A DNA stretch of 64,000 nucleotides, from contig NZ_CP084472.1 in the NCBI RefSeq assembly GCF_020405225.1, positions 620,001-684,000 of the forward strand, read 5' to 3'. Both the position numbers and the translations under genes were made by a program. This document shows, one piece after another, positions 1 through 64,000 of the stretch. Numbering within the stretch: position 1 is the first letter of the stretch; each line of letters starts with the position of its first letter. The stretch is from Natrinema sp. DC36 (lineage in GTDB: Archaea; Halobacteriota; Halobacteria; Halobacteriales; Natrialbaceae). The notes beneath the pieces were generated by a model. That model made no database searches, was not told the origin of the DNA, and worked only from the letters and a program-made list of their open reading frames with translations.

Positions 1-91
1 AGTCATGTCGATGTAAGCGGTATCACCACAACCACCAGTGTCAACACTGTGGAAAAACCAATCACCGTTCGAAAAATGCAGTTATCGGACA

Positions 92-262
92 ATGACAAAA
101 TACACCCTAAATCTAATTGAGGCCGAGGTCGGTGAAGAGATCGACGTTCCAGACGATGCTGAGGAAGTGGAACTGGAATATTACACGATCAATCCGAGTA
201 TCGACGGGGAGTGGGTACGAAAGCAGATGGTTCGTATCAAATTCCTCACTCCTATAGAATAG
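92..262 (+). CDS. Small acidic protein of unknown function
   Basis: A 56-residue reading frame from an ATG at 92 (starts MTKYTLNLIEAEVGEE). The frame stays open upstream to a GTG at 38, but the ATG form has the acidic composition of its neighbours, while the upstream extension (WKNQSPFEKCSYR) does not. I recognise no family. It lies just before the promoter of the next cluster. The window starts close by, so its operon context cannot be judged. Confidence 0.5.
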   Translation: MTKYTLNLIEAEVGEEIDVPDDAEEVELEYYTINPSIDGEWVRKQMVRIKFLTPIE

Positions 263-271
263 ATAGGAAGC

Positions 272-298
272 TTTTTATTTGCGTACCACTTACTTACC
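272..298 (+). promoter_or_regulatory. Promoter with TACTTACC operator-like site
   Basis: A TATA-like stretch CTTTTTATTT (271-280) lies about 28 bp before the ATG at 304, the spacing expected for a leaderless haloarchaeal transcript. The element TACTTACC occupies 291-298, between TATA box and start, where a bound protein would block transcription. The same octamer recurs at many promoters in the window. Confidence 0.6.
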
Positions 299-303
299 AT
301 CGG

Positions 304-459
304 ATGGAAACGATAGACGATTTCGAAGTGGTTCACCACGATGGAAAACTCGGCATTCGGGTTAAAGGGACCAATAACCCGAACACGTGGGTGGCACTAC
401 ACAGTCTTCGGGTTTTGAAGGCGCGTACGAATTACGAAATTTCGAGCAAACTACCATGA
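304..459 (+). CDS. Small protein of unknown function, first gene of cluster
   Basis: 51 residues (METIDDFEVVHHDGKLG...). I chose ATG 304 because the promoter box at 272 sits at leaderless spacing; the frame is open further upstream (to 211), but that would place the start before the promoter. The TGA stop overlaps the next ATG (456), indicating one transcript with the kinase-like gene. No family recognised. Confidence 0.6.
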   Translation: METIDDFEVVHHDGKLGIRVKGTNNPNTWVALHSLRVLKARTNYEISSKLP

Positions 460-1175
460 ATGTTCAACAGAGCCAAGATGAGACAAGTGTCGAGATCGAG
501 CAGATTCAAACGGTCAATGGGGAACCAAGCAAGATCGATGCGAACGTGTTCCTCTTTATCGGTCTGCCTGGAACGGGGAAGACGTACGCCGCTGAGGTAG
601 CAGCAGAGACCCTCGACGGTACGTCACACGAGTTTTCGGACTACGTTCGGTATGCGTATGAAGCCGAGACGGGTGGCGAGACGGATGATAATTCCCTTGG
701 CGAGTGGGCCGCACAGAAGAAGGCTGAAGAAGGCGCAGACCACTTCGCTCGAGGACTTTGTACGTCTCTGTCTCAAGGCGGGATTCCGCGTTCGAAGAAC
801 ATGTGCGTGGCGGGTGTGCGGTCGCCAGAAGAGGCTGAAGCGTTTCGAGAGCGGTTCACGAACGTTACTGCCGTGAGTATCTGGACGCTTCCAGACATCC
901 GTTACGATCGTCTTGAGGAACGTGAGGGTGACTACTCCTATACGACGTTCCATGAGCGGAAGCAGCGAGAACTATGGGAGTGGAACTGTATCAAATTCTT
1001 CACGGACGACGATTATTACGACTATATCATTCCGAACAATTTCGAGAAGGATCTGTTCGAGAACAAGGTTAATTCGGTTTGTAACTTCGTTGCAGACGGG
1101 TTCGAGTACGAACCGTACACCGAAGACCCGTTCCCAGACGGACTCAGCAGCCAACACATCGCGCAGTATCTATGA
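456..1175 (+). CDS. P-loop kinase, dephospho-CoA kinase / NMP kinase-like
   Basis: 239 residues. A Walker A loop GLPGTGKT lies at residues 36-43, preceded by a hydrophobic strand (VFLFI). Further on are a CVAGVRSPEEAEAFRE stretch and a TLPDIRYDRLEER segment, followed by FHERKQRELWEW and a C-terminal DYIIPN strand. This order (P-loop, strand with G-[IV]-R-S, a strand ending in PP-x-x-R-x-x-R, then a D/N-containing terminal strand) is that of archaeal kinases annotated as dephospho-CoA kinase or adenylate-kinase-like. It probably phosphorylates a small nucleotide-type substrate; which one cannot be told. Start ATG 456 overlaps the upstream stop; the longer frame from 387 lacks support. Its stop overlaps the MazG-like gene (ATGA), so the two are probably co-translated. 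Confidence 0.7.
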   Translation: MNVQQSQDETSVEIEQIQTVNGEPSKIDANVFLFIGLPGTGKTYAAEVAAETLDGTSHEFSDYVRYAYEAETGGETDDNSLGEWAAQKKAEEGADHFARGLCTSLSQGGIPRSKNMCVAGVRSPEEAEAFRERFTNVTAVSIWTLPDIRYDRLEEREGDYSYTTFHERKQRELWEWNCIKFFTDDDYYDYIIPNNFEKDLFENKVNSVCNFVADGFEYEPYTEDPFPDGLSSQHIAQYL

Positions 1176-1585
1176 ACGAACACGATCAATTCATTTACGA
1201 CCGTCGAGTTGATGAGGCCGTTCGACAGTGGCTTGAGAAAAGCACGTCGAACGTGGCAAAGTGGGGACTTCAGGACGTTGGAACCATGCTTCTCGCCACG
1301 CAAGAGGAACTTGCGGAGGTGGTTGAAGAGGCCGATCCTCACCTTCAACCCAGTGAATTTGGACTTAAGGCGGGGCTGAAGGAAATAGAACGATTGGGTT
1401 TTAATATTCGAGATGTCCACGAAAATATCTACGAGGATGAGGATGGTAATCCAGTAGACGACCCACCTTCGTTCGAATTCGATCCATATGAAGATGATCT
1501 CGATCGGATTGAAGATGAGTTAGCCGATACAGCCGCGCTCCTCATCCAGATCCAGGCCGCTATTGTTCGGGCTCGAGAACAGTAA
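1172..1585 (+). CDS. MazG-like nucleotide pyrophosphohydrolase candidate
   Basis: 137 residues, all-alpha in character. ATQEELAEVVEEAD in the first half and EDELADTAALLIQIQ near the C terminus resemble the EExxE and ExxD metal-binding helices of all-alpha NTP pyrophosphatases, which hydrolyse (d)NTPs to NMP plus pyrophosphate. An acidic insert (residues about 80-105) separates the two helices. ATG 1172 overlaps the kinase stop. A second MazG-like gene (5897) and a DUF1599-like gene (6701) follow within 6 kb. The family call rests on motif spacing only. Confidence 0.5.
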   Translation: MNEHDQFIYDRRVDEAVRQWLEKSTSNVAKWGLQDVGTMLLATQEELAEVVEEADPHLQPSEFGLKAGLKEIERLGFNIRDVHENIYEDEDGNPVDDPPSFEFDPYEDDLDRIEDELADTAALLIQIQAAIVRAREQ

Positions 1586-1626
1586 GCGTCACAAGTCTTT
1601 TCATTCAGTTCTACGTACCAGTAGCC

Positions 1627-2016
1627 ATGCGACGTAGAACATTCGTTACATGTATCGCAGTAGCATTGAGTGGTTGTTCAGCATCTGGGGACGAAGGTGA
1701 CGACGAAAAAGATGTCGAGAAACAAGAGCCAGATGTAGCAGAGAACCTTGGTGTTCACAACGATCATGAAGGTCCACCAATCGTAGATAGTACCCTTGGG
1801 AGAGGTAATGCTTTGAACGTCAAAGTGTACGTCAAGCCCGAAGAAGAACCGAAAAATAAGGATCTGTGGGTCTATTTTTACGAAGGTGATGAAATGGTAC
1901 AAGAAACTGGACCAATTAGTTTCGAACTTACTGATGAAGGCGACATCCTCGAGACGTTGCAACCGACTGACGTGCCGACGTACGACGGGTATAAAGTCGC
2001 CCTCCGATCTCAGTAA
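1627..2016 (+). CDS. Predicted Tat-type lipoprotein
   Basis: 129 residues with an N terminus MRRRTFVTCIAVALSGC: twin arginines, a short hydrophobic stretch and a lipobox (LSGC, cysteine 17). This is the usual arrangement of haloarchaeal Tat-exported lipoproteins. The rest is acidic and predicted extracellular, ending in a beta-rich part (VKVYVKPEE...DLWVYFYEGDE). A TATA-like CTTTTCATT at about 1597 gives leaderless spacing to ATG 1627, so it may be transcribed on its own. A surface lipoprotein on a virus suggests a role in superinfection exclusion or host-envelope change; that is inference. Confidence 0.7.
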   Translation: MRRRTFVTCIAVALSGCSASGDEGDDEKDVEKQEPDVAENLGVHNDHEGPPIVDSTLGRGNALNVKVYVKPEEEPKNKDLWVYFYEGDEMVQETGPISFELTDEGDILETLQPTDVPTYDGYKVALRSQ

Positions 2017-2024
2017 TTGCTTAG

Positions 2025-2050
2025 TACTTACCAGATAGGAACCTTTTTAT
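2025..2050 (+). promoter_or_regulatory. Promoter with operator-like dyad
   Basis: TACTTACC (2025-2032) runs straight into AGGAACCTTTTTAT (2037-2050), a BRE/TATA-type box. The box is 25-30 bp before the GTG (2072) and ATG (2078) start candidates of the HNH gene. The operator-like part overlaps the upstream edge of the promoter. Confidence 0.6.
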
Positions 2051-2077
2051 TGCAGCAGCGCCTATTATCTGGTGAGA

Positions 2078-2515
2078 ATGGACGGTAAGCAGTACCAGAA
2101 AAAATCGGTACTTCAGAGATTATATGTGGGGTGTGGAATGTCTGACCGTGAGATTGCCGAGAAATATGACGTTTCACGCACTCTGATTGGACATTGGAGG
2201 CGGAGACATGGCATTGAGGGTAGAAGTATGGAGGAGTATGCGGCTCTTCGTCCAGCCACCTTTGAAACCAGTGAGCAAGGCTATGAGTGGTGGAGGGCGG
2301 ACACATCAGACGATGTGCTTCGTGTATATGTACACCGTCTTCTCGCGGTTTCAGAGCATGGCTTTGACGAGGTGACAAGTTCCGACATTCACCACAAAAA
2401 TGGAATTAGGTGGGACAATAGGCCAGACAATATTGATGTGAAGGGTGTGAGTGAGCACCGACGCCACCATTCTGAACAGGATCGTGAGAGAAATGAAAGC
2501 GGTCAGTATATTTAA
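2078..2515 (+). CDS. HNH homing endonuclease-like protein with HTH
   Basis: 145 residues from ATG 2078 (GTG 2072 is an alternative two codons earlier). The N-terminal third contains a helix-turn-helix (MSDREIAEKYDVSRTLIGHWRR). The C-terminal half has the HNH_3-type pattern VHRLLAV ... IHHKNGIRWDNRPDNI ... HRRHHSEQ, with the paired histidines and the N-R-x-D-N element of phage homing endonucleases. It sits directly before the large ATPase gene (2 bp gap) and probably spreads by cutting alleles that lack it. The third of five homing-type nucleases in the window with an HTH or zinc-finger targeting part is at 49755; the others are 4610, 52120 and 52511. Confidence 0.75.
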   Translation: MDGKQYQKKSVLQRLYVGCGMSDREIAEKYDVSRTLIGHWRRRHGIEGRSMEEYAALRPATFETSEQGYEWWRADTSDDVLRVYVHRLLAVSEHGFDEVTSSDIHHKNGIRWDNRPDNIDVKGVSEHRRHHSEQDRERNESGQYI

Positions 2516-2517
2516 AC

Positions 2518-4545
2518 ATGGATTTCGAAATTGAAGTAAGTGACGAGACGGAGCCCGATTATAGTGTCGCAGATAACTTCGCAGAGAATTTGGTCGATGC
2601 GATTCGGAGTGATATGGTCGGTAACGAGGGTCAGTTCCTTGCACTCAACGCAGCCTACGCGAGTGGACTTTCACGAAACCCAGATGAGTATCTTCAGATC
2701 ATCGTTCGAGGAAAGAGCGGTGAGGGGAAAACAGAACTGAAGCAGAACGTTGACAAGGGTTATCCGAACCATTGGCTTCTGCGGACTGGTTCTACGTCTG
2801 ACATGGGTCTTGTTGACTCGGGTGGTATGTGGGACGGGGTCTACATCGGTGCCTTTGCTGAATTTCAGCAGATGCAAGGGAAGATGTTGGAAATGGTCAA
2901 GTCGAGTGCGGGCGACGACGCTGACGAGCGTGGTGTTGGGTTTAGCCACACACGTAACGTTGACGAAGGTGAGGATGGACGTGGGGCGGACGAGATCGAA
3001 AAGCAGGCAATGCCCACCGTTTTCCTTTTCGCTGACGAGAATAACGCCGAAATCCCTCGGGAGTTGCGCACTCGCCAAATGACCGTGCGTGTCGAGGCAG
3101 ACAAGGACATCAATCGGGCCGTCGCCAAGATGATGTTCGATTACCAAAAGGTCGAGGCGGGCGAACGGGAGTTCGAATACAACTTCAACTTCGAAGAGGG
3201 GAAGAACGCAATTCAGAACCACATTGCGAGCATTCCTCGACCGCTCGACCCGCTATGGGAAGATGATCCAAAGACCTACTCCTACCCCGTTGCAATCCCG
3301 TATGACGAGGATATCGAGTGGCCTGTGAACGACCATCCAACGATCGACTCGTATGGGTGGGCTGCATTCAAGGTCCTCGACCCAATCCTCAATTACAATA
3401 AAACCGACAGCAAGCGTGGGGCGAAGGCGATTGCAAACCACATTCGGGCTCACGCTCGACTGAATTATCACAACCGTGAGTTGATGGAGATTAACGGTGT
3501 AGACCACATCGTTGCGGAGCCGCAAGACATCGGGAACGTCATTTCGTATCGAGATCTGCTCCTCAATCTCACTCACGGGATGGATGAAAAGAAGTTCGCT
3601 GTAATCGAGGCGCTCACTGACCCACATAACGGGGTTGGCGGAACGGGACCAAACGGTGGTGTCCAGGCCACGCTGAAGGATATCGCAAAGTACATCGATG
3701 AGCACGCCGACATCACGGCGATTTCTAAGTCCCAACTCCATAATGCGACCACCAACAATGGTGTTCTCAATCAAATGGAGGAGGACTATCTCATCGAGAT
3801 TCACAAGGGAGATGGGCCGAACGGGGCGCACATGTTCGAATTCCTTGGCGGGAGCACGTTCGGACACCCCAATATCGGACAGTACGCCGAACTGTTCGAG
3901 CACGTCACCGATCCGATTCGAGACCAGCCTATCTCGGATACGATATCGATGTTCAAGAAGGAACTGGCAACTGAGACGACTGAAGACCTTCTGGACAGTA
4001 ACAACTCGATGATCCAGAGCGACGATGGTGACGACGAGTCAGAGACCGATGAGAGCAATGAGGATGGTCTCTCAGCGTTCGGAGGTGGGGTATCCGCTGG
4101 CAGTCGCGCCAGCGACTCCACTGACCCGCAGGGACGCGGTCCCGATGGAGGCGATGGTGACGACGTGGAGTTTTCTGAAGCCGAGCACGCTGTCGCTGAC
4201 GCCCTTAGAGAGACACTGGATGATTGCAGAGTTGAACCGCAGTATCTCGATGAAGACGCTGACGGTGGTCTCGCCACGTCTCACATGCTTGGTGCGAGCC
4301 CCGTTGAGAAATATACCGACGATCGTGGTCTCCCTTACGTTCGTGCGGAGCGACCGTACCAGAGTGGTGATAAGGACGATAGCCCGCTCGACCCAGACAG
4401 TCCACTGTGGGGCGATATCTCGAGTGGGCAGGCACAGAGCAACGTCGAGAACGCGATCAAGAAACTACGATCTGAGGAGGTGTTCGAATCGCACGACGAG
4501 CCCGAGGGTGAAGGCATGTATCTCGTCGTCCACGACATCGAATAA
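2518..4545 (+). CDS. P-loop ATPase with C-terminal winged-helix-like part, probable replication protein
   Basis: 675 residues. Walker A GKSGEGKT at residues 65-72 and a Walker B-like FLFADEN at about 169-175, within a 200-residue ATPase domain. Around residues 395-440 a KSQLHNATTNNGVLNQ region looks like a winged helix, followed by a low-complexity Asp/Glu/Ser/Gly linker (about 500-560) and a C-terminal acidic domain. Large ATPases of this build in haloarchaeal viruses are usually annotated as helicase or primase-helicase; the window has no other helicase candidate, so a role in unwinding or loading at the fork is a reasonable inference. No primase motifs are visible. Flanked on both sides by homing endonuclease genes. 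Confidence 0.6.
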   Translation: MDFEIEVSDETEPDYSVADNFAENLVDAIRSDMVGNEGQFLALNAAYASGLSRNPDEYLQIIVRGKSGEGKTELKQNVDKGYPNHWLLRTGSTSDMGLVDSGGMWDGVYIGAFAEFQQMQGKMLEMVKSSAGDDADERGVGFSHTRNVDEGEDGRGADEIEKQAMPTVFLFADENNAEIPRELRTRQMTVRVEADKDINRAVAKMMFDYQKVEAGEREFEYNFNFEEGKNAIQNHIASIPRPLDPLWEDDPKTYSYPVAIPYDEDIEWPVNDHPTIDSYGWAAFKVLDPILNYNKTDSKRGAKAIANHIRAHARLNYHNRELMEINGVDHIVAEPQDIGNVISYRDLLLNLTHGMDEKKFAVIEALTDPHNGVGGTGPNGGVQATLKDIAKYIDEHADITAISKSQLHNATTNNGVLNQMEEDYLIEIHKGDGPNGAHMFEFLGGSTFGHPNIGQYAELFEHVTDPIRDQPISDTISMFKKELATETTEDLLDSNNSMIQSDDGDDESETDESNEDGLSAFGGGVSAGSRASDSTDPQGRGPDGGDGDDVEFSEAEHAVADALRETLDDCRVEPQYLDEDADGGLATSHMLGASPVEKYTDDRGLPYVRAERPYQSGDKDDSPLDPDSPLWGDISSGQAQSNVENAIKKLRSEEVFESHDEPEGEGMYLVVHDIE

Positions 4546-4562
4546 AGCGTTGTTGTGGTGTA

Positions 4563-4587
4563 GTTACCAGTTAGTAACCTTTTTATA
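4563..4587 (+). promoter_or_regulatory. Promoter with GTTACC...GTAACC dyad
   Basis: GTTACCAGTTAGTAACC (4563-4579) followed immediately by TTTTTATA. The arms GTTAC/GTAAC are inverted repeats overlapping the BRE. The TATA centre lies 26 bp before ATG 4610, implying a leaderless message for the LAGLIDADG gene. Confidence 0.65.
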
Positions 4588-4609
4588 TCCACGACTATTA
4601 TTTGTTGGT

Positions 4610-5476
4610 ATGGGAGATGTTTGTGTCACATGTGGGAATGAGTACGCGAGTTTATATCAACATTATCATACATCATTTCCCTCACACAAACCTCAGTCGT
4701 GGGATGAATGTCATTCATGTGGTGAAAGATACAAATCGATTTCAAAACATTGGTCCAAATCCGAATGTCAACACCCTCCTTTAACCCAACGACAGTATGA
4801 AATAATTACAGGACTTGTCATGGGTGACGGTTGTGTGGGTAGGGAGGATGGTAAATCGCCCCGACTACACGTTAGGATGATTACTAAGGAGTATCTCGAG
4901 TTTCTTGATAGTGAGTTTGAGATTCTTGGAACTGGAGTATCACTGTATAGAACGGCGGAAGAGGGGGCTAAATTGAATCGCAAATATGATTTTCGCCCGA
5001 ACGCCGATTCGAAAAACTATCATGATTGTTATTATTGGGGGGTGTCCAATACACCCCATCTCAACGAATTCGCATCATGGTATGACAGTGGTAAAAAGGT
5101 GTGGTCTGAAGGCATTGAATTAACACCAACTGTATTAAAACATTGGTATGTAGGTGATGGGTGTTATGTGGATCACGATAGCAATGATTATATTAAAATA
5201 TCTCTTTCCAACGAAGTAGATAGTGAGGAAAAGGTCGGGGGGTATTTTGAAGACGTAGGGCTACCACGACCGAATAGATGGGGAGTTGGTGAGCGAAGGG
5301 ACGGAGGTGTGATATGTGATGCAGTTTGGAATATAGAAGAATCATATGAGTTGTTAGAATATATGCTTGAAGATGAGTACGGTATACCTCCTGGGTTCAA
5401 ATATAAATGGCCTGAAGAATTCCACGAAGATAACATTATTGAATCGAGTCGAACCCCCGTCGAAGCTACTATTTAG
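4610..5476 (+). CDS. LAGLIDADG homing endonuclease with N-terminal zinc fingers
   Basis: 288 residues. Two LAGLIDADG motifs are visible: ITGLVMGDGCV (residues 66-76) and LKHWYVGDGCYV (176-187), each with the catalytic acidic residue in G-D-G. The two-motif single-chain form cuts long asymmetric sites. The N terminus has two zinc-finger-like repeats (CVTCGNEYASLYQHYH and CHSCGERYKSISKHW), probably DNA-binding. Base use is visibly more A+T rich than its neighbours, a sign of separate arrival. The protein is free-standing, not an intein. ATG 4610 is fixed by the promoter; the frame is open far upstream only as antisense-like noise over the ATPase gene. Confidence 0.85.
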   Translation: MGDVCVTCGNEYASLYQHYHTSFPSHKPQSWDECHSCGERYKSISKHWSKSECQHPPLTQRQYEIITGLVMGDGCVGREDGKSPRLHVRMITKEYLEFLDSEFEILGTGVSLYRTAEEGAKLNRKYDFRPNADSKNYHDCYYWGVSNTPHLNEFASWYDSGKKVWSEGIELTPTVLKHWYVGDGCYVDHDSNDYIKISLSNEVDSEEKVGGYFEDVGLPRPNRWGVGERRDGGVICDAVWNIEESYELLEYMLEDEYGIPPGFKYKWPEEFHEDNIIESSRTPVEATI

Positions 5477-5478
5477 TT

Positions 5479-5510
5479 ACCAAGTAGAAACCAAATAGCA
5501 ACCTTTTTCT
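5479..5510 (+). promoter_or_regulatory. Promoter for the 5535 gene
   Basis: ACCAAGTAGAAACC, an imperfect copy of the dyad, is followed by AGCAACCTTTTTC (box at 5501-5509), about 28 bp before ATG 5535. Confidence 0.5.
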
Positions 5511-5534
5511 TATTCCAGTTCGTAGTATACGTTG

Positions 5535-5849
5535 ATGACGAAAGGTTTTGTCAGTGACGTGGTGAACGACGATACCGTAATGAGCAGCCCAGACGCAACT
5601 GTTTCTATCGACGTTTCAGACCTACCACCCGAACAAGCGTTAGCTATCGCTCGAGAGGGAGATATTGAGAATCAAGATCCATATGTAGTGGGTGAGGTGA
5701 TGTGTGGAAACGAGTCGGCTGTGAGCGAACTGTATGACGTGGAGTTTCACCTTCCTCTCGGTGTGGCGCTCACTGTCCTCTCGAACGCGGGTGTGATCGA
5801 TCTCCCGCAAGAGCCACCGCAAGAAGCACCGCCAGAGCCCGCAGAATAG
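5535..5849 (+). CDS. Acidic protein of unknown function
   Basis: 104 residues from ATG 5535, placed at leaderless spacing from its promoter; a TTG at 5532 adds one codon only. Central helical part (LPPEQALAIAREGDIENQ) and a Pro/Glu-rich tail ending PPQEAPPEPAE. Transcribed alone: the next gene has its own promoter. I do not recognise it. Confidence 0.6.
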   Translation: MTKGFVSDVVNDDTVMSSPDATVSIDVSDLPPEQALAIAREGDIENQDPYVVGEVMCGNESAVSELYDVEFHLPLGVALTVLSNAGVIDLPQEPPQEAPPEPAE

Positions 5850-5861
5850 ATACACACCAAC

Positions 5862-5880
5862 AACTTTTTACGTACTTACC
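5862..5880 (+). promoter_or_regulatory. Promoter with TACTTACC downstream of TATA
   Basis: AACTTTTTAC (5862-5871) is the TATA-type box; TACTTACC (5873-5880) sits between it and ATG 5897. Here the operator-like octamer lies downstream of the box, as in several clusters, rather than upstream. Confidence 0.6.
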
Positions 5881-5896
5881 ACTTACTAACAGATAG

Positions 5897-6361
5897 ATGG
5901 GAGACAACGAAGACGACCCACTGACCTTTGCAAAGATCATGGATGTGGCGGAGATTACCGTCGAAAACAATCGAGAGGAATTCGACGGTGAAATGCCCGA
6001 TCATGGCGCTCGCCTCATCGTTCAGCGGGCGGCTGACATCCTTGGCACCCAGACCAATGTTGAGTTGGCCGAAGGTATGGATCAGCCGTTCGAAGACGAG
6101 GAGCGGAAAGAGGGACTTGAGGAGGACGTTATCGACGTAATCCTCGCTATTGGTGCATTCGTCCATGAAAACGATCTCGACGTTGAGAGTGCGTTCGAGG
6201 AGCGCATTGAACTGATGGAAGCGTACAACGAGGCTGAAGACATGCAAGCCTTCATGGAGGAAATGTTCCCAGAGGAGATGGAGGAGATGGGGGTTGACGT
6301 TGGTGACAACGTCGATGCGGAGGGGTATGAGCCCGAAAATGTCGATCGAACTTTCTCATGA
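5897..6361 (+). CDS. MazG-like NTP pyrophosphohydrolase family protein
   Basis: 154 residues. The stretch EEDVIDVILAIGAFVHENDLDVESAFEERIELMEAY (quoted in part: DVIDVILAIGAFV, ENDLDVESAFEERIEL) matches the second half of the MazG fold, in which D-x-x-D and the E-K-x-x-x-N helix face each other. The N-terminal helix (TVENNREEFDGEMPDHGARL) would supply the first acidic helix. Such enzymes remove or remodel the (d)NTP pool. Stop overlaps the next small ORF (ATGA). Confidence in the fold is moderate; the substrate is unknown. Confidence 0.55.
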   Translation: MGDNEDDPLTFAKIMDVAEITVENNREEFDGEMPDHGARLIVQRAADILGTQTNVELAEGMDQPFEDEERKEGLEEDVIDVILAIGAFVHENDLDVESAFEERIELMEAYNEAEDMQAFMEEMFPEEMEEMGVDVGDNVDAEGYEPENVDRTFS

Positions 6362-6462
6362 ACAGTAACACACCAGACATCATCAGCAATCCCGTACAGC
6401 CAGGAACGAACGTAGACGCCGAGTGGTATCGACACGACCAAGTCGATCGGTCGTTCCAGTAG
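6358..6462 (+). CDS. 34-residue ORF overlapping the MazG-like stop
   Basis: ATG 6358 overlaps the TGA of the MazG-like gene, the same coupling used throughout the region. It encodes 34 residues (MNSNTPDIISNPVQPG...) ending 11 bp before a perfect hairpin. Too short to recognise; the coupling is the main argument that it is real. Confidence 0.45.
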   Translation: MNSNTPDIISNPVQPGTNVDAEWYRHDQVDRSFQ

Positions 6463-6473
6463 CCCGATAGTCT

Positions 6474-6495
6474 CAGACCATCAACTGATGGTCTG
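6474..6495 (+). terminator. Perfect hairpin at end of cluster
   Basis: CAGACCATC (6474-6482), loop AACT, GATGGTCTG (6487-6495): a 9-bp stem with no mismatch directly after the last gene of the 5897 cluster and before the next promoter. No U-tract follows, so it could instead stabilise the 3' end. Confidence 0.45.
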
Positions 6496-6525
6496 TGAAT
6501 TGTGGAATTGATGTTTGATTCCGCA

Positions 6526-6555
6526 ACCTTTTTACTTACGTACCTCTTACTTACC
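6526..6555 (+). promoter_or_regulatory. Promoter with TACTTACC
   Basis: GCAACCTTTTTACTTACG carries the TATA-type box (about 6527-6534); TACTTACC is at 6548-6555, between it and ATG 6564. Confidence 0.6.
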
Positions 6556-6563
6556 ATGTAGAC

Positions 6564-6704
6564 ATGGGAGACGATACAGACAAAACCGATGAGATACGTC
6601 AACAGATTGAAGACAGCGACTCGGTTCGTGAAGACCGTGACGCTGATCGTAGCGACAGTCCCCTACTTACTCTCGATCAAAATGAAGGAGAAATTGAAGA
6701 ATGA
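6564..6704 (+). CDS. 46-residue acidic protein
   Basis: MGDDTDKTDEIRQQIEDSDS..., 46 residues, strongly charged. ATG 6564 is at promoter spacing (an ATG at 6556 runs into a stop at once). The TGA overlaps the ATG of the next gene at 6701, so they are co-transcribed and probably translationally coupled. No family recognised. Confidence 0.6.
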   Translation: MGDDTDKTDEIRQQIEDSDSVREDRDADRSDSPLLTLDQNEGEIEE

Positions 6705-7330
6705 GTAACACAGTTGAGTTTAGTGAGTCCGAACTGGAACGAGTAAAAGAAAGTGAAGTAGTTAAAAAAGGTGGGTATAGTTTTTCCAAAATGGGTGCTG
6801 GAAATTATGAGATTAATTCACGATATATTAGTTCATCGGGTATGGACAAACTCGAGGAGGAGGGGGTGTTGGATTTCGGTCCCGATAATGTTACGGTCGT
6901 GTTAGAACAGACCGACGACCGTCCAGAGGCAGCCCACGTCCTTGAAGAGACCGCCGATACGGTCACGAACAAGATGGGGGATTACGGTAATTCCTGGGAG
7001 AAGGTGGGTGTTCTCAAACGGGTCATGGCCGATGAAGATGGACCGCAGATCGTTTATCTCTACCCCGATGGGTGGTCTGAGTCTAAACGCAGTGATGACG
7101 ACGTGGAGCCGTTTGAAGCGGTTATTCTTGCGGACACGCCCCAGAAGACTTCCACGTTCGAAGAAAACGCTGACGACGTGATTACGCGCCTTCTCGACAA
7201 ACTCGTACGGGCGTACAACCTCCTCTTCCTCAAGGACGAACCAGACGTGGAGAACGAGAGTACCGAAGACGCAGGCAAGGATCTGACTGGCTACTCGAGT
7301 ATGCTAACTTCGCTGATCCGACGAGCATGA
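6701..7330 (+). CDS. DUF1599-like (nucleotide-modification / MazG-related) protein
   Basis: 209 residues. The segment NKMGDYGNSWEKVGVLKRVM, then DVITRLLDKLVRAYNLLF, then ESTEDAGKDLTGYSSM follows the order of the phage DUF1599 family: K-x-x-D-Y-G-x-x-W, R-x-x-D-K-x-x-R-x-x-N-L, and E-S-x-x-D-x-x-x-D-L-x-x-Y. That family is found beside nucleotide-metabolism and base-modification genes of phages. Substrate and reaction are not settled; a pyrophosphohydrolase-like action on a dNTP is the usual guess. The N-terminal 85 residues are extra. Coupled by ATGA overlaps to both neighbours. Confidence 0.65.
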   Translation: MSNTVEFSESELERVKESEVVKKGGYSFSKMGAGNYEINSRYISSSGMDKLEEEGVLDFGPDNVTVVLEQTDDRPEAAHVLEETADTVTNKMGDYGNSWEKVGVLKRVMADEDGPQIVYLYPDGWSESKRSDDDVEPFEAVILADTPQKTSTFEENADDVITRLLDKLVRAYNLLFLKDEPDVENESTEDAGKDLTGYSSMLTSLIRRA

Positions 7331-7560
7331 CTGAAGAAAACAACATGTGGCCGTTTGAAATTGGAACGATTATCAAATTTGCCACCCCGTGTCAAGGAGA
7401 TCTCTACGCCGAAGTGAAAGCGCACACTGGTGGTGTGGCTGTGGTGTGGTGGCACCCAGATTCGGTGGCTCACACGCTTGATGCGTTGGAAGGGCGTTTA
7501 TTCCTCAAAGGAATTGAGGTTGAAGATAACTACCGAGTTATTCGACACCCATCTGAGTAG
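7327..7560 (+). CDS. Small protein of unknown function
   Basis: 77 residues (MTEENNMWPFEIGTII...), beta-rich with WWHPDSVAHT in the middle. ATG 7327 overlaps the stop of the DUF1599-like gene. It resembles a small SH3-like barrel in its pattern of alternating strands, but I cannot name a family. Confidence 0.65.
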   Translation: MTEENNMWPFEIGTIIKFATPCQGDLYAEVKAHTGGVAVVWWHPDSVAHTLDALEGRLFLKGIEVEDNYRVIRHPSE

Positions 7561-7578
7561 AACCAAATAGTTACCCCT

Positions 7579-7598
7579 ACGGTCAACAAGTTGACCGT
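7579..7598 (+). terminator. Perfect 9-bp hairpin after cluster
   Basis: ACGGTCAAC (7579-7587), loop AA, GTTGACCGT (7590-7598). It follows the last gene of the 6564 cluster and precedes the next promoter, as does the hairpin at 6474. A two-base loop also makes it a good dyad for a protein; terminator or operator cannot be told apart. Confidence 0.45.
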
Positions 7599-7621
7599 TG
7601 ATTTGTGGGTCCGCTGCGTTT

Positions 7622-7662
7622 TACTTACCGAACCCACACCGAAAACCTTTTACTTACTTACC
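7622..7662 (+). promoter_or_regulatory. Promoter with two TACTTACC copies
   Basis: TACTTACC occurs at 7622-7629 and again at 7655-7662, on either side of the TATA-type box AAAACCTTTTAC (7642-7653). ATG 7680 follows 30 bp later. Two octamers in one promoter suggest cooperative binding. Confidence 0.6.
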
Positions 7663-7679
7663 ACCTACTAACGTAGTAG

Positions 7680-8324
7680 ATGGGAGAAACTGAACTGGAT
7701 CGTGAAGAGGTATTACGACGATTTCCAGAGATCGAGGACATTGACGGTTCCGAGTGTAATCCGCACTCGGAAATTGATGGGGACTCCACCGACTCCCCAT
7801 CAGATTCTGACCTCGCCGACGAGGTGGTCAACGTCCTTACTGAAGCACCAAATTACTTCTGGACGGCTCCAGCGGCGAGCAACCACCATCAAGTTGAGCA
7901 CCAGTCTCGTCACGGACTCTGGCTGCATACCAAGCGGGTGTGTACCGCGTTCGACGGACTGTATCAATCGATGGTGAATCAGGGTTTCATGTCCGATGAA
8001 GACGTGGAATGCGGGCGAGCGGCGTGTATCATCCATGATATCCTGAAGTATGGTGAGCCGCCTACGTCCGTCGATGGGACGGTTAACAACCATGATGTTA
8101 TCGCAGCAGAGTGGCTCGAGGCAAACTTCGATTTGCCAGACAAGGTCGTTGACGCTGTCGAGAGTCACATGGGTCCGTGGGGGAAGGGAGATAATCCGAC
8201 TACCCACCTCGAGCAGATGGTACACATTGCGGACATGACTGCGAGTCGTGAGGGTTGGCGCATTCCCGTTAAAGACCCACATGAAACGCTCGAAGACGCA
8301 TTTCCTCGAGTTGGTTCACGATGA
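7680..8324 (+). CDS. HD-domain phosphohydrolase
   Basis: 214 residues. Metal ligands of the HD fold are visible in order: His83 (LWLHTKRV), His-Asp 119-120 (CIIHDILKYG), a later H (NNHDVIAAEWL), and a final Asp (MVHIADMTAS), with VESHMGPWG between. HD proteins in phages act as dNTPases, 5'-nucleotidases or cyclic-nucleotide phosphodiesterases. Its place after the MazG-like and DUF1599-like genes favours a nucleotide substrate. The first 50 residues are acidic and variable. ATGA overlap with the next gene. Confidence 0.8.
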   Translation: MGETELDREEVLRRFPEIEDIDGSECNPHSEIDGDSTDSPSDSDLADEVVNVLTEAPNYFWTAPAASNHHQVEHQSRHGLWLHTKRVCTAFDGLYQSMVNQGFMSDEDVECGRAACIIHDILKYGEPPTSVDGTVNNHDVIAAEWLEANFDLPDKVVDAVESHMGPWGKGDNPTTHLEQMVHIADMTASREGWRIPVKDPHETLEDAFPRVGSR

Positions 8325-8665
8325 CAGTAGTAAACCTATTCGAATGTAATGTCAGTGGTTATCGGTTTGGTGCAAAGAACGACGTAGTGGAATTTGACAT
8401 CATTCGACAGCGGAGTGGATACCCGTTCGAAACGTACAATGAAACAGTTCACATCAGTCTCGATGTACTTGATGAGAATGGCTTCATGTACCCAAGTGGG
8501 GTTGAATACGTCGCGGTTGAGCGGGATGAGGAGAGCGAAGAAATTGTTGGGATGAAAGCAGATCTCGGGTCCACTGGTGGGCACGAGTATTTCGAGCGAG
8601 ATAGTGTCTTGATTGACCACTACGAATCGTTCTTTCGATTCGTTGAAGAGGAGATGCTATACTAA
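8321..8665 (+). CDS. Protein of unknown function
   Basis: 114 residues (MTVVNLFECNVSGYRFG...), mixed beta/alpha, acidic. ATG 8321 overlaps the stop of the HD gene, and its TAA overlaps the next ATG (TAATG), so it is in the middle of a four-gene coupled operon. No family recognised. Confidence 0.7.
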   Translation: MTVVNLFECNVSGYRFGAKNDVVEFDIIRQRSGYPFETYNETVHISLDVLDENGFMYPSGVEYVAVERDEESEEIVGMKADLGSTGGHEYFERDSVLIDHYESFFRFVEEEMLY

Positions 8666-8967
8666 TGACAAAAATAAAATATCACGCCCCACGTCTGCCC
8701 GATGAACATGATGTGTACGAGGTTTATTTCACAAGTCACAGCAGTAGAACTGAAACCCACGATGGTAGCATCTTCTTTAAGCCGCTGGATATCGGCTTCA
8801 AGGAGGTGGCATGTCGAATGCACGGCACTCGAGAACGTGAGGAATACTTGTCGAGTGCGGCAAAACGGTTGATCCGTGAGAAAAAGGAACCTGTGGTATA
8901 CGATGCTGATGGAAACATTGTAGCAGAGTTAGCAGTAAGTGAACGATACGATGGGGATAAACAATGA
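8665..8967 (+). CDS. Protein of unknown function
   Basis: 100 residues (MTKIKYHAPRLPDEHDVYEV...). One His/Cys/Met-containing segment (EVACRMHGTREREEY) but no clear motif. Start and stop both overlap neighbours (TAATG and ATGA), showing translation as part of the 7680 operon. Confidence 0.7.
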   Translation: MTKIKYHAPRLPDEHDVYEVYFTSHSSRTETHDGSIFFKPLDIGFKEVACRMHGTREREEYLSSAAKRLIREKKEPVVYDADGNIVAELAVSERYDGDKQ

Positions 8968-9446
8968 ACACTGTCGAAAAACACGAGACTGACGAGACGT
9001 GCAACGTTTGTGGACGAGATAACGTGGTTAATGAATACGGTCGGAGATCGTGCAATAATCTATCCACGTGTCCAGCCGCAAAGAACAGTGCTGATATCAG
9101 TTGGAACAGCACTGACGAGGAGATAGAGGAGTGGAAAGAAGAGCAGATTAACGATTCGGTAGATAACATGGATACTGGTACGATCAACGGTGTTGACGAT
9201 CTCGAGAAGGACGATGTGGTGACAATCGATCATGATGAGATTCAAGGTCTCTGGGATGTGAGTGATACCGACGAAATCGATATCGGTTTTTCGCAAATCT
9301 ATGTTGCTACAATCGTAAAGGCTGGACGACCACGCGCACTCGTTGGACCATGCACCAACGGGGATGGGAATACAATTGAAGTTCGTAATATCGACACGGA
9401 TGAAGTTCTGTTCAATATATCCCCAGACGATATCGAACATCCGTAG
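8964..9446 (+). CDS. Zinc-ribbon protein of unknown function
   Basis: 160 residues. N-terminal CNVCGRDNVVNEYGRRSCNNLSTC: two pairs of cysteines (CxxC at residues 13-16 and a second pair near 30-36) suitable for zinc. The rest is acidic with a beta-rich C-terminal domain (DIGFSQIYVATIVKAGRPRALV). Last gene of the HD operon. Function unknown. Confidence 0.65.
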   Translation: MNTVEKHETDETCNVCGRDNVVNEYGRRSCNNLSTCPAAKNSADISWNSTDEEIEEWKEEQINDSVDNMDTGTINGVDDLEKDDVVTIDHDEIQGLWDVSDTDEIDIGFSQIYVATIVKAGRPRALVGPCTNGDGNTIEVRNIDTDEVLFNISPDDIEHP

Positions 9447-9456
9447 TAATTCACAA

Positions 9457-9468
9457 GACTTTTATTAC
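9457..9468 (+). promoter_or_regulatory. Promoter of the structured 9.5-kb locus
   Basis: AGACTTTTATTA is a TATA-type box; a GTG at 9492 lies about 30 bp downstream. Transcription would enter a segment with several strong stems. Confidence 0.45.
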
Positions 9469-9491
9469 CAGATGTCGTAGAGATTATTGCC

Positions 9492-9647
9492 GTGAAAGCG
9501 GCGTTCCAACGCATTGGACGAATCACTGTAACGGGAATGGCTTCACTGTTCTGGTCCCTGGAAAGGGATCAGGCTCCGTTACTTCGCGGGGTGGCTCTAC
9601 CTCTCAATACTGTGTGGTTACAGGAATGTGTACGTAGATGTGGTTAA
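9492..9647 (+). CDS. Possible 51-residue GTG-start ORF overlying structured RNA
   Basis: GTG 9492 is at leaderless spacing from the box at 9457 and opens 51 codons (VKAAFQRIGRITVTGM...). The product is basic and lacks the acidic character of the neighbours, and the same bases form stable stems (9505-9582), so the transcript may be a non-coding RNA rather than a message. Kept as a low-confidence CDS. Confidence 0.3.
   Translation: MKAAFQRIGRITVTGMASLFWSLERDQAPLLRGVALPLNTVWLQECVRRCG
9505..9582 (+). ncRNA. Structured RNA candidate
   Basis: Three helices: TCCAA/TTGGA (9505-9518); an outer stem GTAACGG (9528-9534) pairing with CCGTTAC (9576-9582); and inside it an 8-bp hairpin CTGGTCCC (9551-9558) / GGGATCAG (9565-9572, one G-U) with loop TGGAAA. 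This is a nested two-storey fold, unlikely by chance, just downstream of a promoter. Not a tRNA. Confidence 0.45.
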
Positions 9648-9662
9648 ACCCCACACCACTCC

Positions 9663-9700
9663 AGTTACCAAATTACGACCAGATAGAAACCTTTTAGTAT
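9663..9700 (+). promoter_or_regulatory. Promoter leading into tRNA-like region
   Basis: GTTACCA (9664-9670) and AGAAACCTTTTAGTA (about 9685-9699): degenerate dyad followed by a TATA-type box. An ATG at 9720 is at leaderless spacing, and the tRNA-like element begins at 9807, so this is probably the promoter of the RNA locus as well. Confidence 0.5.
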
Positions 9701-9719
9701 ACACAGTCCCTATGTATAG

Positions 9720-9821
9720 ATGGGCAAAGCACTGACCCAAACCCGCACCAGATTCGTGCCAGTCGCGGGGGCCTCGACACCATACGAGGTTAGCACGGAT
9801 CAATTTGGGGAGATAGTGTAG
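9720..9821 (+). CDS. 33-residue ORF before the tRNA-like element
   Basis: ATG 9720 at promoter spacing, 33 codons (MGKALTQTRTRFVPV...), TAG at 9819-9821. It overlaps the first 15 bases of the tRNA-like sequence and is basic, unlike neighbours. It could be a leader peptide or chance. Confidence 0.3.
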   Translation: MGKALTQTRTRFVPVAGASTPYEVSTDQFGEIV

Positions 9822-9925
9822 TGGCAGCACGGTGGTCCCGACTCGTCTGAAAAAGCGAGCGGTCAACGGATAAAATTCGTTGGAGAATCTAACCACAAAC
9901 GTGGGTTCGAATCCCACTCTTTCCA
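9807..9925 (+). tRNA. tRNA-like element with about 48-base insertion in the anticodon arm
   Basis: Parts of a cloverleaf are clear. Acceptor 5' arm GGGGAGA (9807-9813) pairs with TCTTTCC (9918-9924, two G-U pairs). U8-A9 is followed by a D arm GTGT-AGTGGCA-GCAC. The T arm GTGGG-TTCGAAT-CCCAC is canonical (9901-9917), and discriminator A is at 9925. GTGGT and ACCAC could form the anticodon stem, but 55 bases lie between them where 7 are expected, and no choice of intron gives a loop with U33. Within the insert, CGAGCGGTCAACGG resembles a class II (Ser/Leu) D arm. It is therefore intron-bearing, a fusion of two tRNA remnants, or decayed. Amino acid not assigned. Confidence 0.4.
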
Positions 9926-9928
9926 TTC

Positions 9929-9997
9929 GGGAGAACGAGCTTGCAAGCATAATAGAGAACTCAAAAAGGGTGTGGGTGCAACTCCCACCATCTCCCA
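9929..9997 (+). tRNA. Second tRNA-like remnant
   Basis: GGGAGA (9929-9934) pairs with TCTCCC (9991-9996). A T-arm-like GTGGG-TGCAACT-CCCAC (9972-9988) has G where the conserved U55 should be. The middle contains GCTTGCAAGC and GAGAACTC small stems but no proper anticodon arm. Probably a decayed tRNA gene following the first one. Confidence 0.35.
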
Positions 9998-10669
9998 CTC
10001 GCGCCTTTGGGCAGCGTGTACTAAGTATCGCTCACGCCACGAAAGTGGGGCAAGGTCGATGCGTAAATCCATGATTCTTTGTAATCCTCTGGTCGCCTCG
10101 AGCAGCCCCCACGGACGTGGTTGTTACCGCCGTGTAAGACAATGATCCCTCACTGAAGGGCTCTGAGACTTACATAGTCGGATTGTGTCAACACACACGG
10201 AACACATGCTAACTGTGAATGGAGAAGGCTGACATCCTACTGTTCATCTGAGCAAGAGTATGAGCCGTTTGACAGTTTCGGCTTGAAGCCCACATGACCA
10301 TGTCTGCTAACGCTGTAGGGAGGTAGTAGCTCACAACAGTATGGCGGATCAAATCATGGCCCTGGCGGATGCGACGATCCTGAAGGTGAAACTTCAGATA
10401 GTCCTCCGTATTAAGGGACGTGAGACAGAGAACGCCCTCGACTAACGGACGTGGGTGTGGGAACCAAACTGTACCAGAAGTGAGATAGGATCCAATCATA
10501 TATCGCGGGGTGATGATCGTGGCGTACTTTTCACGTGGTTGAAGCCTCTACACTATGCTGATTCCACTTTTTTAGAAAACATTATAATACTCGAGTAGCA
10601 ACACCCACGTGCTCCTTTCGAGGAGCGTACATGGCTTCGTAGTCCCGCGACAACGGGGATTCGGAGTGC
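9998..10669 (+). other. Gene-free tract with several RNA hairpins
   Basis: About 670 bases without a believable protein gene. The one long frame (minus, 10209-10499) is basic and His/Ser/Leu rich, unlike any real gene here. Visible structure: GTAAG (10134-10138) with CTTAC (10169-10173) enclosing CCCT/AGGG; AGCCG...CGGCT near 10273-10295; and CTGAAG/CTTCAG (10380-10397, loop 6). The tract lies between the tRNA-like elements and a strong terminator-like hairpin, so it may be one long non-coding transcript. Confidence 0.4.
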
Positions 10670-10690
10670 GGGAGTGCCATTCACACTCCC
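10670..10690 (+). terminator. Terminator-like hairpin
   Basis: GGGAGTG (10670-10676), loop CCATTCA, CACTCCC (10684-10690), then TTTGAATT. A G+C-rich 7-bp stem followed by T-rich sequence ends the RNA tract before the next promoter. Confidence 0.55.
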
Positions 10691-10726
10691 TTTGAATTAA
10701 ACCAACAAGCTTTCTCTATCCCCACG

Positions 10727-10753
10727 TACTTACCAGATGGTAACGTTTTTGTA
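10727..10753 (+). promoter_or_regulatory. Promoter with TACTTACC upstream
   Basis: TACTTACC (10727-10734), AGATGGTAAC completing a dyad, then GTTTTTGTA (10745-10753). The GTG start at 10776 is about 28 bp from the box. Confidence 0.6.
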
Positions 10754-10775
10754 GCCAGAGTACCTATCAATAGAC

Positions 10776-11150
10776 GTGACTCGAATACCAATTAGACTTC
10801 GTTCTAATGAGGAGAATCAACTCGATGAGTTTGTTCCGCAAGCCATTGAGAATCTTCGAGAGATCGAACTGGAGGATGAAGCGGACGACCTTTCGAACGT
10901 TGATATCATCGACAACGAGGATGGGACGTTCTCGGCTGAAGTGGGTGAGTGGGCGACAATTATCAGCGCCCTCCGAACGCTTCGAGAGGATGAGTCGCTA
11001 CGGTCGTGGTGGCTTCGAAAGAAGTTGGCCCGTCGTCTGTCCAAAGCGACCGAACATCTCGACCTCGATGGAGAAGAGGAGGGTTCTGAAGACTCAACCC
11101 CCACCCCTCGAGCCGAAGAAAGTGGTATCCAAACGGAGGCAACAGCATGA
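10776..11150 (+). CDS. Acidic protein of unknown function
   Basis: 124 residues starting with GTG at 10776, chosen because it lies at leaderless spacing from its promoter and no ATG is available there. Helical middle (WATIISALRTLREDESLRSWWLRKKLARRL) quoted in part; charged tail. Its stop overlaps the next ATG at 11147. No family recognised. Confidence 0.6.
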   Translation: MTRIPIRLRSNEENQLDEFVPQAIENLREIELEDEADDLSNVDIIDNEDGTFSAEVGEWATIISALRTLREDESLRSWWLRKKLARRLSKATEHLDLDGEEEGSEDSTPTPRAEESGIQTEATA

Positions 11151-11341
11151 TGCACGCCGAAGAGGAGATTAAACAGGAATCTGTCGAACAGATGGAGATG
11201 GTAGCTGAAGTTCTGGAAGAATCAGCACCGTCGCTCGCCCAGGCATGTTACACGCTCTACGAAGAATTCATGGAGGCTGGCTTCAGTAAGAAACAGGCGA
11301 CGATGTTGGTCGCTGAGATGGAGGCAATGGAATTAGAATGA
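11147..11341 (+). CDS. Small helical protein of unknown function
   Basis: 64 residues, ATGATG start overlapping the previous stop. Contains FMEAGFSKKQATMLVAEM, a short helix-turn-helix-like or UBA-like pattern. Coupled by ATGA to the following gene. Confidence 0.65.
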   Translation: MMHAEEEIKQESVEQMEMVAEVLEESAPSLAQACYTLYEEFMEAGFSKKQATMLVAEMEAMELE

Positions 11342-11655
11342 GCGAGATCAAAACGCCCAACTTCCGTCTTACGACGTGTATGCCTGTATCAACTGGACAC
11401 CACTACTGTTTCAAAGACCGTCGAACGGACATGGTGGTTTACTTCGATGAGGTGAAGGTTTACGACGGTGTCGTGGACCAGATCAAATTCTACGATTCTA
11501 ACGGCGATCGGGCGGGGCACATTGATGATATCGATCCGCTCCCCCAAATCGTGATTGACACCCTCGAGCACATCGAAGAGCACGACGAGTTTCTAAAAAC
11601 GGCAAGTATCGTTCCGTCGAATATCATCATCCCAGACGCCGAATACAGCATATGA
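11338..11655 (+). CDS. Protein of unknown function
   Basis: 105 residues (MSEIKTPNFRLTTCMP...), beta-rich, with a GHYYCFKDRRTDMVVYF-like segment reading TGHHYCFKDRRTDMVVYF. Middle gene of the 10776 operon with ATGA overlaps on both sides. Not recognised. Confidence 0.65.
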   Translation: MSEIKTPNFRLTTCMPVSTGHHYCFKDRRTDMVVYFDEVKVYDGVVDQIKFYDSNGDRAGHIDDIDPLPQIVIDTLEHIEEHDEFLKTASIVPSNIIIPDAEYSI

Positions 11656-11918
11656 ACGAGAGTGAATACCTCGAGCAGTATGGCGATAAGACGTATAGCG
11701 AACTGGCTGAATTGAACGACGACAATATCAACGACGATATGCAAGAAGATCTCGAGGAAGATCGGGCTGAATTCTTCGAGATGTCGCAGATCATGATGAC
11801 CATGTTCACGCTTACCGAGATGTTCATGGCCGATCAGATCACCCTTGAGCAGTATTTTCGAATCTTGGACATCCTTGACGAGCGGGAGACGGAAGTAGAC
11901 GCCACAATGATGTGGTAG
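11652..11918 (+). CDS. Small acidic helical protein
   Basis: 88 residues, almost entirely helical and acidic, with a Met-rich amphipathic stretch (MSQIMMTMFTLTEMFM). Last gene of the 10776 operon; it ends 5 bp before a terminator-like hairpin. No family recognised. Confidence 0.65.
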   Translation: MNESEYLEQYGDKTYSELAELNDDNINDDMQEDLEEDRAEFFEMSQIMMTMFTLTEMFMADQITLEQYFRILDILDERETEVDATMMW

Positions 11919-11923
11919 CATTC

Positions 11924-11936
11924 GGCGCTAAGCGCC
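11924..11936 (+). terminator. Terminator-like hairpin
   Basis: GGCGC-TAA-GCGCC followed by TCTTACTTCT, directly after the last gene of the operon. Short but fully G+C-paired. Confidence 0.5.
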
Positions 11937-11979
11937 TCTTACTTCTCAGACAAAATTAGAGATTGTGTCTTAGAAACCA

Positions 11980-12018
11980 CTTGGTAACTAAACGGAAAGT
12001 ACATCGCAACCTTTTTGT
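11980..12018 (+). promoter_or_regulatory. Promoter for the 12046 operon
   Basis: A degenerate dyad (TTGGTAACTAAAC) precedes GCAACCTTTTTGTA (12006-12019), about 30 bp before ATG 12046. Confidence 0.55.
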
Positions 12019-12045
12019 ATGTATCTCCCGTATATAGAAGTGTAG

Positions 12046-12468
12046 ATGGGAAGAATTGCAAACGGCCTCAAGGCGCTATTCGGTATCGGTGGAACGGAGA
12101 CACAGAGCGGACTCGAACAACTCGCAGACATCCTCAACAAGCGTGAATCCACGCTTGCGCTTTCGGCGGTGTACCGAGAACCACAACCCGATCAGATGGG
12201 TGAGGAGACCATCGTTTTCCCCGCTACTCTCTACCACGACGGTGAGATCTACGGGACGACGCAACGCGAATTTACCATTCCAGACGACGGGCTCGATGAG
12301 GCTGACAGTCCGCTCGCGGCCTTCGTTGCGGAGGCAAACGGTGTTGATGCGGCTGAAGTGACGTTCGACCACGTCGCCAACATCGAGGGAATGACCGCGG
12401 ACGCAGACATCGATTCGTTCGGTCAGGTCGTCGTCAACACGCCAAACAGCGAAGAAGAGGAAAGCTAA
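12046..12468 (+). CDS. Protein of unknown function
   Basis: 140 residues starting MGRIANGLKALFGIGG, then an acidic beta-rich body (PATLYHDGEIYGTTQREF). The first 15 residues could form an amphipathic membrane-associating helix. It starts a two-gene operon with the HhH membrane protein, 1 bp apart. Function unknown. Confidence 0.65.
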   Translation: MGRIANGLKALFGIGGTETQSGLEQLADILNKRESTLALSAVYREPQPDQMGEETIVFPATLYHDGEIYGTTQREFTIPDDGLDEADSPLAAFVAEANGVDAAEVTFDHVANIEGMTADADIDSFGQVVVNTPNSEEEES

Positions 12469-12469
12469 C

Positions 12470-13150
12470 ATGATCGAAAACGCATCAATCATTGGCGGGG
12501 GAGTAGTCGTTGGTGGAATTGCACTAATCGCAGCCGCAGCCCGATTCTACCGTAAGGGCGGTACTGTCGAGGGTGACGTTGATGGGGACGGCGAGACCGA
12601 AGTTACGTTCAGTTCGCCGCCAGAAAACGACTGTCAAGCAGAAGAGGCGACTGAAGACGATGGGGCGGAAGAAGACAGTCCCGTTCCAGACGCTATCCTC
12701 GAGATTGAGGATATCGAAACTATCACTGGAATCGGTCCTACTCGAGCAGAAACCCTCGTTGAGAACGGCTTCGAGACCGCTGAGGATCTCTACAACGCCG
12801 CTGACGAAGACCTTCTCGACGTTGATGGGTTCGGCGAACACGCCGTTTCCCAGATCCGTGGTGACATCGGGAGTGTTGAAGAGGGAAATGGAGAATCTGA
12901 CTCGGATGAGGGAAATGGAGAATCGAACGAATCCACCGAGACCGAATCCACTTCCACCGAAACGGACGAATCGAATACGTCGGAAGACGATACGGATGGG
13001 GATGGGAGTACTGGGGATGAGGAAACTGAAACCGAAGACGACGCTGAAGACCCCGAGTCTGAAGCGGAAGCAGATTCTGAGACTGAATCGGACTCAGAAG
13101 TTGACGGAGACTCCGCTGACTCTCCGTCAGAAGCGGTAGCAGCGGAGTAA
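12470..13150 (+). CDS. Membrane-anchored helix-hairpin-helix protein with acidic tail
   Basis: 226 residues. One N-terminal membrane segment (IIGGGVVVGGIALIAAAARF, residues about 7-26), an acidic linker, then a helix-hairpin-helix DNA-binding unit at about 80-130 (ITGIGPTRAETLVENGF ... DLLDVDGFGEHAVSQI), i.e. two G-[IVF]-G turns. The last 90 residues are low-complexity Ser/Thr/Glu/Asp with repeats of EGNGESDSD type. It would hold DNA (or another HhH partner) at the cytoplasmic membrane face; a role in anchoring replicating or entering DNA is inference. Confidence 0.7.
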   Translation: MIENASIIGGGVVVGGIALIAAAARFYRKGGTVEGDVDGDGETEVTFSSPPENDCQAEEATEDDGAEEDSPVPDAILEIEDIETITGIGPTRAETLVENGFETAEDLYNAADEDLLDVDGFGEHAVSQIRGDIGSVEEGNGESDSDEGNGESNESTETESTSTETDESNTSEDDTDGDGSTGDEETETEDDAEDPESEAEADSETESDSEVDGDSADSPSEAVAAE

Positions 13151-13184
13151 GCAGATAAAAAATTTTGGCTATAAGATTACAACA

Positions 13185-13727
13185 ATGTTAGGACTTGCAC
13201 GTAGTTCGACGGTCGCTGAATTGAAAGACGAACTTGAAGAGACGGAACAGGAACTTAGTCGAGCAGAACGACGAAAGAGCACGCTGCGGCGGATGCGCGA
13301 TTCGCAGCGAGAGAGGGAGCAAGACGCAGTTGAGTCGCTTAAAGCGGCACTCGAGGCAGGCGAGTTTGACAACCTCGAAGACGAGAGTTGTAAGGTTGAA
13401 GAACTGGACGAACCTCGAGTTGTCTGGAAGAAAGGCCAGTTTTATATTATCGAACTGGTGATCCCCGCTGGTGAGACGGTCGTCCATACCACAGACTCGA
13501 AAAAGCGGGTTAGCAAAGCCTATGTCCGTGAATTCTACCACAAACACGATGGTCCAGTGGTTGAAAAAGAAACTGAAGACCGATCTATCCACGACCATTC
13601 CTTCACTTACCGTCGTGGGAGATTCGTTGAACCAGATGGAACGCTGGATACACAGACGTGGCGTGCATGTACTCGAGGAATTCACTGTTTCGCCACTCGA
13701 GAAGAGGCAGCGGACTACTTCAACTGA
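13185..13727 (+). CDS. Coiled-coil protein with C-terminal cysteine motif (DUF5758-like end)
   Basis: 180 residues. Residues about 8-60 form a coiled coil (ELKDELEETEQELSRAERR). The C-terminal part ends CTRGIHCFATREEAADYF, which matches the C-x-x-G-I-H-x-F-x-T-R-E-E-A ending seen in many phage proteins of the DUF5758 type, which often follow pentapeptide repeats. A TATA-like AAAAATTTTGG lies shortly before ATG 13185. Role unknown. Confidence 0.6.
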   Translation: MLGLARSSTVAELKDELEETEQELSRAERRKSTLRRMRDSQREREQDAVESLKAALEAGEFDNLEDESCKVEELDEPRVVWKKGQFYIIELVIPAGETVVHTTDSKKRVSKAYVREFYHKHDGPVVEKETEDRSIHDHSFTYRRGRFVEPDGTLDTQTWRACTRGIHCFATREEAADYFN

Positions 13728-13728
13728 A

Positions 13729-14373
13729 ATGGTCCGAATCAGTCTCGACGTGGAGGGCGTGCTGTCGAACACTCACAAAGCCGTCTGTGCCCGCAGTGAG
13801 CAAGTTACTGAAGAGATGATGCAGGAGTGGGGTTTCCCCACTGAAGACGATTACAAGGAGTTTATGCATGTCTCACAGAACCTCTGGCACAACCACCATG
13901 AAGAAATCCCACCAATGGAGAGTGGGGCAACATTCCGTGAGGTGACGAGCGGGCTTCGGGACTACGGACACACTGTCGATATCGTCACCCATCGCCACAA
14001 TCTCACGGGCGAATTGGCCGATTCGTTCGAGAGTGAGTACGGGTACTCACCCGTCGAAGTCGATGAGCAAGTGAAGGCGTGGTTGGACTACTACACTGTC
14101 GAGTACGACAATTTCCTGGCCCCATCGGAGGAAAAGGACGAATTGGACTATGACGTGTATGTGGACGACAAACCCGCCCTCGCAGAGCGCATTGCCAATG
14201 ATCCAGAGCGAGTTATCGCACTGCGAGACCGCCCGTACAATCAGGATGTAGACGACAGTAGCATCCGTGTGGAACGGATCAACTCTCTCGATGAGTTGTT
14301 GTTCCAACTGACCGACCACTACACTGTCGAGGCTGTTCGAGATCTCTGCGCCCCACCACAGAAAGTAAAATGA
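13729..14373 (+). CDS. HAD-superfamily 5'-deoxyribonucleotidase-like phosphatase
   Basis: 214 residues. HAD motif I is SLDVEGVL (Asp7, with Glu9 in place of the usual second Asp), motif II Thr87 in IVTHRH, and motif IV VYVDDKP (Asp146-Asp147). The layout matches the NT5C-type 5'(3')-deoxyribonucleotidases common in phages, which remove phosphate from dNMPs. The D-to-E change at the general acid is unusual and could lower activity. ATG 13729 follows the previous stop by 1 bp. Frame is open far upstream only as a shadow. Part of the nucleotide-handling set of this region. Confidence 0.7.
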   Translation: MVRISLDVEGVLSNTHKAVCARSEQVTEEMMQEWGFPTEDDYKEFMHVSQNLWHNHHEEIPPMESGATFREVTSGLRDYGHTVDIVTHRHNLTGELADSFESEYGYSPVEVDEQVKAWLDYYTVEYDNFLAPSEEKDELDYDVYVDDKPALAERIANDPERVIALRDRPYNQDVDDSSIRVERINSLDELLFQLTDHYTVEAVRDLCAPPQKVK

Positions 14374-14498
14374 GTGGAAAATTTGAAGAATTAGAGACGT
14401 TCATTCAAGAGAACGAGTTGGCATTGGAAATATATGCCGAAAACGGGAATGAAAGATCGGATCTCGTTGCCACGCTCCTACGGTGTCATAGGAGTTAG
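14370..14498 (+). CDS. 42-residue ORF coupled to the HAD gene
   Basis: ATG 14370 overlaps the HAD stop. 42 residues (MSGKFEELETFIQEN...). Its stop overlaps by four bases the 3' end of the convergent recombinase gene. Short but supported by coupling. Confidence 0.5.
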   Translation: MSGKFEELETFIQENELALEIYAENGNERSDLVATLLRCHRS

Positions 14499-15724
14499 TT
14501 GCCCATCATCCTCTCTTGAATAAACTCCATTAGTTCGTCTTCGCTGAACTGGTCTAATTTTTCCTCAATATCGTCCTTATCCGCATCGATATCTACTTTT
14601 GACCCACAGTCTGGACAGAATTGTTCTGATCCTTCCAGTGGTTTCTGACACGCTGGACAGTTGTCTGGAACAAACGGACTATCGTCCTCTTCTTCGATTA
14701 GTCCTACAGCCTGCTCAGCATTTTTCATCATATCCTCGTCAGTGAGATGGGCGTATGTTGTCTCCATGACGGTGGAATCGGGGTCATGACCAATGATATG
14801 CTTAATCGTATCATTGTCCATTCCTTTATCTCTCTTCGCCCACGTAACAAACGTGTGTCTGAAGTTATGGGGGTTGGTAGGTTTGTCCACCCCCGCTCTC
14901 TCACCAATATTTTGAAGCAATCTGTATATGGATGAATGGTCCATCTTGTCCCCTAAGTCCTGACCATTGTTCTGATCGACATTCTTTTTACAAATAAAGT
15001 GAGCTTCTGGGTCGTCAGTACACGGGTGATTATTCTTCCACTTTCTTACAGAGTGCTCCGCCAAGAGCAATGATCTGGCCCCCTCAGCCCCCTTCATGTC
15101 ACCATCACTTGTATTGAGATAAAACACTCCATCTTCGGGTTTCATGTCCTTAAGTCGGAGGTTGAGAATGGCTGCTATTCGCTGTCCCGTATATCCCAAC
15201 AATTCGACTAACGCTTTGTCTCGAGGGTGTTGTGCGGCTTTCCGTATCGCATTGAATTCGTCTCGGGTGAGGATATCCCTCTCGTCAACGGAGCTATCAT
15301 TCGGTTCGAAGAGCATGATCTCTTCAGGATCGACGTTAAAATCATCATGGTATTTGTAGAACTTCCGTATTGTGGACTGGTGGTTCCGCACCGATCCAGA
15401 TGTGAGACCGCCCTCTTTCACACCATCGACATTCCCACGTCGTATATCATCCATGATCTTGTTTATTTTGTACTCCGATGCATCACTCAAATTAAAGTCA
15501 GATAGCTCAGGGATACGTTTTAGTGTATATGCGTACCTTGCTAATGTACCATCAGACATGGAATCACCATTGATTAACGCACTTTCTGGATCGGCAGAAT
15601 CGAGAAACTCGAGTATGGCTTCACAGTCCTCTGAGGACATGACACCGTCTTGTTCTAACGACTGGATTCTATCTCTGTATTTCTCGTATCTCTCTCGGTT
15701 TGACTTTGCCATGTTGAGTGACAT
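14495..15724 (-). CDS. Tyrosine recombinase (integrase) with C-terminal zinc ribbon
   Basis: 409 residues (start could be the second Met, 15712). Catalytic residues of the family are all visible: Arg182 (GYTGQRIAAIL), His286 and Arg289 (PHNFRHTF), His313 (IIGHDP), Tyr324 (TTYAHLT). A SAM-like N-terminal core-binding domain precedes. After the catalytic domain is a four-cysteine ribbon (CPACQKP ... FCPDCGS, residues about 356-373) and an acidic helix. It catalyses site-specific strand exchange: integration, or resolution of concatemers or multimers. It is the only - strand gene in the first 24 kb, suggesting separate control. The attachment site is not known; see the tRNA-like element at 9807. 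Confidence 0.9.
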   Translation of the reverse strand: MSLNMAKSNRERYEKYRDRIQSLEQDGVMSSEDCEAILEFLDSADPESALINGDSMSDGTLARYAYTLKRIPELSDFNLSDASEYKINKIMDDIRRGNVDGVKEGGLTSGSVRNHQSTIRKFYKYHDDFNVDPEEIMLFEPNDSSVDERDILTRDEFNAIRKAAQHPRDKALVELLGYTGQRIAAILNLRLKDMKPEDGVFYLNTSDGDMKGAEGARSLLLAEHSVRKWKNNHPCTDDPEAHFICKKNVDQNNGQDLGDKMDHSSIYRLLQNIGERAGVDKPTNPHNFRHTFVTWAKRDKGMDNDTIKHIIGHDPDSTVMETTYAHLTDEDMMKNAEQAVGLIEEEDDSPFVPDNCPACQKPLEGSEQFCPDCGSKVDIDADKDDIEEKLDQFSEDELMEFIQERMMGN

Positions 15725-15805
15725 TGCGGGGGAAGAATAAATGTATTTGGATCATGCTTACTGCCAGTATCTGTGAAATAGATACAATTATTCTTGAAAG
15801 TAAGT

Positions 15806-15842
15806 GGGGTCGGGTGGACATGGGTGAAGATGATCCGACCCC
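15806..15842. repeat. 8-bp inverted repeat between recombinase and polymerase
   Basis: GGGGTCGG (15806-15813) and CCGACCCC (15835-15842), perfect arms around 21 bases. It sits in the 200-bp divergent region between the recombinase start and the DNA polymerase promoter, so it is a candidate operator or recombinase arm site. Confidence 0.45.
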
Positions 15843-15886
15843 AGTTCCGTATAGATCATGTTTACAGAAAAGTCTTTCACAATACG

Positions 15887-15923
15887 AAATACTTATAAGT
15901 AGTCGGTACGTACTTGGTAAGTA
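15887..15923 (+). promoter_or_regulatory. DNA polymerase promoter with GGTAAGTA
   Basis: ATACTTATAAGTA (15889-15901) provides the TATA box; GGTAAGTA lies at 15916-15923, six bases before ATG 15929. The octamer is in the opposite orientation to most + strand copies. Confidence 0.55.
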
Positions 15924-15928
15924 AGAGG

Positions 15929-18745
15929 ATGTCTGGATTAGGTGATTTTGTCGAGGAGAATACTGAAGAACTCCACTTGATGAATATCGAGCACGAGGAT
16001 GAGTTTGGTAAGCCAATTATCCACACGCTGACTCGAGACAAAGAAGGTGAACAGAGACACGTTGAAATTGTCGGTCATAAACCCTCTTTTTATATCCCTG
16101 AAGACGCCTACTCGAAACGAGTAGCAAACAACGATTGGGTAGACTACGCCGAAGAAGGCCACCAATCGATTAAAGGCCAGTCACTCGTCAAAGTATACTG
16201 CAACCTCCCAGGCCAGATCAATGGGAAAAACGACAAGAAGGGGCTTCGAGAATACTTTGATAAAACGTGGGAAGCAGACGTATTTTACGTCAATCGTTTT
16301 CTTATCGATACTGGGATCAAAACCCACTTCGAAGTCGATCTCGATGAGACGTGGGAACCACAATCGTGTCAAGGAGACTACCGAGTCAACGTCGATGATG
16401 TCACACCCGTCGAGGAACCAACGTGGAAAGCCGACCCACGTACGGTCACGATAGACATCGAGGTGGAGTCGCCAGACGGTTTTCCAGACCCATCTGATGC
16501 AGATCATCCAGTCACCGCAATCACCGCTCACGACAGTCACACGGACGCCTATACGGTGTGGGTCCTACGACATCCCGATTGGGACTACAGCGACGTTGAA
16601 GTAGAAAACCTCGTTATCGATCATCGGCCAGAAACTATCTCCGTCGAAATCGATGAGGACGACGATGGAGAGCCGATTTACGAAGATCTCACAGTCCCGA
16701 TTGAGGATGTCAAAGTCTTCAGTGACGAGGGCGACATGCGTCATAACTTCAACAAGTACGTTGAAGCACGACGCCCAGACCTATTGAGCGGATGGAATTC
16801 GAGTTGTACGGACAAAGGCAAGCCGTTCGACTTTCCGTACCTCATCAACCGTTGTCAGTCCAAGAACGATCTGTCCTACCGAGATTGGTCTCCGTTTGGG
16901 GAGGTGTGGGACAGCCATTGGGGTCCTCGAGCCAAGGGTGTAGAGTTTCATGACCAGATGAAAGCGTATAAGAAAACACGCTGGTCGAAACCCAAGGGCG
17001 GATACGGGCTCAAGAACATCTCCTCCGAAGAATTGCCGATAGGTAAGTTGGAAATGGAGGATATTGACGACGCCTGGAAGCGGGATCCAGCCGCGTTCAT
17101 CGAATACAACATTCGTGACGTTCAGGCCGTCCTCGGAATCGACGTAGCAGCGGGCGTCACCGATCTGTTCCAGAACCTCCGAAAGCTTACTGGGGCGCAG
17201 TGGGGTGACTGTCACAACAATATCGACCTTCTCGATCACTACATCCTTCGCTTTGCACACGAGCGTAACGTCGCTCTCCCCACGAACGAGAAACCAGAAC
17301 GTGGGTGGTTCTACGGCGGCTACGTCTTCGAACCAGAGTTAGGGCGACACCCGAACGCCGTTTACCCCGACGTGTGGTCGGAATATCCGAACGCTTTCCG
17401 TACGTGCAACCTCTCCCCAGAGACGATTATTGGCACCGCAGAGGATCTCGAGGCGTCTGAGTACACCGAAGAAGACTGTCGGTGGTCGTATATCGACACC
17501 CGTCCAGACAACGTGAAGAACCCACCAGATATGGACGGGGCTGCGGAACCAGAGTACGAGAAATGTTACTACCTCAAGCCTGAAATTAAGGAGGGGTTCA
17601 TGAACAAGGTCGTGGACCACGTTATGGGTCTGAAGGACGACTACGATGGAACCGACCTCTACGGTCCTGTCAAACAGGTCGTCAACTCCGTGTGGGGCGT
17701 CTACGGCGACAGCGATTCCTACGGGAAAGGATACCGCCTGTTCGATTGGCGTGTCGCTGAGTCGATTACGCTCTACGGTCGAAAGGTCATTCAACACTCC
17801 GCAGAGAAGTACGTCAACTCGCTCAACGAACTGAAGGACAAGTACGACTACGACGGTCGGAACGCCTATCAGGTCGGTGGAGACACGGACAGTGTCATGA
17901 CAAGCATTCCGTTCATGAACGCTTCCAATCGGGATGAGCAGCAACAGATCGTTGATCTCGCTATCGAGGCGTGTGACATGGTCAACGATAGTTACGATGA
18001 GTTTGCCGCTGAAGAATTCAACAGTGATGGGACGTATATCGAACTGGAGATTGAGTCTTACTCTCCTTGGTTGTTCGTTCCAGAAGGCGTCACGAAGGAA
18101 AAAGCGAAGAAGCGATATGCAGAGATCACCGCCTGGGACGAAGGTGAGTGGCTCGACCCACCAGAATTGAGCTTCACTGGAATCGACGTGGTTCGGTCTG
18201 ATCGGGCTGTCGTTACTCGGGAGATGGTCAGTGATGTTATCGAGACCATCCTCCGTATCGATGATGGTGAAGAGGCCCGTCGTGAAGCGTATGACGCGAT
18301 ACAAAACACAGTCGAGCAGATCAAAGACGGTGAGAAACCGCTGTCGTATATCGCCCGTCCGAAGGGGATGGGGCAGGACCCAAGCGAGTACGGTAGCGCC
18401 TCTAAACGCCCCTCGAGCACCTACAGAGGTGCTAAGTACGCCAACGAGAATTTCGATTGGGAGCAGATGGGTGAGGGTTCGAAGCCACAGTTCCTTGCGA
18501 TAGACAAGGTCCGTGGCGATTGGCCGAAGACCTACAGCGCCGAGACCGCAGAAGACGGCGATGTCGTTGATGCGCTGTCCGTAGAGCATCCTGAGAGGGT
18601 GCCAGACGAGTTCATCGTTGACTACGATACGATGATCGAGAAGACGCTTCGAGATCCTTTGCGGCCGATCATGGGACCGCTGAATTGGTCATTTGACGAA
18701 GCGTTGAGTGACAGCGAACAGTCGGACATCACATCGTTCATGTAG
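15929..18745 (+). CDS. polB: Family B DNA polymerase with 3'-5' exonuclease
   Basis: 938 residues. Proofreading motifs: Exo I DIE (Asp176), Exo II N-x(n)-FDFPYL (Asp301), Exo III YNIRD (Tyr393/Asp397). Polymerase motifs: motif A YPDVWSEYPN (Asp481; the usual SLYPS is changed to SEYPN), motif B KQVVNSVWGVYG (Lys582), motif C GGDTDS (Asp652, Asp654), and the thumb KKRYAEI. All catalytic Asp residues are present, so it should be active. No intein. Start ATG 15929 is preferred over the TTG at 15914 because the promoter octamer occupies that stretch. It copies the viral genome; the P-loop ATPase at 2518 is the likely partner. Confidence 0.95.
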   Translation: MSGLGDFVEENTEELHLMNIEHEDEFGKPIIHTLTRDKEGEQRHVEIVGHKPSFYIPEDAYSKRVANNDWVDYAEEGHQSIKGQSLVKVYCNLPGQINGKNDKKGLREYFDKTWEADVFYVNRFLIDTGIKTHFEVDLDETWEPQSCQGDYRVNVDDVTPVEEPTWKADPRTVTIDIEVESPDGFPDPSDADHPVTAITAHDSHTDAYTVWVLRHPDWDYSDVEVENLVIDHRPETISVEIDEDDDGEPIYEDLTVPIEDVKVFSDEGDMRHNFNKYVEARRPDLLSGWNSSCTDKGKPFDFPYLINRCQSKNDLSYRDWSPFGEVWDSHWGPRAKGVEFHDQMKAYKKTRWSKPKGGYGLKNISSEELPIGKLEMEDIDDAWKRDPAAFIEYNIRDVQAVLGIDVAAGVTDLFQNLRKLTGAQWGDCHNNIDLLDHYILRFAHERNVALPTNEKPERGWFYGGYVFEPELGRHPNAVYPDVWSEYPNAFRTCNLSPETIIGTAEDLEASEYTEEDCRWSYIDTRPDNVKNPPDMDGAAEPEYEKCYYLKPEIKEGFMNKVVDHVMGLKDDYDGTDLYGPVKQVVNSVWGVYGDSDSYGKGYRLFDWRVAESITLYGRKVIQHSAEKYVNSLNELKDKYDYDGRNAYQVGGDTDSVMTSIPFMNASNRDEQQQIVDLAIEACDMVNDSYDEFAAEEFNSDGTYIELEIESYSPWLFVPEGVTKEKAKKRYAEITAWDEGEWLDPPELSFTGIDVVRSDRAVVTREMVSDVIETILRIDDGEEARREAYDAIQNTVEQIKDGEKPLSYIARPKGMGQDPSEYGSASKRPSSTYRGAKYANENFDWEQMGEGSKPQFLAIDKVRGDWPKTYSAETAEDGDVVDALSVEHPERVPDEFIVDYDTMIEKTLRDPLRPIMGPLNWSFDEALSDSEQSDITSFM

Positions 18746-18755
18746 TTGCATAGTT

Positions 18756-18779
18756 GTTACCAAGTAGTAACCTTTTTAT
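18756..18779 (+). promoter_or_regulatory. Promoter with perfect dyad GTTAC...GTAAC
   Basis: GTTACCAAGTAGTAACC (18756-18772) then TTTTTAT (18773-18779). This is the clearest form of the dyad-plus-TATA promoter. ATG 18806 is about 30 bp from the box. Confidence 0.7.
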
Positions 18780-18805
18780 GACCACAGTCCCTCTATTGAT
18801 GTGTA

Positions 18806-19654
18806 ATGGTCGGAACCATCATTCATGGGGACGCGCTCTCCATTGCCAACGGTGATGAATTAGACGATAACAGCGTCGATGCGATTATCACATCTCCACC
18901 GTACTGGAAGATGCGGAAGTACCCCGACGCCCGTATGGAGTGGCCTGACGGATGGTATGGTGAATTGGGTCAAGAGCCGTTTCCGCAGAACTATGTTTCC
19001 CACCTCACTGAGATTTTCAGTTCCTATCAAGATGCGCTGAAGGACAGCGGGTCCATGTGGGTGAACATTGACGACAAATACTCTGGAAGTGGCAACGGTG
19101 CGTGGAAAGACCCATCTGAGGATGTTAAAGAATCGTTTGTCCCAGAGGAGAACTACTGGAACAACGATGTGTCTATTCCACGAAAATCCCGTTGTCTCGT
19201 GCCAGAACGATTTGTAATAGAGATGGTTGACGACTACGATTTCATTCTACGAAACGATAAGGTGTGGCACAAGTCCAACCCTGTCCCACACCCAGTTCGA
19301 GATCGACTGAACACGTCGTGGGAACACTTCTACTTCTTCACCGTCGATCAGGATTACTACTTTGATCTCGACAGCATTAAGGTGGAGGCAAAGACTGGTG
19401 GGAAGAAGAACCCAGGTGATGTGGTGAAGACACCGACATCGAGCAGCACCGATGGTCACAATGCAACGTTCTCAGAGGAACTTGTAAAACCGATCATCGA
19501 ATCATGTGTCCCCGAAGGTGGAACTGTTCTGGACCCCTTCTCTGGATCTGGTACCGTGGGTAAAGTTGCAGACGAATTGGATAGAAATTATATCGGTGTT
19601 GAAATTGGTGAGGAATACGCCCAGACATCTGAGGCAGAAGTGGCTGCCGCGTAG
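18806..19654 (+). CDS. DNA methyltransferase, beta-class amino-MTase (N4-C or N6-A)
   Basis: 282 residues. Catalytic motif IV TSPPY at residues 29-33 near the N terminus and the AdoMet-binding motif I DPFSGSGT at about 243-250 near the C terminus: the permuted (beta) order. SPPY is typical of N4-cytosine and some N6-adenine enzymes. No restriction partner is next to it, so it is an orphan that probably protects viral DNA or mimics host methylation. Haloarchaea carry a CTAG-specific enzyme of this general kind, but the target here cannot be read from the sequence. Monocistronic, under a dyad promoter. Confidence 0.85.
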   Translation: MVGTIIHGDALSIANGDELDDNSVDAIITSPPYWKMRKYPDARMEWPDGWYGELGQEPFPQNYVSHLTEIFSSYQDALKDSGSMWVNIDDKYSGSGNGAWKDPSEDVKESFVPEENYWNNDVSIPRKSRCLVPERFVIEMVDDYDFILRNDKVWHKSNPVPHPVRDRLNTSWEHFYFFTVDQDYYFDLDSIKVEAKTGGKKNPGDVVKTPTSSSTDGHNATFSEELVKPIIESCVPEGGTVLDPFSGSGTVGKVADELDRNYIGVEIGEEYAQTSEAEVAAA

Positions 19655-19678
19655 TTACCAAGTAGTAACCTTTTTGTA
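19654..19678 (+). promoter_or_regulatory. Promoter, second perfect dyad copy
   Basis: GTTACCAAGTAGTAACC (19654-19670) and TTTTTGTA: identical to the copy at 18756 over the dyad. It lies only a few bases after the methyltransferase stop. Confidence 0.7.
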
Positions 19679-19700
19679 GCCAGACGCCCTACTACTGGGT

Positions 19701-19778
19701 ATGCAAAGTCCAACTTGGCCTGTATTACCAGTTAACTTCCCGAACGCATTCCACGGAGGGAAGTACTATGCGTACTGA
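19701..19778 (+). CDS. 25-residue leader-type ORF
   Basis: ATG 19701 sits exactly at leaderless spacing from the promoter box and opens 25 codons (MQSPTWPVLPVNFP...), stopping at 19778, ten bases inside the next gene. The next gene (ATG 19768) has a GGAGGG ribosome-binding site inside this ORF, so translation of the leader could open or feed the downstream start. Confidence 0.45.
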   Translation: MQSPTWPVLPVNFPNAFHGGKYYAY

Positions 19779-20052
19779 CGAGGAGATCGAGGGCGGTATC
19801 TCGATCATCGAGAACCGCATCGAACGTGATGCGGAATCTGAGCACGCTGTGAAACCACTCGTCTTGTCCATCTGGCAGGCAAAGCGGGCTGGACTACTCC
19901 TCATCCGAGATAGTGAGAACGGTGAGTATTGGCAAGTCCGTGACGAACTGGAATACGACCTTCTAAAAGACATCAACCTCCTCGAGTACACCCAACTCCA
20001 GGCAATGAAGAATGCGATGGACTGGGCTGAAGGAGATACTGATTCACTGTAA
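19768..20052 (+). CDS. Protein of unknown function
   Basis: 94 residues, helical and acidic (MRTDEEIEGGISIIENRIERD...). Unusually for this region it has a clear Shine-Dalgarno sequence (GGAGGG, 19756-19761) because its start is about 90 bp from the promoter. First sizeable gene of the operon ending in the nuclease at 20288. Not recognised. Confidence 0.7.
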   Translation: MRTDEEIEGGISIIENRIERDAESEHAVKPLVLSIWQAKRAGLLLIRDSENGEYWQVRDELEYDLLKDINLLEYTQLQAMKNAMDWAEGDTDSL

Positions 20053-20054
20053 CA

Positions 20055-20288
20055 ATGACATTCGAAGTAACTCAGAAGACAAGGGCGAACCTCTACGGTG
20101 AACGATGTACAGAGCAGTACGAGTTTCACTTCAATGAAATTACTGGAACTCTCTACAAGATAAGTGTAAAGATATACGAGAATGGAGACTTGGTGTTTGA
20201 ACGCGACAACATTGGTCTGGATCATGTTCCAGATGAGATCAGCGAAAGGGTGGCAGAACGCCTACTCAACGCAGCAGAGGAATTGTAA
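20055..20288 (+). CDS. Protein of unknown function
   Basis: 77 residues (MTFEVTQKTRANLYGERC...), predominantly beta strands then a C-terminal helix. Starts 3 bp after the previous stop and overlaps the nuclease start by one base (TAATG). Operon position suggests a small partner of the nuclease. Confidence 0.65.
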   Translation: MTFEVTQKTRANLYGERCTEQYEFHFNEITGTLYKISVKIYENGDLVFERDNIGLDHVPDEISERVAERLLNAAEEL

Positions 20289-21019
20289 TGGAACGAAGAG
20301 AACGATTGGACCCCGAAGATCTGCAACGTGAAGAGTGGAACAGTCTCGTCAATAACTACGATAAGCACGATATCGGTGAAGCATACCTCACTGGGCGGCT
20401 CCACCAGATTGGTCTCGAGGTAGAAAACTGGGGCATCGACCAGCGCCACGACGATGGAGACGGGCTCATATTCGACAATAAGATGGACCTACGGCTGTGG
20501 GAACCGCAAGGGGATTACGGAGCGCCAACGTTCTGGCCCTCTGATGCGTCCATTGCAAAGTCGTCTGAAGAAGGCGTGGCGGCGGATGGTGGTCTAATCA
20601 GTGAACACGTCGAGGGAGAACGAGAGTACGATCTCAAGGGCGTGTGCGACATCAAGACAAAAGCTAACCCCGACTGGCTTGGGAAGTTCAACCTCCGTCA
20701 CCTCACCCACTACTCCTACTGGGCTGAGGCGTACGACGTTCCTGTGTTCCTGTACTTTACACTCGTAGATTTGGAAAGCGAGGAGGTGGGTGAGCGGAAC
20801 ATCATCATGGAAGTTCCACACGACTGGTACTGGGGAGAACTGGCTCGCCACTACGACAGTGATGATGATCTCCGACTCACGTACGGCGAGTGTAAAGACG
20901 CAGCACGTGACTGCCCGCTTGTTGATCGAACGTTTCGAGCACCAGACGGCAATCTCGTCGTGAGTACTAACGAGGATCTATACGACAACCTCGATTACAT
21001 CACAGAAAAGGTGTTATGA
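20288..21019 (+). CDS. PD-(D/E)XK nuclease-like protein
   Basis: 243 residues. Around residues 112-150: YDLKGVCDIKTKANP followed by RHLTHYSYWAEAYDVPVFLYF. This is the D...(D/E)-x-K core (Asp, then Asp-Ile-Lys) with the Q/Y-containing helix of RecB-, Cas4- and Hjc-type nucleases. Upstream residues GLIFDNKMDLRLWEP may supply another acidic ligand. It probably cuts or resects DNA in viral recombination or host-genome breakdown. One of three such folds in the window, with 23302 and 24562. Confidence 0.6.
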   Translation: MERRERLDPEDLQREEWNSLVNNYDKHDIGEAYLTGRLHQIGLEVENWGIDQRHDDGDGLIFDNKMDLRLWEPQGDYGAPTFWPSDASIAKSSEEGVAADGGLISEHVEGEREYDLKGVCDIKTKANPDWLGKFNLRHLTHYSYWAEAYDVPVFLYFTLVDLESEEVGERNIIMEVPHDWYWGELARHYDSDDDLRLTYGECKDAARDCPLVDRTFRAPDGNLVVSTNEDLYDNLDYITEKVL

Positions 21020-21096
21020 GTGACCAAATTTTTATTGCTTTAATTTACTTCACCCCAGTCGTATTATTTGTGTGGGCGGCACTCAATCTGTTGTAG
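21016..21096 (+). CDS. 26-residue single-span membrane peptide
   Basis: ATG 21016 overlaps the nuclease stop; MSDQIFIALIYFTPVVLF... is almost wholly one hydrophobic helix. Too short for routine annotation, but coupling and composition support it. Role unknown. Confidence 0.5.
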   Translation: MSDQIFIALIYFTPVVLFVWAALNLL

Positions 21097-21103
21097 TCAC
21101 GTA

Positions 21104-21127
21104 GTTACCATTTCGATACCTTTTTAT
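21104..21127 (+). promoter_or_regulatory. Promoter for the 21158 gene train
   Basis: GTTACCATTTCGATACC (21104-21120), an imperfect dyad, then TTTTTAT (21121-21127), about 34 bp before ATG 21158. Confidence 0.6.
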
Positions 21128-21157
21128 TGCTTGATACCCTACTATAGAGTGTAAACA

Positions 21158-21421
21158 ATGTTCTTTGACCAAGACGATATCCGTGTGACTCGGATCAAAG
21201 CAGAAGCGTCAAACGGTGTTGGTGTGCGATTCGTTCCACAAAACGATGGTGTAGAACTATACGGATATTCGTGGCCCTCGGCGTGGTCTCATACCGACAC
21301 CGCCGACGACGAGTTTGGAATGGGGCAGACGATCGATGATGAAGACCTTCAACAGCGAAAACAAGCAGCCTACGACGAAGTGAAAGATGACGTTCACAAC
21401 GCTGTCGAGGAGGCACGATAA
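21158..21421 (+). CDS. Protein of unknown function
   Basis: 87 residues (MFFDQDDIRVTRIKAEAS...), beta-rich start and a helical acidic C terminus. First of a train of eleven small genes up to 24293 with 2-base gaps or overlaps. No family recognised. Confidence 0.65.
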   Translation: MFFDQDDIRVTRIKAEASNGVGVRFVPQNDGVELYGYSWPSAWSHTDTADDEFGMGQTIDDEDLQQRKQAAYDEVKDDVHNAVEEAR

Positions 21422-21423
21422 TA

Positions 21424-21651
21424 ATGGGACTACTGGTTACGTCGTACGATATCAACTCCGAAGACATCATTGAAGCGCTTCACACCCTTGCAAATGATAT
21501 CGAAGATGGTGAAGCACTCATTGATTCTGCCGCAGATTCCGTAATTGTAGAATCAGATGATGTGGTGAAGATTGGATTTGAACTTGAAACAAAAATCACT
21601 CAAGACGCTGAAACAACTCGGCTCATCGATCTCGAGGAGATTCAAGAATGA
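21424..21651 (+). CDS. Protein of unknown function
   Basis: 75 residues (MGLLVTSYDINSEDIIEAL...). The pattern (helix, strand with VVKIGFELETKI) recurs in simplified form in the next product (ADILRDTADDIENNEE), so the two may be related small amphitropic proteins. ATGA overlap with the next gene. Confidence 0.6.
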   Translation: MGLLVTSYDINSEDIIEALHTLANDIEDGEALIDSAADSVIVESDDVVKIGFELETKITQDAETTRLIDLEEIQE

Positions 21652-21803
21652 ACGACCACAACAAAAATATCGCTGACATCCTTCGAGATACGGCTGACGA
21701 TATCGAGAACAACGAGGAAAATGTGACGTACTTCAACATCCGTGATGGTACGACGCCAAATGGTGAAACAGAACAGGCTGTTGAAGTTCGATACAAGGAA
21801 TGA
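21648..21803 (+). CDS. 51-residue protein of unknown function
   Basis: MNDHNKNIADILRDTADDIEN..., start and stop both overlapping neighbours by ATGA. Similar to the C-terminal half of the preceding product in having a short helix, then a strand ending AVEVRYKE. Not in a known family. Confidence 0.6.
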   Translation: MNDHNKNIADILRDTADDIENNEENVTYFNIRDGTTPNGETEQAVEVRYKE

Positions 21804-22132
21804 GTTACACCTCAGACGAGTTAAAAGAACGTATTGGTGAGAGCCCCACAGCGACGTTCGAATGTAAACGAGTGTTCGACATGGAATACGTCGAAACGGA
21901 GCCCGAGAACGTGTTCTACGGTGAGGTTCACCGTGAACAGGTCATGCCACTCGTCATATTCGAATTCAACAAACACAATGCGTTCCTCCCACCGTGGGAC
22001 AAGATGGTGTCGTTCACGCTTGAGGGAGATGAAACAGCAACGTTCGGCAATCCAGAACTGCGGGAGACGAAGGTGACTGGAGAATTTAAGACCGTTCACA
22101 TCTTCTCCCCAGTGGTCAAATTCAACGTATGA
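21800..22132 (+). CDS. Protein of unknown function
   Basis: 110 residues (MSYTSDELKERIGESPTATF...), strand-rich second half (KMVSFTLEGDETATF). ATGA overlaps on both sides. Not recognised. Confidence 0.65.
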   Translation: MSYTSDELKERIGESPTATFECKRVFDMEYVETEPENVFYGEVHREQVMPLVIFEFNKHNAFLPPWDKMVSFTLEGDETATFGNPELRETKVTGEFKTVHIFSPVVKFNV

Positions 22133-22200
22133 ATCGAATACAAAAGATCGTGTTCGGAGTGATGGTTGTACTGACCTTCATCATGCTAACAAATGGGTGA
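22129..22200 (+). CDS. 23-residue membrane peptide
   Basis: MNRIQKIVFGVMVVLTFIM... one basic-to-hydrophobic helix; start overlaps the previous stop, stop overlaps the next gene (22193). A second microprotein of the kind seen at 21016. Confidence 0.45.
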   Translation: MNRIQKIVFGVMVVLTFIMLTNG

Positions 22201-22420
22201 TGAGATATACCGATCTGAACGAGCGGAAATGAGCCAGGAGAGTAGTACAGGACCGAAGTGGTTATCATCGTTCTTCGGTCCAGACGGTGGTGTTGAGGAG
22301 TTTGTAAAAGCGCTCTTCTACATCACAATTGGTGCAGCACTAATGGCAATGGTATTGCACGAACCAACATCGACAAACGAGATCGCAGAGAGTGTTAGTT
22401 GTTATGAAAGCAACTGTTAA
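22193..22420 (+). CDS. Small membrane protein
   Basis: 75 residues. Soluble first 35 residues, then one membrane span (FVKALFYITIGAALMAMVL) and a short Cys-containing tail (SCYESNC). Overlaps neighbours by 8 and 17 bases. Could be a holin or an envelope modifier; no specific evidence. Confidence 0.55.
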   Translation: MGDEIYRSERAEMSQESSTGPKWLSSFFGPDGGVEEFVKALFYITIGAALMAMVLHEPTSTNEIAESVSCYESNC

Positions 22421-22757
22421 ACTATACCACGATAGACAAGACGATTACAGCGACGTAGAGCCCGATCAGACGAAGGAGATCGAAGTAACTGAAGAGTGTC
22501 TCAGCGACCGCCCTATGTTCGCTGATGAAGAGTGGATTGAGGCAGACGACGTATACAACCACAAGTACTACGCAATCGACTGTGAGTGCGATGAAGCGGT
22601 CACGCTCTACGTCCACACCAACGACAGTGTTCACGACCCAGACGATTGGGGTCGAGCAGCGGAGGGGGGTCTAATCTACGATCCTGAAGACGATTACCCG
22701 CCCTTTGGGTGTGAGATGTGGGGGCGAACGTGTTTCTGGGTGAAGAGTAATGCATAG
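22404..22757 (+). CDS. Acidic cysteine-containing protein of unknown function
   Basis: 117 residues from ATG 22404 (a GTG at 22392 is in frame). Cysteines in CECDEAV and GCEMWGRTCFW; Tyr/Asp rich. Overlaps the upstream membrane gene by 17 bases. Not recognised. Confidence 0.6.
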   Translation: MKATVKLYHDRQDDYSDVEPDQTKEIEVTEECLSDRPMFADEEWIEADDVYNHKYYAIDCECDEAVTLYVHTNDSVHDPDDWGRAAEGGLIYDPEDDYPPFGCEMWGRTCFWVKSNA

Positions 22758-22968
22758 GGGAGAATACAAGAAACTGGGTCCGTCTGAATACGCCAATACA
22801 GTAGACGGGGAACTTAAAGCGTCAAAACCGAATGGAAGTACCCACCTCGACCTCGGCGGGGACACAGAAGTACGAGTGAAGGAAAATGACGGATACACCC
22901 TAATAGAATTTAAGGCCGACGACGGAACCCGAGGAGAGTTGACAATTCCAATTGAGGCATTCGAATGA
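22750..22968 (+). CDS. Protein of unknown function
   Basis: 72 residues (MHRGEYKKLGPSEYANTV...), mostly beta strands (STHLDLGGDTEVRVKEN). Overlaps the previous stop by 8 bases and the next start by ATGA. Confidence 0.6.
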   Translation: MHRGEYKKLGPSEYANTVDGELKASKPNGSTHLDLGGDTEVRVKENDGYTLIEFKADDGTRGELTIPIEAFE

Positions 22969-23114
22969 GCGATAGGGCAGCAGAGTTGTTTAAACAAGCG
23001 AAGAACGGTTCAAAAACAGCAGAAGAGGCGTGGGAGGAACTAAAAGAAATGAGAGAAGAAGTTGACTGGGATGTGGATGCGATTCGGGCAGATAGTGAGG
23101 TGAGTGAAGAATGA
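22965..23114 (+). CDS. 49-residue helical acidic protein
   Basis: MSDRAAELFKQAKNGSKTAEE..., one long charged helix or coiled coil. ATGA overlap at both ends, so it is embedded in the operon. Confidence 0.55.
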   Translation: MSDRAAELFKQAKNGSKTAEEAWEELKEMREEVDWDVDAIRADSEVSEE

Positions 23115-23299
23115 TTATTGACTTAACACTTGGAGCGGTAATGACTGGAGTCGGTGGTTACAGTGCTGTAGAATTCGCAAAGGCTTGGTTCGAAGACCGA
23201 GAAAAGTACGAATATGAAGACAAATACTACACAGCAATGATGTTGGTGGGGATCCTCATCCTGTCTGACGGTCTTAGACATCTCACCCAACTACTCTGA
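23111..23299 (+). CDS. Small two-span membrane protein
   Basis: 62 residues with two hydrophobic segments (LTLGAVMTGVGGYSAV and TAMMLVGILILSDGL) separated by a charged linker (WFEDREKYEYEDKY). The hairpin layout is that of class II holins, but many small membrane proteins share it. Confidence 0.6.
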   Translation: MIIDLTLGAVMTGVGGYSAVEFAKAWFEDREKYEYEDKYYTAMMLVGILILSDGLRHLTQLL

Positions 23300-23301
23300 T
23301 A

Positions 23302-23916
23302 ATGGCGAATAAAGGACGCACATTCGAACTGGATACAGTTCACGATATCGTCGTTGATACCGATCAGCGGTTCGTCCATGCAGCCGTTCCAGACCACTCT
23401 GGCAACGCTCGAGACACGTACTATGATCTCGAGGTAATATGGCCCCAAGATTATCACGGTCATTGTCACGGTGCTTTCATCGAACTGAAAAAACGTAGCG
23501 GTGACGAAGGAAAGCGTGTCAGCGTTATGAGCGGTGGGAATGACGATGAAACTGGGAAAGAGGAACTTGAACGACTGATTGAGGGGACACCCAACTGGGG
23601 AGACGCATACGTCTGTATCAAATTCGACCACCGTGAGATCATCGTCCTTCACGCTGAATATCTACTCAAGCGTCTTGAGGGCGACGTGGGCGGCTTTGAC
23701 GACGCATGGTCTACTATCACCAAGGCGGAGGAGAAAACGCATGGCGCTCGTCTCACGCCCTCTGACAGTATCTCTATGGTGAAGCCGTGTCTATCCTACT
23801 GGGAGTCAAGTACCGCTGGCCTGGACGACCATCGAAAGATCTTATACGAGACTGGGGTTCCAGACCACTGCATCCAACCATTCGAACTGGATTCGGCGGA
23901 GGCTGCAACAGCATGA
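23302..23916 (+). CDS. Hjc-like Holliday junction resolvase / PD-(D/E)XK nuclease
   Basis: 204 residues. The N terminus KGRTFELDTVHDIV, the segment DTYYDLEVIW and GAFIELKKRSGDE reproduce the archaeal Hjc order: G-x-x-x-E in the first helix, a strand with D, then (E/D)-L-K. This endonuclease family cuts four-way junctions to free recombined or replicating DNA for packaging. The C-terminal 80 residues are extra to the compact Hjc core. Stop overlaps the next gene. Confidence 0.6.
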   Translation: MANKGRTFELDTVHDIVVDTDQRFVHAAVPDHSGNARDTYYDLEVIWPQDYHGHCHGAFIELKKRSGDEGKRVSVMSGGNDDETGKEELERLIEGTPNWGDAYVCIKFDHREIIVLHAEYLLKRLEGDVGGFDDAWSTITKAEEKTHGARLTPSDSISMVKPCLSYWESSTAGLDDHRKILYETGVPDHCIQPFELDSAEAATA

Positions 23917-24293
23917 ACGAGATAGAAACACGAGTGGTGATGGATCTCCAAATTGCCGCTATGGTGGGGTGTTTTGCAGTCGAAACCCCAAGGGTCCACC
24001 TCGAACAAGACGATATCGACGGTCTGTGTGTCGGTCTAAATACCCCATATGAAGGGGTGGACACACTCAAGATAGAATTTGACTTCGTTGAAAATAGCTA
24101 CACATCCATCTATAAAGAATTTGAGCGATGTGGTATAGAAGAAGAAACTGTAGTTCTATACGGATATAAGTATCTCTGGTACTGTAGAGACATATACTAC
24201 GATATTGATCTGGGTAGTTTTGCAGAAGGAGAAAAGTTGGCTGGAACGGTCAACTACGAATTCACAGACGTTACGTTTGCAGAAAAGCGTTAG
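23913..24293 (+). CDS. Protein of unknown function
   Basis: 126 residues from ATG 23913, which overlaps the stop of the resolvase-like gene; the frame is open further up only as a shadow. Strand-rich, acidic, Tyr-rich (GYKYLWYCRDIYYDIDL). Its 3' end overlaps that of the convergent zinc-ribbon gene by four bases, marking the strand switch to the late genes. Confidence 0.65.
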   Translation: MNEIETRVVMDLQIAAMVGCFAVETPRVHLEQDDIDGLCVGLNTPYEGVDTLKIEFDFVENSYTSIYKEFERCGIEEETVVLYGYKYLWYCRDIYYDIDLGSFAEGEKLAGTVNYEFTDVTFAEKR

Positions 24294-24562
24294 ATCGCTA
24301 ACTCTCCTTCATCCGAAAACCAGGGCGATAAAAATCCGCCGACCATAGTGATTCTGTCTTTTCCGAACCAACCGCTAATGTCATCATCGTTTCGACGGTA
24401 GTCCCACCACTCTTCCCACGGGTTTTGGCTTTCAGTACGTGATACTGTGGTATATCCGTTGATGAGACCACAGTCAGAACACCGCTTATCATCCCCATCT
24501 AAGATAAGCTCTCCTTCACACTCGCTACACTCGAACGGTTCGTGAATTGGCTTCTCTGTCAT
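24290..24562 (-). CDS. TFIIB-type zinc-ribbon protein
   Basis: 90 residues. Cys12-x2-Cys15 ... Cys28-x2-Cys31 in FECSECEGELILDG and RCSDCGLINGY, followed by a GYTTVSRTESQNPWEEW tail. The spacing and the CGL-I/V ending match the N-terminal ribbon of archaeal TFB, which recruits RNA polymerase. No TFB core (cyclin folds) follows in the same gene. It may redirect host transcription, or be one of the many generic haloarchaeal ribbon proteins. Immediately follows the nuclease gene (one-base overlap). Confidence 0.6.
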   Translation of the reverse strand: MTEKPIHEPFECSECEGELILDGDDKRCSDCGLINGYTTVSRTESQNPWEEWWDYRRNDDDISGWFGKDRITMVGGFLSPWFSDEGELAI

Positions 24563-25533
24563 TATTCTGAATACTCGAAGTCGTCTGCAAGGTCCATGAA
24601 GTCGCTGAGTAGGTCGTCAAACGACTTCCTCCACCAGTTGGACGTATGTATCTCGGTCGGTTCATCATGGCAGTGAACGGCCCACTGTCCGCTATCAGGA
24701 TGAATGCGCCACACCTCTAATCGGTCAACGTCAAGACCGAGTAGTTTCTCCACCGAATTCCCGTAGGCAGAGCCTTGGATTTTGTGTTTTGCATAACAGC
24801 CAGAGGAGGTCTTCAGGTCAGCGACCACAACATCCCCCGTCTCAGGACACTCGTACACCAGATCGACCTGTCCAGCGTATCCGTCCTCGATGTTGAACAG
24901 GAATTCCTCGACGGCAAGTACATGCTCGTCCTCAATTCCAAGCTTCGTGACGATCTCGTCAAAGACATCCTCGAAGTGTTCTCGATCTCGCTTACACTGT
25001 GCTGTGAGGGCGTCCGAATAATGGTCGTGGGTTCCGTACGCCCCATACTCATCATAAAACTCACCCCACGTCTCGACAGCGTGTTGTGATTTGAGGACCG
25101 AGTAAAGAACGTCTCGAGGAGAACTGTCGTGAATCTCCTCGTGGTCAGACCCGTCGATAACAAACTCACCGAGTTGACTATCTTCTACGAAGATGTCAGA
25201 ATCGTCATTGATCTTATCGATGTTATTGAGAACCCAGAATGAGTCTGCTTCGTCTTCAGACCACTCGAGATTCACATCGAGTTTCTTTAGGGCATACCAG
25301 TGGCACAATGTACCCCGATTGCGCTTGTACCAAAAGAGATGCTCGTGGTGGGCGTTGTCACCCTCACCATCGTTACGATCCTGCCAAGCATATAGATTGG
25401 ACTTATCGTCGTCTCGAGTCTTCAAGACAGTAGTAACAGACGGTAGTTTGACACCATTATCAGGATCTGTATATTGACGGACATCAATTCCGTCTGGCCC
25501 AACTCCGTCCAGAACTTTCCTACTTACACTCAT
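24562..25533 (-). CDS. RecB/lambda-exonuclease-like PD-(D/E)XK nuclease
   Basis: 323 residues. The core is GYAGQVDLVYECPETGDV (Asp in G-x-V-D-L), then VVVADLKTSS (Asp-x-Lys) and HKIQGSAYGNSVEKL (Q-x-x-x-Y helix), the order of phage recombination exonucleases and Cas4/AddB nuclease domains. The first part has PSVTTVLKT, which is common at the N terminus of this family (PS-V-T-x-[IV]-L). It probably resects DNA ends for recombination. Start ATG 25533, 40 bp from the upstream membrane gene. Confidence 0.75.
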   Translation of the reverse strand: MSVSRKVLDGVGPDGIDVRQYTDPDNGVKLPSVTTVLKTRDDDKSNLYAWQDRNDGEGDNAHHEHLFWYKRNRGTLCHWYALKKLDVNLEWSEDEADSFWVLNNIDKINDDSDIFVEDSQLGEFVIDGSDHEEIHDSSPRDVLYSVLKSQHAVETWGEFYDEYGAYGTHDHYSDALTAQCKRDREHFEDVFDEIVTKLGIEDEHVLAVEEFLFNIEDGYAGQVDLVYECPETGDVVVADLKTSSGCYAKHKIQGSAYGNSVEKLLGLDVDRLEVWRIHPDSGQWAVHCHDEPTEIHTSNWWRKSFDDLLSDFMDLADDFEYSE

Positions 25534-25574
25534 CTTATAATATACTTACGTACTGCGTACACTTTAATGTTCTG

Positions 25575-25820
25575 TTATACATCATCTGAGATAGACTCCG
25601 CTGTCTCGTTAATTGTCTCCTCGACATCGTCACCAAAATAGTACCACAACACGCCAGAAACGACGGCGAGTGACAGCATCTTCTGTGCTTCGATCGGAAA
25701 ACCGATTTTTGGCGGTAGCACTGACGAGGCATACGCCATTTCTTCAACCGCCTTGCTGCTAAACAATAAGGTCAACCACGGCTCTCCGATAAACTTCTTT
25801 GTTAAGGTCTTTATTCCCAT
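25575..25820 (-). CDS. Small protein with one hydrophobic segment
   Basis: 81 residues (MGIKTLTKKFIGEPWLTLL...), with MLSLAVVSGVLWYYFG as a likely membrane span and an acidic C terminus. A 70-residue frame (25535-25747) overlaps on the same strand but is Arg/Cys rich and rejected. Its promoter region at 25860-25920 holds CACTCCCCCCTA, repeated at 61127. Confidence 0.6.
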   Translation of the reverse strand: MGIKTLTKKFIGEPWLTLLFSSKAVEEMAYASSVLPPKIGFPIEAQKMLSLAVVSGVLWYYFGDDVEETINETAESISDDV

Positions 25821-26024
25821 GTAAAATTGGAACCATTAGACCCCAAACCACACCGCACTCCCCCCTATACGTTAATAAGAACTGTACTTACTTAACTGTT
25901 ACGTACTACTTGCGTGTTACTTCGATTGGTGGCCCACCCCCGTCACGATAACTACCAAATTCCAAATATACTTTCTTTCAGGTGTGATTGGCGTGTCGAA
26001 CGGCGGCAACAGGGCGTCAGAACA

Positions 26025-27422
26025 TTACGAATAACTCGCCTCGACAGCGACACTGCCCCCGTCGAAGAACGACCCATATCGCATATCGAGTCTGACGGGG
26101 GAAGATGCGTTAGCCTGAAGCAGTAGATCCGTCCCCCCGTTACCGTAGGCTGCCCCACTAATCTGGAGGTCTGAGCCGTTGAGTTGGGTTCCGTCGCCGC
26201 CGTTGTTCATCGTATGAAGTGTGATGTCGAGGTTGCTGACTCTTTGTGTGGTCAAAAACCCGTCTGCTCCGCAGTCGTGAACATACACGGACCCCCTGAT
26301 ATTTTCAAACGACTCAATCGAAATCCCACTCTGGTTCGGAGCTGTGATATCGAGGTCGAGAGTCAGACCACTTGACAGCCCAGATCCGCGTAGTTGCACC
26401 GCAGCCTTTCCCGTGGACTGGTGGCTGACGGCCCCTTCGATCTTCAGCCCGTTGCACATGTCGGTGTGAGCACTATTGATGTCGATGGTGCGGACATCGT
26501 TTGTGGATTCGGTCTGCTCGATGTCAATCCCCAGCAGTTTGAGGTCCTGCACTGTGTTGTTATTCGTATCGTTGACGAAGATCGCGTTGCCACCGCAATC
26601 CCCCTTGATCCCGTCTACGGTGATGCCGTCTCCGTTTTCGATGTACCGACTGCTGAAGCGCCCATTCCCTCCGCCACCACTGATGTCAACGAGTTTACTT
26701 ACATTTCGTCCAATGACATTATGAATCTCCGTTTTCCGTGCGTCGATGTCCAAGACTTCGTTGCACTCCATCCCGATTACAGTGTCAACCTTACAGTACT
26801 CGTTGGCAGCGTTGAGGTCAAGCGCCTCGCCGTCAGATGCGTCTTTCTTGATGTTTTTGAACGTCGTTCCACGGCACCCTTCCGCTCCGATAGTTGCCTG
26901 TGAAACACCTGCATAGGTACTTAGCCAGTTCTTCACTGTACCAGAGTCACAATCGGTCAAGAATCCGACGCCACCAAGGATCTCACCGCCTTGGCCATCG
27001 AGTGTAGATCCGTGTGACGAACCCCAGTAAAATGCCTTCGGAGTGGTGTGGCTCGTTGGATTTCCGTCTAACTCTCCACGGCAGATGAGATCAACCCTAT
27101 CGTAGCCATTGTTATAGAGGAGGAGATCGTGCTCGTCTCCCTGTACGTCCATGAGCGTCGTCGGTGTAGCGTCGTCGGCCAACTCAACGGTTGCCCCGTC
27201 CTCGATGACGATTGTGAGGTTTTCCGTTCCCACGGAGACAGTCCCACTAAGCGAGTATGTGCCTTGCTTGAACCAGACCACTCCAGGGGTGGAGAGTTCG
27301 CTGTTGATATCGGACAGCGAATCATCGGGAGAGACGAACCGAGCGATGTTCGATAGCTCACCTGTACTTACCGAATCGAATTGCTCATGATCCCCCAATC
27401 CAGTTGAGTTTAGACCACTCAC
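26025..27422 (-). CDS. Right-handed beta-helix tail protein (adhesin / depolymerase candidate)
   Basis: 465 residues with pectin-lyase-like repeats through most of its length: short strands with G, N and V (e.g. GDCGGNAIFVNDTNNNTV, VRTIDINSAHTDMCNGL). The first 100 residues read like the entrance of such helices (SDINSELSTPGVVWFKQG). Proteins of this fold at the end of a tail operon are usually receptor-binding or polysaccharide-cleaving tailspikes. It is the last gene of the late - strand operon. No catalytic site can be identified. Confidence 0.7.
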   Translation of the reverse strand: MSGLNSTGLGDHEQFDSVSTGELSNIARFVSPDDSLSDINSELSTPGVVWFKQGTYSLSGTVSVGTENLTIVIEDGATVELADDATPTTLMDVQGDEHDLLLYNNGYDRVDLICRGELDGNPTSHTTPKAFYWGSSHGSTLDGQGGEILGGVGFLTDCDSGTVKNWLSTYAGVSQATIGAEGCRGTTFKNIKKDASDGEALDLNAANEYCKVDTVIGMECNEVLDIDARKTEIHNVIGRNVSKLVDISGGGGNGRFSSRYIENGDGITVDGIKGDCGGNAIFVNDTNNNTVQDLKLLGIDIEQTESTNDVRTIDINSAHTDMCNGLKIEGAVSHQSTGKAAVQLRGSGLSSGLTLDLDITAPNQSGISIESFENIRGSVYVHDCGADGFLTTQRVSNLDITLHTMNNGGDGTQLNGSDLQISGAAYGNGGTDLLLQANASSPVRLDMRYGSFFDGGSVAVEASYS

Positions 27423-27733
27423 AGAAGGTCACCCATAACTGTAAAGTCCCCCACACCCGAGCCAGTATTTACAATTCTAACACGCGAATTCTTATACTCA
27501 TTAACAGGTATGGAATTATTGCTTGATATTCCAGAAGATAGTGAATCGAGTTTCACCGATATTTCGAATTCACCATCCTCGTCAACATCACGTTCCCAAA
27601 ACACATCAACCGATTCGCTTAAAATCAGCGTGTCGATAATGAACACATCTTCTTCATCATCGTGTCTGGTTGGGATGAAACTACTACCACTTTCTACGTC
27701 AACTTTTGAACTTATAAAACTAAATTCTGACAT
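27419..27733 (-). CDS. Tail-associated protein of unknown function
   Basis: 104 residues, beta-rich and acidic (SEFSFISSKVDVESGS...). Starts one base within the end of its upstream neighbour and overlaps the beta-helix gene by four bases. Position between fibre and beta-helix genes suggests a small virion or assembly protein. Confidence 0.6.
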   Translation of the reverse strand: MSEFSFISSKVDVESGSSFIPTRHDDEEDVFIIDTLILSESVDVFWERDVDEDGEFEISVKLDSLSSGISSNNSIPVNEYKNSRVRIVNTGSGVGDFTVMGDLL

Positions 27734-28251
27734 TATTTAACTGTTTTTACTTCTACATTATCTATCGGATGTAGCGCCTCGGTCGCTTTCTCGACACCCT
27801 TCTCGGGGCTGAAGTCTTTCTCATTGAGGTGAGCCCACCAATCAGCACGCCAGTCATGCTCGTAATGGGCGTAGATTCCCATACCCCCATTATCATTGAA
27901 CAGCGTAACGTGTAGTTGCATCCCCTCAGCGACGATCTGAGGCGCTTCATTGTGGTAGAGGACCCACGACCCTTCCGATTTTCGACCGTCCTCAAGAGTC
28001 TTGTAGCACGCTATAGGATTGCGTACGAAACCGAGATCAACCAATTCCACCTCGAGTGGTTCTTCACTAATCTCGGTTGTCATAACGTACTGATTTTCAC
28101 CAACAGTTCCGATACCATATCCACCGATCTTTTTCAGATATGGGTGTAGCTTAGGATAAAGCCAACGACGTGTCGATTCAATCCAGTCGTCGTCAGCGTT
28201 AAGCAGATTCATAATCTTGAAGATGCTCGCCTGCTTTTTGGCAGTATTCAC
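27733..28251 (-). CDS. Tail-region protein of unknown function
   Basis: 172 residues (start may be the internal Met at 28212, NLLNADDDWIESTRRW). Aromatic and charged (HYEHDWRADWWAHLNEKD). It overlaps its upstream neighbour by about 50 or 14 bases depending on the start. Possibly a fibre-assembly or baseplate accessory protein; no family seen. Confidence 0.6.
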   Translation of the reverse strand: MNTAKKQASIFKIMNLLNADDDWIESTRRWLYPKLHPYLKKIGGYGIGTVGENQYVMTTEISEEPLEVELVDLGFVRNPIACYKTLEDGRKSEGSWVLYHNEAPQIVAEGMQLHVTLFNDNGGMGIYAHYEHDWRADWWAHLNEKDFSPEKGVEKATEALHPIDNVEVKTVK

Positions 28252-28405
28252 ATATTTTGTCTGGTCTATCGAGGTTTTTTGTATATTGTATGCTATTTAG
28301 ATATTTGATAGGCGGCATTTCACCCGCTTCCGTTTCGTTATTTTCGGTAATCAGTCGAATCAATGCATTTAATCGTTTATACGTAAGTTGATCTCTTGTT
28401 GGCAT
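28199..28405 (-). CDS. Small protein of unknown function
   Basis: 68 residues (MPTRDQLTYKRLNALIRL...), helical, with a single CEYC pair near the C terminus. Lies 2 bp after the fibre gene stop. Base use is somewhat A+T richer than the structural genes. Confidence 0.55.
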   Translation of the reverse strand: MPTRDQLTYKRLNALIRLITENNETEAGEMPPIKYLNSIQYTKNLDRPDKICEYCQKAGEHLQDYESA

Positions 28406-28407
28406 TA

Positions 28408-29577
28408 TTATATTCCGTGTTTGTGTGGGTATCCCACGATGTGAAATGATTCAGATTGCATTGCAGCACGGTCTCCACTAACATTGGTTGTCTCAATAGT
28501 TGTACCAGTAAGATTGTCTGATGGGTCTATAATACCAGTAAGTGTTACTGATTCATTTTCTTGTAGAGTTCCCGTTAGTACAATATCTGTCCTACTTTCA
28601 AAGGACATTGTATATCGGTAATTGGCATCATAATTGGAATCTGTATTGACTACTGTAACGTCATATTCATCAATTATTTCATTTAGTGATTCAGATTTGT
28701 TGGCCCACCCCGATTGTGTTGCGGTTACTTGTGTTTCTGATGGGATTGATTGAATATATCTTGAATCAGATTCATTTTCAGTATAATACCTCCCATCATG
28801 GTTATGACTTGCTGGAGCGAAGTTAGAATCTGCTTGTGTCGTAGAATACGTCTCACTCGTAGAATACGCATCTAACTGACCAACAGTAACGTTGTGAGGG
28901 TTGCCTTCATCGGCTGCGTGGGTATTAAATTCCGATTGGATACCATTATTTACCCACGTTTCAGTGGCGAAGTTACGCCATGCACCTCCGACACGACCTT
29001 TAAATTTGTCAGATAGGAGGTCGTACCAGAGATCCCCATCGGACTGATTACTGGGATTATTCTCAGATGCGAATGTGTGGACACGATCTCGACCCACATT
29101 CCGAACCGCTGAAACACTGTCGTTAGTTGCAACATCCACTTCAGCAATCTTCATTCGATCGGTAGCAACAGACGTAGCTCCGTCAGTTTTCCCGACACTC
29201 CCATTGGTGTTAACCCACACCGAATCCGTTCGAGTGGAGGTACCACCATTAGAAGACAGTGTGACGGTCGTGGAGCCGATCGATCCAGTTTTTTGCCCAT
29301 CAACATAGGCTCCCTCAGAAGACGCACTCACGTCGATCTCGAGCGTTCCAGTGCCTTCTGAAGAGACAAGCCCGCTGTCGAGGATTACATCACCTTCGAT
29401 ATCCCTAATCCGATCTCGAATAGCGGTGTTTGTCGAGTCGAAATGGGTCTTGATGTTATACCATAGCGCATCAAGGTGTTTTTCATTCACCTGATCTCCC
29501 TTTTCATAATACGTCCCAGACGTGGGGAGTTCGCCCGTTTCACCCCAACTTGGGAATTCGTTTTCTAAATCACTCAT
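28408..29577 (-). CDS. Tail fibre protein
   Basis: 389 residues. Contains the phage-fibre repeats FNTHAADEGNPHNVTVGQL (shown in part) and ASHNHDGRYYTENESDSRY, i.e. the H-N-H-D-x-R-Y-Y-T-E motif of trimeric fibres; the histidines often bind iron. N-terminal helical part (HLDALWYNIKTHFDSTNT) probably joins the baseplate. C-terminal beta-rich tip. It has its own late promoter block just upstream (29585-29610), so it may be made in larger amounts than the baseplate. Confidence 0.85.
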   Translation of the reverse strand: MSDLENEFPSWGETGELPTSGTYYEKGDQVNEKHLDALWYNIKTHFDSTNTAIRDRIRDIEGDVILDSGLVSSEGTGTLEIDVSASSEGAYVDGQKTGSIGSTTVTLSSNGGTSTRTDSVWVNTNGSVGKTDGATSVATDRMKIAEVDVATNDSVSAVRNVGRDRVHTFASENNPSNQSDGDLWYDLLSDKFKGRVGGAWRNFATETWVNNGIQSEFNTHAADEGNPHNVTVGQLDAYSTSETYSTTQADSNFAPASHNHDGRYYTENESDSRYIQSIPSETQVTATQSGWANKSESLNEIIDEYDVTVVNTDSNYDANYRYTMSFESRTDIVLTGTLQENESVTLTGIIDPSDNLTGTTIETTNVSGDRAAMQSESFHIVGYPHKHGI

Positions 29578-29584
29578 ACGTTTG

Positions 29585-29610
29585 CTCTATAGTAAGATAA
29601 ATCACGAATG
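29585..29610 (-). promoter_or_regulatory. Late promoter, type 1 copy A
   Basis: On the - strand: ATTCGTGATTTATCTTACTA followed by TAGAG, 9 bases before the ATG of the fibre gene. The same 26 bases with one change occur at 37225-37250 with identical spacing to an ATG-AGT. GATTTAT is the probable TATA box at about 22-25 bp from the start. Confidence 0.6.
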
Positions 29611-29613
29611 ACT

Positions 29614-30795
29614 CTAAACAATATCTCCTGCAAGTGTTCCATTATCATCACCGCTATCGCCCCCTAATCCTAATTCTGGGTCGTTTGGCTCATCATCTCC
29701 CTTGAGAATGAACGTTCCTTGCTCAGATGCGTTAACATCGTGTCCAGCAGGAACGCCACGAGAGAGGAAGTCTTGAACCTCTTGGCGGGTGAGGGCCGCG
29801 TTGTCATAGACATTCGACTGGGCAGAAAATTCAACTGTGGCTGGATTGATATCGAAACTAAAACCGATGCTTATCTCGTCTACTGTCGTTTCAAGGACCG
29901 ACGCAGCAAACTCCACAAACTCATTAAACGTCGTTCCGATATTCCCAACACGGAACTGGACTTTGAGACGGGCTCTATACTTTGCATCTGCTTCTCCACT
30001 ACGCCGATCGAGGTTAACGAGTTGGCCGATTTTGTCAAGCTCCTCACCAACAGCAGTATCGATGTGTTTGGCACGTTTGATGTCGTAAAGAGCCTGATCC
30101 TGCCTATCTCGGATGGAAAGGAGGGCTCGCATCAACTTGTAGGAGTTAGACCCCTCACCAAACGTGAGACCACCATTATCCCACTCGCTTGATGCCTCGC
30201 TTATATTCCTCGTAGTGAGTGTGTTTAATTTAACATTATCAACGTACTGTGCGGATGCATTGTCAGATCCAGTACGACCGCCAAACCCGAATCTCGAATG
30301 TTCGGTGTCTGGCGATTCAATTGTCGTTTCGAATGCGTTTTGTGAATTGACCAACACACTCACATTCCCGTAATCGTAGGAAATACGGATGTGGTGTTTC
30401 TCCTCATTGCTGTTCCCGCTAATCTCAAACCCTCCCGATCGGGTTATATTGTCCTCCCCATCAACTCGATGAACGAGGCGAACTTCATTGTCGGCATGGT
30501 CAAACGAGACGTAGTATCCGTTATCTGGCTGCCATAACTCTCCTACACCATCATGGAAGAAGAGTATCGCCACTTCTCGTTCAGATCCAGAGTCATCATT
30601 TTCTATGTCGAGTCTGAAATCACACCTCCATACATTTTCAGTGAGATGGTTTCTGAGAGTGATATTGCCTTCAGACTCAACACTCTCTGGAGTGATGCGG
30701 GCTCGCCCATTCCGTATGGCTGCATCGCCGCCAATAGTCCAGTTATCAGAACTATCGAAATTGGAATCGATTATTTCGTCTATATACTCACTCAT
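29614..30795 (-). CDS. Baseplate protein I-like with N-terminal LamG/ConA-type domain
   Basis: 393 residues. Residues 1-200 form a jelly-roll-like domain (NGYYVSFDHADNEVRLVHR, HHIRISYDYGNVSVLVN), as in LamG/concanavalin-like lectins. Residues about 215-350 have LDKIGQLVNLDRRSGEADAKYRARL (in part), the signature of the gpI/DUF2612 baseplate family that links J to fibres. The fusion would put a carbohydrate-binding module on the baseplate. Follows J by 2 bp. Confidence 0.75.
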   Translation of the reverse strand: MSEYIDEIIDSNFDSSDNWTIGGDAAIRNGRARITPESVESEGNITLRNHLTENVWRCDFRLDIENDDSGSEREVAILFFHDGVGELWQPDNGYYVSFDHADNEVRLVHRVDGEDNITRSGGFEISGNSNEEKHHIRISYDYGNVSVLVNSQNAFETTIESPDTEHSRFGFGGRTGSDNASAQYVDNVKLNTLTTRNISEASSEWDNGGLTFGEGSNSYKLMRALLSIRDRQDQALYDIKRAKHIDTAVGEELDKIGQLVNLDRRSGEADAKYRARLKVQFRVGNIGTTFNEFVEFAASVLETTVDEISIGFSFDINPATVEFSAQSNVYDNAALTRQEVQDFLSRGVPAGHDVNASEQGTFILKGDDEPNDPELGLGGDSGDDNGTLAGDIV

Positions 30796-30797
30796 TA

Positions 30798-32633
30798 TTA
30801 GATTTCTGTGACGTTAATTTGAATACTACCGTCAGTAGCATCAGTCTGAGCTACCTCATTTTCACCAACGCTAACCACCTCAAGACCGTAGCTATTGGTG
30901 GTCGTACTTGGCGTAAACGTGATGTCGTTCGCAGATGCATCGTTATTGAATCCGATAACACCCGTCTCATCTTCCCCGAGAATGATATCTTCTATCTCAT
31001 TAGCGTGAACATCTTCACCCGATTCAAGTCCAACAACGTCGGTGTCGTCAGAGCTAACACCGCCAACATAGCTAACAATCTCGTCTCTGAGAGTCTCACT
31101 TCCAACATACGTATCATTGACGACAATATCCATCTCCATATCGATATTGACAGAACTGGGGCGGGAGTAGGAGATGTCGAACTGTTGTCCATTAGATTCA
31201 GATGTAACGGTTATAATCTGTTCCGTACCGTGAGCACCACCGTGGTCTCGGGAAGTAATTGCCTTTTTATCAAAGATTGCTCCAGCCACCTCACGATCGT
31301 CACCACCGAACACTACTGCTTCGAATGAATACGGTGGTAACCCATCTACATCTGTTGAATTGGTTTTATTTTCGTATAGAGTGACGGAACGAACGCCACT
31401 AACTTCATTCAACAGTTCGGATGTGAGGGCAGCGACAGTTGCGTCACCACCGCTGGAAACACTGTCCCTGGCACGTTCTCGTAGACTATCATCGTCCTCC
31501 TCCCCACGCCCGACGACGAACGGATCTCCGTTGATGTCGTTGTAGCTCTGATCGGATGTTGGGTAGAGGTTAGACGTACCATCGACGCCAGCGGGTGGGG
31601 AAGGAAGGACGTTAATCGATTCGGCACCAACATTCCCGTGAGAACCCCCGTTAATTGCACGGATGTTCACACTTACAGCACTCATGCTGATTTCATCGAT
31701 GTATTTGTTCCCACTACTATCGAGACTTTTGAATCCGACATATCCGTTTCGCCAAATGGTATTACTCGAGTCAACACCACCAGCGGTATACTTATTTCCA
31801 CTCTGGTCAGTTATTTCAACACCGATATTTCCAGTAATAGACCAATCAACGACAAGATGGACGTGTTCTCCAGTTGGAACAGTCTCATTCTGTGTGTCAA
31901 TAGTATTAACTACAACACCATCCTCCACTCTCTCAATTCGCACTTCTCCTAAATTGGTATCGATAGCAACCTGATAGTGGTTGTCAATGCTTTGAACACC
32001 GAATGTGAAGGTCGGAACAGTATTGCTTTCTGCATAGATATCGGATTCGATAGTGGATCCAATATCGACAAGCTCATCCGATTTGTAGATGTGGTCTCCA
32101 TTCGTTGCATTTGCCTCGAGAGAGATTGAACCCTCGCTCGCGTTCATTGCAACAGTATCGAACGTACCGCTTCCAACGTCACCTCCCCAGTCGGATAGCG
32201 CATCGCTTTCAAACCCGTCTATATATCGGAGATACGTGGTCTCACTGGTCTCAAACTGCGCAGACGAGTTTCCTTGAGTTTGGATAACCGTTCCACGCTG
32301 GATGTTATACGACGTTGTGACTGGATCATCACTTCGGAACTGCTGGACACCAGTTGCGTGGATAGCAGATCGGCGTTGGATGCCGACAATTGCGACTACG
32401 CGATCAAGATCCTCTCCAGTTGCGGTATCGAGAAAACCACTCTCGTATACTTCACCAAGACTCTGTTCTTGGTTGCCGTTACTAACAGCCGCCATAACCT
32501 CAGCGAATGTTGAGAAAACTGACGACTCTGTTAGGTCGATGTTATTCCCAAATTCACTTTGCAATTCGCTCTCGAGTGCGTTAACAATCTCGTTCTCCGT
32601 TAGTTCAACATATTCTCCGTCTTCAACAGGCAT
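30798..32633 (-). CDS. Baseplate J-like protein with inserted lectin-like domain
   Basis: 611 residues. The N terminus (SVFSTFAEVMAAVSNGNQ, LDTATGEDLDRVVAIVGI) and the C-terminal two thirds (GGDATVAALTSELLNEVSGVRSV) match the J/gp6/gp47 baseplate wedge family. Between them, residues about 135-315 form a beta-sandwich (FTFGVQSIDNHYQVAIDTN, HVHLVVDWSITGNIGVEI) resembling LamG/ConA domains. Normal J proteins are 300-400 residues, so the insert accounts for the extra length. It builds the baseplate ring that triggers sheath contraction. Confidence 0.85.
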   Translation of the reverse strand: MPVEDGEYVELTENEIVNALESELQSEFGNNIDLTESSVFSTFAEVMAAVSNGNQEQSLGEVYESGFLDTATGEDLDRVVAIVGIQRRSAIHATGVQQFRSDDPVTTSYNIQRGTVIQTQGNSSAQFETSETTYLRYIDGFESDALSDWGGDVGSGTFDTVAMNASEGSISLEANATNGDHIYKSDELVDIGSTIESDIYAESNTVPTFTFGVQSIDNHYQVAIDTNLGEVRIERVEDGVVVNTIDTQNETVPTGEHVHLVVDWSITGNIGVEITDQSGNKYTAGGVDSSNTIWRNGYVGFKSLDSSGNKYIDEISMSAVSVNIRAINGGSHGNVGAESINVLPSPPAGVDGTSNLYPTSDQSYNDINGDPFVVGRGEEDDDSLRERARDSVSSGGDATVAALTSELLNEVSGVRSVTLYENKTNSTDVDGLPPYSFEAVVFGGDDREVAGAIFDKKAITSRDHGGAHGTEQIITVTSESNGQQFDISYSRPSSVNIDMEMDIVVNDTYVGSETLRDEIVSYVGGVSSDDTDVVGLESGEDVHANEIEDIILGEDETGVIGFNNDASANDITFTPSTTTNSYGLEVVSVGENEVAQTDATDGSIQINVTEI

Positions 32634-32639
32634 GTAATT

Positions 32640-32972
32640 TTAAACCTCAATTGTGAAATCTTCGTCTTCAACAAGTTCGACACCGATTTCAATTGTGTCA
32701 TTCCGCTTATCAAATTCAAGAATGGTTACGTCGAGAACTTCACCGACTTGTGGATCGTCCTCAAGCGCATCTTCAACTCGCTTCTCGAGAAGACTGATAT
32801 TAGTTCCAGTAATGCGGCTCCCAACAAACTTCGAAATGGAATCGCTCGTCGCAATGGAGATCGATTGTTCGACGTTTGCTTGCCCACTTACAACAGCAAT
32901 ATCATTCGAATGACCGATTTCAATATCTCTGTTACCGTCTATTCGTATATCTGTTAATTCGTTAGTTGACAT
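32640..32972 (-). CDS. Baseplate wedge protein, GPW/gp25-like
   Basis: 110 residues. The pattern VVSGQANVEQSISIAT ... SRITGTNISLLEKRVEDAL ... DPQV follows the gp25/gpW lysozyme-like family, the most conserved wedge component of contractile tails and injection machines. Placed directly before J, as in P2 and Mu. The stop and start of its neighbours abut it. Confidence 0.8.
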   Translation of the reverse strand: MSTNELTDIRIDGNRDIEIGHSNDIAVVSGQANVEQSISIATSDSISKFVGSRITGTNISLLEKRVEDALEDDPQVGEVLDVTILEFDKRNDTIEIGVELVEDEDFTIEV

Positions 32973-33418
32973 TATTGCTTGGTCTCGTTAATATATACGT
33001 CCCCATCGTTAGAATTGATGTGAATATCTCCGTCGTTATCAATTCGAATGTTAGACCCAGTGTGATTTCCGAGAACGACCTCTCCAGGCTCGTAATCGGG
33101 GAGGTTGGCACGTTCATCAGCAATCTTTTCAGACGAATACCACGGTCCTACGATCCACGCAGAATCGTTGACACCATACATGACGGAGACATCATCGTCC
33201 TGCCGAGGAACGTACGCAGACCCAATTGTGAACGGTAAAACCCTCGCCATTTGGGTCGAATTCTCACCTCGAACCTTGATCTTCACCGCATGATAGCCGT
33301 CTTCATCGGGGTGACTATCCGCAGACATCACCGTCGCCTTCGAAAGCGGTGGTGCTATGTCATGTTGGATGTGCTGTTCGTCTCTTGTATGTGGGTTTTT
33401 AGGATTGTTCTTCGCCAT
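32972..33418 (-). CDS. Baseplate spike (gpV / gp45-like)
   Basis: 148 residues. OB-fold-like N-terminal part (DGYHAVKIKVRGENS ... VPRQDDDVSVMYGVND), then a repetitive tip GSNIRIDNDGDIHINSNDG... typical of the triple-stranded beta-helix needle that pierces the envelope. It lacks a long tip, so the needle is short. One-base overlap with both neighbours. Confidence 0.8.
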   Translation of the reverse strand: MAKNNPKNPHTRDEQHIQHDIAPPLSKATVMSADSHPDEDGYHAVKIKVRGENSTQMARVLPFTIGSAYVPRQDDDVSVMYGVNDSAWIVGPWYSSEKIADERANLPDYEPGEVVLGNHTGSNIRIDNDGDIHINSNDGDVYINETKQ

Positions 33419-34926
33419 TATGCCTCTCTGTATTCGGAGTTGATTTCGAGCTTTGATTCGTCAAACACAAGGCTCACACCAAGTTCAGTTTTGTATTGTT
33501 CTGTTGCACTCCGAGTATGTTTCACGGAGTTAACTTCGTACGTAATGGGGGCGAGATTTTGATTGGGGTACGTCTCATTACACACTGGAATGGTTCTAAT
33601 ATAATCGTATGGGGCGATGTATGGTTCCCCTTTCAGCAGAATGCTGCCCTCGGTCTCCTCCTCGAGATGTTGGCGAAACTCGTTTATCGCCGTCTTCTCT
33701 GCTTGCTTCGGGGTGAGATCGTCCGAATTAACTACTGGTGCAGTATACTCGTATCCTCCAGCGTTATCCACAAGCGGTGGATATTTCAGTTCTGCATACG
33801 GGTAATATTCGTTATTGACGTTCGGTAAGATAGTGGCTTTCAGATCGCCTGGAACCTCACCATGTACGTGCATCGTGTTGAACGGTTTAATGTCGTAGAG
33901 TGCTTGGTTATCCAACACGGTGACATCTTCAAACGAATCTTTGTCTATATTATCAGTGTAATTTCCCTCGAAATCTTCACCGATGTATTTATCATTAAAC
34001 AAGCGTCGAGCGAACTGATCGTCGTTATCTCGAGTGTCACCAGTGTTATCGAAGAATAGAACTGGGCGGTATGGAGTTGGCTCGAAATGCCATTTCCCCC
34101 CTATACGGCCAGCAAACCAGTCCATCACATCGACAAGGTTGTGTCTATTTCGACGGAAGGATTTCTCCCCACCAACGAGATCGTCAATGATATCGGAAAC
34201 GTTGGGGAGCATAAATTCGAAGATGTCATCGATAACATCATCGATATTGAGTTGGAAAGAACCAACAATCGGAAGGCTTCCCTCAATCGTAAAGTCTTCC
34301 CCACCTCCAACATCTGGGTCCGTTGGATCGATATGATCCTTTATCACCCGAACGTTCTGGAAGCCTGCGATATACATTCCAACATCGTCAAAGATGGTTC
34401 GATGCTCTAATCCGACTGGGGCACCGTTATCATCATATCCTCGAACAACGAAATTGAGGAGCTGTTGTATGGTGACATCATCGAACGATTTAGAAACGGG
34501 AATTCCACGCATAAGATCGGCTGCGTCATACACCCAGAACTTCATTTGACCGTTCTCTGCTGCGGGTCCGACACCACCGATGTATCCGAAATGCTCTACC
34601 TGATAGTATTCATCCTGAAAGTCGTAGAACCAGATTCTGCACTGATCGAAGGGCGAATTCGGAGTGTCGGACTGGGGGTCAAATCCGTTAATGTACTGTG
34701 TCATATCTTCCCCACCCCATTCAACTGGGATCTTCACCTTCGCAGTTCGAGTGAGGTCGGACGGACCATCTTTGTTTAGCCAAAGCTCACAAAGCGTGAC
34801 GGGGAGTCTAACCCACTCATCACCGTTACGTACGTCTACTCGCACCTCAGCCTCGTGTGCTGTATCTGGGGACTTACACGACAAGTCCCGAACCATATAC
34901 GTATCTTCAACAGTTGAGACACTCAT
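33418..34926 (-). CDS. Baseplate hub, gpD / gp44 / gp27-like
   Basis: 502 residues. No single motif is decisive. Position just before the spike gene, size, and the WVYDAADLMRGIPVSKS ... DVTIQQLLNFVVRGYD stretch (a D-x-x-x-x-L-x-x-x-x-x-S then I-x-x-I/L-x-x-x-V element) fit late-control gpD and Mu gp44 hub proteins. An insertion of about 90 residues in the middle (IEGSLPIVGSFQLNIDDV) is hydrophobic and unusual. It forms the ring joining tube to spike. Confidence 0.65.
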   Translation of the reverse strand: MSVSTVEDTYMVRDLSCKSPDTAHEAEVRVDVRNGDEWVRLPVTLCELWLNKDGPSDLTRTAKVKIPVEWGGEDMTQYINGFDPQSDTPNSPFDQCRIWFYDFQDEYYQVEHFGYIGGVGPAAENGQMKFWVYDAADLMRGIPVSKSFDDVTIQQLLNFVVRGYDDNGAPVGLEHRTIFDDVGMYIAGFQNVRVIKDHIDPTDPDVGGGEDFTIEGSLPIVGSFQLNIDDVIDDIFEFMLPNVSDIIDDLVGGEKSFRRNRHNLVDVMDWFAGRIGGKWHFEPTPYRPVLFFDNTGDTRDNDDQFARRLFNDKYIGEDFEGNYTDNIDKDSFEDVTVLDNQALYDIKPFNTMHVHGEVPGDLKATILPNVNNEYYPYAELKYPPLVDNAGGYEYTAPVVNSDDLTPKQAEKTAINEFRQHLEEETEGSILLKGEPYIAPYDYIRTIPVCNETYPNQNLAPITYEVNSVKHTRSATEQYKTELGVSLVFDESKLEINSEYREA

Positions 34927-35351
34927 GCTTCAGGATACTGGAGTTGTAGTTGGAACGGGAATGCAAGTTGCGGCTCTTCACCATTCGGAATAATGTGGAT
35001 GATATCGGTGTTCATTTCGATGGTCGTTCGTTTGACCGTAACGTCGTTCTTATCAATTGGCGATATAACCTCTAATTCGGTCGCTCGCTTGAGCCCCTTC
35101 AGATCGCTCAGTTCGTCTTCTACGACGATTCCTTCAACCGTGATGTCTGGGCCTTCCTCACCCCCTCGACGGTTCTCAGTCTCCCCACAGACGGTTTTGG
35201 TGCTGTCCATAGTACCTTCATCGTCATACTCAATTCGCTCCACAACAGTGGGACTAAATTCTTCACCGTCAACGATCAGCGTGACATCACGAGACTCAAT
35301 CTGTTGTGTGTCACGTTCCCCCGCTTCATTAATGATATTAATTTCATACAT
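34923..35351 (-). CDS. Tail protein between tape measure and hub
   Basis: 142 residues, beta-rich (SRDVTLIVDGEEFSPTVVERIEY quoted in part). It occupies the slot of gpU/gpX or LysM-type proteins in P2-like operons, which connect tube and hub. It has no LysM motif that I can see. Overlaps the hub start by four bases. Confidence 0.6.
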   Translation of the reverse strand: MYEINIINEAGERDTQQIESRDVTLIVDGEEFSPTVVERIEYDDEGTMDSTKTVCGETENRRGGEEGPDITVEGIVVEDELSDLKGLKRATELEVISPIDKNDVTVKRTTIEMNTDIIHIIPNGEEPQLAFPFQLQLQYPEA

Positions 35352-37163
35352 TTATGCTTGTCCTCCACTCGTCCTCCCCATTCTCCACTGCGATACAGAG
35401 AGGTTCGAATTGTCCTTATTCCGATTTCCAGTAGATTCGACAGTGTAGTTAGTGACACTCGAGCCGCTACTGGTACTGAACGAAGATCCAGCACCACTTC
35501 GAGGTGCGCCACCGTCTCGGTAGGGATTCATTCCGTCCCCACCACGTCCCGCAACACTGTCGTATTCTTTCAACGATTTTGTTGCAGAATCAATCCCGTC
35601 TGCAAGACCTAACCACTTCTCTGCCGCCCCCATTGCAAGTGCCCCAAGACCGACGAGAACGCCGAGTGAGGCGACTGTAAGGAATGCGGCCAATGCTCCC
35701 GTCGCAGTGAACGCGCTTGCTGCAAACGATATCAGCGACGTTTGACCGACGATGAGAGACTTAACGAATGCGACCATCGATGTGACCGCTCTCCCTATAT
35801 TCGTCACTGCAAGATAGCCAAGCGCGTTGTTAGTAGCGATAAGACCAGCCCAGAAGTTCCACATAGCCACTACACCAGCGCCGAGAGCGCCGACAAATGC
35901 ATTCCCAACAAGGAAACTAAGAATTCCTACGATCGACGCAAGGGAGAGGAGGCTTCCCACAATAACCCCCAACATCTCGTTCGTGATACCGAACAGGTTG
36001 AAGATAGATGCGATAGCACCGAAGAGTTGTAGGACCGCGTTCGTCACGATGACGAATCCGACAGAGGTCTTCGTAAGAGCGTATGCAACATCGATCAGCA
36101 TACCAGCAAGTGCCTTCAACTGTGGCATCGATTCCATTGCCAGATTGACGAAGGTACGGAGAATCTGTGTGTCCTGAAGGTACTCCCCAATCGCCCCGAA
36201 GACGGGTGCCATTGCCTTCACAGTGCCAGCCATTGAAGAGAGGGCTCCAGGGATGTAGTCGATAAGGAACCGCCCAAACTCCCGTGAAGAGTCTCTCAGC
36301 GCCATAAGAGAGTCGCCTTCCGCAGCGACCTCGTTGAAGAACTTCTCGAGACCGTCAAGACCGTCTTCAAACAGCGGTGCGAGACGCTCGGCGAGTGGGG
36401 CAAACGCCTCGAATAGATCATCACGGACCTCCTCGAACATTTCCGTGAAGTCTTCCATTTCGGGCATTCCACCACTGTCGCCCATTGCACTACCGACAGC
36501 GCCAAGAATGCCGATTGCACCGAATGCAGCGGCGGCAGAGATAGCAGCGGCGGCAAGCGTCATAAGAGCCGTAATAGCAGCGGGCATGGCCATGATGAAC
36601 GTGAACATCAACGGCATGATGTTGGCAAGGAGATTATGCATGTCAGACATATTGAGTCTGAAATCCTTTACACTCTTAAGGGTGTCACGCACCCCATCTC
36701 CCAGACTATCTATGATCTTGGAAAGACGGCTGCCCCTCTTTCGATTGAATTTTGGACTGTCGAGTGCTGCATTGATATCGGCAGACATCTGAGCGTTCAT
36801 ATCTTCGCTCATCTTGGCGATATTAGGTTGGATATCATCGATGTCAAAATCCCCACGACCCATGATTTCCAGCGGTCCCCTATCATGAGCGCCAAATAGA
36901 TCGGGTAGATTACCGCCGTCTGCCATAATCTCAACCTCGTTAGACTTTTCAAACGCCTCCATCTGGGCTTTAAGCTTCGCTAACTCGGTGTCAAGGTTAT
37001 CGACGCTCGTATTGATATCAATTCCCTCAGATCCTTGAGCGTCAACGGCTTCAATCTGTGCTGCAAGGTCTCTGAGTTCGTCTTGTAGTTCCGAAAGAGC
37101 GGCAATGGCCTTTTTAATATTAACGTCAACAGTAACTTCGAGATTTTGAATTGCTGCGATAGT
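35352..37163 (-). CDS. Tail tape measure protein, 5' end uncertain
   Basis: From the first ATG (36962) 536 residues, but the frame is open for 67 more codons up to 37163 and those codons read like protein (VTVDVNIKKAIAALSEL, LDTELAKLKAQ) in the style of tape-measure N termini. No ATG, GTG or TTG occurs among them. The body has several long hydrophobic segments (e.g. AAITALMTLAAAAISAAAAF, LLSLASIVGILSFLVGNAF) expected of tape measures that help DNA cross the membrane, and a Gly/Ser-rich end. Length sets the tail length. See findings for the start problem. Confidence 0.75.
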   Translation of the reverse strand, partial: TIAAIQNLEVTVDVNIKKAIAALSELQDELRDLAAQIEAVDAQGSEGIDINTSVDNLDTELAKLKAQMEAFEKSNEVEIMADGGNLPDLFGAHDRGPLEIMGRGDFDIDDIQPNIAKMSEDMNAQMSADINAALDSPKFNRKRGSRLSKIIDSLGDGVRDTLKSVKDFRLNMSDMHNLLANIMPLMFTFIMAMPAAITALMTLAAAAISAAAAFGAIGILGAVGSAMGDSGGMPEMEDFTEMFEEVRDDLFEAFAPLAERLAPLFEDGLDGLEKFFNEVAAEGDSLMALRDSSREFGRFLIDYIPGALSSMAGTVKAMAPVFGAIGEYLQDTQILRTFVNLAMESMPQLKALAGMLIDVAYALTKTSVGFVIVTNAVLQLFGAIASIFNLFGITNEMLGVIVGSLLSLASIVGILSFLVGNAFVGALGAGVVAMWNFWAGLIATNNALGYLAVTNIGRAVTSMVAFVKSLIVGQTSLISFAASAFTATGALAAFLTVASLGVLVGLGALAMGAAEKWLGLADGIDSATKSLKEYDSVAGRGGDGMNPYRDGGAPRSGAGSSFSTSSGSSVTNYTVESTGNRNKDNSNLSVSQWRMGRTSGGQA

Positions 37164-37214
37164 TTAACCCCCGTTTTAAGATGTCGATGAATTTGAAATT
37201 ATCTGAATGATACT

Positions 37215-37217
37215 CAT
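37215..37217 (-). other. Promoter-proximal ATG with 13-codon leader before tape measure
   Basis: An ATG-AGT at 37217 has the same spacing from its promoter block as the fibre gene start. It opens 13 codons (MSIIQIISNSSTS), stops at TAA, meets a second in-frame TAA (37164-37166) and then the tape-measure frame continues in the same phase. Confidence 0.5.
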
Positions 37218-37224
37218 CGGTTGT

Positions 37225-37250
37225 CTCTATAGTAAGGTAAATCACGAATG
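37225..37250 (-). promoter_or_regulatory. Late promoter, type 1 copy B
   Basis: Copy of the 29585-29610 block with a single base change (C for T inside the TATA-like stretch, on the - strand GATTTACC). It lies after the end of the chaperone fusion and in front of the tape-measure gene, so tape measure and downstream genes can be transcribed separately from the sheath and tube. Confidence 0.6.
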
Positions 37251-37298
37251 GAGATAGATATGTCTACGACGTGTTGTACCGCATAAAAAAGTGCTTAG

Positions 37299-38074
37299 TC
37301 AGAACTTCGATGTCGCATTCTGGAAGTCCTGACCCTTCTCATATCCGCTTGGGTCGCCCTTCTTCGGATCGTCTGTGTGATGGTTCTTCGCCATTACGTA
37401 GACAAACCGTTGCATTGGCGTGCAATCTCGTGCCGAGGTGAACAACTTACGCCCGTTGTCATGAAGGGCGAATATCTCGTTTCCCTGGTCTGACTCGGCT
37501 AATTCTCTAAGTTTCCCGTGTCACCGATAGACTCGGTAAGACACTTGATGCCAATAGAGAACGAAGCGAATCCAGTTGCCCGATCGATCATAGGATGGAT
37601 AACCTGATTGTTGATGTACTTCGCAGCCTCTTCTTGAGTGGTTCGACCATACTGCTCTTCGATCTTATCACCAAACTCGATCAGAGCCTCCCGCTTGTCG
37701 TCATTGTCGGGTTCAACTCCATACTTCGCGGCCTTCTGAATGCCTTTGAAAGTATCCGAGGAGATGATTTCGAACATATTGACCTCACCATCCTCAAGTT
37801 CATCCTGAAGGGAATCGAGGCGAGACTGTTCCTCGTCAGTTAGTTCCTCGGAATCTCGCAGTTCACGAAAGTCTTCCATCTTCTCTTCGGGAAGACTATC
37901 CTGAAGTTCTTCAAGTTCGTCAGTATCGACCAACGACATCACTTCCCAGAATTCCGTGTCACGTAGCTGTCGGACACAAAGATTCTGTTGCTCGTCGTCA
38001 ATCGAAATCGTAATGTTTCCACGCCACTCCGCACCTTTTTCTACCTTTTCTCGTGTTTTAAAAAGATCGCTCAT
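37299..38074 (-). CDS. Tail assembly chaperone, long form by -1 frameshift (gpGT-like)
   Basis: The frame 37499-38074 gives the 191-residue short form. Three codons before its TAG lies GGGAAAC (- strand, 37517 to 37511) in the phase G-GGA-AAC, the classic X-XXY-YYZ slippery heptamer; lambda uses GGGAAAG at its G/T junction. After a -1 slip, translation continues 70 codons (LRELAESDQGNEIFALHDNG...) to a TGA at 37299-37301, giving about 258 residues. Gene order sheath-tube-chaperone-tape measure is the one in which such frameshifts occur. Both forms would coat the tape measure during tail assembly. Confidence 0.75.
37499..38074 (-). CDS. Tail assembly chaperone, short form (gpG-like)
   Basis: 191 residues, helical and acidic (MSDLFKTREKVEKGAEWRG...). 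Early strands (GNITISIDDEQQNLCVRQL) and a charged middle (SEELTDEEQSRLDSLQDELE). It is not found in virions of related phages but is needed for tail assembly. Starts 78 bp after the tube gene. Ends inside the long frameshifted form described above. Confidence 0.75.
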   Translation of the reverse strand: MSDLFKTREKVEKGAEWRGNITISIDDEQQNLCVRQLRDTEFWEVMSLVDTDELEELQDSLPEEKMEDFRELRDSEELTDEEQSRLDSLQDELEDGEVNMFEIISSDTFKGIQKAAKYGVEPDNDDKREALIEFGDKIEEQYGRTTQEEAAKYINNQVIHPMIDRATGFASFSIGIKCLTESIGDTGNLEN

Positions 38075-38152
38075 TGTTAGGACTTATTAATAGTGTCATG
38101 ACAGGTGACGAAGTGTCACCCGACCAACCGATTAGTTAGACTGCTCTATACT

Positions 38153-38596
38153 CTACGTATTGTCACCAGGATCACGCCCAGTTGCAAGACCCTCAACCTC
38201 GAATTCAACTGCATCACCGCTCGATCCAGAGAGGTTGCGAGTACCAGCACGTGCCCCAGTAAGCTTGTCCCGATAGTCTTCAAGTCGGACGACGATCTCA
38301 AGCTCAACTGCACGACCGTTATCGGAGGCAAGACCCTTGAATAGCTCAGCGTCTTCGCCCTGCACAGTAAACGAGAACGTGTCTTCCACGTCACCAGACG
38401 AAACGCCCAGTGCTCGAGGGTTTCCAACTCCCGACAGCCCAGAGAGGTCTTCCTCCGTTCCGATGGAGAATTCGTCTACGACAATGCGTGCCGTATTAGC
38501 CAGTTCCGTCGCACCAGTACGAGAACCAGAATTGTCCCGTTCGACCTGACTGACGATTAGTTCAACGTCGTTTGCGTTAGTAGGATTCCATGTCAT
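38153..38596 (-). CDS. Tail tube protein
   Basis: 147 residues, beta-rich (DVELIVSQVERDNSGS, DTFSFTVQGEDAELFKGL, AVELEIVVRLEDY). The size and its position directly after the sheath gene (11 bp) identify it as the tube subunit that stacks in rings within the sheath. No separate promoter seen, so it is made with the sheath in similarly high amounts. Confidence 0.8.
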   Translation of the reverse strand: MTWNPTNANDVELIVSQVERDNSGSRTGATELANTARIVVDEFSIGTEEDLSGLSGVGNPRALGVSSGDVEDTFSFTVQGEDAELFKGLASDNGRAVELEIVVRLEDYRDKLTGARAGTRNLSGSSGDAVEFEVEGLATGRDPGDNT

Positions 38597-38607
38597 AATA
38601 AATCACC

Positions 38608-39912
38608 TTAGCTTGCCCCTCCGTTCCGAATGACATCTCCAACAGTAATCGTCACGTCAACCGTGTCAATCACGTCAACAATGTCGAGTGCGATATCGAG
38701 ATCGACCTGATTGTCTCCCCCTTCAGACACCCCAACATCGAAATTATCGAGAAGGGCATCGTCCTCCATCTCACTGTAAGAACTGTCGTGAGATTCTCCG
38801 AGAGACTTCTGGTTGGTGAGAGTGTTCGCTTCACCCACGTATCCCTGGCTAATCTGGTGACTAATTTCAGTGGCCTCGTCCGTAATCTCGGAAGCAAAGA
38901 TACGCTCGAATCGAGGATCGGTGGAGGTAGTCATATCCTTGACAATCTTAATTCCACCTCCTTGGCGGAGAGTTAGAACTTGCTCATCGATGAGTGTGCC
39001 AAGCTCCGAATTGGTGTACTTCGTGTGAAGATCAGCAAATCCAGCAACAGTCTCATACGTCGTGCTATCACCCAGATCCTTGGACGCCTGCTTCCCAACA
39101 ACTGCACCAACTGTCCGAACCATGTTCTCGTTCGCAGCATCGAGGTACGCTCGAGACGGTGCGATAGCGATCAGACGACGGTCGTCATACGAATTCGTGT
39201 ACGTTGCGGAATCAACCTCTGGATTGAGACCGAACGCACCGTGCATGAAGCCGAAATCGTTTGCATAGTCGCTAAGTTGCGTTCCAAGCTCGCCAACGAT
39301 CTGGTTATTTTCGGTACAAACACCTACTTGACGTGGAACTTTGCTCACAACACCCCGAATTGCCTCGTTGTAGCTACCGTGGGTGTACGTAATTTCATAC
39401 GTGGAAGACTCATCAGCCTCCCACTCACCAGTGTTCGGGTTCAGGTTAATCGTGTTTGCATCGGTCGGGCTCGCAATATCCTCCCCCTCCTCACGAACGA
39501 TGTTTACCGTAACCGACGCACCTTCCGTAGTATCCTGGGCCGTAATCTCGTGATTCGGCTGGACAGTCGGATCGAGTGCTGGAACGTTCGAAAAAGTTCC
39601 AGACGAAACCGTGTCAAACGTTTCAGTTTCTTCAGTCTCGCTGACGGGACACGCATATACCGTCGAGGTGTCGTTGCCAAATGCAAGCTTCACCTGTTCA
39701 GTAAGCTCGGATGTTTCACCGAACTGTGTTTCCGCGTCAGAAGACGAGTTAATACTAATGGTTTCACCAGTCGTGGCTTCACCATTATCAGTATCCATCA
39801 CACCAACGAGTCCAGCGGTGTTAGAGAACGCAGCACTAATCGCAATCGTGCCACCACTCCGAACCGTAACTCGAGCAGATGGAATGTCAGTGTTTCCGTA
39901 AGTAATTGCCAT
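38608..39912 (-). CDS. Contractile tail sheath protein
   Basis: 434 residues. N terminus MAITYGNTDIPSARVTVRSGG and C-terminal half (LRQGGGIKIVKDMTTSTD, RIFASEITDEATEISHQIS, VDVIDTVDVTITVGDVI) match the conserved sheath core, in which C-terminal strands interlock neighbouring subunits. The variable surface domain lies at about 100-200. Its presence makes the virus a myovirus-type with contractile tail. Confidence 0.9.
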   Translation of the reverse strand: MAITYGNTDIPSARVTVRSGGTIAISAAFSNTAGLVGVMDTDNGEATTGETISINSSSDAETQFGETSELTEQVKLAFGNDTSTVYACPVSETEETETFDTVSSGTFSNVPALDPTVQPNHEITAQDTTEGASVTVNIVREEGEDIASPTDANTINLNPNTGEWEADESSTYEITYTHGSYNEAIRGVVSKVPRQVGVCTENNQIVGELGTQLSDYANDFGFMHGAFGLNPEVDSATYTNSYDDRRLIAIAPSRAYLDAANENMVRTVGAVVGKQASKDLGDSTTYETVAGFADLHTKYTNSELGTLIDEQVLTLRQGGGIKIVKDMTTSTDPRFERIFASEITDEATEISHQISQGYVGEANTLTNQKSLGESHDSSYSEMEDDALLDNFDVGVSEGGDNQVDLDIALDIVDVIDTVDVTITVGDVIRNGGAS

Positions 39913-39933
39913 ATTTTTGTTACCTTGGTATAT

Positions 39934-40458
39934 TTAACTAATAGTTCTTTGAACACTATCAATCGACTCAACGTCTTTGACGTGTTCCTTCGTGTATCCA
40001 ATCCGAATAATCAGATTATCACCACGAACAGTGGGCGACCCATCGGTGTTATCCTCAGAATTCGAGTCGAGAACCTTGACCCACTTTACGTCCGTATGAA
40101 TGTCAGTCTCGTCCCACGCTGGATGTTCATATTTCTCGAAATACGAATGGACAGCCTCGTACACATCTTCTCGAAGGTTCTCGTCCATTCCTTGAATCAT
40201 CACCCCGAACGACCCCTCGTGAACATTGGTATAAATTTCCTGAATAACGTCTCCGTTAGAATCACGGACAAGATCAGATGGAGCACCACTACCCTCGTTC
40301 ATCCGAACCTTTCGATGGTCATCGGAGTGGATAATCGCGGGATAGTCTTCCTCTTCGTTCGGCTCTTCTTCCCCGATGTTATCTGGGTCAACAAGACCGT
40401 TAGATGCAACTTCTAACCCGTCATAGAATGCCGTACGAATATTGCGCCTTGTTGCCAT
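39934..40458 (-). CDS. Tail completion / terminator-like protein
   Basis: 174 residues. N terminus MATRRNIRTAFYDGLEVAS and the alternating strands (GSFGVMIQGMDENLREDV, VRGDNLIIRIGYTKEHV) fit proteins that cap the tail end next to the sheath gene. One-base overlap with the gp10-like gene upstream. Assignment rests mainly on gene order. Confidence 0.6.
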   Translation of the reverse strand: MATRRNIRTAFYDGLEVASNGLVDPDNIGEEEPNEEEDYPAIIHSDDHRKVRMNEGSGAPSDLVRDSNGDVIQEIYTNVHEGSFGVMIQGMDENLREDVYEAVHSYFEKYEHPAWDETDIHTDVKWVKVLDSNSEDNTDGSPTVRGDNLIIRIGYTKEHVKDVESIDSVQRTIS

Positions 40459-41033
40459 TATCGGAAGGTCTTCTTCACCGCACTACGGACTGCGCGTTTG
40501 AGATTTAGTTCATGTTTGAACCACGCTGGACGAAGGAACGGGTGTGCATACGTCCCCAGTTTCACAATCGTTTCAGATATCTTCCGTGCCGACGCCCAGA
40601 TATTATCCGTCTCAATTGGCTTCGTCTTGATCCATTCGAGAATACTACCCATCAGTTCACTCGGACTCACATCGGGAGAATCATACGGGTAGCCTGGGGG
40701 ATGTTCGTGGGGTTTACCAGTGAGAACTGACGTTGGCCCCTTCTCATCACTACGAGCGCCAGTACCAAATTCTACGAACGGTGCATACGGAGCAATCTTC
40801 TTATCTGTTCCAACGGAGAACATCATTTCACCCACACGCTGTTCGGTTTTTACACCATGAGAGCGGAGTGAAGCAGTAATACCACCACGCCAATATGCAT
40901 CATCAGCAACGTGGGCAACAGCAGTGTCGAGGAGCAGTTTCATTGCACCCTCGAGTTTGGACATGAGATTCTGGCGAAGATCCTTCTTCACGTACTCAAT
41001 GTCGCTAATCACACTACTGATATTATGTCCCAT
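40458..41033 (-). CDS. HK97 gp10-like neck protein
   Basis: 191 residues. KIAPYAPFVEFGTGARSD and YAHPFLRPAWFKH reproduce the Y-A-x-x-v-E-f-G-T and P-f-l-R-P-A motifs of the HK97 gp10 family, which joins head connector to tail. Order head closure - gp10-like - tail terminator is conserved in many phages. Confidence 0.85.
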   Translation of the reverse strand: MGHNISSVISDIEYVKKDLRQNLMSKLEGAMKLLLDTAVAHVADDAYWRGGITASLRSHGVKTEQRVGEMMFSVGTDKKIAPYAPFVEFGTGARSDEKGPTSVLTGKPHEHPPGYPYDSPDVSPSELMGSILEWIKTKPIETDNIWASARKISETIVKLGTYAHPFLRPAWFKHELNLKRAVRSAVKKTFR

Positions 41034-41431
41034 TATTGTCGCCTAATAAACGAAATGGTCCAGTAGTTTGGCTCTTCGTCGTCGGGAACACCAACGATCG
41101 TATCGACCTCGTACTCCACGCCGCCATGAACGATCCTGTCGTTACGCTCAACGGGTTCTTCGTAGTTGCCCGACCCATCCCCCTCAGCGATAATCAAACC
41201 GCCCAGATCGCCTCTGACGCGCTCACCAGCGACCTCAGATGTGGTGCGTTCCTCTGGATCAAACAACCACATATCCTCCGAGTATTCCGACGTGGTTTCA
41301 TCGGTCTGGTCGAGGCTGTTCTTCGTCTGACTAACAGACGTGAATGTCTTTGCAGTTGCTCGAGCAGAAATGATGCGGGTGATACCACCCAATGCACGAC
41401 CTCGAGAAAAGCCAGATGATCGCTGTGTCAT
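41033..41431 (-). CDS. Head closure protein-like
   Basis: 132 residues, ending as a small beta barrel (GGVEYEVDTIVGVPDDEEPNYW in part). Compact SPP1 gp16-type closure proteins have this size, position and a G-x-x-Y-x-V strand. Overlaps the gp10-like gene by one base. Confidence 0.6.
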   Translation of the reverse strand: MTQRSSGFSRGRALGGITRIISARATAKTFTSVSQTKNSLDQTDETTSEYSEDMWLFDPEERTTSEVAGERVRGDLGGLIIAEGDGSGNYEEPVERNDRIVHGGVEYEVDTIVGVPDDEEPNYWTISFIRRQ

Positions 41432-41434
41432 CTA

Positions 41435-41857
41435 TTACCCTATATATGAGGCTGTGTTGCTGAACGATGGTGACTCGCCACCATCAAAGTCCAGTTCGCT
41501 TTCCTCAATACCATCGTTCACTTCTCCAGACCACGAAATAATCTGCTGACTCGTTTCTGGATTAGCGTTAGAGAACGCCACTTGTTCATCACCAATACCA
41601 TACGAAGTGATATTGACGTTTTCGACGGCCTCTTTCGCCTTCATTGCAGTGAGAGCGACAAGGGCTTGCCCATACGCTACATCAGAGTACCACTTTTGAG
41701 AGTGGGTCTTCATGTAGAGAACACGCTTCGCATCATCGATGTTGCCAGACGCTTGAGCAGACGGCCATTCGTCAACCGAGTCGTTGTAACTCGTCTTGTC
41801 ACGGGCAGCCTCTTCAAGCTCTGCGTCAGACGTGATTGCGAAGTTGGGGAGGGGCAT
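41435..41857 (-). CDS. Head-tail adaptor-like protein
   Basis: 140 residues, helical first half (DAELEEAARDKTSYNDSVDEW quoted in part, MKTHSQKWYSDVAYGQALVAL). It is the first of the connector genes after the capsid gene, the place of gp6/gp15-type adaptors that bind under the portal. No sequence motif is decisive. Confidence 0.55.
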   Translation of the reverse strand: MPLPNFAITSDAELEEAARDKTSYNDSVDEWPSAQASGNIDDAKRVLYMKTHSQKWYSDVAYGQALVALTAMKAKEAVENVNITSYGIGDEQVAFSNANPETSQQIISWSGEVNDGIEESELDFDGGESPSFSNTASYIG

Positions 41858-41860
41858 ATG

Positions 41861-42037
41861 TTAGATGAACGCTATTACGGTATCTGCTATCTCATTTCCT
41901 TGAGCAACGAAGAAACCAAGAGCGATTAGAGATCCCTTTTCAAGTCGAGAAATACGAGCATCGTGCTCGTCAAGCCTTTCATCGGCTTGTTTGTCCCGAA
42001 ATGAGGGATCATATGATTCTTCAGTTGCCATTCCCAT
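41861..42037 (-). CDS. 58-residue protein with coiled coil and hydrophobic segment
   Basis: MGMATEESYDPSFRDKQADE... then RLDEHDARISRLEKG (coiled coil) and LIALGFFVAQGNEIADTVIA (hydrophobic). It fills the gap between capsid and adaptor genes: 8 bp from the former, 3 bp from the latter. The coiled coil plus a C-terminal hydrophobic part recalls XhlA-type lysis accessory proteins, but the place in the head cluster is odd for that. Confidence 0.6.
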   Translation of the reverse strand: MGMATEESYDPSFRDKQADERLDEHDARISRLEKGSLIALGFFVAQGNEIADTVIAFI

Positions 42038-42045
42038 TCACTCAA

Positions 42046-43086
42046 TTAGAATAGGCTCGACACATTGTCGATTCGAACGAGGTCCTTGGCGGTGTAATCG
42101 TATTGATCGACACGCTGCGTACCGAATCCGTATGCCTGCCCACCACGCCAGTAGTATTCGTACTCAATCTTCCCACCGTTCTTACGGATGGGTTCCTGAA
42201 CGAGCGTTGGTTCGGGCTGCTCGTAGGTCTGGAAGAAGTCGCCACCGTGGTCGGGGACCAGATACATCGTGTCGTCGGGGAACGGAATGTCGAAACTAAG
42301 CGAGTCGTCCGCTCCAGGCGCAGTCGTGAGCCCCATCTTTTCGGGAATTACGACAGCGTCATTGACGAGAGACTGGCCGACGTTCTGTGCGTCAGACCCA
42401 AGGTCAAGCCACTGGGACGACTGTCGAACGCCGCTGTTATTATCGATCTGGTTCCACTGCGCTCGAGTGGAGTGGTCCCACAGGACCATGTCCCACGCAT
42501 CATCAACGTATTCGCCACTCGTGTTGGAATACGCCTCCTGAACGATGAGGTTGGCAGGAACGCCATTGAGGTCCGTATCAACGTCATACGTCGATGCGTC
42601 AATGACGTTATCAGGATTGATGTTGTTGTCCATCCATTCAAAGACCCCAGGCTGAACCGAGGTACCCTCTTCGTCAGTAATGCCGAGGAGGAACTGGAGA
42701 TCGGCCTGAATGTCGAACGTCTCCATCAGAAGGTCCATCGAACGCTGAACCTTCTCTTCCGCACCGTCGATCTCGAGGTCTTCCGCGTCAACAGTGAGAC
42801 CGTGAGTCATGCGGGGGATTCGAACGTTTTCACCGACGTGTCGGACGATGTCAACGTTCCCGAGAACTTCACCGACCGAAGTATCGGTCGTTGGCATGTC
42901 GGATTCGGGGGATGCGTAAACACCGTCACCCTCCTCGACATACCGAGTACCGCGCTCCATTTCGGTCGTTGGTGCAAGTTCACGTCGAATACCGCGGCGA
43001 CTGCGGCCACGGCGCTCGAACATAAGATCCTCGTCGGGTTCGAGGAGAGTCTGTGCTTCTTCAGTCAGAAAGGAAGTAGTTGTCAT
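42046..43086 (-). CDS. Major capsid protein, HK97 fold
   Basis: 346 residues. Order of elements fits the HK97 fold: N-terminal arm (residues 1-50, rich in Arg at RRGRSRRGIRREL), E-loop region (GEVLGNVDIVRHVGENVRIPRM), spine helix (EEKVQRSMDLLMETFDIQADL), P-domain and A-domain strands (DTMYLVPDHGGDFFQTYEQ), and C-terminal strand (YDYTAKDLVRIDNV). Follows the decoration gene by 11 bp. It forms the icosahedral shell. Confidence 0.9.
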   Translation of the reverse strand: MTTTSFLTEEAQTLLEPDEDLMFERRGRSRRGIRRELAPTTEMERGTRYVEEGDGVYASPESDMPTTDTSVGEVLGNVDIVRHVGENVRIPRMTHGLTVDAEDLEIDGAEEKVQRSMDLLMETFDIQADLQFLLGITDEEGTSVQPGVFEWMDNNINPDNVIDASTYDVDTDLNGVPANLIVQEAYSNTSGEYVDDAWDMVLWDHSTRAQWNQIDNNSGVRQSSQWLDLGSDAQNVGQSLVNDAVVIPEKMGLTTAPGADDSLSFDIPFPDDTMYLVPDHGGDFFQTYEQPEPTLVQEPIRKNGGKIEYEYYWRGGQAYGFGTQRVDQYDYTAKDLVRIDNVSSLF

Positions 43087-43097
43087 TATAAGTTACC

Positions 43098-43679
43098 TCA
43101 GTTCTTCGCCTCAGAGAATAGAACAGTACGAACGACACCGTCGTAGTCCGTCACATTCTCGTTGTTCTGCTTTCCAGGTCGGTACGCCCGACCGATCGCA
43201 AGGAAGTTGCCATTCGCACGACTGAACGTCGTAGACGCGGCGTCGTCGTTCTCGTCGTTGGTGTACCCCTCCTCGACAATTCGGCCCGTCGAGGTAGGAG
43301 CGTCTGCATCGGATTCATCAACGATGCCGACGATATCACCATGTCCGATGTTCGGACTGGCTGTAATGCCCGCAGTGGCCTCTTCGATAGTACGAATCTT
43401 GACAACCGCCGAGTCCTCACTCGGATGGTATCGAACTCGGTCGTCAACGTCGTACGTCTCGTCAAAGGTGGTGCTACCGTGCTGAACGACGGTGTTATTA
43501 TAGGCCGAGAGGTACTCGGGGTCGTATAGCGCAAGACCCGTGTATTCCCCATCAGCAAAGGCAAATCGGGTAACACCCGCGCCTTCGTCAGTAACGAGCG
43601 TACCAGGGGCAATCTCCTCGTTGGCGACCCCGCTCTGAGACGCTCGATCCGCACTTTCGATGTAAAATTGAACTGCCAT
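43098..43679 (-). CDS. Capsid decoration / stabilisation protein candidate
   Basis: 193 residues. Start MAVQFYIESADRASQSGVAN and beta-barrel character (GTLVTDEGAGVTRFAFADG, IGHGDIVGIVDES) resemble head-decoration proteins placed just before major capsid genes. It would sit on capsomers and stiffen the head. It has its own copy of the type 2 late promoter (43717-43738), as expected for a product needed in capsid-like amounts. Confidence 0.7.
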   Translation of the reverse strand: MAVQFYIESADRASQSGVANEEIAPGTLVTDEGAGVTRFAFADGEYTGLALYDPEYLSAYNNTVVQHGSTTFDETYDVDDRVRYHPSEDSAVVKIRTIEEATAGITASPNIGHGDIVGIVDESDADAPTSTGRIVEEGYTNDENDDAASTTFSRANGNFLAIGRAYRPGKQNNENVTDYDGVVRTVLFSEAKN

Positions 43680-43716
43680 AGTTTTATCTAAGTTTCTGTT
43701 GTAGTATCTGCTTCTT

Positions 43717-43738
43717 ACTTAAAGTGTAATCTCGTATC
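43717..43738 (-). promoter_or_regulatory. Late promoter, type 2 copy A
   Basis: On the - strand ATACGAGATTACACTTTAAG lies inside a 22-base block (43717-43738) that recurs without change at 49729-49750. CTTTAAG is the likely TATA box; predicted start about 15 bases before the decoration gene ATG. Confidence 0.65.
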
Positions 43739-43755
43739 AAACACTTAAAGAACCG

Positions 43756-45135
43756 TTACGCCTTGTACCCACGTCCGACAGTACGACGGCCGTTGTAGGT
43801 CGTATCGACGTTTTCGTCAGTCGTTTCTTCACCGCTATCCGTTTCAATGCCCTTCGCATCGACATTGATCCCGTCGAGAACCTCTTCTCGGCGGTCGATC
43901 TCTTCACGGATATCCTCGAGAGAGTCTTCATCCCAATCGTCTCGGTCTGCTCCGAGATCCTCAAGGTCGTCGAGCGCCTCTTCACGCTCACCCTTGCGAT
44001 ACTCGGCAAACGAGTCTGCCATCTCTTCGATAGCGTCCTCGAGCGAGTCAGCGTCCTTGAACGCTTCTGGAACAGCGTCCTCTACCGCCTCGACAGTCTC
44101 ATCCTTCTCCTCATAGTCGTGGAGAACATCGTCAACAACTTCACACGGGCATTCGTCTTCATCAACTTCGAAGCCGTGCTCATCGAGGTCCTCCCGAATC
44201 TCGGTAACACTTTCAACAGCGGAATCACGCTCCTCTCGAAGATCGGCAACCGCGTCGAACTGTTCTGCGATACTATCAATCGTCATGTCGTCAAGATCAA
44301 CGGAAATGTCGAACTTGTTGTCGTCAGTCATTGTTTGAGTACATGGGGTACATTCTTCCTCGCTATCCCCATCTGTAGCGTCATCAGCATTAATCGGCGT
44401 CTCTCCAGTTTCCAAGACCACTTCGCCATGTGCGTCAGACGAATCGTGATCTAATCCGCAACCCTCAGACTGGTCGCCAGTCTGCGATTCGTGGGATCGG
44501 TCGTGGTTGATCCCACAACCCTCAGATCCACTACAGCGTCCACGTTTGACGCCAGCAATGTGGTCGCCATACATGTTGACCTGGAAACCATCAACGTCGT
44601 CGTCAGTCAAATCCCCAGTATCACCATCGTATTCGCCGTGAACACGATTGTAGAATCCGATCGAAACGTCCTGATTTTCCTCAACGAACCGCTTCGCATC
44701 ATCGTCGTTCGTCGGAACGTAGAGGTTTTCCTTTAGACGGTCTTCATCGTCGTCGTAACGCGGGTCTCGCCAGAATCCATGCACGTCAGCCGTGCGTTTC
44801 ACCATCCCCGTGTCGGGATGCTCGAGCGTGTACGGTGCGTTATCGAGCGACCACGCCATTTGACGAAGCTCGTCTGCGGGTTTCTTGTACACCTCAATCT
44901 CATCACCAACGAGGTACGGCTGCTTGATCGGACGTGCGACAGTCGCATCCTCGATCTTGTAGTACTCGTCGGTGTCAAACGCTTCTGCGTGAGGCGGTTC
45001 ATCAATCTCGACTACGGGAATCTCATTCCAGTCGAATGAAGCAGTCCCATCGTCGTCAACTGTAATCCCATCAACGTCACACGAGTCGTACGAGACCGTT
45101 GCAGCGTCGTGGGTGAAAATATAATCGTCAGTCAT
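43756..45135 (-). CDS. Prohead protease (DUF2213-like) fused to scaffold
   Basis: 459 residues. Residues about 75-205 hold the protease-like part (TLEHPDTGMVKRTADVHGFW, DVSIGFYNRVHGEYDGD, YGDHIAGVKRGRC); His and Ser in these segments are candidate catalytic residues. Residues 270-459 are an acidic coiled-coil-rich scaffold. Between them are two repeats of SEGCG-[IL]-x-HD type. An in-frame ATG at 44331 (MTDDNKFDISVD, echoing the N terminus MTDDYIF) could start a separate 191-residue scaffold, as in lambda C/Nu3. It shapes the prohead and then matures it. Confidence 0.75.
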   Translation of the reverse strand: MTDDYIFTHDAATVSYDSCDVDGITVDDDGTASFDWNEIPVVEIDEPPHAEAFDTDEYYKIEDATVARPIKQPYLVGDEIEVYKKPADELRQMAWSLDNAPYTLEHPDTGMVKRTADVHGFWRDPRYDDDEDRLKENLYVPTNDDDAKRFVEENQDVSIGFYNRVHGEYDGDTGDLTDDDVDGFQVNMYGDHIAGVKRGRCSGSEGCGINHDRSHESQTGDQSEGCGLDHDSSDAHGEVVLETGETPINADDATDGDSEEECTPCTQTMTDDNKFDISVDLDDMTIDSIAEQFDAVADLREERDSAVESVTEIREDLDEHGFEVDEDECPCEVVDDVLHDYEEKDETVEAVEDAVPEAFKDADSLEDAIEEMADSFAEYRKGEREEALDDLEDLGADRDDWDEDSLEDIREEIDRREEVLDGINVDAKGIETDSGEETTDENVDTTYNGRRTVGRGYKA

Positions 45136-45137
45136 AA

Positions 45138-46799
45138 TTAGTCCATCTTTGCAACCACTCTCTCAGCAATTGCGTCGAGAATATCATCATTCATTTCACT
45201 GTCTGTAGACGGATCTTCAGAGGCGGTGGTTTGGCCTTGTTCCATCCCACCACCGTTTTGCTGTTGTGTTGAACCATTGATTTCAGACCCTCCAGGCAAC
45301 GCCCCTTCAGTACCCATCTGGGCGATATTGAGCGTTTTGAGGAAGTCTTCTTCCTCCGTCGAGAATTCATCATTCCAGTCGATATCAGCCTCAGCCCATT
45401 CCTCTTTCAGAATGGAGCGAGCCTCCATCGGCGTCATAATGAATCCGTCAATAGCCGCTTTAAGCGTCTGCATCGTCCGACTCAGCGTTTCAGCCTGATC
45501 CAGATCGGAGAGTTTGAACAGTGGCCCCCAATCGATCTCGAATTCGGCTTTATATCCGTATGAATCCGTCCGTCCGTCGATCATACGGTAATACCGCTGA
45601 ATAAATTCCTTCAGATCCTCGTCCATGATGGACTGTCGAATGCGCTGGACCTGATTGAAATAGTTCTTAATGTCCGTCTCGGATCCGCTCACAACACCGC
45701 TCTGAGTGCCGAAGAGAACGGACTTGGTCATCTCCATCGACGCACAGACCTGATCGAACAGTACGTCGAAATACTCCCTCGGCTGTAGTTGCCCGTCAGT
45801 CTGGAAATCGTCTATCTCATACCCATGCGGAGTGAGCAACTCGCCTTTCGCATTAAGGTTCTGAAGTTGCTCCTCAGCGTTCTCCCGATCTTCTTCATCG
45901 GCGTCTTCGGGAAGCGCAACATGGTATAGCTTCGCTGCATATCGGAACAGCGTCTGCATGATCGACCAGTTGCCCTTTTTAATTCCTTTAAGAATGTGGT
46001 AGACGGTGACAAGTACCGAGTCGCCCTCGAAATTGCCGAGAGTGTCTTGGTCGAGATCACTGTCTACCTCTGTATTCCACGTGTAATGGAAGCATCTGTT
46101 TGCGTGAATGAAGTTTACGTCTTCAGCACCGCGGGCATTATCTTGTCCAACGATGTATCCGAGTGGTTCTTTATAAGTCCCCGAAGTCGGATCCATGTCC
46201 ACAACCATCCCCGTCTCTCGAATCTCGTAATCATCACTGTCATACGGTATTTGAGAGGCGAGTTCGCCAGTTGGCGGAGAAGTGCCACCGTGGTATTTGG
46301 ACATGTCATCCAGCGTAAGACACTGGAGCTTCTTAATGTTCTTTACAGACACATCTTCATCGAGGGGATCCTCGTAAACACCGTCCGAATCGTCTTCAAG
46401 GACCATGAACAGCAGAGAGAAGCCGTCCCGCCTCGCCTTCATCTGAGCTTGTTTATACTTCGGTACAAACTCAGTGTCCTCGTAAATTTCCTCCACATCA
46501 TTAAGTCTCTTTGATGTGTTGTCGCTTGCCGTTCGCTTCACCTCAAACCCGTTCTTAAACGAGTCTTTGATCGGTTTATCAACAAGCGTCTTTGCAAACG
46601 ATGTCCGATAGAGCCACCGAACGTCATTAATGTGGGGATCGGACATAAGCTTCCGAGGATCAACCTCGTCAGACGAGTCACCGTCGTGAGTGTCAATCCC
46701 CTTGGTCGCTCGAGCCCCAGATTCCGAATACGTCGTTGTAGAGGTTCGGGACGTAGTCCCGTCGTACGATTCTTGAGTAGAGTCAGTTTCGAATGCCAT
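45138..46799 (-). CDS. Portal protein (DUF1073-type)
   Basis: 553 residues. SDPHINDVRWLYRTSFAKTLVDKPIKDSF (in part) is the typical portal N terminus; GFSLLFMVLEDD, the crown-stem region and SVLFGTQSGVVSGSETDIKNYF with QRIRQSIMDEDL near residue 370-400 match the DUF1073 family. The dodecameric portal is the DNA gate. Placed between terminase and protease, 2 bp before the latter. Confidence 0.9.
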   Translation of the reverse strand: MAFETDSTQESYDGTTSRTSTTTYSESGARATKGIDTHDGDSSDEVDPRKLMSDPHINDVRWLYRTSFAKTLVDKPIKDSFKNGFEVKRTASDNTSKRLNDVEEIYEDTEFVPKYKQAQMKARRDGFSLLFMVLEDDSDGVYEDPLDEDVSVKNIKKLQCLTLDDMSKYHGGTSPPTGELASQIPYDSDDYEIRETGMVVDMDPTSGTYKEPLGYIVGQDNARGAEDVNFIHANRCFHYTWNTEVDSDLDQDTLGNFEGDSVLVTVYHILKGIKKGNWSIMQTLFRYAAKLYHVALPEDADEEDRENAEEQLQNLNAKGELLTPHGYEIDDFQTDGQLQPREYFDVLFDQVCASMEMTKSVLFGTQSGVVSGSETDIKNYFNQVQRIRQSIMDEDLKEFIQRYYRMIDGRTDSYGYKAEFEIDWGPLFKLSDLDQAETLSRTMQTLKAAIDGFIMTPMEARSILKEEWAEADIDWNDEFSTEEEDFLKTLNIAQMGTEGALPGGSEINGSTQQQNGGGMEQGQTTASEDPSTDSEMNDDILDAIAERVVAKMD

Positions 46800-46808
46800 T
46801 TAAATCAC

Positions 46809-48668
46809 TTAATATCCACGACGGGAGTTGGTCGAGATGCTTTTCAACGTCCGTTGCGACCCGAATCGGTTTGCTGCAATCCACATGTACGTGAATGCAT
46901 GTGCAGCGTCGTCGTTACGATCGGAGAGTACTTTTAGTTTCTTTTTCCCGTCAGACGTTTCGACTCGGTCAGTATACGGGGCTGTGAGTTGATCCTTCAA
47001 CATCGTCCCATCCCCGTTTCGATCGAAGGAGAGGTCCGCCGCAGGAATATCGATGTTCCCACTTTTAAAGTCGTCAACCATCCCCTCAATCATGTGGGTG
47101 CGTGCAACCGTACAGAACGCCGAGTCACGAGCGTTGTTATTGGAAAACTTCGGCTTGTCCTTGTCTTTGATGTTCCCGTAAATAACTCCACACACGTCAT
47201 CCCACCCATCGTCGTTCCAGATGTTGTTACCGTCCTGAAGGTCCTCACGTTGCTTTGCACCGTATCCTTCGTCCACCGCGACCCGATCAACCTGATAGTC
47301 TCGAATCCGCTTCTCGACCTCCTCAAGCTCGTCCTGCTTGTTCAGATCAGAGTCGATAAATTCGATGTCACGGAGGACGATAGTATACTCATCGTCGTGT
47401 TCGATCTTTTCACCCACGACGATTACCGTATCAGATGCGTCTTCACCGCCACCACCACCCCAGTCAACCCCCATTACAACCGTACTATCGTCAAACTCGC
47501 GTTTGTTGGTAAAGCTCTTATCTGGGATGAGGCGCTCATCAACGTGCTTGTCGGACAGTAGGTCGTTCTCTGGCGTGTAAAACTCGGCCAGAACTTCGTT
47601 CTTAAACTTCTTCTTCGTGTATTTCTGACGCTTAAACTCGATCTTAGCGTCGTCGTGAAGCGGGGAAGCGTACTGATCGATGTGCCACCCAGTGACCTTA
47701 TATCCCTCAATCGAATCAGCAGCAGCAGTTTTCTCTTCTATCTCACGACGGATGTCTTTGATCTCGTCCGTTTCAAACTCCGTATCGGCGGTGTGAGCGT
47801 CCTCACGGTGGAGAGTTTTATATTCATTCCACCGCTCACGAATCAACCCTTCAAGGTGTTTTTCCAACTCCTCTACTTCTCCTCGAAGTTCTTCTCGCTG
47901 CTCCTCGAGTGCAACAGGAATGAATTCGTCACCATCGGACTGGGAGATCCACGCCTCTTCGTCGGCGTCCCAAGACTTCTGGTCCGACATCTCCCACAAC
48001 TCGTGGAAGAAAGAGTTAGCCATTTTCGGCGTTCCAATGACAACAATTGTCGGGAAGTATTCGACTTGAGGAACGGACTGGTCAACTGCTTCGAGGAATG
48101 TGGAGAACATCCCCTCGTCAACGTCCTGAAACTCGTCAATGACACCGACGTGACCGTGGAGACCACGCAGACCGTCACCATCTCCCCACGCCGATCGTGC
48201 CTTTACGTCGGCCTCGACGTGGACCTTGTCTCCATTGCTCTTCTCGAGTTGGCGCTCAAACTTCTGGTGTGAGACGTTGTTCTTGGTTCGAACCGATGTC
48301 AGTCCCGACTGTTTGACGTGAGACTTGAAACGGTCCATCACTTCACCGAACTGCTCCGTCCGTGGGGCAGTAACGTCAACCTCGACCATCGGATACTCTG
48401 AGACAGCCCACTCCGCTGCGGCTGTCGCGGTCGTCGTCTTCAGACAACCACGAGCGTAGAGCAGAACGACCACGTCTCCCCAGTTACCTGGGACGAGTGG
48501 CCCATCTTCGTGAGCCATGTACGACAGGAACGTCTCTCCGTCGTCGGCGTAAAAGTCGTAATCCCGCTCTGGGTCGTTTGGATGCTGCCAGAAGTTCCTG
48601 ATATACAGTCTAATATCATGTGGGAGTCGCTGACGCAACTCGTCTGGAACGTTCTGGTGTACTGTCAT
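46809..48668 (-). CDS. terL: Terminase large subunit
   Basis: 619 residues. ATPase: Walker A-like YARGCLKTTT (71-80) in the relaxed form common in terminases, Walker B VGVIDEF (174-180). Nuclease (RNase H fold): VMGVDWGGGGGED, RVAVDEGYG and NDDAAHAFTYMW provide the acidic triad. Between the two domains is an unusual coiled-coil insertion of about 100 residues (EEQREELRGEVEELEKHLEG in part, IRREIEEKTA). It pumps and cuts viral DNA into proheads. Confidence 0.95.
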   Translation of the reverse strand: MTVHQNVPDELRQRLPHDIRLYIRNFWQHPNDPERDYDFYADDGETFLSYMAHEDGPLVPGNWGDVVVLLYARGCLKTTTATAAAEWAVSEYPMVEVDVTAPRTEQFGEVMDRFKSHVKQSGLTSVRTKNNVSHQKFERQLEKSNGDKVHVEADVKARSAWGDGDGLRGLHGHVGVIDEFQDVDEGMFSTFLEAVDQSVPQVEYFPTIVVIGTPKMANSFFHELWEMSDQKSWDADEEAWISQSDGDEFIPVALEEQREELRGEVEELEKHLEGLIRERWNEYKTLHREDAHTADTEFETDEIKDIRREIEEKTAAADSIEGYKVTGWHIDQYASPLHDDAKIEFKRQKYTKKKFKNEVLAEFYTPENDLLSDKHVDERLIPDKSFTNKREFDDSTVVMGVDWGGGGGEDASDTVIVVGEKIEHDDEYTIVLRDIEFIDSDLNKQDELEEVEKRIRDYQVDRVAVDEGYGAKQREDLQDGNNIWNDDGWDDVCGVIYGNIKDKDKPKFSNNNARDSAFCTVARTHMIEGMVDDFKSGNIDIPAADLSFDRNGDGTMLKDQLTAPYTDRVETSDGKKKLKVLSDRNDDAAHAFTYMWIAANRFGSQRTLKSISTNSRRGY

Positions 48669-49592
48669 CTATTCTAATTCGATTTCTGCGGCTTCACCGT
48701 CGTCCTCCATCTCTTGAGTGAACTGTTCAGCAGAAATTGGCTCAGGCGTCTCAGATTCGTCGTCAGTCGATTCTTCACCTGGCTTGACCGATAGGGTATA
48801 GTCGTTCTTCTGGAACGTCAGAACGCCGCCACCGTCGTCAGAATCGATCTCAACACCTCCGTTCTTGAGGTGTTCTTTGATGTCCTTCGTGACTCGGGAA
48901 ATTGGGAGGTGAAGATGATGTTCAGTTTTCTCCGTTTTCGTGTCAGTAATCTTCCCCTCCATATCAGCCGACTGCGAAATCGTATCGACGGCGACACCGT
49001 CTTTGAACACGACCTCCTTCATGTTCTGCTGCATAACCTCGGTGAGAGCTGCATACCACAATTCTGTGGCCTGAAATTTGTATAAGGCGCTCTGCGGCAT
49101 CGGCAATTCAACATTGACCGAATTTTCTTGAATAAGATCAGAACCAGACGTATCGAGGTTACGTTCGACACGCTCCACCTCGAGATCGAACTGAGAAAGT
49201 TCGGTCAGACCGTCAAACATCTCGACGGCGAAAAGGAACTTTTCAGGCGATAGGTGCTTTGCAAAATTGATAAAGTTCGTTGCAAAGTATCCATGTTCGA
49301 AAAGTTCGTCGGCACGTTCCATTAGATCATCCATTTGTTTGTGTGTTTTGCAGTAATCTGAACCGTCTTCTACAAACGTAGATTCGGGCATTTGCGTACA
49401 GAAGCGGACTTCGCCGTAGCGTCGTTCGTAATCACGAACTGGTGCGCCACAGCGACCATCTGTCGGTTCCGTACTTCCCGTCTCTAACGAGAACTCCTTT
49501 TCATCGTCAGTCCGACCCCACGGTTCATCTCCACGCCAAAACGTTTCCCAGGACTCTGGGTAATCGTCGTGTGGAGGTTCTGGAGGTTCCAT
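48669..49592 (-). CDS. Putative terminase small subunit with zinc-finger-like part
   Basis: 307 residues from ATG 49592 (MEPPEPPHDDYPESWETF...). A GTG start at 49667 would add 25 residues that lack acidic character. Cys/His cluster RCGAPVRDYERRYG ... FCTQMPES ... YCKTH may bind zinc. The middle is helical (ALYKFQATELWYAALTEVMQQN quoted in part) and the C terminus acidic. It directly precedes the large subunit (stop and start adjoining), the position of small terminase, which recognises DNA to be packaged; no direct motif proves this. Confidence 0.6.
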   Translation of the reverse strand: MEPPEPPHDDYPESWETFWRGDEPWGRTDDEKEFSLETGSTEPTDGRCGAPVRDYERRYGEVRFCTQMPESTFVEDGSDYCKTHKQMDDLMERADELFEHGYFATNFINFAKHLSPEKFLFAVEMFDGLTELSQFDLEVERVERNLDTSGSDLIQENSVNVELPMPQSALYKFQATELWYAALTEVMQQNMKEVVFKDGVAVDTISQSADMEGKITDTKTEKTEHHLHLPISRVTKDIKEHLKNGGVEIDSDDGGGVLTFQKNDYTLSVKPGEESTDDESETPEPISAEQFTQEMEDDGEAAEIELE

Positions 49593-49604
49593 GAGTGAAG
49601 TGAT

Positions 49605-49619
49605 ACACCAAAACGGTGT
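49605..49619 (-). repeat. Hairpin in the leader of the terminase operon
   Basis: ACACC (49605-49609), loop AAAAC, GGTGT (49615-49619), 13-27 bases before the ATG at 49592 on the - strand. Could tune translation of the first packaging gene. Confidence 0.35.
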
Positions 49620-49728
49620 GGTCGGGGTGGCGTTCCTACCTATAAAGGGCAGAAACGAACGAGCCACGTTCGGTCCCAGCGAAATGACTCGAACAGAACG
49701 AGAGAACCAATCGGTTCACACTCGTTCT

Positions 49729-49750
49729 ACTTAAAGTGTAATCTCGTATC
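49729..49750 (-). promoter_or_regulatory. Late promoter, type 2 copy B
   Basis: 22 bases identical to 43717-43738. It precedes the terminase-portal operon, with a longer leader (about 115 bases) than the other copy. Confidence 0.65.
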
Positions 49751-49754
49751 CCGC

Positions 49755-50384
49755 TTATAAAAGATCGATTTTTGATTCAATATGTTTGTGGCAACTTGGG
49801 CAGAGCGAAATCAGATTATGGAGACTATGAGACTCATCTTCATTATCAAAACACCTTCGTGGCGTTCTATGGTGTACATGCAATCCTCTACCATGTTCTT
49901 CCTTCGATTCCTCGTCAGTTTTTCTACACAATCTACACGTGTAATAATCCCGTTCGAGAACTTTTTCTCTCATACCGTTGGGAAATATTACACTACTCCA
50001 CCCACCTTTCCAATTATGGTGGTTTTCACCACTCATCCATTCACTTTGCCACTCGTGAAGACAATCTCTCGAACAGAATGTTCTTTCATATCGCCCCACT
50101 TGACCCTCGTTAATCAAATGATCGTCCTCACACCAGTGACATTCTACTTCTACTTTACTAACATTCCTTATCCCATGGGATCTTGATAAATGTCGCCTAT
50201 ACAATGTAGTGTCGTAAAATTCTTCATCACACTCATCACATTCTTCGTACTCCCCATCCACACCTCGAGTGTGAACCTTCGTATGATGAACTATTAGATC
50301 TTCGGCACTGTCAAAATCTTTTTCACACTTGTCACAAACCGTATCTATATTGGTATAAGATGCCGATGAACTTGAGACGCTCAT
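49755..50384 (-). CDS. HNH homing endonuclease with two C2H2 zinc fingers
   Basis: 209 residues. Two C2H2 fingers (CDKCEKDFDSAEDLIVHHTKVH in part; CDECDEEFYDTTLYRRHLSRSH in part), a CHWC...FCSRDCLHEW cluster, a GENHHNWKGG motif common before phage HNH domains, and the HNH core YYTCRLCRK ... LHVHHRTP ... LISLCPSCHKHIE. Lies between the terminase promoter and the next gene, a typical homing site. TACTTACC (50385-50392) abuts its start codon. Confidence 0.85.
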   Translation of the reverse strand: MSVSSSSASYTNIDTVCDKCEKDFDSAEDLIVHHTKVHTRGVDGEYEECDECDEEFYDTTLYRRHLSRSHGIRNVSKVEVECHWCEDDHLINEGQVGRYERTFCSRDCLHEWQSEWMSGENHHNWKGGWSSVIFPNGMREKVLERDYYTCRLCRKTDEESKEEHGRGLHVHHRTPRRCFDNEDESHSLHNLISLCPSCHKHIESKIDLL

Positions 50385-50410
50385 TACTTACCATGTAATT
50401 ACGTCTTACA
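50385..50410 (-). promoter_or_regulatory. Promoter of the HNH gene with GGTAAGTA
   Basis: On the - strand GGTAAGTA ends at the base before ATG (50384). A TATA-type AAATAGCATG stretch lies further upstream at about 50410-50420. Confidence 0.45.
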
Positions 50411-50429
50411 TGCTATTTAAACTTTCGAA

Positions 50430-51020
50430 CTAATCCCAACGCTGTCGTTTCTTGTCACTCGGAATGCGCTCACGGACCATCGAGCGGAGTGTTTTCATCT
50501 GACCAGCAACCTCACCTTCTTCAAACCCAACGTCGATGCAGAGGTTCTGGAAACCTTTCTCGTCCTCAATCCAACGATCGTCCTCTCGAGCAACTCGGTT
50601 GATAATTCCAAGAACAATCTGTTCAATGGAAAAGTGACCGAACGAGTTGATATGCATCACATCGAGCGTGAGGTGCTTAACTCGCTGCTTCTGATATCGA
50701 GTTAGATCAAGATGAGACGTGTAGGTATCAACAATCCGTCGCTTCCATTCCTCTCGGTTCTGCTGCTCACGACTCTTCCGATTGGATGAGTAAGCGTCGT
50801 ACGGATCCTCACCTTCCTGCCAACGGAGCATCCGCTTATACTCATTCTTCCGACGCTGACTAACCTGAAGACTATCTATATCGTATTCGATAAACGAAGT
50901 ATCGGTATTAGATCGACTGTCACGGCTCTCATACCGCTGCTCGTCGTACCGATCATCCCTCATATCATCTCGACTACCGTCATTTGCCTTCCGAGACAGA
51001 TTATGCGATTCGACTCCCAT
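50430..51020 (-). CDS. Protein with possible cyclin-like (TFB-core-like) C-terminal domain
   Basis: 196 residues. The first 100 residues are polar and disordered (Arg/Asp/Ser). Residues about 105-190 are helical (LDLTRYQKQRVKHLTL, GHFSIEQIVLGIINRVARED, NLCIDVGFEEGEVAGQMKTL) in a pattern like a cyclin fold of TFB: helix, G-x-S-x-E-x-[IV] helix, then a short-turn helix pair with DNA-contacting positions. The resemblance is weak. It is the first gene of the - strand late block, a natural place for a late regulator. Confidence 0.45.
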   Translation of the reverse strand: MGVESHNLSRKANDGSRDDMRDDRYDEQRYESRDSRSNTDTSFIEYDIDSLQVSQRRKNEYKRMLRWQEGEDPYDAYSSNRKSREQQNREEWKRRIVDTYTSHLDLTRYQKQRVKHLTLDVMHINSFGHFSIEQIVLGIINRVAREDDRWIEDEKGFQNLCIDVGFEEGEVAGQMKTLRSMVRERIPSDKKRQRWD

Positions 51021-51299
51021 ATCTATTACTTACAGTTATCCTTACGCACCACAGACACATAAATGTTGCGACTTAGTTACCAGTTAATTTCAGAGGGGAT
51101 ATTAGATTGGTGTAGCTTTTCCAGCCCCTCTTCCCGTTTTAAGTGGGGGACTAATAGTGTCCGTAAGCTAACAACACGTCTCACAGAACACAACTAATAT
51201 ATAAAACAGTTGCGAGAATTGAGACAGTCGTGACAATCGTAGGTCTGTAATCGGAACATTAAAGTGCAAGTAACACGTAAGTAGTATAAGGAGGAGAGT
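51021..51299. other. Divergent intergenic region between late and 51.3-kb genes
   Basis: 279 bases without a gene. It holds back-to-back promoters: TATTACTTACAG close to the - strand start and a + strand box in ACGTAAGTAGTATAAGG before 51300. CCCCTCTTCCCGTTTTAAGTGGGG (51125-51148, quoted in part as CCCC...GGGG) could form a weak stem. Confidence 0.4.
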
Positions 51300-51563
51300 A
51301 TGGACTATTGGACTGATATACTCACTGAGAATGTTGGTGTAACATACTTCGAGGACCTTGATACTGGGGAGTATCAGGCTATTGTCTTCGCTGTGGGTGA
51401 AGCAAACGAAGATGATATCCCATTCGGATATCTCGACCATCGAGCAGCACAAATGCGCTTCATCAGAGAGTCTCGTAAGATGCGAGAGAGTGTTGACCGC
51501 AGACAACGAGTCCGTGACCGCATCGCTGAAGCGGGCTACGATCGTGACGAGATTCCACTGTGA
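51300..51563 (+). CDS. Protein of unknown function
   Basis: 87 residues (MDYWTDILTENVGVTYFED...), acidic N terminus and basic helical C terminus (SRKMRESVDRRQRVRDRI). Starts seven bases after a GGAGGA ribosome-binding site, so unlike most early genes it may have a short leader. First of a train of overlapping small genes to 53267. Confidence 0.7.
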   Translation: MDYWTDILTENVGVTYFEDLDTGEYQAIVFAVGEANEDDIPFGYLDHRAAQMRFIRESRKMRESVDRRQRVRDRIAEAGYDRDEIPL

Positions 51564-51664
51564 CTCGAACAATCCACGTTCCTGAAGGAGAAGAGGGGGA
51601 TGAGGTTGTGATGCGATTGATTCCGAACCTATACAAGATGTCTCGAGGTCGCCAAAATTCGTGA
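51560..51664 (+). CDS. 34-residue ORF, GTG start
   Basis: GTG 51560 overlaps the previous TGA. 34 residues (VTRTIHVPEGEEGDEVV...) with GAAGGAGAAGAGGGGGATGAGG inside it; stop at 51664 overlaps the next ATG. Supported only by coupling on both sides. Confidence 0.4.
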   Translation: MTRTIHVPEGEEGDEVVMRLIPNLYKMSRGRQNS

Positions 51665-51852
51665 TGAACTACGCAAGTCAGTTTTGGACGGGCGAACACC
51701 GATATCAGGCTCTTGTACGGGAATATGAGAACAACATTGTCGTGACGCATCCTAATATCGTTACTGGGCGGAGCAAATGTGGATACTGCTACGGGTGTCC
51801 GTACCATGCAACTGATGTGAAATACTACGAGTACCAAGGACCATCAATATGA
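51664..51852 (+). CDS. Small cysteine-pair protein
   Basis: 62 residues from ATG 51664 (GTG 51661 is one codon earlier). Ends with KCGYCYGCPYHA, a C-x2-C-x2-C-x3-H cluster that could hold a metal. Coupled to neighbours. Not recognised. Confidence 0.55.
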   Translation: MNYASQFWTGEHRYQALVREYENNIVVTHPNIVTGRSKCGYCYGCPYHATDVKYYEYQGPSI

Positions 51853-51962
51853 CTGAATTACTATCAGATAGTTCGAGGGATGTAGAGATCGAAACAATTG
51901 ACGTGTCTGATGTAGACGAGCTATACGTCGAATACGACGGCTACATCTACGTGGAAGGATGA
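51849..51962 (+). CDS. 37-residue acidic ORF
   Basis: MTELLSDSSRDVEIETIDV..., ATGA overlaps at both ends. Very acidic; nothing further can be said. Confidence 0.45.
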   Translation: MTELLSDSSRDVEIETIDVSDVDELYVEYDGYIYVEG

Positions 51963-52123
51963 GCCACGAAGAAATACCCCCATCGGAATGGGACGGGAGA
52001 CACATTGATTTCGACGGGGAAGAAACGTGTAAAATATGTGGTGCTGAAGCAGAGACATTTGGATGTCCTAAATGTGGGGGATGGGAGTGTAGCGAATCTG
52101 GAGAGGTGTTATTTCAAGCGTGA
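51959..52123 (+). CDS. 54-residue zinc-ribbon protein
   Basis: MSHEEIPPSEWDGRHIDFDG..., then CKICGAEAETFGCPKCGGW: two CxxC pairs nine residues apart, the layout of a zinc ribbon. Start and stop overlap neighbours. Many such mini-ribbons occur in this window (52999, 55338, 63484). Confidence 0.6.
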   Translation: MSHEEIPPSEWDGRHIDFDGEETCKICGAEAETFGCPKCGGWECSESGEVLFQA

Positions 52124-52527
52124 GTCAGCACATCCGTATCGGTAATTATTACTGGCACAAGACTCGTGATGAGAACATACTTGTTACGCATCACGACTCT
52201 GCAAACTACGTCTGGTATAGAGGCGTCAAATCGAAGGACAACGCTGGAGTGATCGCCACAACCGACTGGATCGAGCAACAGCCGTATGACGAGCTACTCG
52301 GCTGTATTCAGATGGCTGACTACCCAGAGGAGAGCGAATGGCGTGAGATGCGTGTTGCGGTCCTCGAGCGGGACGACTACACGTGCCAGGGCTGTGGAAC
52401 GAACGTGAATAGTTCAGCGCCGATCCACCACATCGTTCCATTAGGGTGTGGAGGAACCAACACGTTTCGCAACCTAATCACCCTCTGCGAGTCGTGTCAC
52501 GGTAGGGTGCATGGCGGACCAATTTGA
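52120..52527 (+). CDS. HNH endonuclease
   Basis: 135 residues, GTG start at 52120 overlapping the previous stop. C-terminal HNH domain: RVAVLERDDYTCQGCGTN ... PIHHIVPLGCGGTNTFRNLITLCESCHGRVH (in part), with two zinc CxxC pairs and the H-H...N...H metal finger. The N-terminal 65 residues are a separate small domain (ILVTHHDSANYVWYRGVKS). Likely mobile, or a packaging-type nick enzyme as in some phages. Confidence 0.8.
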   Translation: MSQHIRIGNYYWHKTRDENILVTHHDSANYVWYRGVKSKDNAGVIATTDWIEQQPYDELLGCIQMADYPEESEWREMRVAVLERDDYTCQGCGTNVNSSAPIHHIVPLGCGGTNTFRNLITLCESCHGRVHGGPI

Positions 52528-53002
52528 TGGATACAACCGTGACTTTTATCAGTCTGTAGTACGTAGTAAGTATATGGGGAGTAAAAGATATGAAGATGAG
52601 GAGTTGCTTCGTAAAATGTATATTGATGATGAGATGAGTCAAAGTGAGATTGGTGATGAACTTGACTGTAGTGCCAGAACTATTGGGAGGAAATTGGATA
52701 AATACGATATAGAGGCTCGAGGACCAGGCGGTGCTGGAGTTCCGATAGCATCATATGTTCGAGATCCACGTGGATATCGTAAAGCATGGTGTAGAGATGA
52801 TAACAAGGGAGTTTATATTCATCAACTCCTTGTGATTGCAAACGGAGAAGACCCCCATGCTGTCTTTGCAGATGGAACTGAAGTACATCATATAAATAAA
52901 CATAAGCAAGATAATAGACCCTCAAACGTTAAATTGATGGTTGACATGGAACATCAAGCAGAACACATCATCGGTTGTAATTGGACTGGTGTATCGGTAT
53001 GA
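52511..53002 (+). CDS. HNH homing endonuclease-like protein with HTH
   Basis: 163 residues, overlapping the preceding HNH gene by 17 bases. HTH in residues about 35-62 (MSQSEIGDELDCSARTIGRKL), then YIHQLLVIANGEDPHAVF and VHHINKHKQDNRPSNVKLM, the same HNH_3 layout as the gene at 2078. A+T-rich codon use sets it apart from the HNH gene it overlaps, suggesting recent insertion. Confidence 0.75.
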   Translation: MADQFDGYNRDFYQSVVRSKYMGSKRYEDEELLRKMYIDDEMSQSEIGDELDCSARTIGRKLDKYDIEARGPGGAGVPIASYVRDPRGYRKAWCRDDNKGVYIHQLLVIANGEDPHAVFADGTEVHHINKHKQDNRPSNVKLMVDMEHQAEHIIGCNWTGVSV

Positions 53003-53109
53003 AAGTTGAATGCACAAACTGCAATCGAGTGTGGTACGATAGAATGGAGTTAGAACAGCCTAACTATAGGAATTGGCGTTACTGTCCGTACTGTGGAGGT
53101 ACGCTATGA
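52999..53109 (+). CDS. 36-residue zinc-ribbon peptide
   Basis: MKVECTNCNRVWYDRMELEQ... ending YCPYCGGTL: two CxxC pairs. ATG overlaps the HNH stop; TGA overlaps the next ATG. Confidence 0.5.
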   Translation: MKVECTNCNRVWYDRMELEQPNYRNWRYCPYCGGTL

Positions 53110-53267
53110 CATTCATTGCAGATGAATACACTGTAGAAGTATCTGGATTCAATATCGACTCTGATGAGCTAACAGAGGCTATAATGTCTGTAGATGGTGT
53201 TTATAAGTGTCCCATCAGACTACCTGAAAATGAGTGGTGGTGTAATGAAAGTGACATTCCCCGATGA
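53106..53267 (+). CDS. 53-residue protein of unknown function
   Basis: Start ATG 53106 (MTFIADEYTVEVSGFNID...), coupled to the ribbon peptide. Strand-helix-strand pattern with WWCNES near the C terminus. Last gene of the 51.3-kb train. Confidence 0.5.
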   Translation: MTFIADEYTVEVSGFNIDSDELTEAIMSVDGVYKCPIRLPENEWWCNESDIPR

Positions 53268-53361
53268 TGCATCTGATCGGTTTCATGCTCGTTCATGAAT
53301 GAGCGTAACCCCTCCTAATCATATTTCTGGAACTTTTAAGCGGTAGGAAGGGCGCGGAAAT
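53268..53361. other. Short gene-free stretch
   Basis: Contains CTAATCATATTTCTGGAAC (53317-53335), a relative of the repeats at 56483 and 56528, followed by TTTTAAG, a possible TATA box. Confidence 0.35.
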
Positions 53362-53559
53362 TTGGGTGCAACTCGTCTCACAAAAATAATAATTTTTACA
53401 GTCATGGTGGCGGTTTCCATATATCTGCTATCGTTTTACAACACAGAGGGGGAATTAATGGACCCCAGTGGAACGAGCGTGCGACACCCCACCGAAGCTA
53501 ATCTTGATGGGGGCCTTTCACTCGAGTTAGTGCCTGAATTAACTCGAGTTAGTCATTGA
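53362..53559 (+). CDS. Possible membrane protein, TTG start
   Basis: 65 residues beginning with TTG (MGATRLTKIIIFTVMVAVSI...). One membrane span at residues about 8-25, then an acidic tail. No ATG at a suitable place; overlaps the 3' end of the convergent gene by 11 bases. Weakly supported. Confidence 0.35.
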   Translation: MGATRLTKIIIFTVMVAVSIYLLSFYNTEGELMDPSGTSVRHPTEANLDGGLSLELVPELTRVSH

Positions 53560-54151
53560 ATGCATGTCTCATCATGGTACGCAGATAACACGGAGCGAAC
53601 AGTGCCTTTTGTGTGAAACGGGGATACCCGAAACCATCGTAGTAGGATGCGGCCGCTCGTTGACCGACTATCTCAGTGAACAATAGCGGGCGAACGAAAC
53701 GGGGATAGCGCCCCTTGATGTGTTCAAATTTCTTATACTCTCCCTCGAGCGAAAAGTCGGTATCACACTCGAGATGCCCAAACCAATCATGCACTGCTCG
53801 AGCCTTCACGTTATCTTCCCATGACATGTGTTCTGGAGTGGAACCACCACTGAACACCCGAAGCTCATTATCTCGAGCGACTGACTCTTTCATATCAGCG
53901 AAACTATCATAGGGATCCTCATCGGTCCATATGACTGGAACAGGAATGCGGTCGTACCAAACCGAATTCACTCGAGCGATCGTATCGTACGCACCTTGCA
54001 CGAATGACTCGACATGATTCGGGTTGGTTGTGGCGTACCATCGTCCCAACACATCGCATAGGTCGGATTCAGTCAGATGTGTGTCCTCTCGAGCGATATC
54101 GTTGTTTCCTTCGAGATTCGTCGGTTTTACCGTCGTGTGTGCTTTGTACAT
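53549..54151 (-). CDS. Conserved-looking phage protein of unknown function
   Basis: 200 residues. Distinct motif block in the C-terminal half: NVKARAVHDWFGHLECDTDFSLEGEY (in part), FTEIVGQRAAASYYDGFGYPRFT. The H-D-x-x-G-H and E-x-x-x-Q arrangement suggests a metal-binding helical protein, and I believe similar proteins occur in other actinobacterial and haloarchaeal phages, but I cannot name a function. Last gene of the - strand early block. Confidence 0.65.
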   Translation of the reverse strand: MYKAHTTVKPTNLEGNNDIAREDTHLTESDLCDVLGRWYATTNPNHVESFVQGAYDTIARVNSVWYDRIPVPVIWTDEDPYDSFADMKESVARDNELRVFSGGSTPEHMSWEDNVKARAVHDWFGHLECDTDFSLEGEYKKFEHIKGRYPRFVRPLLFTEIVGQRAAASYYDGFGYPRFTQKALFAPCYLRTMMRHAFND

Positions 54152-54560
54152 TGGTGAATCACTGTGTTTTTGGTGGCTTGTTTAGGCTATCTTACGCGGA
54201 TGTGCTTACCAGATAGCCCGCGACGAGTTGCCTCGTACTTACCACTTAGTGCATACACACATAAGGCTTTCGTTTCCCGCGTACGCAAGGCATGGCAGTC
54301 ACTCGAGACAAGAGGATATTACTCGAGATAATAATTTGCGGATAAGAGTACACACCCATTGAACACTGTATTACACTCGTTGAGCCACTGCTACACACTC
54401 ATAGAAAGCCATAGAATGCCCGTGGGTCAGTTTCTCCAGTCGATCCGACTGATTCCCTACGTTACGTGCATACCGCATACAAGCACATCGAATGAATCAT
54501 GCACATTGTAGGGCGGTATAACTCACAGTTATATTCTCGAGACAAATAAAAAAGTCTCAG
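54152..54560. other. 409-base gene-free region with promoter elements
   Basis: Holds the promoter of the 54151 gene: TACTTACC (54236-54243) and GCTTACCAGATAG (54204-54216), with a TATA-type ACATAAGG (54250-54257 on +). Further right I see only CTCGAG repeats (ACTCGAG at 54302 and 54320), and a GTGCAT...ATGCAC inverted repeat near 54468-54503. No believable ORF. Confidence 0.4.
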
Positions 54561-54857
54561 TTATCCCAGATATTCGTTTGGATTGTTAGAATAGTTTTCC
54601 ACAACTTTCTTAGCTTCTTTGACAGTATCACATGCGCTTTGATCTAACACGTTCGTTTTTGCGTATCCATCCATTCCCGTATCTTCACCACTTGGATGAT
54701 GAAGTGAAATTTCATAACAATTCGTTTTCTGAATCGACAGTGCAAATTTATCACGTTCGTATTCGGCAGAGTATGGCGGGAGCCCGTCAAATTCGTTCCA
54801 ACCATCGGCGACTGCGTTTATTATCTGTCGTACGTCCGTATCTTTGTCTTGAGACAT
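54561..54857 (-). CDS. Protein of unknown function
   Basis: 98 residues from ATG 54857 (MSQDKDTDVRQIINAVADGW...). Helix, then strands (FALSIQKTNCYEISLHHPSG), then a helix. An upstream TTATAT box on the - strand near 54880 fits its start. Not recognised. Confidence 0.6.
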   Translation of the reverse strand: MSQDKDTDVRQIINAVADGWNEFDGLPPYSAEYERDKFALSIQKTNCYEISLHHPSGEDTGMDGYAKTNVLDQSACDTVKEAKKVVENYSNNPNEYLG

Positions 54858-55064
54858 ACATACCACTTACTTATACACACATATAAACTTACCGATTTCC
54901 TGGGAATGCGCCACAGTAATAACTCGGAGCCAAAAAATAACTGACTCTCCGCTACGGTTTCGGAATGTCGATCGATCCTGAATGAGAATAGTTACCGACT
55001 TGAAACGTACCACCGAATGATATTATGTCACTCGAGTGTTCAATATCAACCGTGTGTTGTATTA

Positions 55065-55148
55065 TCATGTTAGTGCAAGACCGATGAGTAATAACGCTGT
55101 TACAACGACCGCGGTCACTTCCGCAGCCCAGTATGGTTTGATCGTCAT
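55065..55148 (-). CDS. 27-residue membrane peptide
   Basis: MTIKPYWAAEVTAVVVTALL..., one membrane span. Its ATG overlaps the stop of the 29-residue gene upstream, indicating co-expression. Confidence 0.45.
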   Translation of the reverse strand: MTIKPYWAAEVTAVVVTALLLIGLALT

Positions 55149-55236
55149 TGATCCGTCTTTCTCTCGTTCACTTCCCGCTGTTTCTCACGGCGTTTACGCG
55201 CTTCAACGAACTTTTCAGGGAGTTGGCTTCTACTCA
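55147..55236 (-). CDS. 29-residue basic peptide
   Basis: MSRSQLPEKFVEARKRREKQ..., strongly charged helix, following a promoter region with TTACCACTTAGTTACC (55246-55261 on +). Small but with promoter and a coupled second gene. Confidence 0.45.
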
Positions 55237-55337
55237 TGTTACACTTACCACTTAGTTACCATCGCACATAAAGGTGGCGGTATGCACAAGAGTAATAATC
55301 GAAGGTCAAAAAATAACTGACTTTATTTCAAACCGTT

Positions 55338-55457
55338 TTATAGCTCAATCCAAATCTCCGTACCACCACAATAGGGACAGTATTCGACATCATTCTTGTG
55401 GTTATCAGGGACTTTAAATTCACGCTTACAACCGCTGTGGCAAGCAACAGTTTTCAT
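55338..55457 (-). CDS. 39-residue zinc-finger peptide
   Basis: MKTVACHSGCKREFKVPDNH... then YCPYCGGTEIW: C-x3-C/H and C-x2-C pairs. ATG overlaps the stop of the 215-residue gene upstream. Confidence 0.55.
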   Translation of the reverse strand: MKTVACHSGCKREFKVPDNHKNDVEYCPYCGGTEIWIEL

Positions 55458-56101
55458 TGTTCTTTTCCCTCCGCACAATCGTAATATCCTTCACGGAATG
55501 CGGTGGAAACATCTTCGTTATAGATGTCATGCACGACATCAATCGGTAACTCTTGATAGGTACCATACCCACTATCTTCGTATCCAGCGATCGAACGGAG
55601 CTTAGGGGCAAGAATGTTAGCCCAACGAGCGGAGTCCGTTGGAACCTCGGGTTTTGAATCGGCGAATTCGCCACCTTCACCGTATTCACCTTCAATGGGA
55701 CTTGCCTCCGCATATCCCATTTCATAGGCCTTTTCTTTCGCTTTCTCAGCGATTTGTTCAATGGTTAGACACTCGTTATACTCGCCCAATTCTTCAGACA
55801 TTCGTAGCCTGAAGAAAAGCTTCGGATCTTGTGACTTGTAGACAAGAATGTGAGTGTCGAGCGGTTTTTCACAATCGGCGCAAAGGGTGCCAGGATAGTC
55901 ACTTTCCGCATCACCGAACATTACGCTGTTATCTTCGTTGTGCCATTCTTCGTCGCTCACACAGCCCGCGCATACGATATGTGCATCATCAACGAACATA
56001 CCAGCAACACCATAGGGTGCGTGTCCGTTCGGTGTTTGACTCTTACTCACAGCGGTCTCACGGTCGAGAGTATCGTTATCCGTTACGATTATATCGCTCA
56101 T
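55454..56101 (-). CDS. Zinc-binding protein of unknown function
   Basis: 215 residues from ATG 56101 (a TTG two codons earlier is less likely). CAGC ... CADCEKPLDTH form a zinc-binding pair around residues 45-80; a helical middle (IEQIAEKAKEKAYEMGYAEA) and acidic C terminus (STAFREGYYDCAEGKEQ) follow. The promoter upstream has ACCACTTAC in reverse order and a TATA-type box at about 56125. Confidence 0.6.
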   Translation of the reverse strand: MSDIIVTDNDTLDRETAVSKSQTPNGHAPYGVAGMFVDDAHIVCAGCVSDEEWHNEDNSVMFGDAESDYPGTLCADCEKPLDTHILVYKSQDPKLFFRLRMSEELGEYNECLTIEQIAEKAKEKAYEMGYAEASPIEGEYGEGGEFADSKPEVPTDSARWANILAPKLRSIAGYEDSGYGTYQELPIDVVHDIYNEDVSTAFREGYYDCAEGKEQ

Positions 56102-56107
56102 ATCCAA

Positions 56108-56425
56108 TTACCACTTACATACCGACCCACATAAACCCACCGATATCGACGCACCACACACGTGTAACAGGATATGGAAAATACGATCATTGGATATTAC
56201 TCTCACGAATGGATTGAGTGACAAATATTACCGACATGGTCTCTTTTATGTCGATCGCTCCATTACTTGAGTGTATGAAATCACACCGCCGCATAACCCA
56301 CAGTTATGCTCGCCGATATTACTCAGATGTATTTCTCACACCATCAGTATTACTCAGGATAATATTACCACCAGTTATGTGGACCGAAGGGAACGAGGGG
56401 ATAATATCAGATTAGTGAAATAGAC
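56108..56425. other. Left part of a gene-free region
   Basis: Promoter of the 56101 gene at its left end; the remainder is A+T rich with repeated GATATTACTC and ATTACTCAGG-like words (GGATATTACTC at 56191, CGATATTACTCAG at 56316, GTATTACTCAGG at 56346). No ORF with haloarchaeal character. Confidence 0.4.
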
Positions 56426-56590
56426 CCTAATTGAAAATCTGCGATTTTCGGCGAGGATTGTGATCTGCTTTGCAGATCGCGTCCTAATAATATTTCTGGC
56501 GATTTTTTCAGCAACCTCGAAATAGGCCCTAATAATATTTCTGGCGATTTTTGGGGAAAGTTAAAAACGGTTCTAATTATAATTCTGGCT
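56426..56590. repeat. Iteron-like repeats and inverted repeats, candidate replication origin
   Basis: A 25-base repeat beginning CCTAATAATATTTCTGG occurs at 56483-56507 and 56528-56552 without change. Degenerate copies start at 56426 (CCTAATTGAAAATCTG) and 56572 (TCTAATTATAATTCTGG), spaced about 45-57 bases. Two perfect palindromes sit among them: GAAAATC-TGC-GATTTTC (56433-56449) and GATCTGC-TTT-GCAGATC (56462-56478). A+T-rich direct repeats with stems in the longest gene-free stretch of the early region are the usual look of an origin. Confidence 0.5.
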
Positions 56591-56715
56591 CGAGCGCAAC
56601 TCACCCACAGATCTCTCCTCACGTGGCTGTGGCACCCACCACACTGTTTTTAGAAAAGACACGTGGTTTCCACCAAACCAATTGAAAAACCGCTCAGAAA
56701 ACGACTATGCTCCTC

Positions 56716-57267
56716 TCAGTAACCGTCGTCGGGGAACTGTCCCTCCTCCGCATCGAACGCCACAGCAACCGCCTCTTGATCGTACACTACCCCCCATTCA
56801 TTTTCGTTCTCACCGCCAGAGAACATGCGACCCCCACCGATGCATTCGACGGCTACAATATTTTCCATCCCCAACTCACGGGATACTTTTTCACGGACGA
56901 TCTCGCCGTACTTGTGTTCGTACGACGGATCATAGAGCAGTCGATCTCCCTCGATGCGTAGCTGTTCATCGATCCACTGGGTCCACGACTTGTCAAGACC
57001 GTCTTCAACTTGCTCAACGTAGATGTGATGTAGTCCAGACCATTCTGGATCTCGCATTTGCTCACGCCGCCGTTGCATCTCCTCCTCGGTCACGGGAACC
57101 ATGCGCGTACCAGTCGCACCATGAAAGTCACGTTCATCATCTGGATACACGAACGTATCATCGAGGAACGTGAACACACAGTCGTCTCGAGCTATTAGCG
57201 TATTGTATTTGCGTCGAACAGATCCGTTCGTATCTTCGGTCACTTCGTAGTTGGCTTCACTTGCCAT
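56716..57267 (-). CDS. Protein of unknown function (MASEA family start)
   Basis: 183 residues. Starts MASEANYEVTEDTN; the gene at 58086 also starts MASEA, and both follow the same promoter type. Middle helical (VTEEEMQRRREQMRDPEW), C terminus with GGGRMFSGGENENEW. Not recognised. It is read away from the repeat region on its 3' side. Confidence 0.65.
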   Translation of the reverse strand: MASEANYEVTEDTNGSVRRKYNTLIARDDCVFTFLDDTFVYPDDERDFHGATGTRMVPVTEEEMQRRREQMRDPEWSGLHHIYVEQVEDGLDKSWTQWIDEQLRIEGDRLLYDPSYEHKYGEIVREKVSRELGMENIVAVECIGGGRMFSGGENENEWGVVYDQEAVAVAFDAEEGQFPDDGY

Positions 57268-57297
57268 ACTACATCCATGTACTTACCACACCATAAA
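57268..57297 (-). promoter_or_regulatory. Early promoter with GGTAAGTA
   Basis: On the - strand CTTTATGGTGTGGTAAGTACATGG: TATA-type CTTTATGG, then GGTAAGTA (57287-57280), then the ATG 12 bases on. Same layout as at 58758, 59220 and 62012. Confidence 0.6.
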
Positions 57298-57344
57298 GTT
57301 TGTGGTATCTACTCAGCACACAGTTGGTAAGTAAGAAGAAAATC

Positions 57345-57581
57345 TTACTCGTCTGAGAATTCAAACGACGGTTCGACACGTCCGAACATGATCTTTCCGT
57401 AACCACACTCGAGGATCGCGTACCCATTCTCGAGGAATTTCTTTGTAACGTGTTTTCCGAGCCCCATCGCCTCATTATTTTTCATCACTGTGATGATTTC
57501 TTCATCATCGCGGACGTGGACTTTGTCGATATCACCGTACTCTCTGAGTTGCTCGATGTATTGTTGTAGTTCTCCGTTCAT
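57345..57581 (-). CDS. Protein of unknown function
   Basis: 78 residues (MNGELQQYIEQLREYGDID...). Small alpha/beta protein (VKNNEAMGL-like stretch reads TVMKNNEAMGLGKHVTKKF; YAILECGYGKIMFGRVE). One-base overlap with the gene upstream. A GGTAAGTA copy (57326-57333) lies just beyond its 3' end without an obvious promoter. Confidence 0.6.
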   Translation of the reverse strand: MNGELQQYIEQLREYGDIDKVHVRDDEEIITVMKNNEAMGLGKHVTKKFLENGYAILECGYGKIMFGRVEPSFEFSDE

Positions 57582-57820
57582 TATTGATATTGGTTATTTC
57601 CTTCGAGATCGAATTCTTCGAGATCGTTACGAACCATTGTCATTCCGACCTCGAGCTTGTCCTTATCGACACCATCGACGTAGCCCACACGTTCTTCCAT
57701 TGAACGTGATTTATACAACACCAATCGGCTCCCTCGCTTCTCACACCGTTTGAACCAGATACCGACCCCTGGTCCTTGAAGCAAGTACATGTGGCTGTCG
57801 TCGTCGTATGCTACTCTCAT
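57581..57820 (-). CDS. Protein of unknown function
   Basis: 79 residues (MRVAYDDDSHMYLLQGPGVG...), beta-rich start and helical end. Overlaps its neighbours (one base; ATGA). Middle gene of the 58086 operon. Confidence 0.6.
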   Translation of the reverse strand: MRVAYDDDSHMYLLQGPGVGIWFKRCEKRGSRLVLYKSRSMEERVGYVDGVDKDKLEVGMTMVRNDLEEFDLEGNNQYQ

Positions 57821-58086
57821 TTGAGTCCTTCCGCCTCTTTCTTCCGCTCTTCCGCAGCCGCTTTCGTCGTGTTTTGCATGGTTCGTTGTAGGGCGTAGAG
57901 GCGTTGTGTAACCTCGTCTGGTAGTCCATTGGTGATATCCACACCCTCGACAGATGCATCGATCGTCGCACCAACGTTGCCCGTCTCATACTCGCCTGTC
58001 GAGACGGTCTCGTTCGCACGGATCTGCACGCCTTCCGCGGTTATTATTATGTCCTCTGCCTCTTCGGAGGTGGCTTCACTTGCCAT
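57817..58086 (-). CDS. Protein of unknown function (MASEA start)
   Basis: 89 residues starting MASEATSEEAEDIII, with repeated strand units (GVQIRANETVSTGEYETGN) and a helical C terminus. Preceded by a promoter of the shared type in which GGTAGCCA replaces GGTAAGTA. Heads a three-gene operon. Confidence 0.6.
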   Translation of the reverse strand: MASEATSEEAEDIIITAEGVQIRANETVSTGEYETGNVGATIDASVEGVDITNGLPDEVTQRLYALQRTMQNTTKAAAEERKKEAEGLK

Positions 58087-58125
58087 ACTCGTACAATATG
58101 GCTACCACATAATAAAGCTTCTGTT

Positions 58126-58329
58126 TTACAACTCTTCGTCAACGATGAACACACCGAACCCACCGCAACATGCGATCATGACGCCTATGATCCCGAGTAA
58201 TACTGGATCGTAGAAGTTTTGTTCACCCGTAGCAGCCCAATACAAACCATCACCTACAGCAGCGCAGAACGCAAGGGTGCCAACGAGGGTGATGAGCACA
58301 ACGACGGCCATGCTAATTTGTTTCATCAT
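58126..58329 (-). CDS. Two-span membrane protein
   Basis: 67 residues from ATG 58329, which overlaps the upstream stop. Two hydrophobic spans (MAVVVLITLVGTLAFCAAV; VLLGIIGVMIACCGGFGVF) and a short acidic end. Could be a holin-like or envelope protein; context is early rather than lysis. Confidence 0.6.
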   Translation of the reverse strand: MMKQISMAVVVLITLVGTLAFCAAVGDGLYWAATGEQNFYDPVLLGIIGVMIACCGGFGVFIVDEEL

Positions 58330-58526
58330 TGTTTCTCCTCCACGCTCCACCCTTCATCGAGTTTTTCGTATAGCTCTTCTTTGGTCTTTCCAACGTGTCT
58401 GTTGCCGTCTCGAAGGCGAATTACTGTCGTCCCCTCCCCATCAATGAAGATATTGGACACGTTGTACGTGAATCGTCCAGCATCGATCAACACACGGTCG
58501 TCAATGATCGGACGCTCGTCGTTCAT
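58326..58526 (-). CDS. Protein of unknown function
   Basis: 66 residues (MNDERPIIDDRVLIDAGRF...), compact beta-rich fold with a C-terminal helix (TKEELYEKLDEGWSVEE). ATGA overlaps on both sides. Confidence 0.6.
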   Translation of the reverse strand: MNDERPIIDDRVLIDAGRFTYNVSNIFIDGEGTTVIRLRDGNRHVGKTKEELYEKLDEGWSVEEKQ

Positions 58527-58753
58527 TCTTCCGCCTCCATACTCTTCCAGTACTGAATGATGATGTTACCGTCTGGACCGACATCGAGATCATACTCAAC
58601 ACCATCAGCGAAAGCGATCTCGACTTCCGCCTCCCCCGTAATGGTGTTTGGATGATCGTCTGGTTTATCAGGATAGGTTTCGAGGTGTTCTTCGGCTACA
58701 CCAATTTTGATCTGTTCAACGTGGTCGGCATCGGGTGTCTCGCTGACTACCAT
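58523..58753 (-). CDS. Protein of unknown function
   Basis: 76 residues (MVVSETPDADHVEQIKIGV...), acidic, strands in the second half (EVEIAFADGVEYDLDVG). First gene of a three-gene operon behind the promoter at 58758. Confidence 0.6.
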   Translation of the reverse strand: MVVSETPDADHVEQIKIGVAEEHLETYPDKPDDHPNTITGEAEVEIAFADGVEYDLDVGPDGNIIIQYWKSMEAEE

Positions 58754-58757
58754 ACAC

Positions 58758-58793
58758 CAACCATGTACTTACCACATAATAAGTGTACCGATT
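58758..58793 (-). promoter_or_regulatory. Early promoter, duplicated block copy 1
   Basis: 36 bases matching 59220-59255 at all but one position. On the - strand: CACTTATTATGTGGTAAGTA then CATGGTTG and the start codon. TATA-type CTTATTATG followed at once by GGTAAGTA. Confidence 0.65.
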
Positions 58794-59215
58794 TACAGTT
58801 TGATAGGTGAGACCATGAACCAGTAGTCCTCACCACCATCGATTACGACTGGATAGACGTTGCCTCGATCAAACCGAGATTCGGAATTGTTATTGAGATA
58901 TTCGCGTTCCTCACCTAACACGTCGAGAATGCGATCGACGTATTCGGCTGTGACGTAATGACGCACACCCTCTTTTTCGAAACGCCAGGTCCGTGTCATA
59001 TTACCATCGACATCGAGAGTGTCTGTCTGCGACCACCCCACACTCTCAAGTTCGGTGAGATCGACAACACCGAATTTGATTTCGGTTTTTGGAATGAGGG
59101 CGACAATACCGTCTTCACCGACGTATGTATCGTCAGCGGTTGCGTGTGCTACTATGTCGTATGCCTCTTCCGCATTAAATTCCTCTTTGAACCGTTCGAC
59201 AAGGTCGCTTACCAT
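58793..59215 (-). CDS. Protein of unknown function
   Basis: 140 residues (MVSDLVERFKEEFNAEEAYD...). Helical start, then strands (TEIKFGVVDLTEL), then a TRTWRFEKEGVRHYVTAEYV middle. Ends with GEDYWFMVSPIKL. No family recognised. Single gene behind a copy of the duplicated promoter. Confidence 0.6.
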   Translation of the reverse strand: MVSDLVERFKEEFNAEEAYDIVAHATADDTYVGEDGIVALIPKTEIKFGVVDLTELESVGWSQTDTLDVDGNMTRTWRFEKEGVRHYVTAEYVDRILDVLGEEREYLNNNSESRFDRGNVYPVVIDGGEDYWFMVSPIKL

Positions 59216-59219
59216 ACCA

Positions 59220-59255
59220 CAACCATGTACTTACCACATAATAAGTGTGCCGATT
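59220..59255 (-). promoter_or_regulatory. Early promoter, duplicated block copy 2
   Basis: Second copy of the 58758 block, one base different (GCCGATT for ACCGATT at the far end). GGTAAGTA on the - strand at 59235-59228. Confidence 0.65.
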
Positions 59256-59571
59256 ACTGGATGACGTTGTTCTCCCAGTAGCTTTGATGTAGGTCGGCGA
59301 GGTGACTGAGTAGCGTTTCGGTATCTTCGTCCATGATCGAAGCGGTGTGTTCATCACCGCCCCACCATCCATCGACTCGACCCGCGTATAACGCAACCTC
59401 GATATGCGGACCGCCCGTAGTGAGTACGGCGATAATTTCACTGATATCACCGTCGATAGACGCTTCCACTTTTATCTCAAACGGATCAAGCTCTTCACTT
59501 GGGTCGTCCATCGCTTCAATGCGTTTTGCTGTCGCAACCACTTCATCAACGATCAGATCTTCACTTCCCAT
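59254..59571 (-). CDS. Protein of unknown function
   Basis: 105 residues (MGSEDLIVDEVVATAKRIEA...). Strands in the middle (DPFEIKVEASIDGDISEIIAV in part) and a helical end. Its promoter has GGTAGCCA instead of GGTAAGTA, like that of 58086. Confidence 0.6.
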   Translation of the reverse strand: MGSEDLIVDEVVATAKRIEAMDDPSEELDPFEIKVEASIDGDISEIIAVLTTGGPHIEVALYAGRVDGWWGGDEHTASIMDEDTETLLSHLADLHQSYWENNVIQ

Positions 59572-59689
59572 ACTACTACCATATGGCTACCTCATAATAA
59601 CTCTATCGGTTTCGATCAACCGATGAGTTAGCTGTCGAGATTATCGACAGAGAAGTCTACCGAAAAGAATCGATATAGCGAACTACGCT

Positions 59690-60313
59690 TTACGGAGTGA
59701 AGGGCAGATCCGACTCGCGGAGGGTCTCGAGATTTCGAACATTCCACGCTTCATTATACTCCCCTCGGTACGGCATTGGGATGGTACTATCAACACCCCA
59801 TCCACTATTCTCCTGACCATCGCTACCGTACATATTATTTGAAACGACTGTTCTATTCATAGCACCCTCATCGTTCACAATTACAGCCGACTCGTTCGAT
59901 CGAGAGAATTTGTCGTATCCACCATCACTGAATTTATACCACAACTCATCATCCATTTCTGGTTGTTCACTCCCCTTCAACTCCTCGACGGTCTCCTCAA
60001 GGCCACTGATACGCGCCTCAATCTCGTCCAGGCGAGCGCCTATGTCAGTGGTCTCGTAGTCAGCGAAGTCGATGAGCGCCTCAATGAGATCGTTAAGTGT
60101 CCCGTCCCAACTTCCGAAACAACCACCAACCTCTGATTTAGTCAACCCATCCCGATAAAACCAGACATCCCCGTCTTGATCTTCGAGTGCGTAATCACAC
60201 CCACTCTTGTGAACTACAGACTCAATTCGAAAACCGTGGACATCGTCGGTGGGGAGGGTTGGTTCGCTATTCGTTGGCACCGCCGTACTGTGGGTATCTG
60301 CTCCCATATACAT
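59690..60313 (-). CDS. Coiled-coil protein of unknown function
   Basis: 207 residues (start may be the third codon, 60307). Residues about 90-115 are a coiled coil (DEIEARISGLEETVEEL). N-terminal acidic part with a YALEDQDGDVWFYRDG segment; C-terminal part Asn/Ser rich (SGWGVDSTIPMPYRGEYNEA in part). Behind a promoter of the dyad type (60319-60338). Confidence 0.6.
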   Translation of the reverse strand: MYMGADTHSTAVPTNSEPTLPTDDVHGFRIESVVHKSGCDYALEDQDGDVWFYRDGLTKSEVGGCFGSWDGTLNDLIEALIDFADYETTDIGARLDEIEARISGLEETVEELKGSEQPEMDDELWYKFSDGGYDKFSRSNESAVIVNDEGAMNRTVVSNNMYGSDGQENSGWGVDSTIPMPYRGEYNEAWNVRNLETLRESDLPFTP

Positions 60314-60318
60314 ACATA

Positions 60319-60338
60319 GTAGTTACCAGATAATAAGG
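60319..60338 (-). promoter_or_regulatory. Early promoter with GGTAACTA
   Basis: On the - strand CTTATTATCTGGTAACTACT: TATA-type box followed directly by GGTAACTA, a one-base variant of the octamer. Confidence 0.55.
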
Positions 60339-60351
60339 CTTGCGAAATCAG

Positions 60352-60552
60352 CTATGACCGTAATTCGTGAAGCTCGACACGAGCGTTTTCACGGTCAGCC
60401 GCGCTCATACAGTGGTGAGCGTACAACTCGAGCGCATCACAATCCTCGAACGTCGTTCGGACACGCTCGTGGGGTTCGTTAAATTCGTCCTGCAAAAGCA
60501 CGATAATTTGTCCGTCGTCAATCCGTTCTTGAATGGCTTCAACTGGTTGCAT
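60352..60552 (-). CDS. Protein of unknown function
   Basis: 66 residues (MQPVEAIQERIDDGQIIVLL...), helical with His/Cys residues (DALELYAHHCMSAADREN). No promoter octamer was seen directly upstream; it is 50 bp after the next - strand gene. Confidence 0.55.
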   Translation of the reverse strand: MQPVEAIQERIDDGQIIVLLQDEFNEPHERVRTTFEDCDALELYAHHCMSAADRENARVELHELRS

Positions 60553-60601
60553 TACATGAATGTGTTATTCATGTGGGTATATAGTTGTTATGGAATGGTA
60601 A

Positions 60602-60907
60602 CTACTCCTCAACTATCTCGATCTTGAGCCGACCGTCAGACAGTGACGTAATGTCACTGATGAGCACGTCTCTCCCGTGAACTGCGAGGATCTTATCCAT
60701 GTGTTGAAATCGGGATGTGCGTGACTCGATCGCAACCGCATCACGACCGTGCAACGTCGAGATCTCGTAGATGTCGCCTTTGTTGTACTCCTCACCGAGA
60801 TATGAAAAGGCATGTATTATGCCCTGAACACTGTCGAGAGCGTGTCCATTGACTGTTGGCGCTGTTCCCGAATCACTGTTGTTGGCTGCTTTCGACATCA
60901 CATCCAC
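60602..60907 (-). CDS. Protein of unknown function
   Basis: 101 residues (a Met at codon 4, 60898, may be the start). Beta-rich second half (HGRDAVAIESRTSRFQHMDK, HGRDVLISDITSLS): the tripeptide HGRD occurs twice, 27 residues apart, suggesting an internal duplication of a small barrel. Confidence 0.55.
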   Translation of the reverse strand: MDVMSKAANNSDSGTAPTVNGHALDSVQGIIHAFSYLGEEYNKGDIYEISTLHGRDAVAIESRTSRFQHMDKILAVHGRDVLISDITSLSDGRLKIEIVEE

Positions 60908-61197
60908 TTCTTTACCATGTGGGGTAATAAATATTCCGATGTAGTTACCAGATAATGTTTAACGACAGTGTATACGACATTGTAACTACAGCAACACAAC
61001 AGCCACCGCTCCGCATACAAGAAGTCTCTCCGCCACAACCATACCGCAACAGCCTCCGCTACAGCACTTCAGTGCGGTTAATATACAACACAGTAATTAG
61101 CACAGTTATACCCCACAAACCGACCACACTCCCCCCTACTACAGTATAGTAGTTGTATACATATAACTGTTACTATTTGGTATGTGGATGGTAGGTA
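60908..61197. other. Gene-free region with promoter remnants
   Basis: 290 bases. GTTACCAGATAATG (60944-60957) is a promoter-type element read leftward. The middle is CCGC-rich; CACTCCCCCCTA (61127-61138) matches 25856-25867 exactly. No gene visible. Confidence 0.4.
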
Positions 61198-61485
61198 TCA
61201 TGCAGTTACCTGTTTCTTCGCTTCTTCCCAGATCGCCTCACCTTCGTCAGTGAGCCCGTAGACTCGTCCTTTCTTCCGCTCCTCTGGGACGAGCAGTTCT
61301 ACAAGATCCTTTTCACGGAGGTTAGTGAGTGCTCGAGAGACGTGTGCAATGGGAATGTCACTGTTTGGTTTCGCCATTGCAGACGGAGTCTTTGGCCCTT
61401 CGTCCAGCCGCTTCATAATTTCAATTCTGTACTGCGAACTAATAACATATCCGACGTTGTCCCAATTCATTGTTTTTGTCTTCAC
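61198..61485 (-). CDS. Winged-helix transcriptional regulator
   Basis: 95 residues (GTG start at promoter spacing; ATG 61470 is an alternative). Complete winged-helix pattern: helix (SSQYRIEIMKRLDEGP), helix-turn-helix (TPSAMAKPNSDIPIAHVSRALTNL in part), and a wing (LVELLVPEERKKGRVYGLTDEG), as in MarR/PadR-like and haloarchaeal ArsR-type regulators. Its own promoter contains the dyad GTTACC...TAACC. It is the most obvious regulator gene in the window and may control the octamer/dyad regulon. Confidence 0.75.
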   Translation of the reverse strand: MKTKTMNWDNVGYVISSQYRIEIMKRLDEGPKTPSAMAKPNSDIPIAHVSRALTNLREKDLVELLVPEERKKGRVYGLTDEGEAIWEEAKKQVTA

Positions 61486-61501
61486 TCATCTCTTTGACGG
61501 G

Positions 61502-61530
61502 AGATAATAAAAAGGTTATGGTGTGGTAAC
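61502..61530 (-). promoter_or_regulatory. Promoter of the regulator gene with dyad
   Basis: On the - strand GTTACCACACCATAACC then TTTTTATTATC. Same build as the + strand dyad promoters (4563, 18756, 19654): dyad overlapping BRE, then TATA, start about 27 bp on. Confidence 0.6.
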
Positions 61531-61585
61531 AATATCGTCAGAAGCCCACAAGATTCATACCATAGGAATGTTCGTTCTCGAATGG

Positions 61586-62005
61586 TTATGCTTCATTGGC
61601 TTTTACATGATAGTGGGTATCAGGCCTGTTACCGCTTTCTATCCACAAATTCCCGTTGAGAATATCGTTTGGGTTATCAGACACTTTTTCAACGAAATCA
61701 TCAGACTCCTTTGCTACATACTGTTTCCTACGGCCCTTTGTAGTAGACGATTTTACAAATTCCTCACGATCTATGGCGTAAACTGCGTGTCGAGATGCGT
61801 CAGCAACCAAGATTGTTTTAATTGACACACTGATCTTTTTCTCAACCGACACATCCATCGTCCACTTACCTTTGCGAGCACGCCGCAGCCCCTCGTTATA
61901 CCAGACGAAGACGCCCTTTCTCCCCGATGCATGGAGATCTCGAGCACATCGACCGATCTGGTTTCCTTCATGATACACGCTCACACCGTTTGTTACGATG
62001 TTCAT
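61586..62005 (-). CDS. Basic protein of unknown function
   Basis: 139 residues (MNIVTNGVSVYHEGNQIGRC...), Lys/Arg richer than neighbours (LRRARKGKWTMD, TTKGRRKQYVAKES), suggesting nucleic-acid binding. Promoter with GGTAAGTA (62019-62012) upstream. First gene read leftward from the 62-kb divergent region. Confidence 0.6.
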   Translation of the reverse strand: MNIVTNGVSVYHEGNQIGRCARDLHASGRKGVFVWYNEGLRRARKGKWTMDVSVEKKISVSIKTILVADASRHAVYAIDREEFVKSSTTKGRRKQYVAKESDDFVEKVSDNPNDILNGNLWIESGNRPDTHYHVKANEA

Positions 62006-62011
62006 ACCCAG

Positions 62012-62035
62012 TACTTACCACCTATATGCCTTAAA
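62012..62035 (-). promoter_or_regulatory. Early promoter with GGTAAGTA
   Basis: On the - strand CTTTAAGGCATATAGGTGGT then AAGTACTGGG: TATA-type AAGGCATATAGG and GGTAAGTA at 62019-62012, before ATG 62005. Confidence 0.6.
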
Positions 62036-62093
62036 GTTTTCGGGTATGTTTTACACGACTGTATTTTGTATTCCGCATACGTGTGTTATCAGT

Positions 62094-62119
62094 GGTAAGT
62101 AAAACGCAAGTTTTTTGTA
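62094..62119 (+). promoter_or_regulatory. Promoter with GGTAAGTA upstream of TATA
   Basis: GGTAAGTA (62094-62101) then AAGTTTTTTGTA (62109-62120), about 28 bp before ATG 62142. It is back to back with the promoter at 62012. Confidence 0.6.
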
Positions 62120-62141
62120 CCTATGTGTTGAATAGTGGTGT

Positions 62142-62321
62142 ATGAAGGTAGGTACCGCGATTCCGAAGGGGCAGCGTTGTCCACACCACAACTCCATCAT
62201 GGAGTTTGCAGTAACAACAATGGATGAGCCGACATGGACGTGTGACGAGTGTGAGTGTGATTACACGGTTCCAGATCTCATTCGAGAGGGCGATATCAAA
62301 CCATCGTTCGTTACCCTCTAA
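62142..62321 (+). CDS. 59-residue zinc-finger-like protein
   Basis: MKVGTAIPKGQRCPHHNSIM... then TWTCDECECDYTVP: C-x2-H and C-x2-C pairs. ATG at leaderless spacing from its promoter. The next gene starts 4 bp after its stop. Confidence 0.6.
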   Translation: MKVGTAIPKGQRCPHHNSIMEFAVTTMDEPTWTCDECECDYTVPDLIREGDIKPSFVTL

Positions 62322-62325
62322 TAAC

Positions 62326-63138
62326 ATGACAGAGAGTATGGAGCTTTCGAAAAGTGAGATTGCAGAGGCGGAGAACGTCTCATCACTTCAAGACCTTGCA
62401 GCAATGGCATATGAGCAAGGTGCGAGGAATGTGGAAGTGTATGAACATAATGATGAAGGGACGGTTGAAATTGAAGTAACTGATCTAAGTCCCGTAGAAT
62501 GTAATAACTTATCAAGGGAGTGTAACAAACACACTCGTGCTGGTGTTAAAGTTTGTATATCTTCCGTCGATAACAGTGGTGTAGATTACGGGAATGTCCA
62601 GTACCAGACCACGTACCAGGGAGTAGAGATCAAGATGGATAACGACCGTCTGTTGGTCGATAACCATGATATCACTGATCAGTACGCTGGAACGCCTCAC
62701 TCTGGTAGTTTAGCTAACAGCCCCCTTCTGGGTGAGTTGAAAGAGCGTATTGATGCGGGTGAACTACCACCAGAGCCGATGTTGACTGAGACCGAACACC
62801 TCCCGCTTGCTGTTGAGTTAGACGAGGCAGACAGTTTTTCTGATATCGATGAGGATGTGATACAGCCGTATATTGAGAAATACGGTAGTTTCGAGAACGT
62901 TCTCGAGGTGTTCGAACGCAGCACCGTAGACACATCACAGAACGACGATTGTAGTGATAATATTTTAGAGTGGGGTTGTGGCACTCCCAATGACCCGCAG
63001 AATGATTACGCGGAGAAAACGACCGTAACCACTGACTCGCTTGAGGAAGCGAAAGAGGCGTACGTGCGTGGCGACATAGACATTCTCGAGTGCGAGGAAC
63101 GTCTCGAGGATTTGATCGAGATTGAGCCGTGGTTGTAG
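62326..63138 (+). CDS. Protein with C-terminal SHOCT-like domain
   Basis: 270 residues from ATG 62326. The last 30 residues (DSLEEAKEAYVRGDIDILE, then CEERLEDLIE) match the SHOCT pattern L-x-x-A/L-x-x-x-Y-x-x-G-[ED]-I-x-x-x-E-[FY]-x-x-x-x-x-x-L, a short oligomerisation helix pair frequent in haloarchaea. The first 140 residues form alpha/beta elements; the middle is acidic. Function unknown. Confidence 0.65.
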   Translation: MTESMELSKSEIAEAENVSSLQDLAAMAYEQGARNVEVYEHNDEGTVEIEVTDLSPVECNNLSRECNKHTRAGVKVCISSVDNSGVDYGNVQYQTTYQGVEIKMDNDRLLVDNHDITDQYAGTPHSGSLANSPLLGELKERIDAGELPPEPMLTETEHLPLAVELDEADSFSDIDEDVIQPYIEKYGSFENVLEVFERSTVDTSQNDDCSDNILEWGCGTPNDPQNDYAEKTTVTTDSLEEAKEAYVRGDIDILECEERLEDLIEIEPWL

Positions 63139-63147
63139 AACTTCGAT

Positions 63148-63173
63148 AGTTTTATGTATGTACGTGGTAAGTA
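63148..63173 (+). promoter_or_regulatory. Promoter with GGTAAGTA downstream of TATA
   Basis: TAGTTTTATG (63148-63157) and GGTAAGTA (63166-63173) before ATG 63192. Confidence 0.55.
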
Positions 63174-63191
63174 TACGATAGGGTAGAAGCC

Positions 63192-63491
63192 ATGACCATT
63201 ACAACAACCGATGTCCGTCAATGGACGCAGGACGAGTTTGAGGAGATCAAGGAGATGTTGCCAGAGGAGGCCGATTTCGCTGGCATTTCAAGTTCGTTCA
63301 ACCCGTCTGTGGAAGCGTCGATCGGACGTGGAAGCACGCTCGATGAAATTGAGCGAATCGCAGACGAGATCGAATCAGAATTCTGGGCGAACAACATCCC
63401 AGTTGAAGAGATAAAAGTGAAGGCTGGATACGCGGGGACGACCAGTTCTGTTCTAATCCTCGACGTGTGCCTGGAGTGGGACGATGAGTAA
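63192..63491 (+). CDS. Protein of unknown function
   Basis: 99 residues (MTITTTDVRQWTQDEFEEIK...). Helix-strand-helix-strand with a final strand SSVLILDVCLEWDDE. First gene of a coupled train that runs out of the window. Confidence 0.65.
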   Translation: MTITTTDVRQWTQDEFEEIKEMLPEEADFAGISSSFNPSVEASIGRGSTLDEIERIADEIESEFWANNIPVEEIKVKAGYAGTTSSVLILDVCLEWDDE

Positions 63492-63627
63492 GTACGAAAT
63501 GAGTCAGTGCCCAGAGGATGGGTGTCTCGGTCTTGTGACCGAACTTCATGTCCGAGATGGTGTGGATGCGAAGTGTACCACATGCGGAACGCGGTTCGAA
63601 GAAAAATTGGTGAGGGTAGAACGATGA
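63484..63627 (+). CDS. 47-residue zinc ribbon
   Basis: MSKYEMSQCPEDGCLGLVTE... then KCTTCGTRFEEKL: C-x4-C and C-x2-C pairs of a small ribbon. Overlaps the previous gene by 8 bases and the next by ATGA. Confidence 0.6.
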   Translation: MSKYEMSQCPEDGCLGLVTELHVRDGVDAKCTTCGTRFEEKLVRVER

Positions 63628-63773
63628 ATAATGATATTCCAGACGGATTCGAGGAGCATGGAGTAGATGCGGAGGCGGTGAAAGAACAACTTGGGTTATC
63701 AGGACACCCACTTGATGTGAAGATGGTGGGGAGACACGTGGTGTTCACGGTTCCAGAGGAGAGAGATCAATGA
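63624..63773 (+). CDS. 49-residue protein of unknown function
   Basis: MNNDIPDGFEEHGVDAEAVK..., helix then strands ending VVFTVPEERDQ. ATGA overlaps on both sides. Confidence 0.55.
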   Translation: MNNDIPDGFEEHGVDAEAVKEQLGLSGHPLDVKMVGRHVVFTVPEERDQ

Positions 63774-64000
63774 CACGAAACAACCTACAGAAACGAATTA
63801 ACGAGTTGCTCGATTACCACGAGGAGCATCGCCACGGCAGTACCGCATTCCAACTGGGAGTGCTTATGAGGGCGAGAGAGCAGCGTGATGATGGTGGAGA
63901 TTCAATGATGGTAGAAGAGGTCAAAGCCATTGAAAAAACCGCTCTCGCGCTGCACAGACTTGTCACTAACGACGCATTCCCGTTCGAGGCGCTCGAAGAC
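63770..64000 (+). CDS. Partial gene, cut by window end
   Basis: At least 77 residues (MTRNNLQKRINELLDYHEEH...), helical and charged, no stop before the window ends. ATG overlaps the preceding TGA. Confidence 0.55.
   Translation, partial: MTRNNLQKRINELLDYHEEHRHGSTAFQLGVLMRAREQRDDGGDSMMVEEVKAIEKTALALHRLVTNDAFPFEALED

Follow-up and report, generated by a model that had tools for sequence, protein, structure and literature searches.

Haloarcula tailed virus 2 (HATV-2, MZ334525; Soleiviridae, Eilatmyovirus) encodes a tail tape measure protein (TMP) homologous to one in the window (the whole stretch of DNA analysed, 64,000 nt), and the two agree in gene order and in a -1 frameshift of the tail assembly chaperone. 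AUU start codons occur in E. coli infC and pcnB. Output-limiting non-canonical starts are already known in bacteria: for instance, Streptomyces sigR has a GTC start that is repressed by IF3, limiting output (PMC5472188). In archaea, Sulfolobus aIF1 discriminates against non-canonical starts (PMC8211752; PMC6237735), and in Haloferax volcanii Shine-Dalgarno (SD) sites reportedly have no function in de novo initiation at 5′-UTRs and are helpful in reinitiation (PMC6728339). Gene pairs of the latter organism with 13-14 nt gaps still reinitiate at 40-60%, and gaps of 22-23 nt abolish this (PMC10666635). In the part of the literature covered, we found no report of near-cognate starts in archaeal viruses or tape-measure genes.

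A tape-measure frame without a canonical start codon

The window TMP matches its HATV-2 counterpart (37% over 275 aa, E 9e-28) and comes after the genes for the sheath, the tube and the chaperone with its frameshift. The features of the region are as follows:

35352..37160, minus strand: TMP gene, proposed extent, with an ATC start and 602 aa plus stop (HATV-2 homology; alignment to 13 relatives)
36963..37157, minus strand: N-terminal 65 codons of the TMP, from the ATC to the first ATG, under purifying selection (codon-position differences; residues kept)
37158..37160, minus strand: proposed start codon ATC, in the column of Met1 of most relatives and of the ATT of L067 (see below)
37167..37172, minus strand: SD-like GGGGGT, 6 nt before the ATC (dG -8.7 with the host anti-SD AUCACCUCC)
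37176..37217, minus strand: leader ORF of 13 codons, MSIIQIISNSSTS, plus TAA (translation), its stop 15 nt before the ATC
37212..37250, minus strand: promoter-like block, 87% identical to 29572-29610; promoter role putative
37285..37290, minus strand: T6 run after the chaperone gene, a possible terminator judging by its letters
37299..38074, minus strand: tail assembly chaperone, ORF 38074-37499 with a -1 frame extension to 37299, annotated likewise in HATV-2
37511..37517, minus strand: slippery heptamer GGGAAAC of the chaperone frameshift (sequence)

Read on the minus strand, the TMP frame opens at 37163, and the next ATG, GTG or TTG, at 36962, lies 67 codons on; it is there that the ORF lister places the start. 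Translation across the region reads MSIIQIISNSSTS-stop-NGG-stop-TIAAIQNLEVTVDV..., with in-frame TAA codons at 37178-37176 and 37166-37164 separating ATG 37217 from the TMP frame. Sequence and translation thus confirm what an earlier note on this DNA had remarked, namely 67 open codons without ATG, GTG or TTG, and an ATG at 37217 that shares the frame of the TMP and is cut off from it by two TAA codons. The shared frame is probably a coincidence, with a chance of 1 in 3.

The gene belongs to a provirus (window positions 15759-64000; G000:C1:563948-707578) of which the genome carries two identical copies, offset by 71,811 bp, with an integrase gene at the provirus end. The matches are 71,820 bp each and overlap by 9 bp (TACTGCCAG), as expected for a perfect tandem dimer with a 9-bp core; the dimer may reflect a genuine double lysogen, or it may have arisen in assembly from virus DNA that was replicating. 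The TMP region is identical in both copies. Nearly all relatives have a slippery heptamer, GGGAAAC or AAAAAAC, at most a few hundred bases ahead of the TMP.

The start column among related tape-measure genes

We compared the window TMP with 13 relatives, 12 with an ATG start and L067; the close ones came from sheath-alignment scans of viral contigs, and a TMP scan supplied additional ones. Scans of viral and genome contigs with the single TMP sequence gave no matches, an HMM built from the N termini of distant TMPs proved too weak (E 0.039), and a DNA-level search found no near copies outside the genome; one candidate near copy, L081, was a chance match. HATV-2 alone, before the closer relatives, gave the first hint of Ile ATC 37160 as the start. 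The ATG-started proteins begin MAAIENL (L072, L075, L076), MATIQNLEV (L074), MADQNLE (L066), MASIED (L085), MAIESLE (L087), MAEVENL (L070), MADVENL (L078), MAEVEQL (L080), MADVDNL (L090) and MVDVDTL (HATV-2), and the window reads stop-T-I-AAIQNLEV. In an N-terminal alignment extended beyond each start into the upstream residues, the Ile of the window falls in one column with the Met of 10 relatives, and L066 and L087 are one residue shorter. Coding homology extends to the ATC, and in-frame AUG, GUG and UUG are absent there; the window TMP has no ATG start, a feature that is usual among the relatives seen and does not define the protein family. None of the homologues begins at the Met equivalent to 36962, the outcome that the earlier note had named as a refutation, and its suggestion of a non-AUG start (ATC or ATT) near 37150 gains support, with the codon now placed at ATC 37160-37158.

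L067 (IMG/VR 3300026124_000005) reads stop-C-P-I-SAIENLK, with an ATT in the window-ATC column and no Met for 127 codons. It is identical across the 1,400 bases compared to L068 (3300026140_000011) from a second metagenome assembly, and since the two metagenomes may share one site, we count both as a single case. In both the window and L067 an in-frame stop one or two codons upstream makes an upstream in-frame start impossible. L067 also has an out-of-frame ATGCCCC (L067:6070) directly before the ATT, from which a +1 slip would reach the TMP frame too.

In both trees, that of the sheath and that of the TMP, the sister of the window is L074, an ATG relative (98/95 and 99/99), and L067 groups with L066, L072 and L075, all with ATG (84/94 and 96/97). 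Because the two sit with different ATG relatives, AUG was probably replaced twice; two independent AUG to AUY replacements are the simplest reading of these trees, and a single loss of AUG with several regains is a possible alternative history.

The stretch above 36962 bears the marks of selection. Over codons 2-67, the share of codons that differ at positions 1/2/3 is 38/11/61% between the window and its nearest relative L074, and 50/18/65% between the window and L067. Twenty-one residues do not vary among four ATG relatives; 20 of these are retained in the window, and likewise 20 in L067. On these comparisons the open stretch is conserved coding sequence and not a chance opening, and selection on the N terminus in both non-AUG lineages speaks against both a dead gene and a start at 36962.

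Shine-Dalgarno context and the route of the ribosome

The host 16S genes end ...GGATCACCTCC. With a longer anti-SD, the GGGGGT site is the strongest among the 30 window start regions listed. In L067 the ATT is preceded by AGGTGAT at -9.5 kcal/mol, next to -8.7 kcal/mol in the window, giving the near-cognate starts a supporting SD context; positions scoring as well as these sites make up ~3% of the window locus and ~1% of the L067 locus. Among the 12 ATG relatives only L078 has an SD of -8 or stronger (-11.7), the others being at -6.4 or weaker; the difference between non-AUG and ATG relatives gives a Fisher p of 0.033, weak statistics with two non-AUG cases. We read the strong SD as likely compensation for a weak start codon, two cases being too few for proof.

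We consider it likely that the TMP starts at the near-cognate AUC 37160-37158 with GGGGGU as a compensating SD and with low output. The initiator Met-tRNA would read this AUC to give M-AAIQNLEVTVDV..., a protein of 602 aa, and GGGGGU, 6 nt upstream, would set the small subunit in place and partly offset the weak AUC. The resulting low output would fit a protein required in few copies per virion. The subunit might arrive de novo, or else through reinitiation following the leaderless ORF of 13 codons that ends 15 nt upstream; the former route is disfavoured by the reported inactivity of H. volcanii SD sites at 5′-UTRs (PMC6728339). Counting against AUC initiation are this inactivity, the discrimination by aIF1 in Sulfolobus, the small number of non-AUG cases (two) and, in L067, an ATG that lies out of frame 7 nt ahead of the ATT.

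The promoter-like block belongs to a 39-bp direct repeat with ATGAGT, recovered by repeat and genome searches ahead of two late units; its other copy, 29572-29610, contains the ATG with which another late gene (28408-29577) begins. TATA boxes of halovirus HF2 promoters begin at -26 (PMC8707807), a spacing that would put the transcript start at or a few bases past ATG 37217. Since the block includes ATGAGT, the transcript may begin near this ATG, with the leader read as a leaderless ORF. The leader stop lies 15 nt from the ATC, within the limit of about 20 nt for reinitiation (PMC10666635). An upstream-ORF shuffle test gave 6/14 against 2.4 expected, and it includes upstream genes, so that it is not clean. 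Reinitiation after the leader, which had been suggested beforehand, stays a possible route to the ATC; conservation of the leader ORF, however, was not found in the relatives. Coupling is not a shared feature, since in L067 no such leader ORF ends ahead of the ATT.

Some further elements were seen around these genes. L078 has a 17-codon ORF (MADRFTTLNDTPIRGEL) 53 nt upstream of its TMP ATG at 5603, with a stop that overlaps this ATG and a strong SD (GAGGTGA) ahead; it looks like a reinitiation mini-cistron. ACTATAG also lies upstream of the TMP in L066, L075 and L076. Between late genes, a 23-bp sequence, TACTTAAAGTGTAATCTCGTATC, recurs exactly and in direct orientation (43716-43738 and 49728-49750); it is perhaps another promoter class.

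Alternative readings and known systems

A tentative extension of AUC initiation, which we think rather unlikely, is that AUC and AUU are a selected control, throttling the TMP or giving it aIF1 sensitivity, with the leaderless mini-ORF of the window delivering reinitiating ribosomes. It is unlikely, too, and more so, that we see nothing more than a defective or miscalled start codon, ATG having become ATC by mutation or sequence error, with full-length TMP made in small amounts or not at all. ATC is one base from ATG, provirus genes can decay, and one consensus could underlie both provirus copies; against this, ATT stands at this position in a second lineage, found in two metagenome assemblies, the TMP is otherwise without lesion (602 open codons, with the 20 of 21 invariant N-terminal residues kept), and the two identical 71.8 kb copies have intact-looking late genes. 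The recurrence of the oddity as ATT likewise makes the sequence error considered by the earlier note improbable, and the window itself could still err.

A recoding event is a good deal less plausible: ribosomes from ATG 37217 would bypass both stops, by hopping (e.g., from the leader AUC to AUC 37160) or by frameshifting, and in L067 would slip +1 on AUGCCCC. ATG 37217 is indeed in frame and follows the promoter-like block, and L067 does have ATG CCC C just upstream of its ATT, but the leader ORF is not conserved, no relative needs one, and the window and L067 would require different recoding events. Moreover, there is no stable RNA structure at the window start (z 0.90; 162/200 shuffles fold as well). 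Readthrough of the two TAA codons, another option raised at the outset, was rejected, as the relatives begin at the ATC column and nothing upstream is conserved.

Very improbable is a start at Ile ATT 37151-37149 or another codon within the first ten; this ATT is near-cognate too and some distant relatives are a few N-terminal residues shorter, but every close relative starts at the ATC column or one codon later, the SD spacing would be 15 nt, and the corresponding L067 codon is ATA. Scarcely credible is a start at the first ATG, 36962, below a frame open by chance: it is the default gene-finder call, but the codons above it are conserved, it has no SD, and no homologue starts there.

Initiation at AUC 37160-37158, in conjunction with the AUU of L067, would be a case, drawn from comparative genomics, for haloarchaeal initiation at AUC and AUU, with the AUG homologues as natural controls, and offers a direct test of whether a strong SD, reported inactive de novo in H. 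volcanii, matters at a weak start codon. As ordinary gene finding would trim 66 residues off this TMP, similar haloarchaeal virus genes may be mis-annotated.

Set against known systems, the window TMP differs from that of HATV-2, which has an ATG start and no strong SD, in its ATC and strong SD. It shares with L067/L068 a TMP without AUG, an Ile-codon start in the same column and a strong SD; these, however, have ATT, sit on another tree branch and have no leader ORF ending upstream. The termination-reinitiation of H. volcanii (PMC6728339, PMC10666635) resembles the window in that a short upstream ORF has its stop 15 nt before an SD-preceded start, but the H. volcanii pairs are real, mostly overlapping genes, whereas in the window the 13-codon ORF is not conserved and the start is not AUG. 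Finally, the proposed start of the window TMP would resemble those of sigR, infC and pcnB, a non-canonical codon limiting output; the latter are bacterial genes, with IF3, whereas the window presents a structural gene of an archaeal virus whose regulation is putative.

Follow-up and report, generated by a model that had tools for sequence, protein, structure and literature searches.

Where do tailed archaeal viruses that encode a family-B DNA polymerase (PolB) start to copy their DNA? Few replication origins and initiators of these viruses are known, and a group of iteron-like repeats with palindromes in the genome of Natrinema sp. DC36 had been put forward as a candidate origin on the basis of the letters alone (hereafter the sequence-only reading). 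We analysed the whole stretch that carries these repeats, 64,000 nucleotides at positions 620001–684000 of the 4.11-Mb chromosome (the window; coordinates refer to it unless stated otherwise), together with viral and host genomes. As judged from these comparisons, window positions 56194–56590 are a conserved, virus-specific cis-acting locus.

The carrier of the locus is an integrated, temperate, PolB-encoding tailed haloarchaeal virus. The provirus unit comprises 71,811 bp with 49% G+C versus about 66% in the host, and it is present twice, head to tail and with zero differences, from chromosome position 563948 to 707578. This dimer, which the sequence-only reading did not mention, may reflect either a true double lysogen or the way in which an excised circular form was assembled. 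The structural genes are co-linear with those of HATV-2 (MZ334525, Soleiviridae; identity of TerL, portal and sheath = 47%, 42% and 48%), and the provirus PolB is 37% and 36% identical to those of HATV-2 and HGTV-1, respectively. With PolB and the co-linear structural genes in common with HATV-2, the carrier is Soleiviridae-like in the sense of kinship by shared genes, not of formal family placement. The provirus (563948 and 707570 of the chromosome) interrupts the 5′ end of the host leuS gene (leucine–tRNA ligase, TIGR00396 5.9e-241), and its left end gives leuS an in-frame TTG start by which a 911-residue open frame (LYLFHRYWQYVWERDD...) is kept. Separately, the 10-mer GTGGTAAGTA occurs 24 times in the unit with at most 1 mismatch versus 2–3 expected, 21 of them outside genes or at gene borders and mostly directly downstream of TATA boxes on both strands (positions include 15914, 54236, 57280, 58766, 59228, 62012, 62092 and 63164). 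These many sites look like operators of one repressor, in a stoperator-like manner; the exact 10-mer was found neither in HATV-2 nor in the examined parts of three uncultured relatives (G421, G422 and G424, see below).

Comparison of the copies gave the provirus repeat as a directional site, CCTAAT-N4-5-TTCTGG-C-N2-TTTT, which forms direct repeats of about 17–25 bp in one orientation in non-coding DNA, with three copies and one variant all on the + strand (Table 1). The identical 25-mers that the sequence-only reading had placed at 56483 and 56528 were found there (0 expected in 100 dinucleotide shuffles of the window, with up to 3 mismatches allowed), and the core CTAATNATATTTCTGGC gave 4 matches versus 0.09 expected; the shuffles of the 25-mers and the core count ruled out chance repeats. 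Further copies reported at 56572 and 53317 were recovered as this core at 56573 and 53315, the degenerate copy at 56426 proved to be the variant CCTAATTGAAAATCTGCGATTTTC, and the spacing, given as roughly 45–57 bases, was measured as 57, 45 and 44 bp between copies. Both of the reported palindromes with 7-bp arms and a 3-base loop are present, but the first of them, GAAAATC-TGC-GATTTTC, belongs to the variant repeat, whose 3′ part it forms. Two extra copies that had escaped the sequence-only reading lie just past the end of the window, where a rightward gene follows them (equivalent positions 65282 and 65309); the variant CCTAATTGAAAATCTGCGATTTTC is repeated at the former position, and it also occurs as CTAATACAAAATCTGCGATTTTG in the uncultured relative G425. 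Exact core matches in the provirus unit number six, five of which are intergenic. The sixth (CTAATCCTAATTCTGG, 29664–29679, + strand) lies within a tail gene that runs leftward; it is probably a chance match, though it shares its strand with all other copies.

Table 1. Positions of the repeat copies, the neighbouring array and the relevant genes in the window.
Feature	Position	Strand	Remarks
675-aa P-loop (GKSGEGKT) protein	2518..4545	+	conserved in related viruses
Tyrosine integrase	14495..15724	-	Pfam Phage_integrase 2.7e-20
att core TACTGCCAG, 9 bp	15759..15767		junction of the two tandem provirus copies, adjoins the tyrosine integrase
Family-B DNA polymerase gene	15929..18745	+	phrog_262 8e-117, Pfam DNA_pol_B; its strand is that of every motif copy
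Solitary copy CCTAATCATATTTCTGGAACTTTTA	53314..53338	+	3.2 kb left of the cluster
A+T-rich array: five [AG]TATTAC words (56194, 56225, 56316, 56347, 56362) and two ATWAC...CAGTTAT words (ATAACCCACAGTTAT, ATTACCACCAGTTAT)	56194..56379	+	
Variant copy CCTAATTGAAAATCTGCGATTTTC	56426..56449	+	3′ part is a 7-3-7 palindrome, 56433-56449
Palindrome GATCTGC-TTT-GCAGATC	56462..56478		between motif copies; G424 likewise has one between its two copies (CAGAAAAAGTATAACTTTTCTG)
Motif copy 1, identical 25-mer	56483..56507	+	
Motif copy 2, identical 25-mer	56528..56552	+	
Motif copy 3, core only CTAATTATAATTCTGG	56573..56588	+	without T-run

The gene-free stretch around the cluster, described earlier as the largest of the early region (608 bases), was measured as 614 bp (56102–56715) between two leftward called genes; no gap of the leftward early cluster is larger, although the rightward cluster has one of 1,329 bp that contains a tRNA (9447–10775). 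The tRNA gene in that gap (9807–9925) has an apparent intron, matched Rfam at 51 bits and was missed by ARAGORN. Where the sequence-only reading had noticed repeated ATTACTC words, five [AG]TATTAC words were counted (Table 1). They form the sole cluster of at least 3 such words per 200 bp in the entire unit of 71.8 kb, and HATV-2 and the part of G421 that was examined (20 kb) likewise have one sole cluster each. As for base composition, the neighbourhood is A+T rich as had been stated, but it is not the extreme of the unit (z = 2.6 for the best 100-bp window, sixth rank for the best 400-bp window). In HATV-2, no other 100- or 200-bp stretch of the genome is as unstable as the locus; the low-stability signal is moderate in the provirus and absent in G421. 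GC-skew analysis, which the sequence-only reading had suggested as a check, was not diagnostic: neither GC skew nor third-position skew gave an origin signal or shift at the locus after gene direction was considered.

By scanning the strict pattern CCTAATNANANTTCTGGCGATTT against 2.9 million viral contigs, matches were obtained only in HATV-2 and in two uncultured viruses, G421 (IMGVR_UViG_3300007852_000001) and G422 (3300021446_000131), whose PolB homologues are 62% and 40% identical to that of the provirus in the longest matched segment. Two more, G424 (3300019927_000044; PolB 59%) and G425 (3300017828_000001; PolB 61%), were added through a looser pattern and homology searches. The repeat, which had been suggested to be sought in relatives, is accordingly found in five related viruses, HATV-2 and four uncultured ones, all with homologous PolB. 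On the minus strand of HATV-2, CCTAATCATATTTCTGGCGATTTT is located at 59259 and 32311 and CCTAATAATAATTCTGGCGATTT near 338, within the intergenic gaps 59250–59524, 32270–32498 and 163–529; 4 of the 4 copies inspected, including one at 49441 with one extra base, are intergenic in the published annotation, where 9% of the genome is intergenic. Up to 24/24 consensus bases are present there, one 24-base stretch being identical to the consensus, despite the PolB identity of 37%. The exact core CTAATNNNNNTTCTGG, for which we estimate a chance expectation of about 0.03 per genome, was counted 6, 5, 4, 3, 5 and 3 times in the provirus, G421, G422, HATV-2, G424 and G425, respectively; all of these copies (26/26, six viruses) are on the PolB strand, and their consensus is tCCTAATnnnAtTTCTGGCnntttt.

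Outside these viruses, the motif was not found in HGTV-1 despite its related PolB, and the contigs G426 and G427 (46 and 34 kb), also with related PolB, gave no exact match; these contigs may be without the motif region altogether. Besides this provirus, none of 125 same-family and 391 same-class genomes had the motif, which ruled out a host-derived element; since it is absent from host relatives, its reader is probably virus-encoded. There was no convincing match in the PLSDB plasmids. Searches of viral contigs by the neighbouring protein and by PolB alone returned zero relatives, and a first 17-mer scan of viral contigs was discarded, as the number of matches was about the chance level. A paired pattern matched mostly contigs with repeats at multiples of three, G422 and G424 being the only relevant matches, and a 23-mer pattern also matched coding sequence of low-GC contigs, so that single matches of the latter prove nothing alone.

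The motif occurs in two settings. In five genomes, 1–4 copies form a single cluster that occupies a gap flanked by leftward early genes (three full copies and one variant in the provirus, two each in G421, G422 and G424, one full and one half copy in HATV-2). TATTAC words, several of which continue to CAGTTAT, are located 49–64 bp upstream of the cluster in the provirus, G421, G424 and HATV-2; this array was not found at the cluster of G422. The spacing of copies in relatives is 20, 28, 56 and 60 bp, and over the whole range (20–60 bp, the provirus included) the spacings are not integral numbers of helical turns, showing no regular helical phasing. At a distance of 2.8–4.3 kb, and always to the same side of the cluster, the provirus, G421, G422, G424 and HATV-2 have a solitary copy, and in G422, as in the provirus, homologues of the genes 53549–54151 and 55454–56101 sit between the two. 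Solitary copies also precede TATA boxes by about 20–65 bp, with a start codon in the same orientation behind the TATA box (G421: 8143, 8750, 13807 and 18102; HATV-2: 32318 and 49441; provirus: 65310). The genes behind such TATA boxes are of replication type, and the copy at 18102 in G421 is about 80 bp upstream of a homologue of the 675-aa P-loop protein of the window. In clusters with readable neighbours the motif points against the neighbouring genes, indicating that its orientation follows the genome, not the gene. A further repeat of G421 reads ATAACTGnnAGTAATA on its leftward strand (875, 1412, 1864, 2687, 6054, 6442 and 7492) and in several cases directly precedes TATA boxes of leftward genes, which suggests a separate regulator for leftward transcription.

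The sequence-only reading saw no initiator gene adjoining the repeats, and our scan agreed, as known initiator families numbered zero among 78 non-structural proteins (Pfam, NCBIfam and PHROGs; all Pfam matches, and for the other two the matches listed). No Orc/Cdc6 family was present in Pfam among the 78 proteins, no Rep_trans, Rep-Arvir or HUH protein appeared among all Pfam matches or the NCBIfam and PHROGs matches listed, and ParA, ParB and primase families were absent from the non-structural proteins scanned. We infer the 675-aa P-loop protein to be a candidate replicative helicase or initiator; its AlphaFold2 model has a pLDDT of 39.6.

Base-level conservation, virus specificity, uniform polarity and single clustering together point to a site read by a virus-encoded DNA-acting protein. 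The earlier claim of an origin-type organisation stands as regards a conserved virus-specific locus with direct repeats beside an A+T-rich array, one per genome, but solitary promoter copies and the lack of a known initiator family weaken a plain origin reading. For the cluster, an origin of replication is most likely the best fit, given the direct repeats beside the A+T-rich array and the low stability in HATV-2. We judge positions 56194–56590 to be a conserved locus at which a protein encoded by the virus binds. Because no known initiator was found, the A+T signal is moderate or, in G421, absent, skew is uninformative and copies are placed at promoters, we only lean towards this locus being, as the most likely reading, the replication origin, and for the same reasons it is quite possible that the motif is a transcription-control site only, an activator or operator site of a virus-encoded regulator. 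In this main rival, single copies would control the rightward replication-gene promoters, and the cluster with the TATTAC/CAGTTAT sites, the latter serving leftward promoters, would be a switch upstream of the leftward gene 55454–56101. This fits the copies in G421, HATV-2 and the provirus (65310) that precede the TATA boxes of genes in the same orientation by about 20–65 bp, as well as the CAGTTAT-type words directly upstream of leftward-gene TATA boxes in G421. However, the cluster motif points away from its supposed target gene and lies 330–490 bp upstream of it, no consistent co-oriented promoter follows the cluster, distances to the TATA box vary from about 20 to 65 bp, and the conserved orientation is relative to the genome and not to the gene (26/26). 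Since the site also occurs alone upstream of TATA boxes, the protein that binds it may act as a transcription factor, either solely or in addition.

Uniform strand polarity would also suit a directional signal that terminase, or some other machine moving along DNA, reads for packaging or for concatemer processing. We consider such a signal improbable; part of the weight that we grant it comes from a HATV-2 copy 47 bp away from the 291-bp terminal repeat. In its favour are also the solitary copy that, in each of the provirus, HATV-2 and G422, lies upstream of the genes on the terminase side and the single copy near the end of a 4.67-kb integrated Halorarius element, but copies are spread over replication-gene promoters and clustered 3–4 kb from the terminase side, whereas a virus with terminal repeats needs a single defined cut region. 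Clustered and dispersed copies of one polarity fit parS-like or priming sites too. A site for partition (centromere-like), for host takeover or for some other task at the DNA level, strand-specific priming among them, is nevertheless very doubtful: the scan of non-structural proteins gave no member of a ParA, ParB or primase family, and the provirus is integrated in the chromosome. Least credible are transcription terminators with U-tracts: several copies do end in T4–T8 between genes, but about half are without a T-run, conservation concerns the part that precedes it, and copies in leftward regions carry it on the strand opposite to the one that the local genes would require. The terminator alternative, which the sequence-only reading had named, is disfavoured because the motif is long and specific, keeps the same strand whatever the direction of the neighbouring gene and in several copies lacks the T-run.

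Iteron-type origins of plasmids and phages (R6K, pSC101, lambda) carry sites for their initiator both at the origin and at promoters, and DnaA and iteron initiators combine origin binding with regulatory sites at promoters. The viral locus resembles them in its direct repeats beside an A+T-rich segment and the extra copies at promoters, but differs in having no recognisable initiator and uneven spacing, and its genome-wide strand polarity is outside that model. By analogy, it may work like an iteron origin, as far as direct repeats and location go; regular spacing and a known initiator were not found. Haloarchaeal Orc/Cdc6-ORB origins have inverted ORB repeats beside an A+T-rich region and an adjoining orc/cdc6 gene (PMC3528665). 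The viral repeats are likewise beside an A+T-rich region, and G- or C-runs often adjoin the motif, but all copies are direct and Orc/Cdc6 was not detected. Rolling-circle origins of archaeal viruses need a Rep gene, for example the Rep-Arvir of SNJ2 (PMC13107129); short palindromes near the putative origin are common to both, whereas no Rep_trans, Rep-Arvir or HUH protein was detected here and the virus encodes its own PolB. In the temperate haloarchaeal myoviruses phiH1/phiCh1, the L-region replicon, an early/lysogeny region, has been proposed as origin (PMC6210493); RepH adjoins the phiH1 replicon, but was not detected among the provirus proteins scanned. The nearest comparison is HATV-2, which shares with the provirus the motif, the order of the array words, the polarity to PolB and the type of early-gene gap, but has no integrase among its annotated genes and a cluster of only one full and one half copy. 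The searched passages of PMC8651126 do not present the HATV-2 locus as an origin.

Of the places where these viruses might begin to copy their DNA, the repeat region is so far the strongest candidate, and its working can be pictured as follows. A virus-encoded sequence-specific protein would bind CTAAT-N5-TTCTGG, the two blocks of which are about one helical turn apart and often followed by C-N2-TTTT. Bound at the cluster beside the TATTAC/CAGTTAT array, the complex might open the DNA, and the opened locus would load the viral replication machinery (the P-loop protein and PolB), thereby serving as a viral replication origin. Solitary copies at TATA boxes of rightward genes would be regulatory sites of the same protein, presumably in an autoregulatory manner, and could couple expression of replication genes to the level of the binding protein, as in iteron or DnaA-box systems.

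One match lies in a different kind of element. A scan of genome contigs totalling 257 billion bases gave two exact matches of the pattern CCTAATNNNNNTTCTGGCGATTTT, about the number that we estimate for chance, and one of them is in a 4.67-kb integrated element of Halorarius halobius ZY10 (NZ_CP101161; contig region L175:1585-6333). This element has 79-bp direct repeats, 49% G+C versus 71% outside, an integrase and an IscB-like HNH protein that is 45% identical over 73 residues to the HNH protein near the solitary copy of the window; its motif copy is about 200 bp from the right end. The Halorarius copy could be due to chance, or the element could be a virus satellite that uses the site in trans. 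A bolder extension, which we regard as unlikely, is that a lineage of archaeal tailed viruses would use a new polar site, read by a so far unrecognised initiator, both as its origin and as the master control of its replication genes, with small integrative satellites carrying one copy for replication or packaging by the helper virus.

For PolB-encoding tailed viruses of archaea, a site of about 24 bp that is kept at 37% PolB identity, always on the polymerase strand and with one cluster per genome, offers a precise target for studies of the origin and of the binding protein, and HATV-2, as a cultured virus, makes the site amenable to such study.
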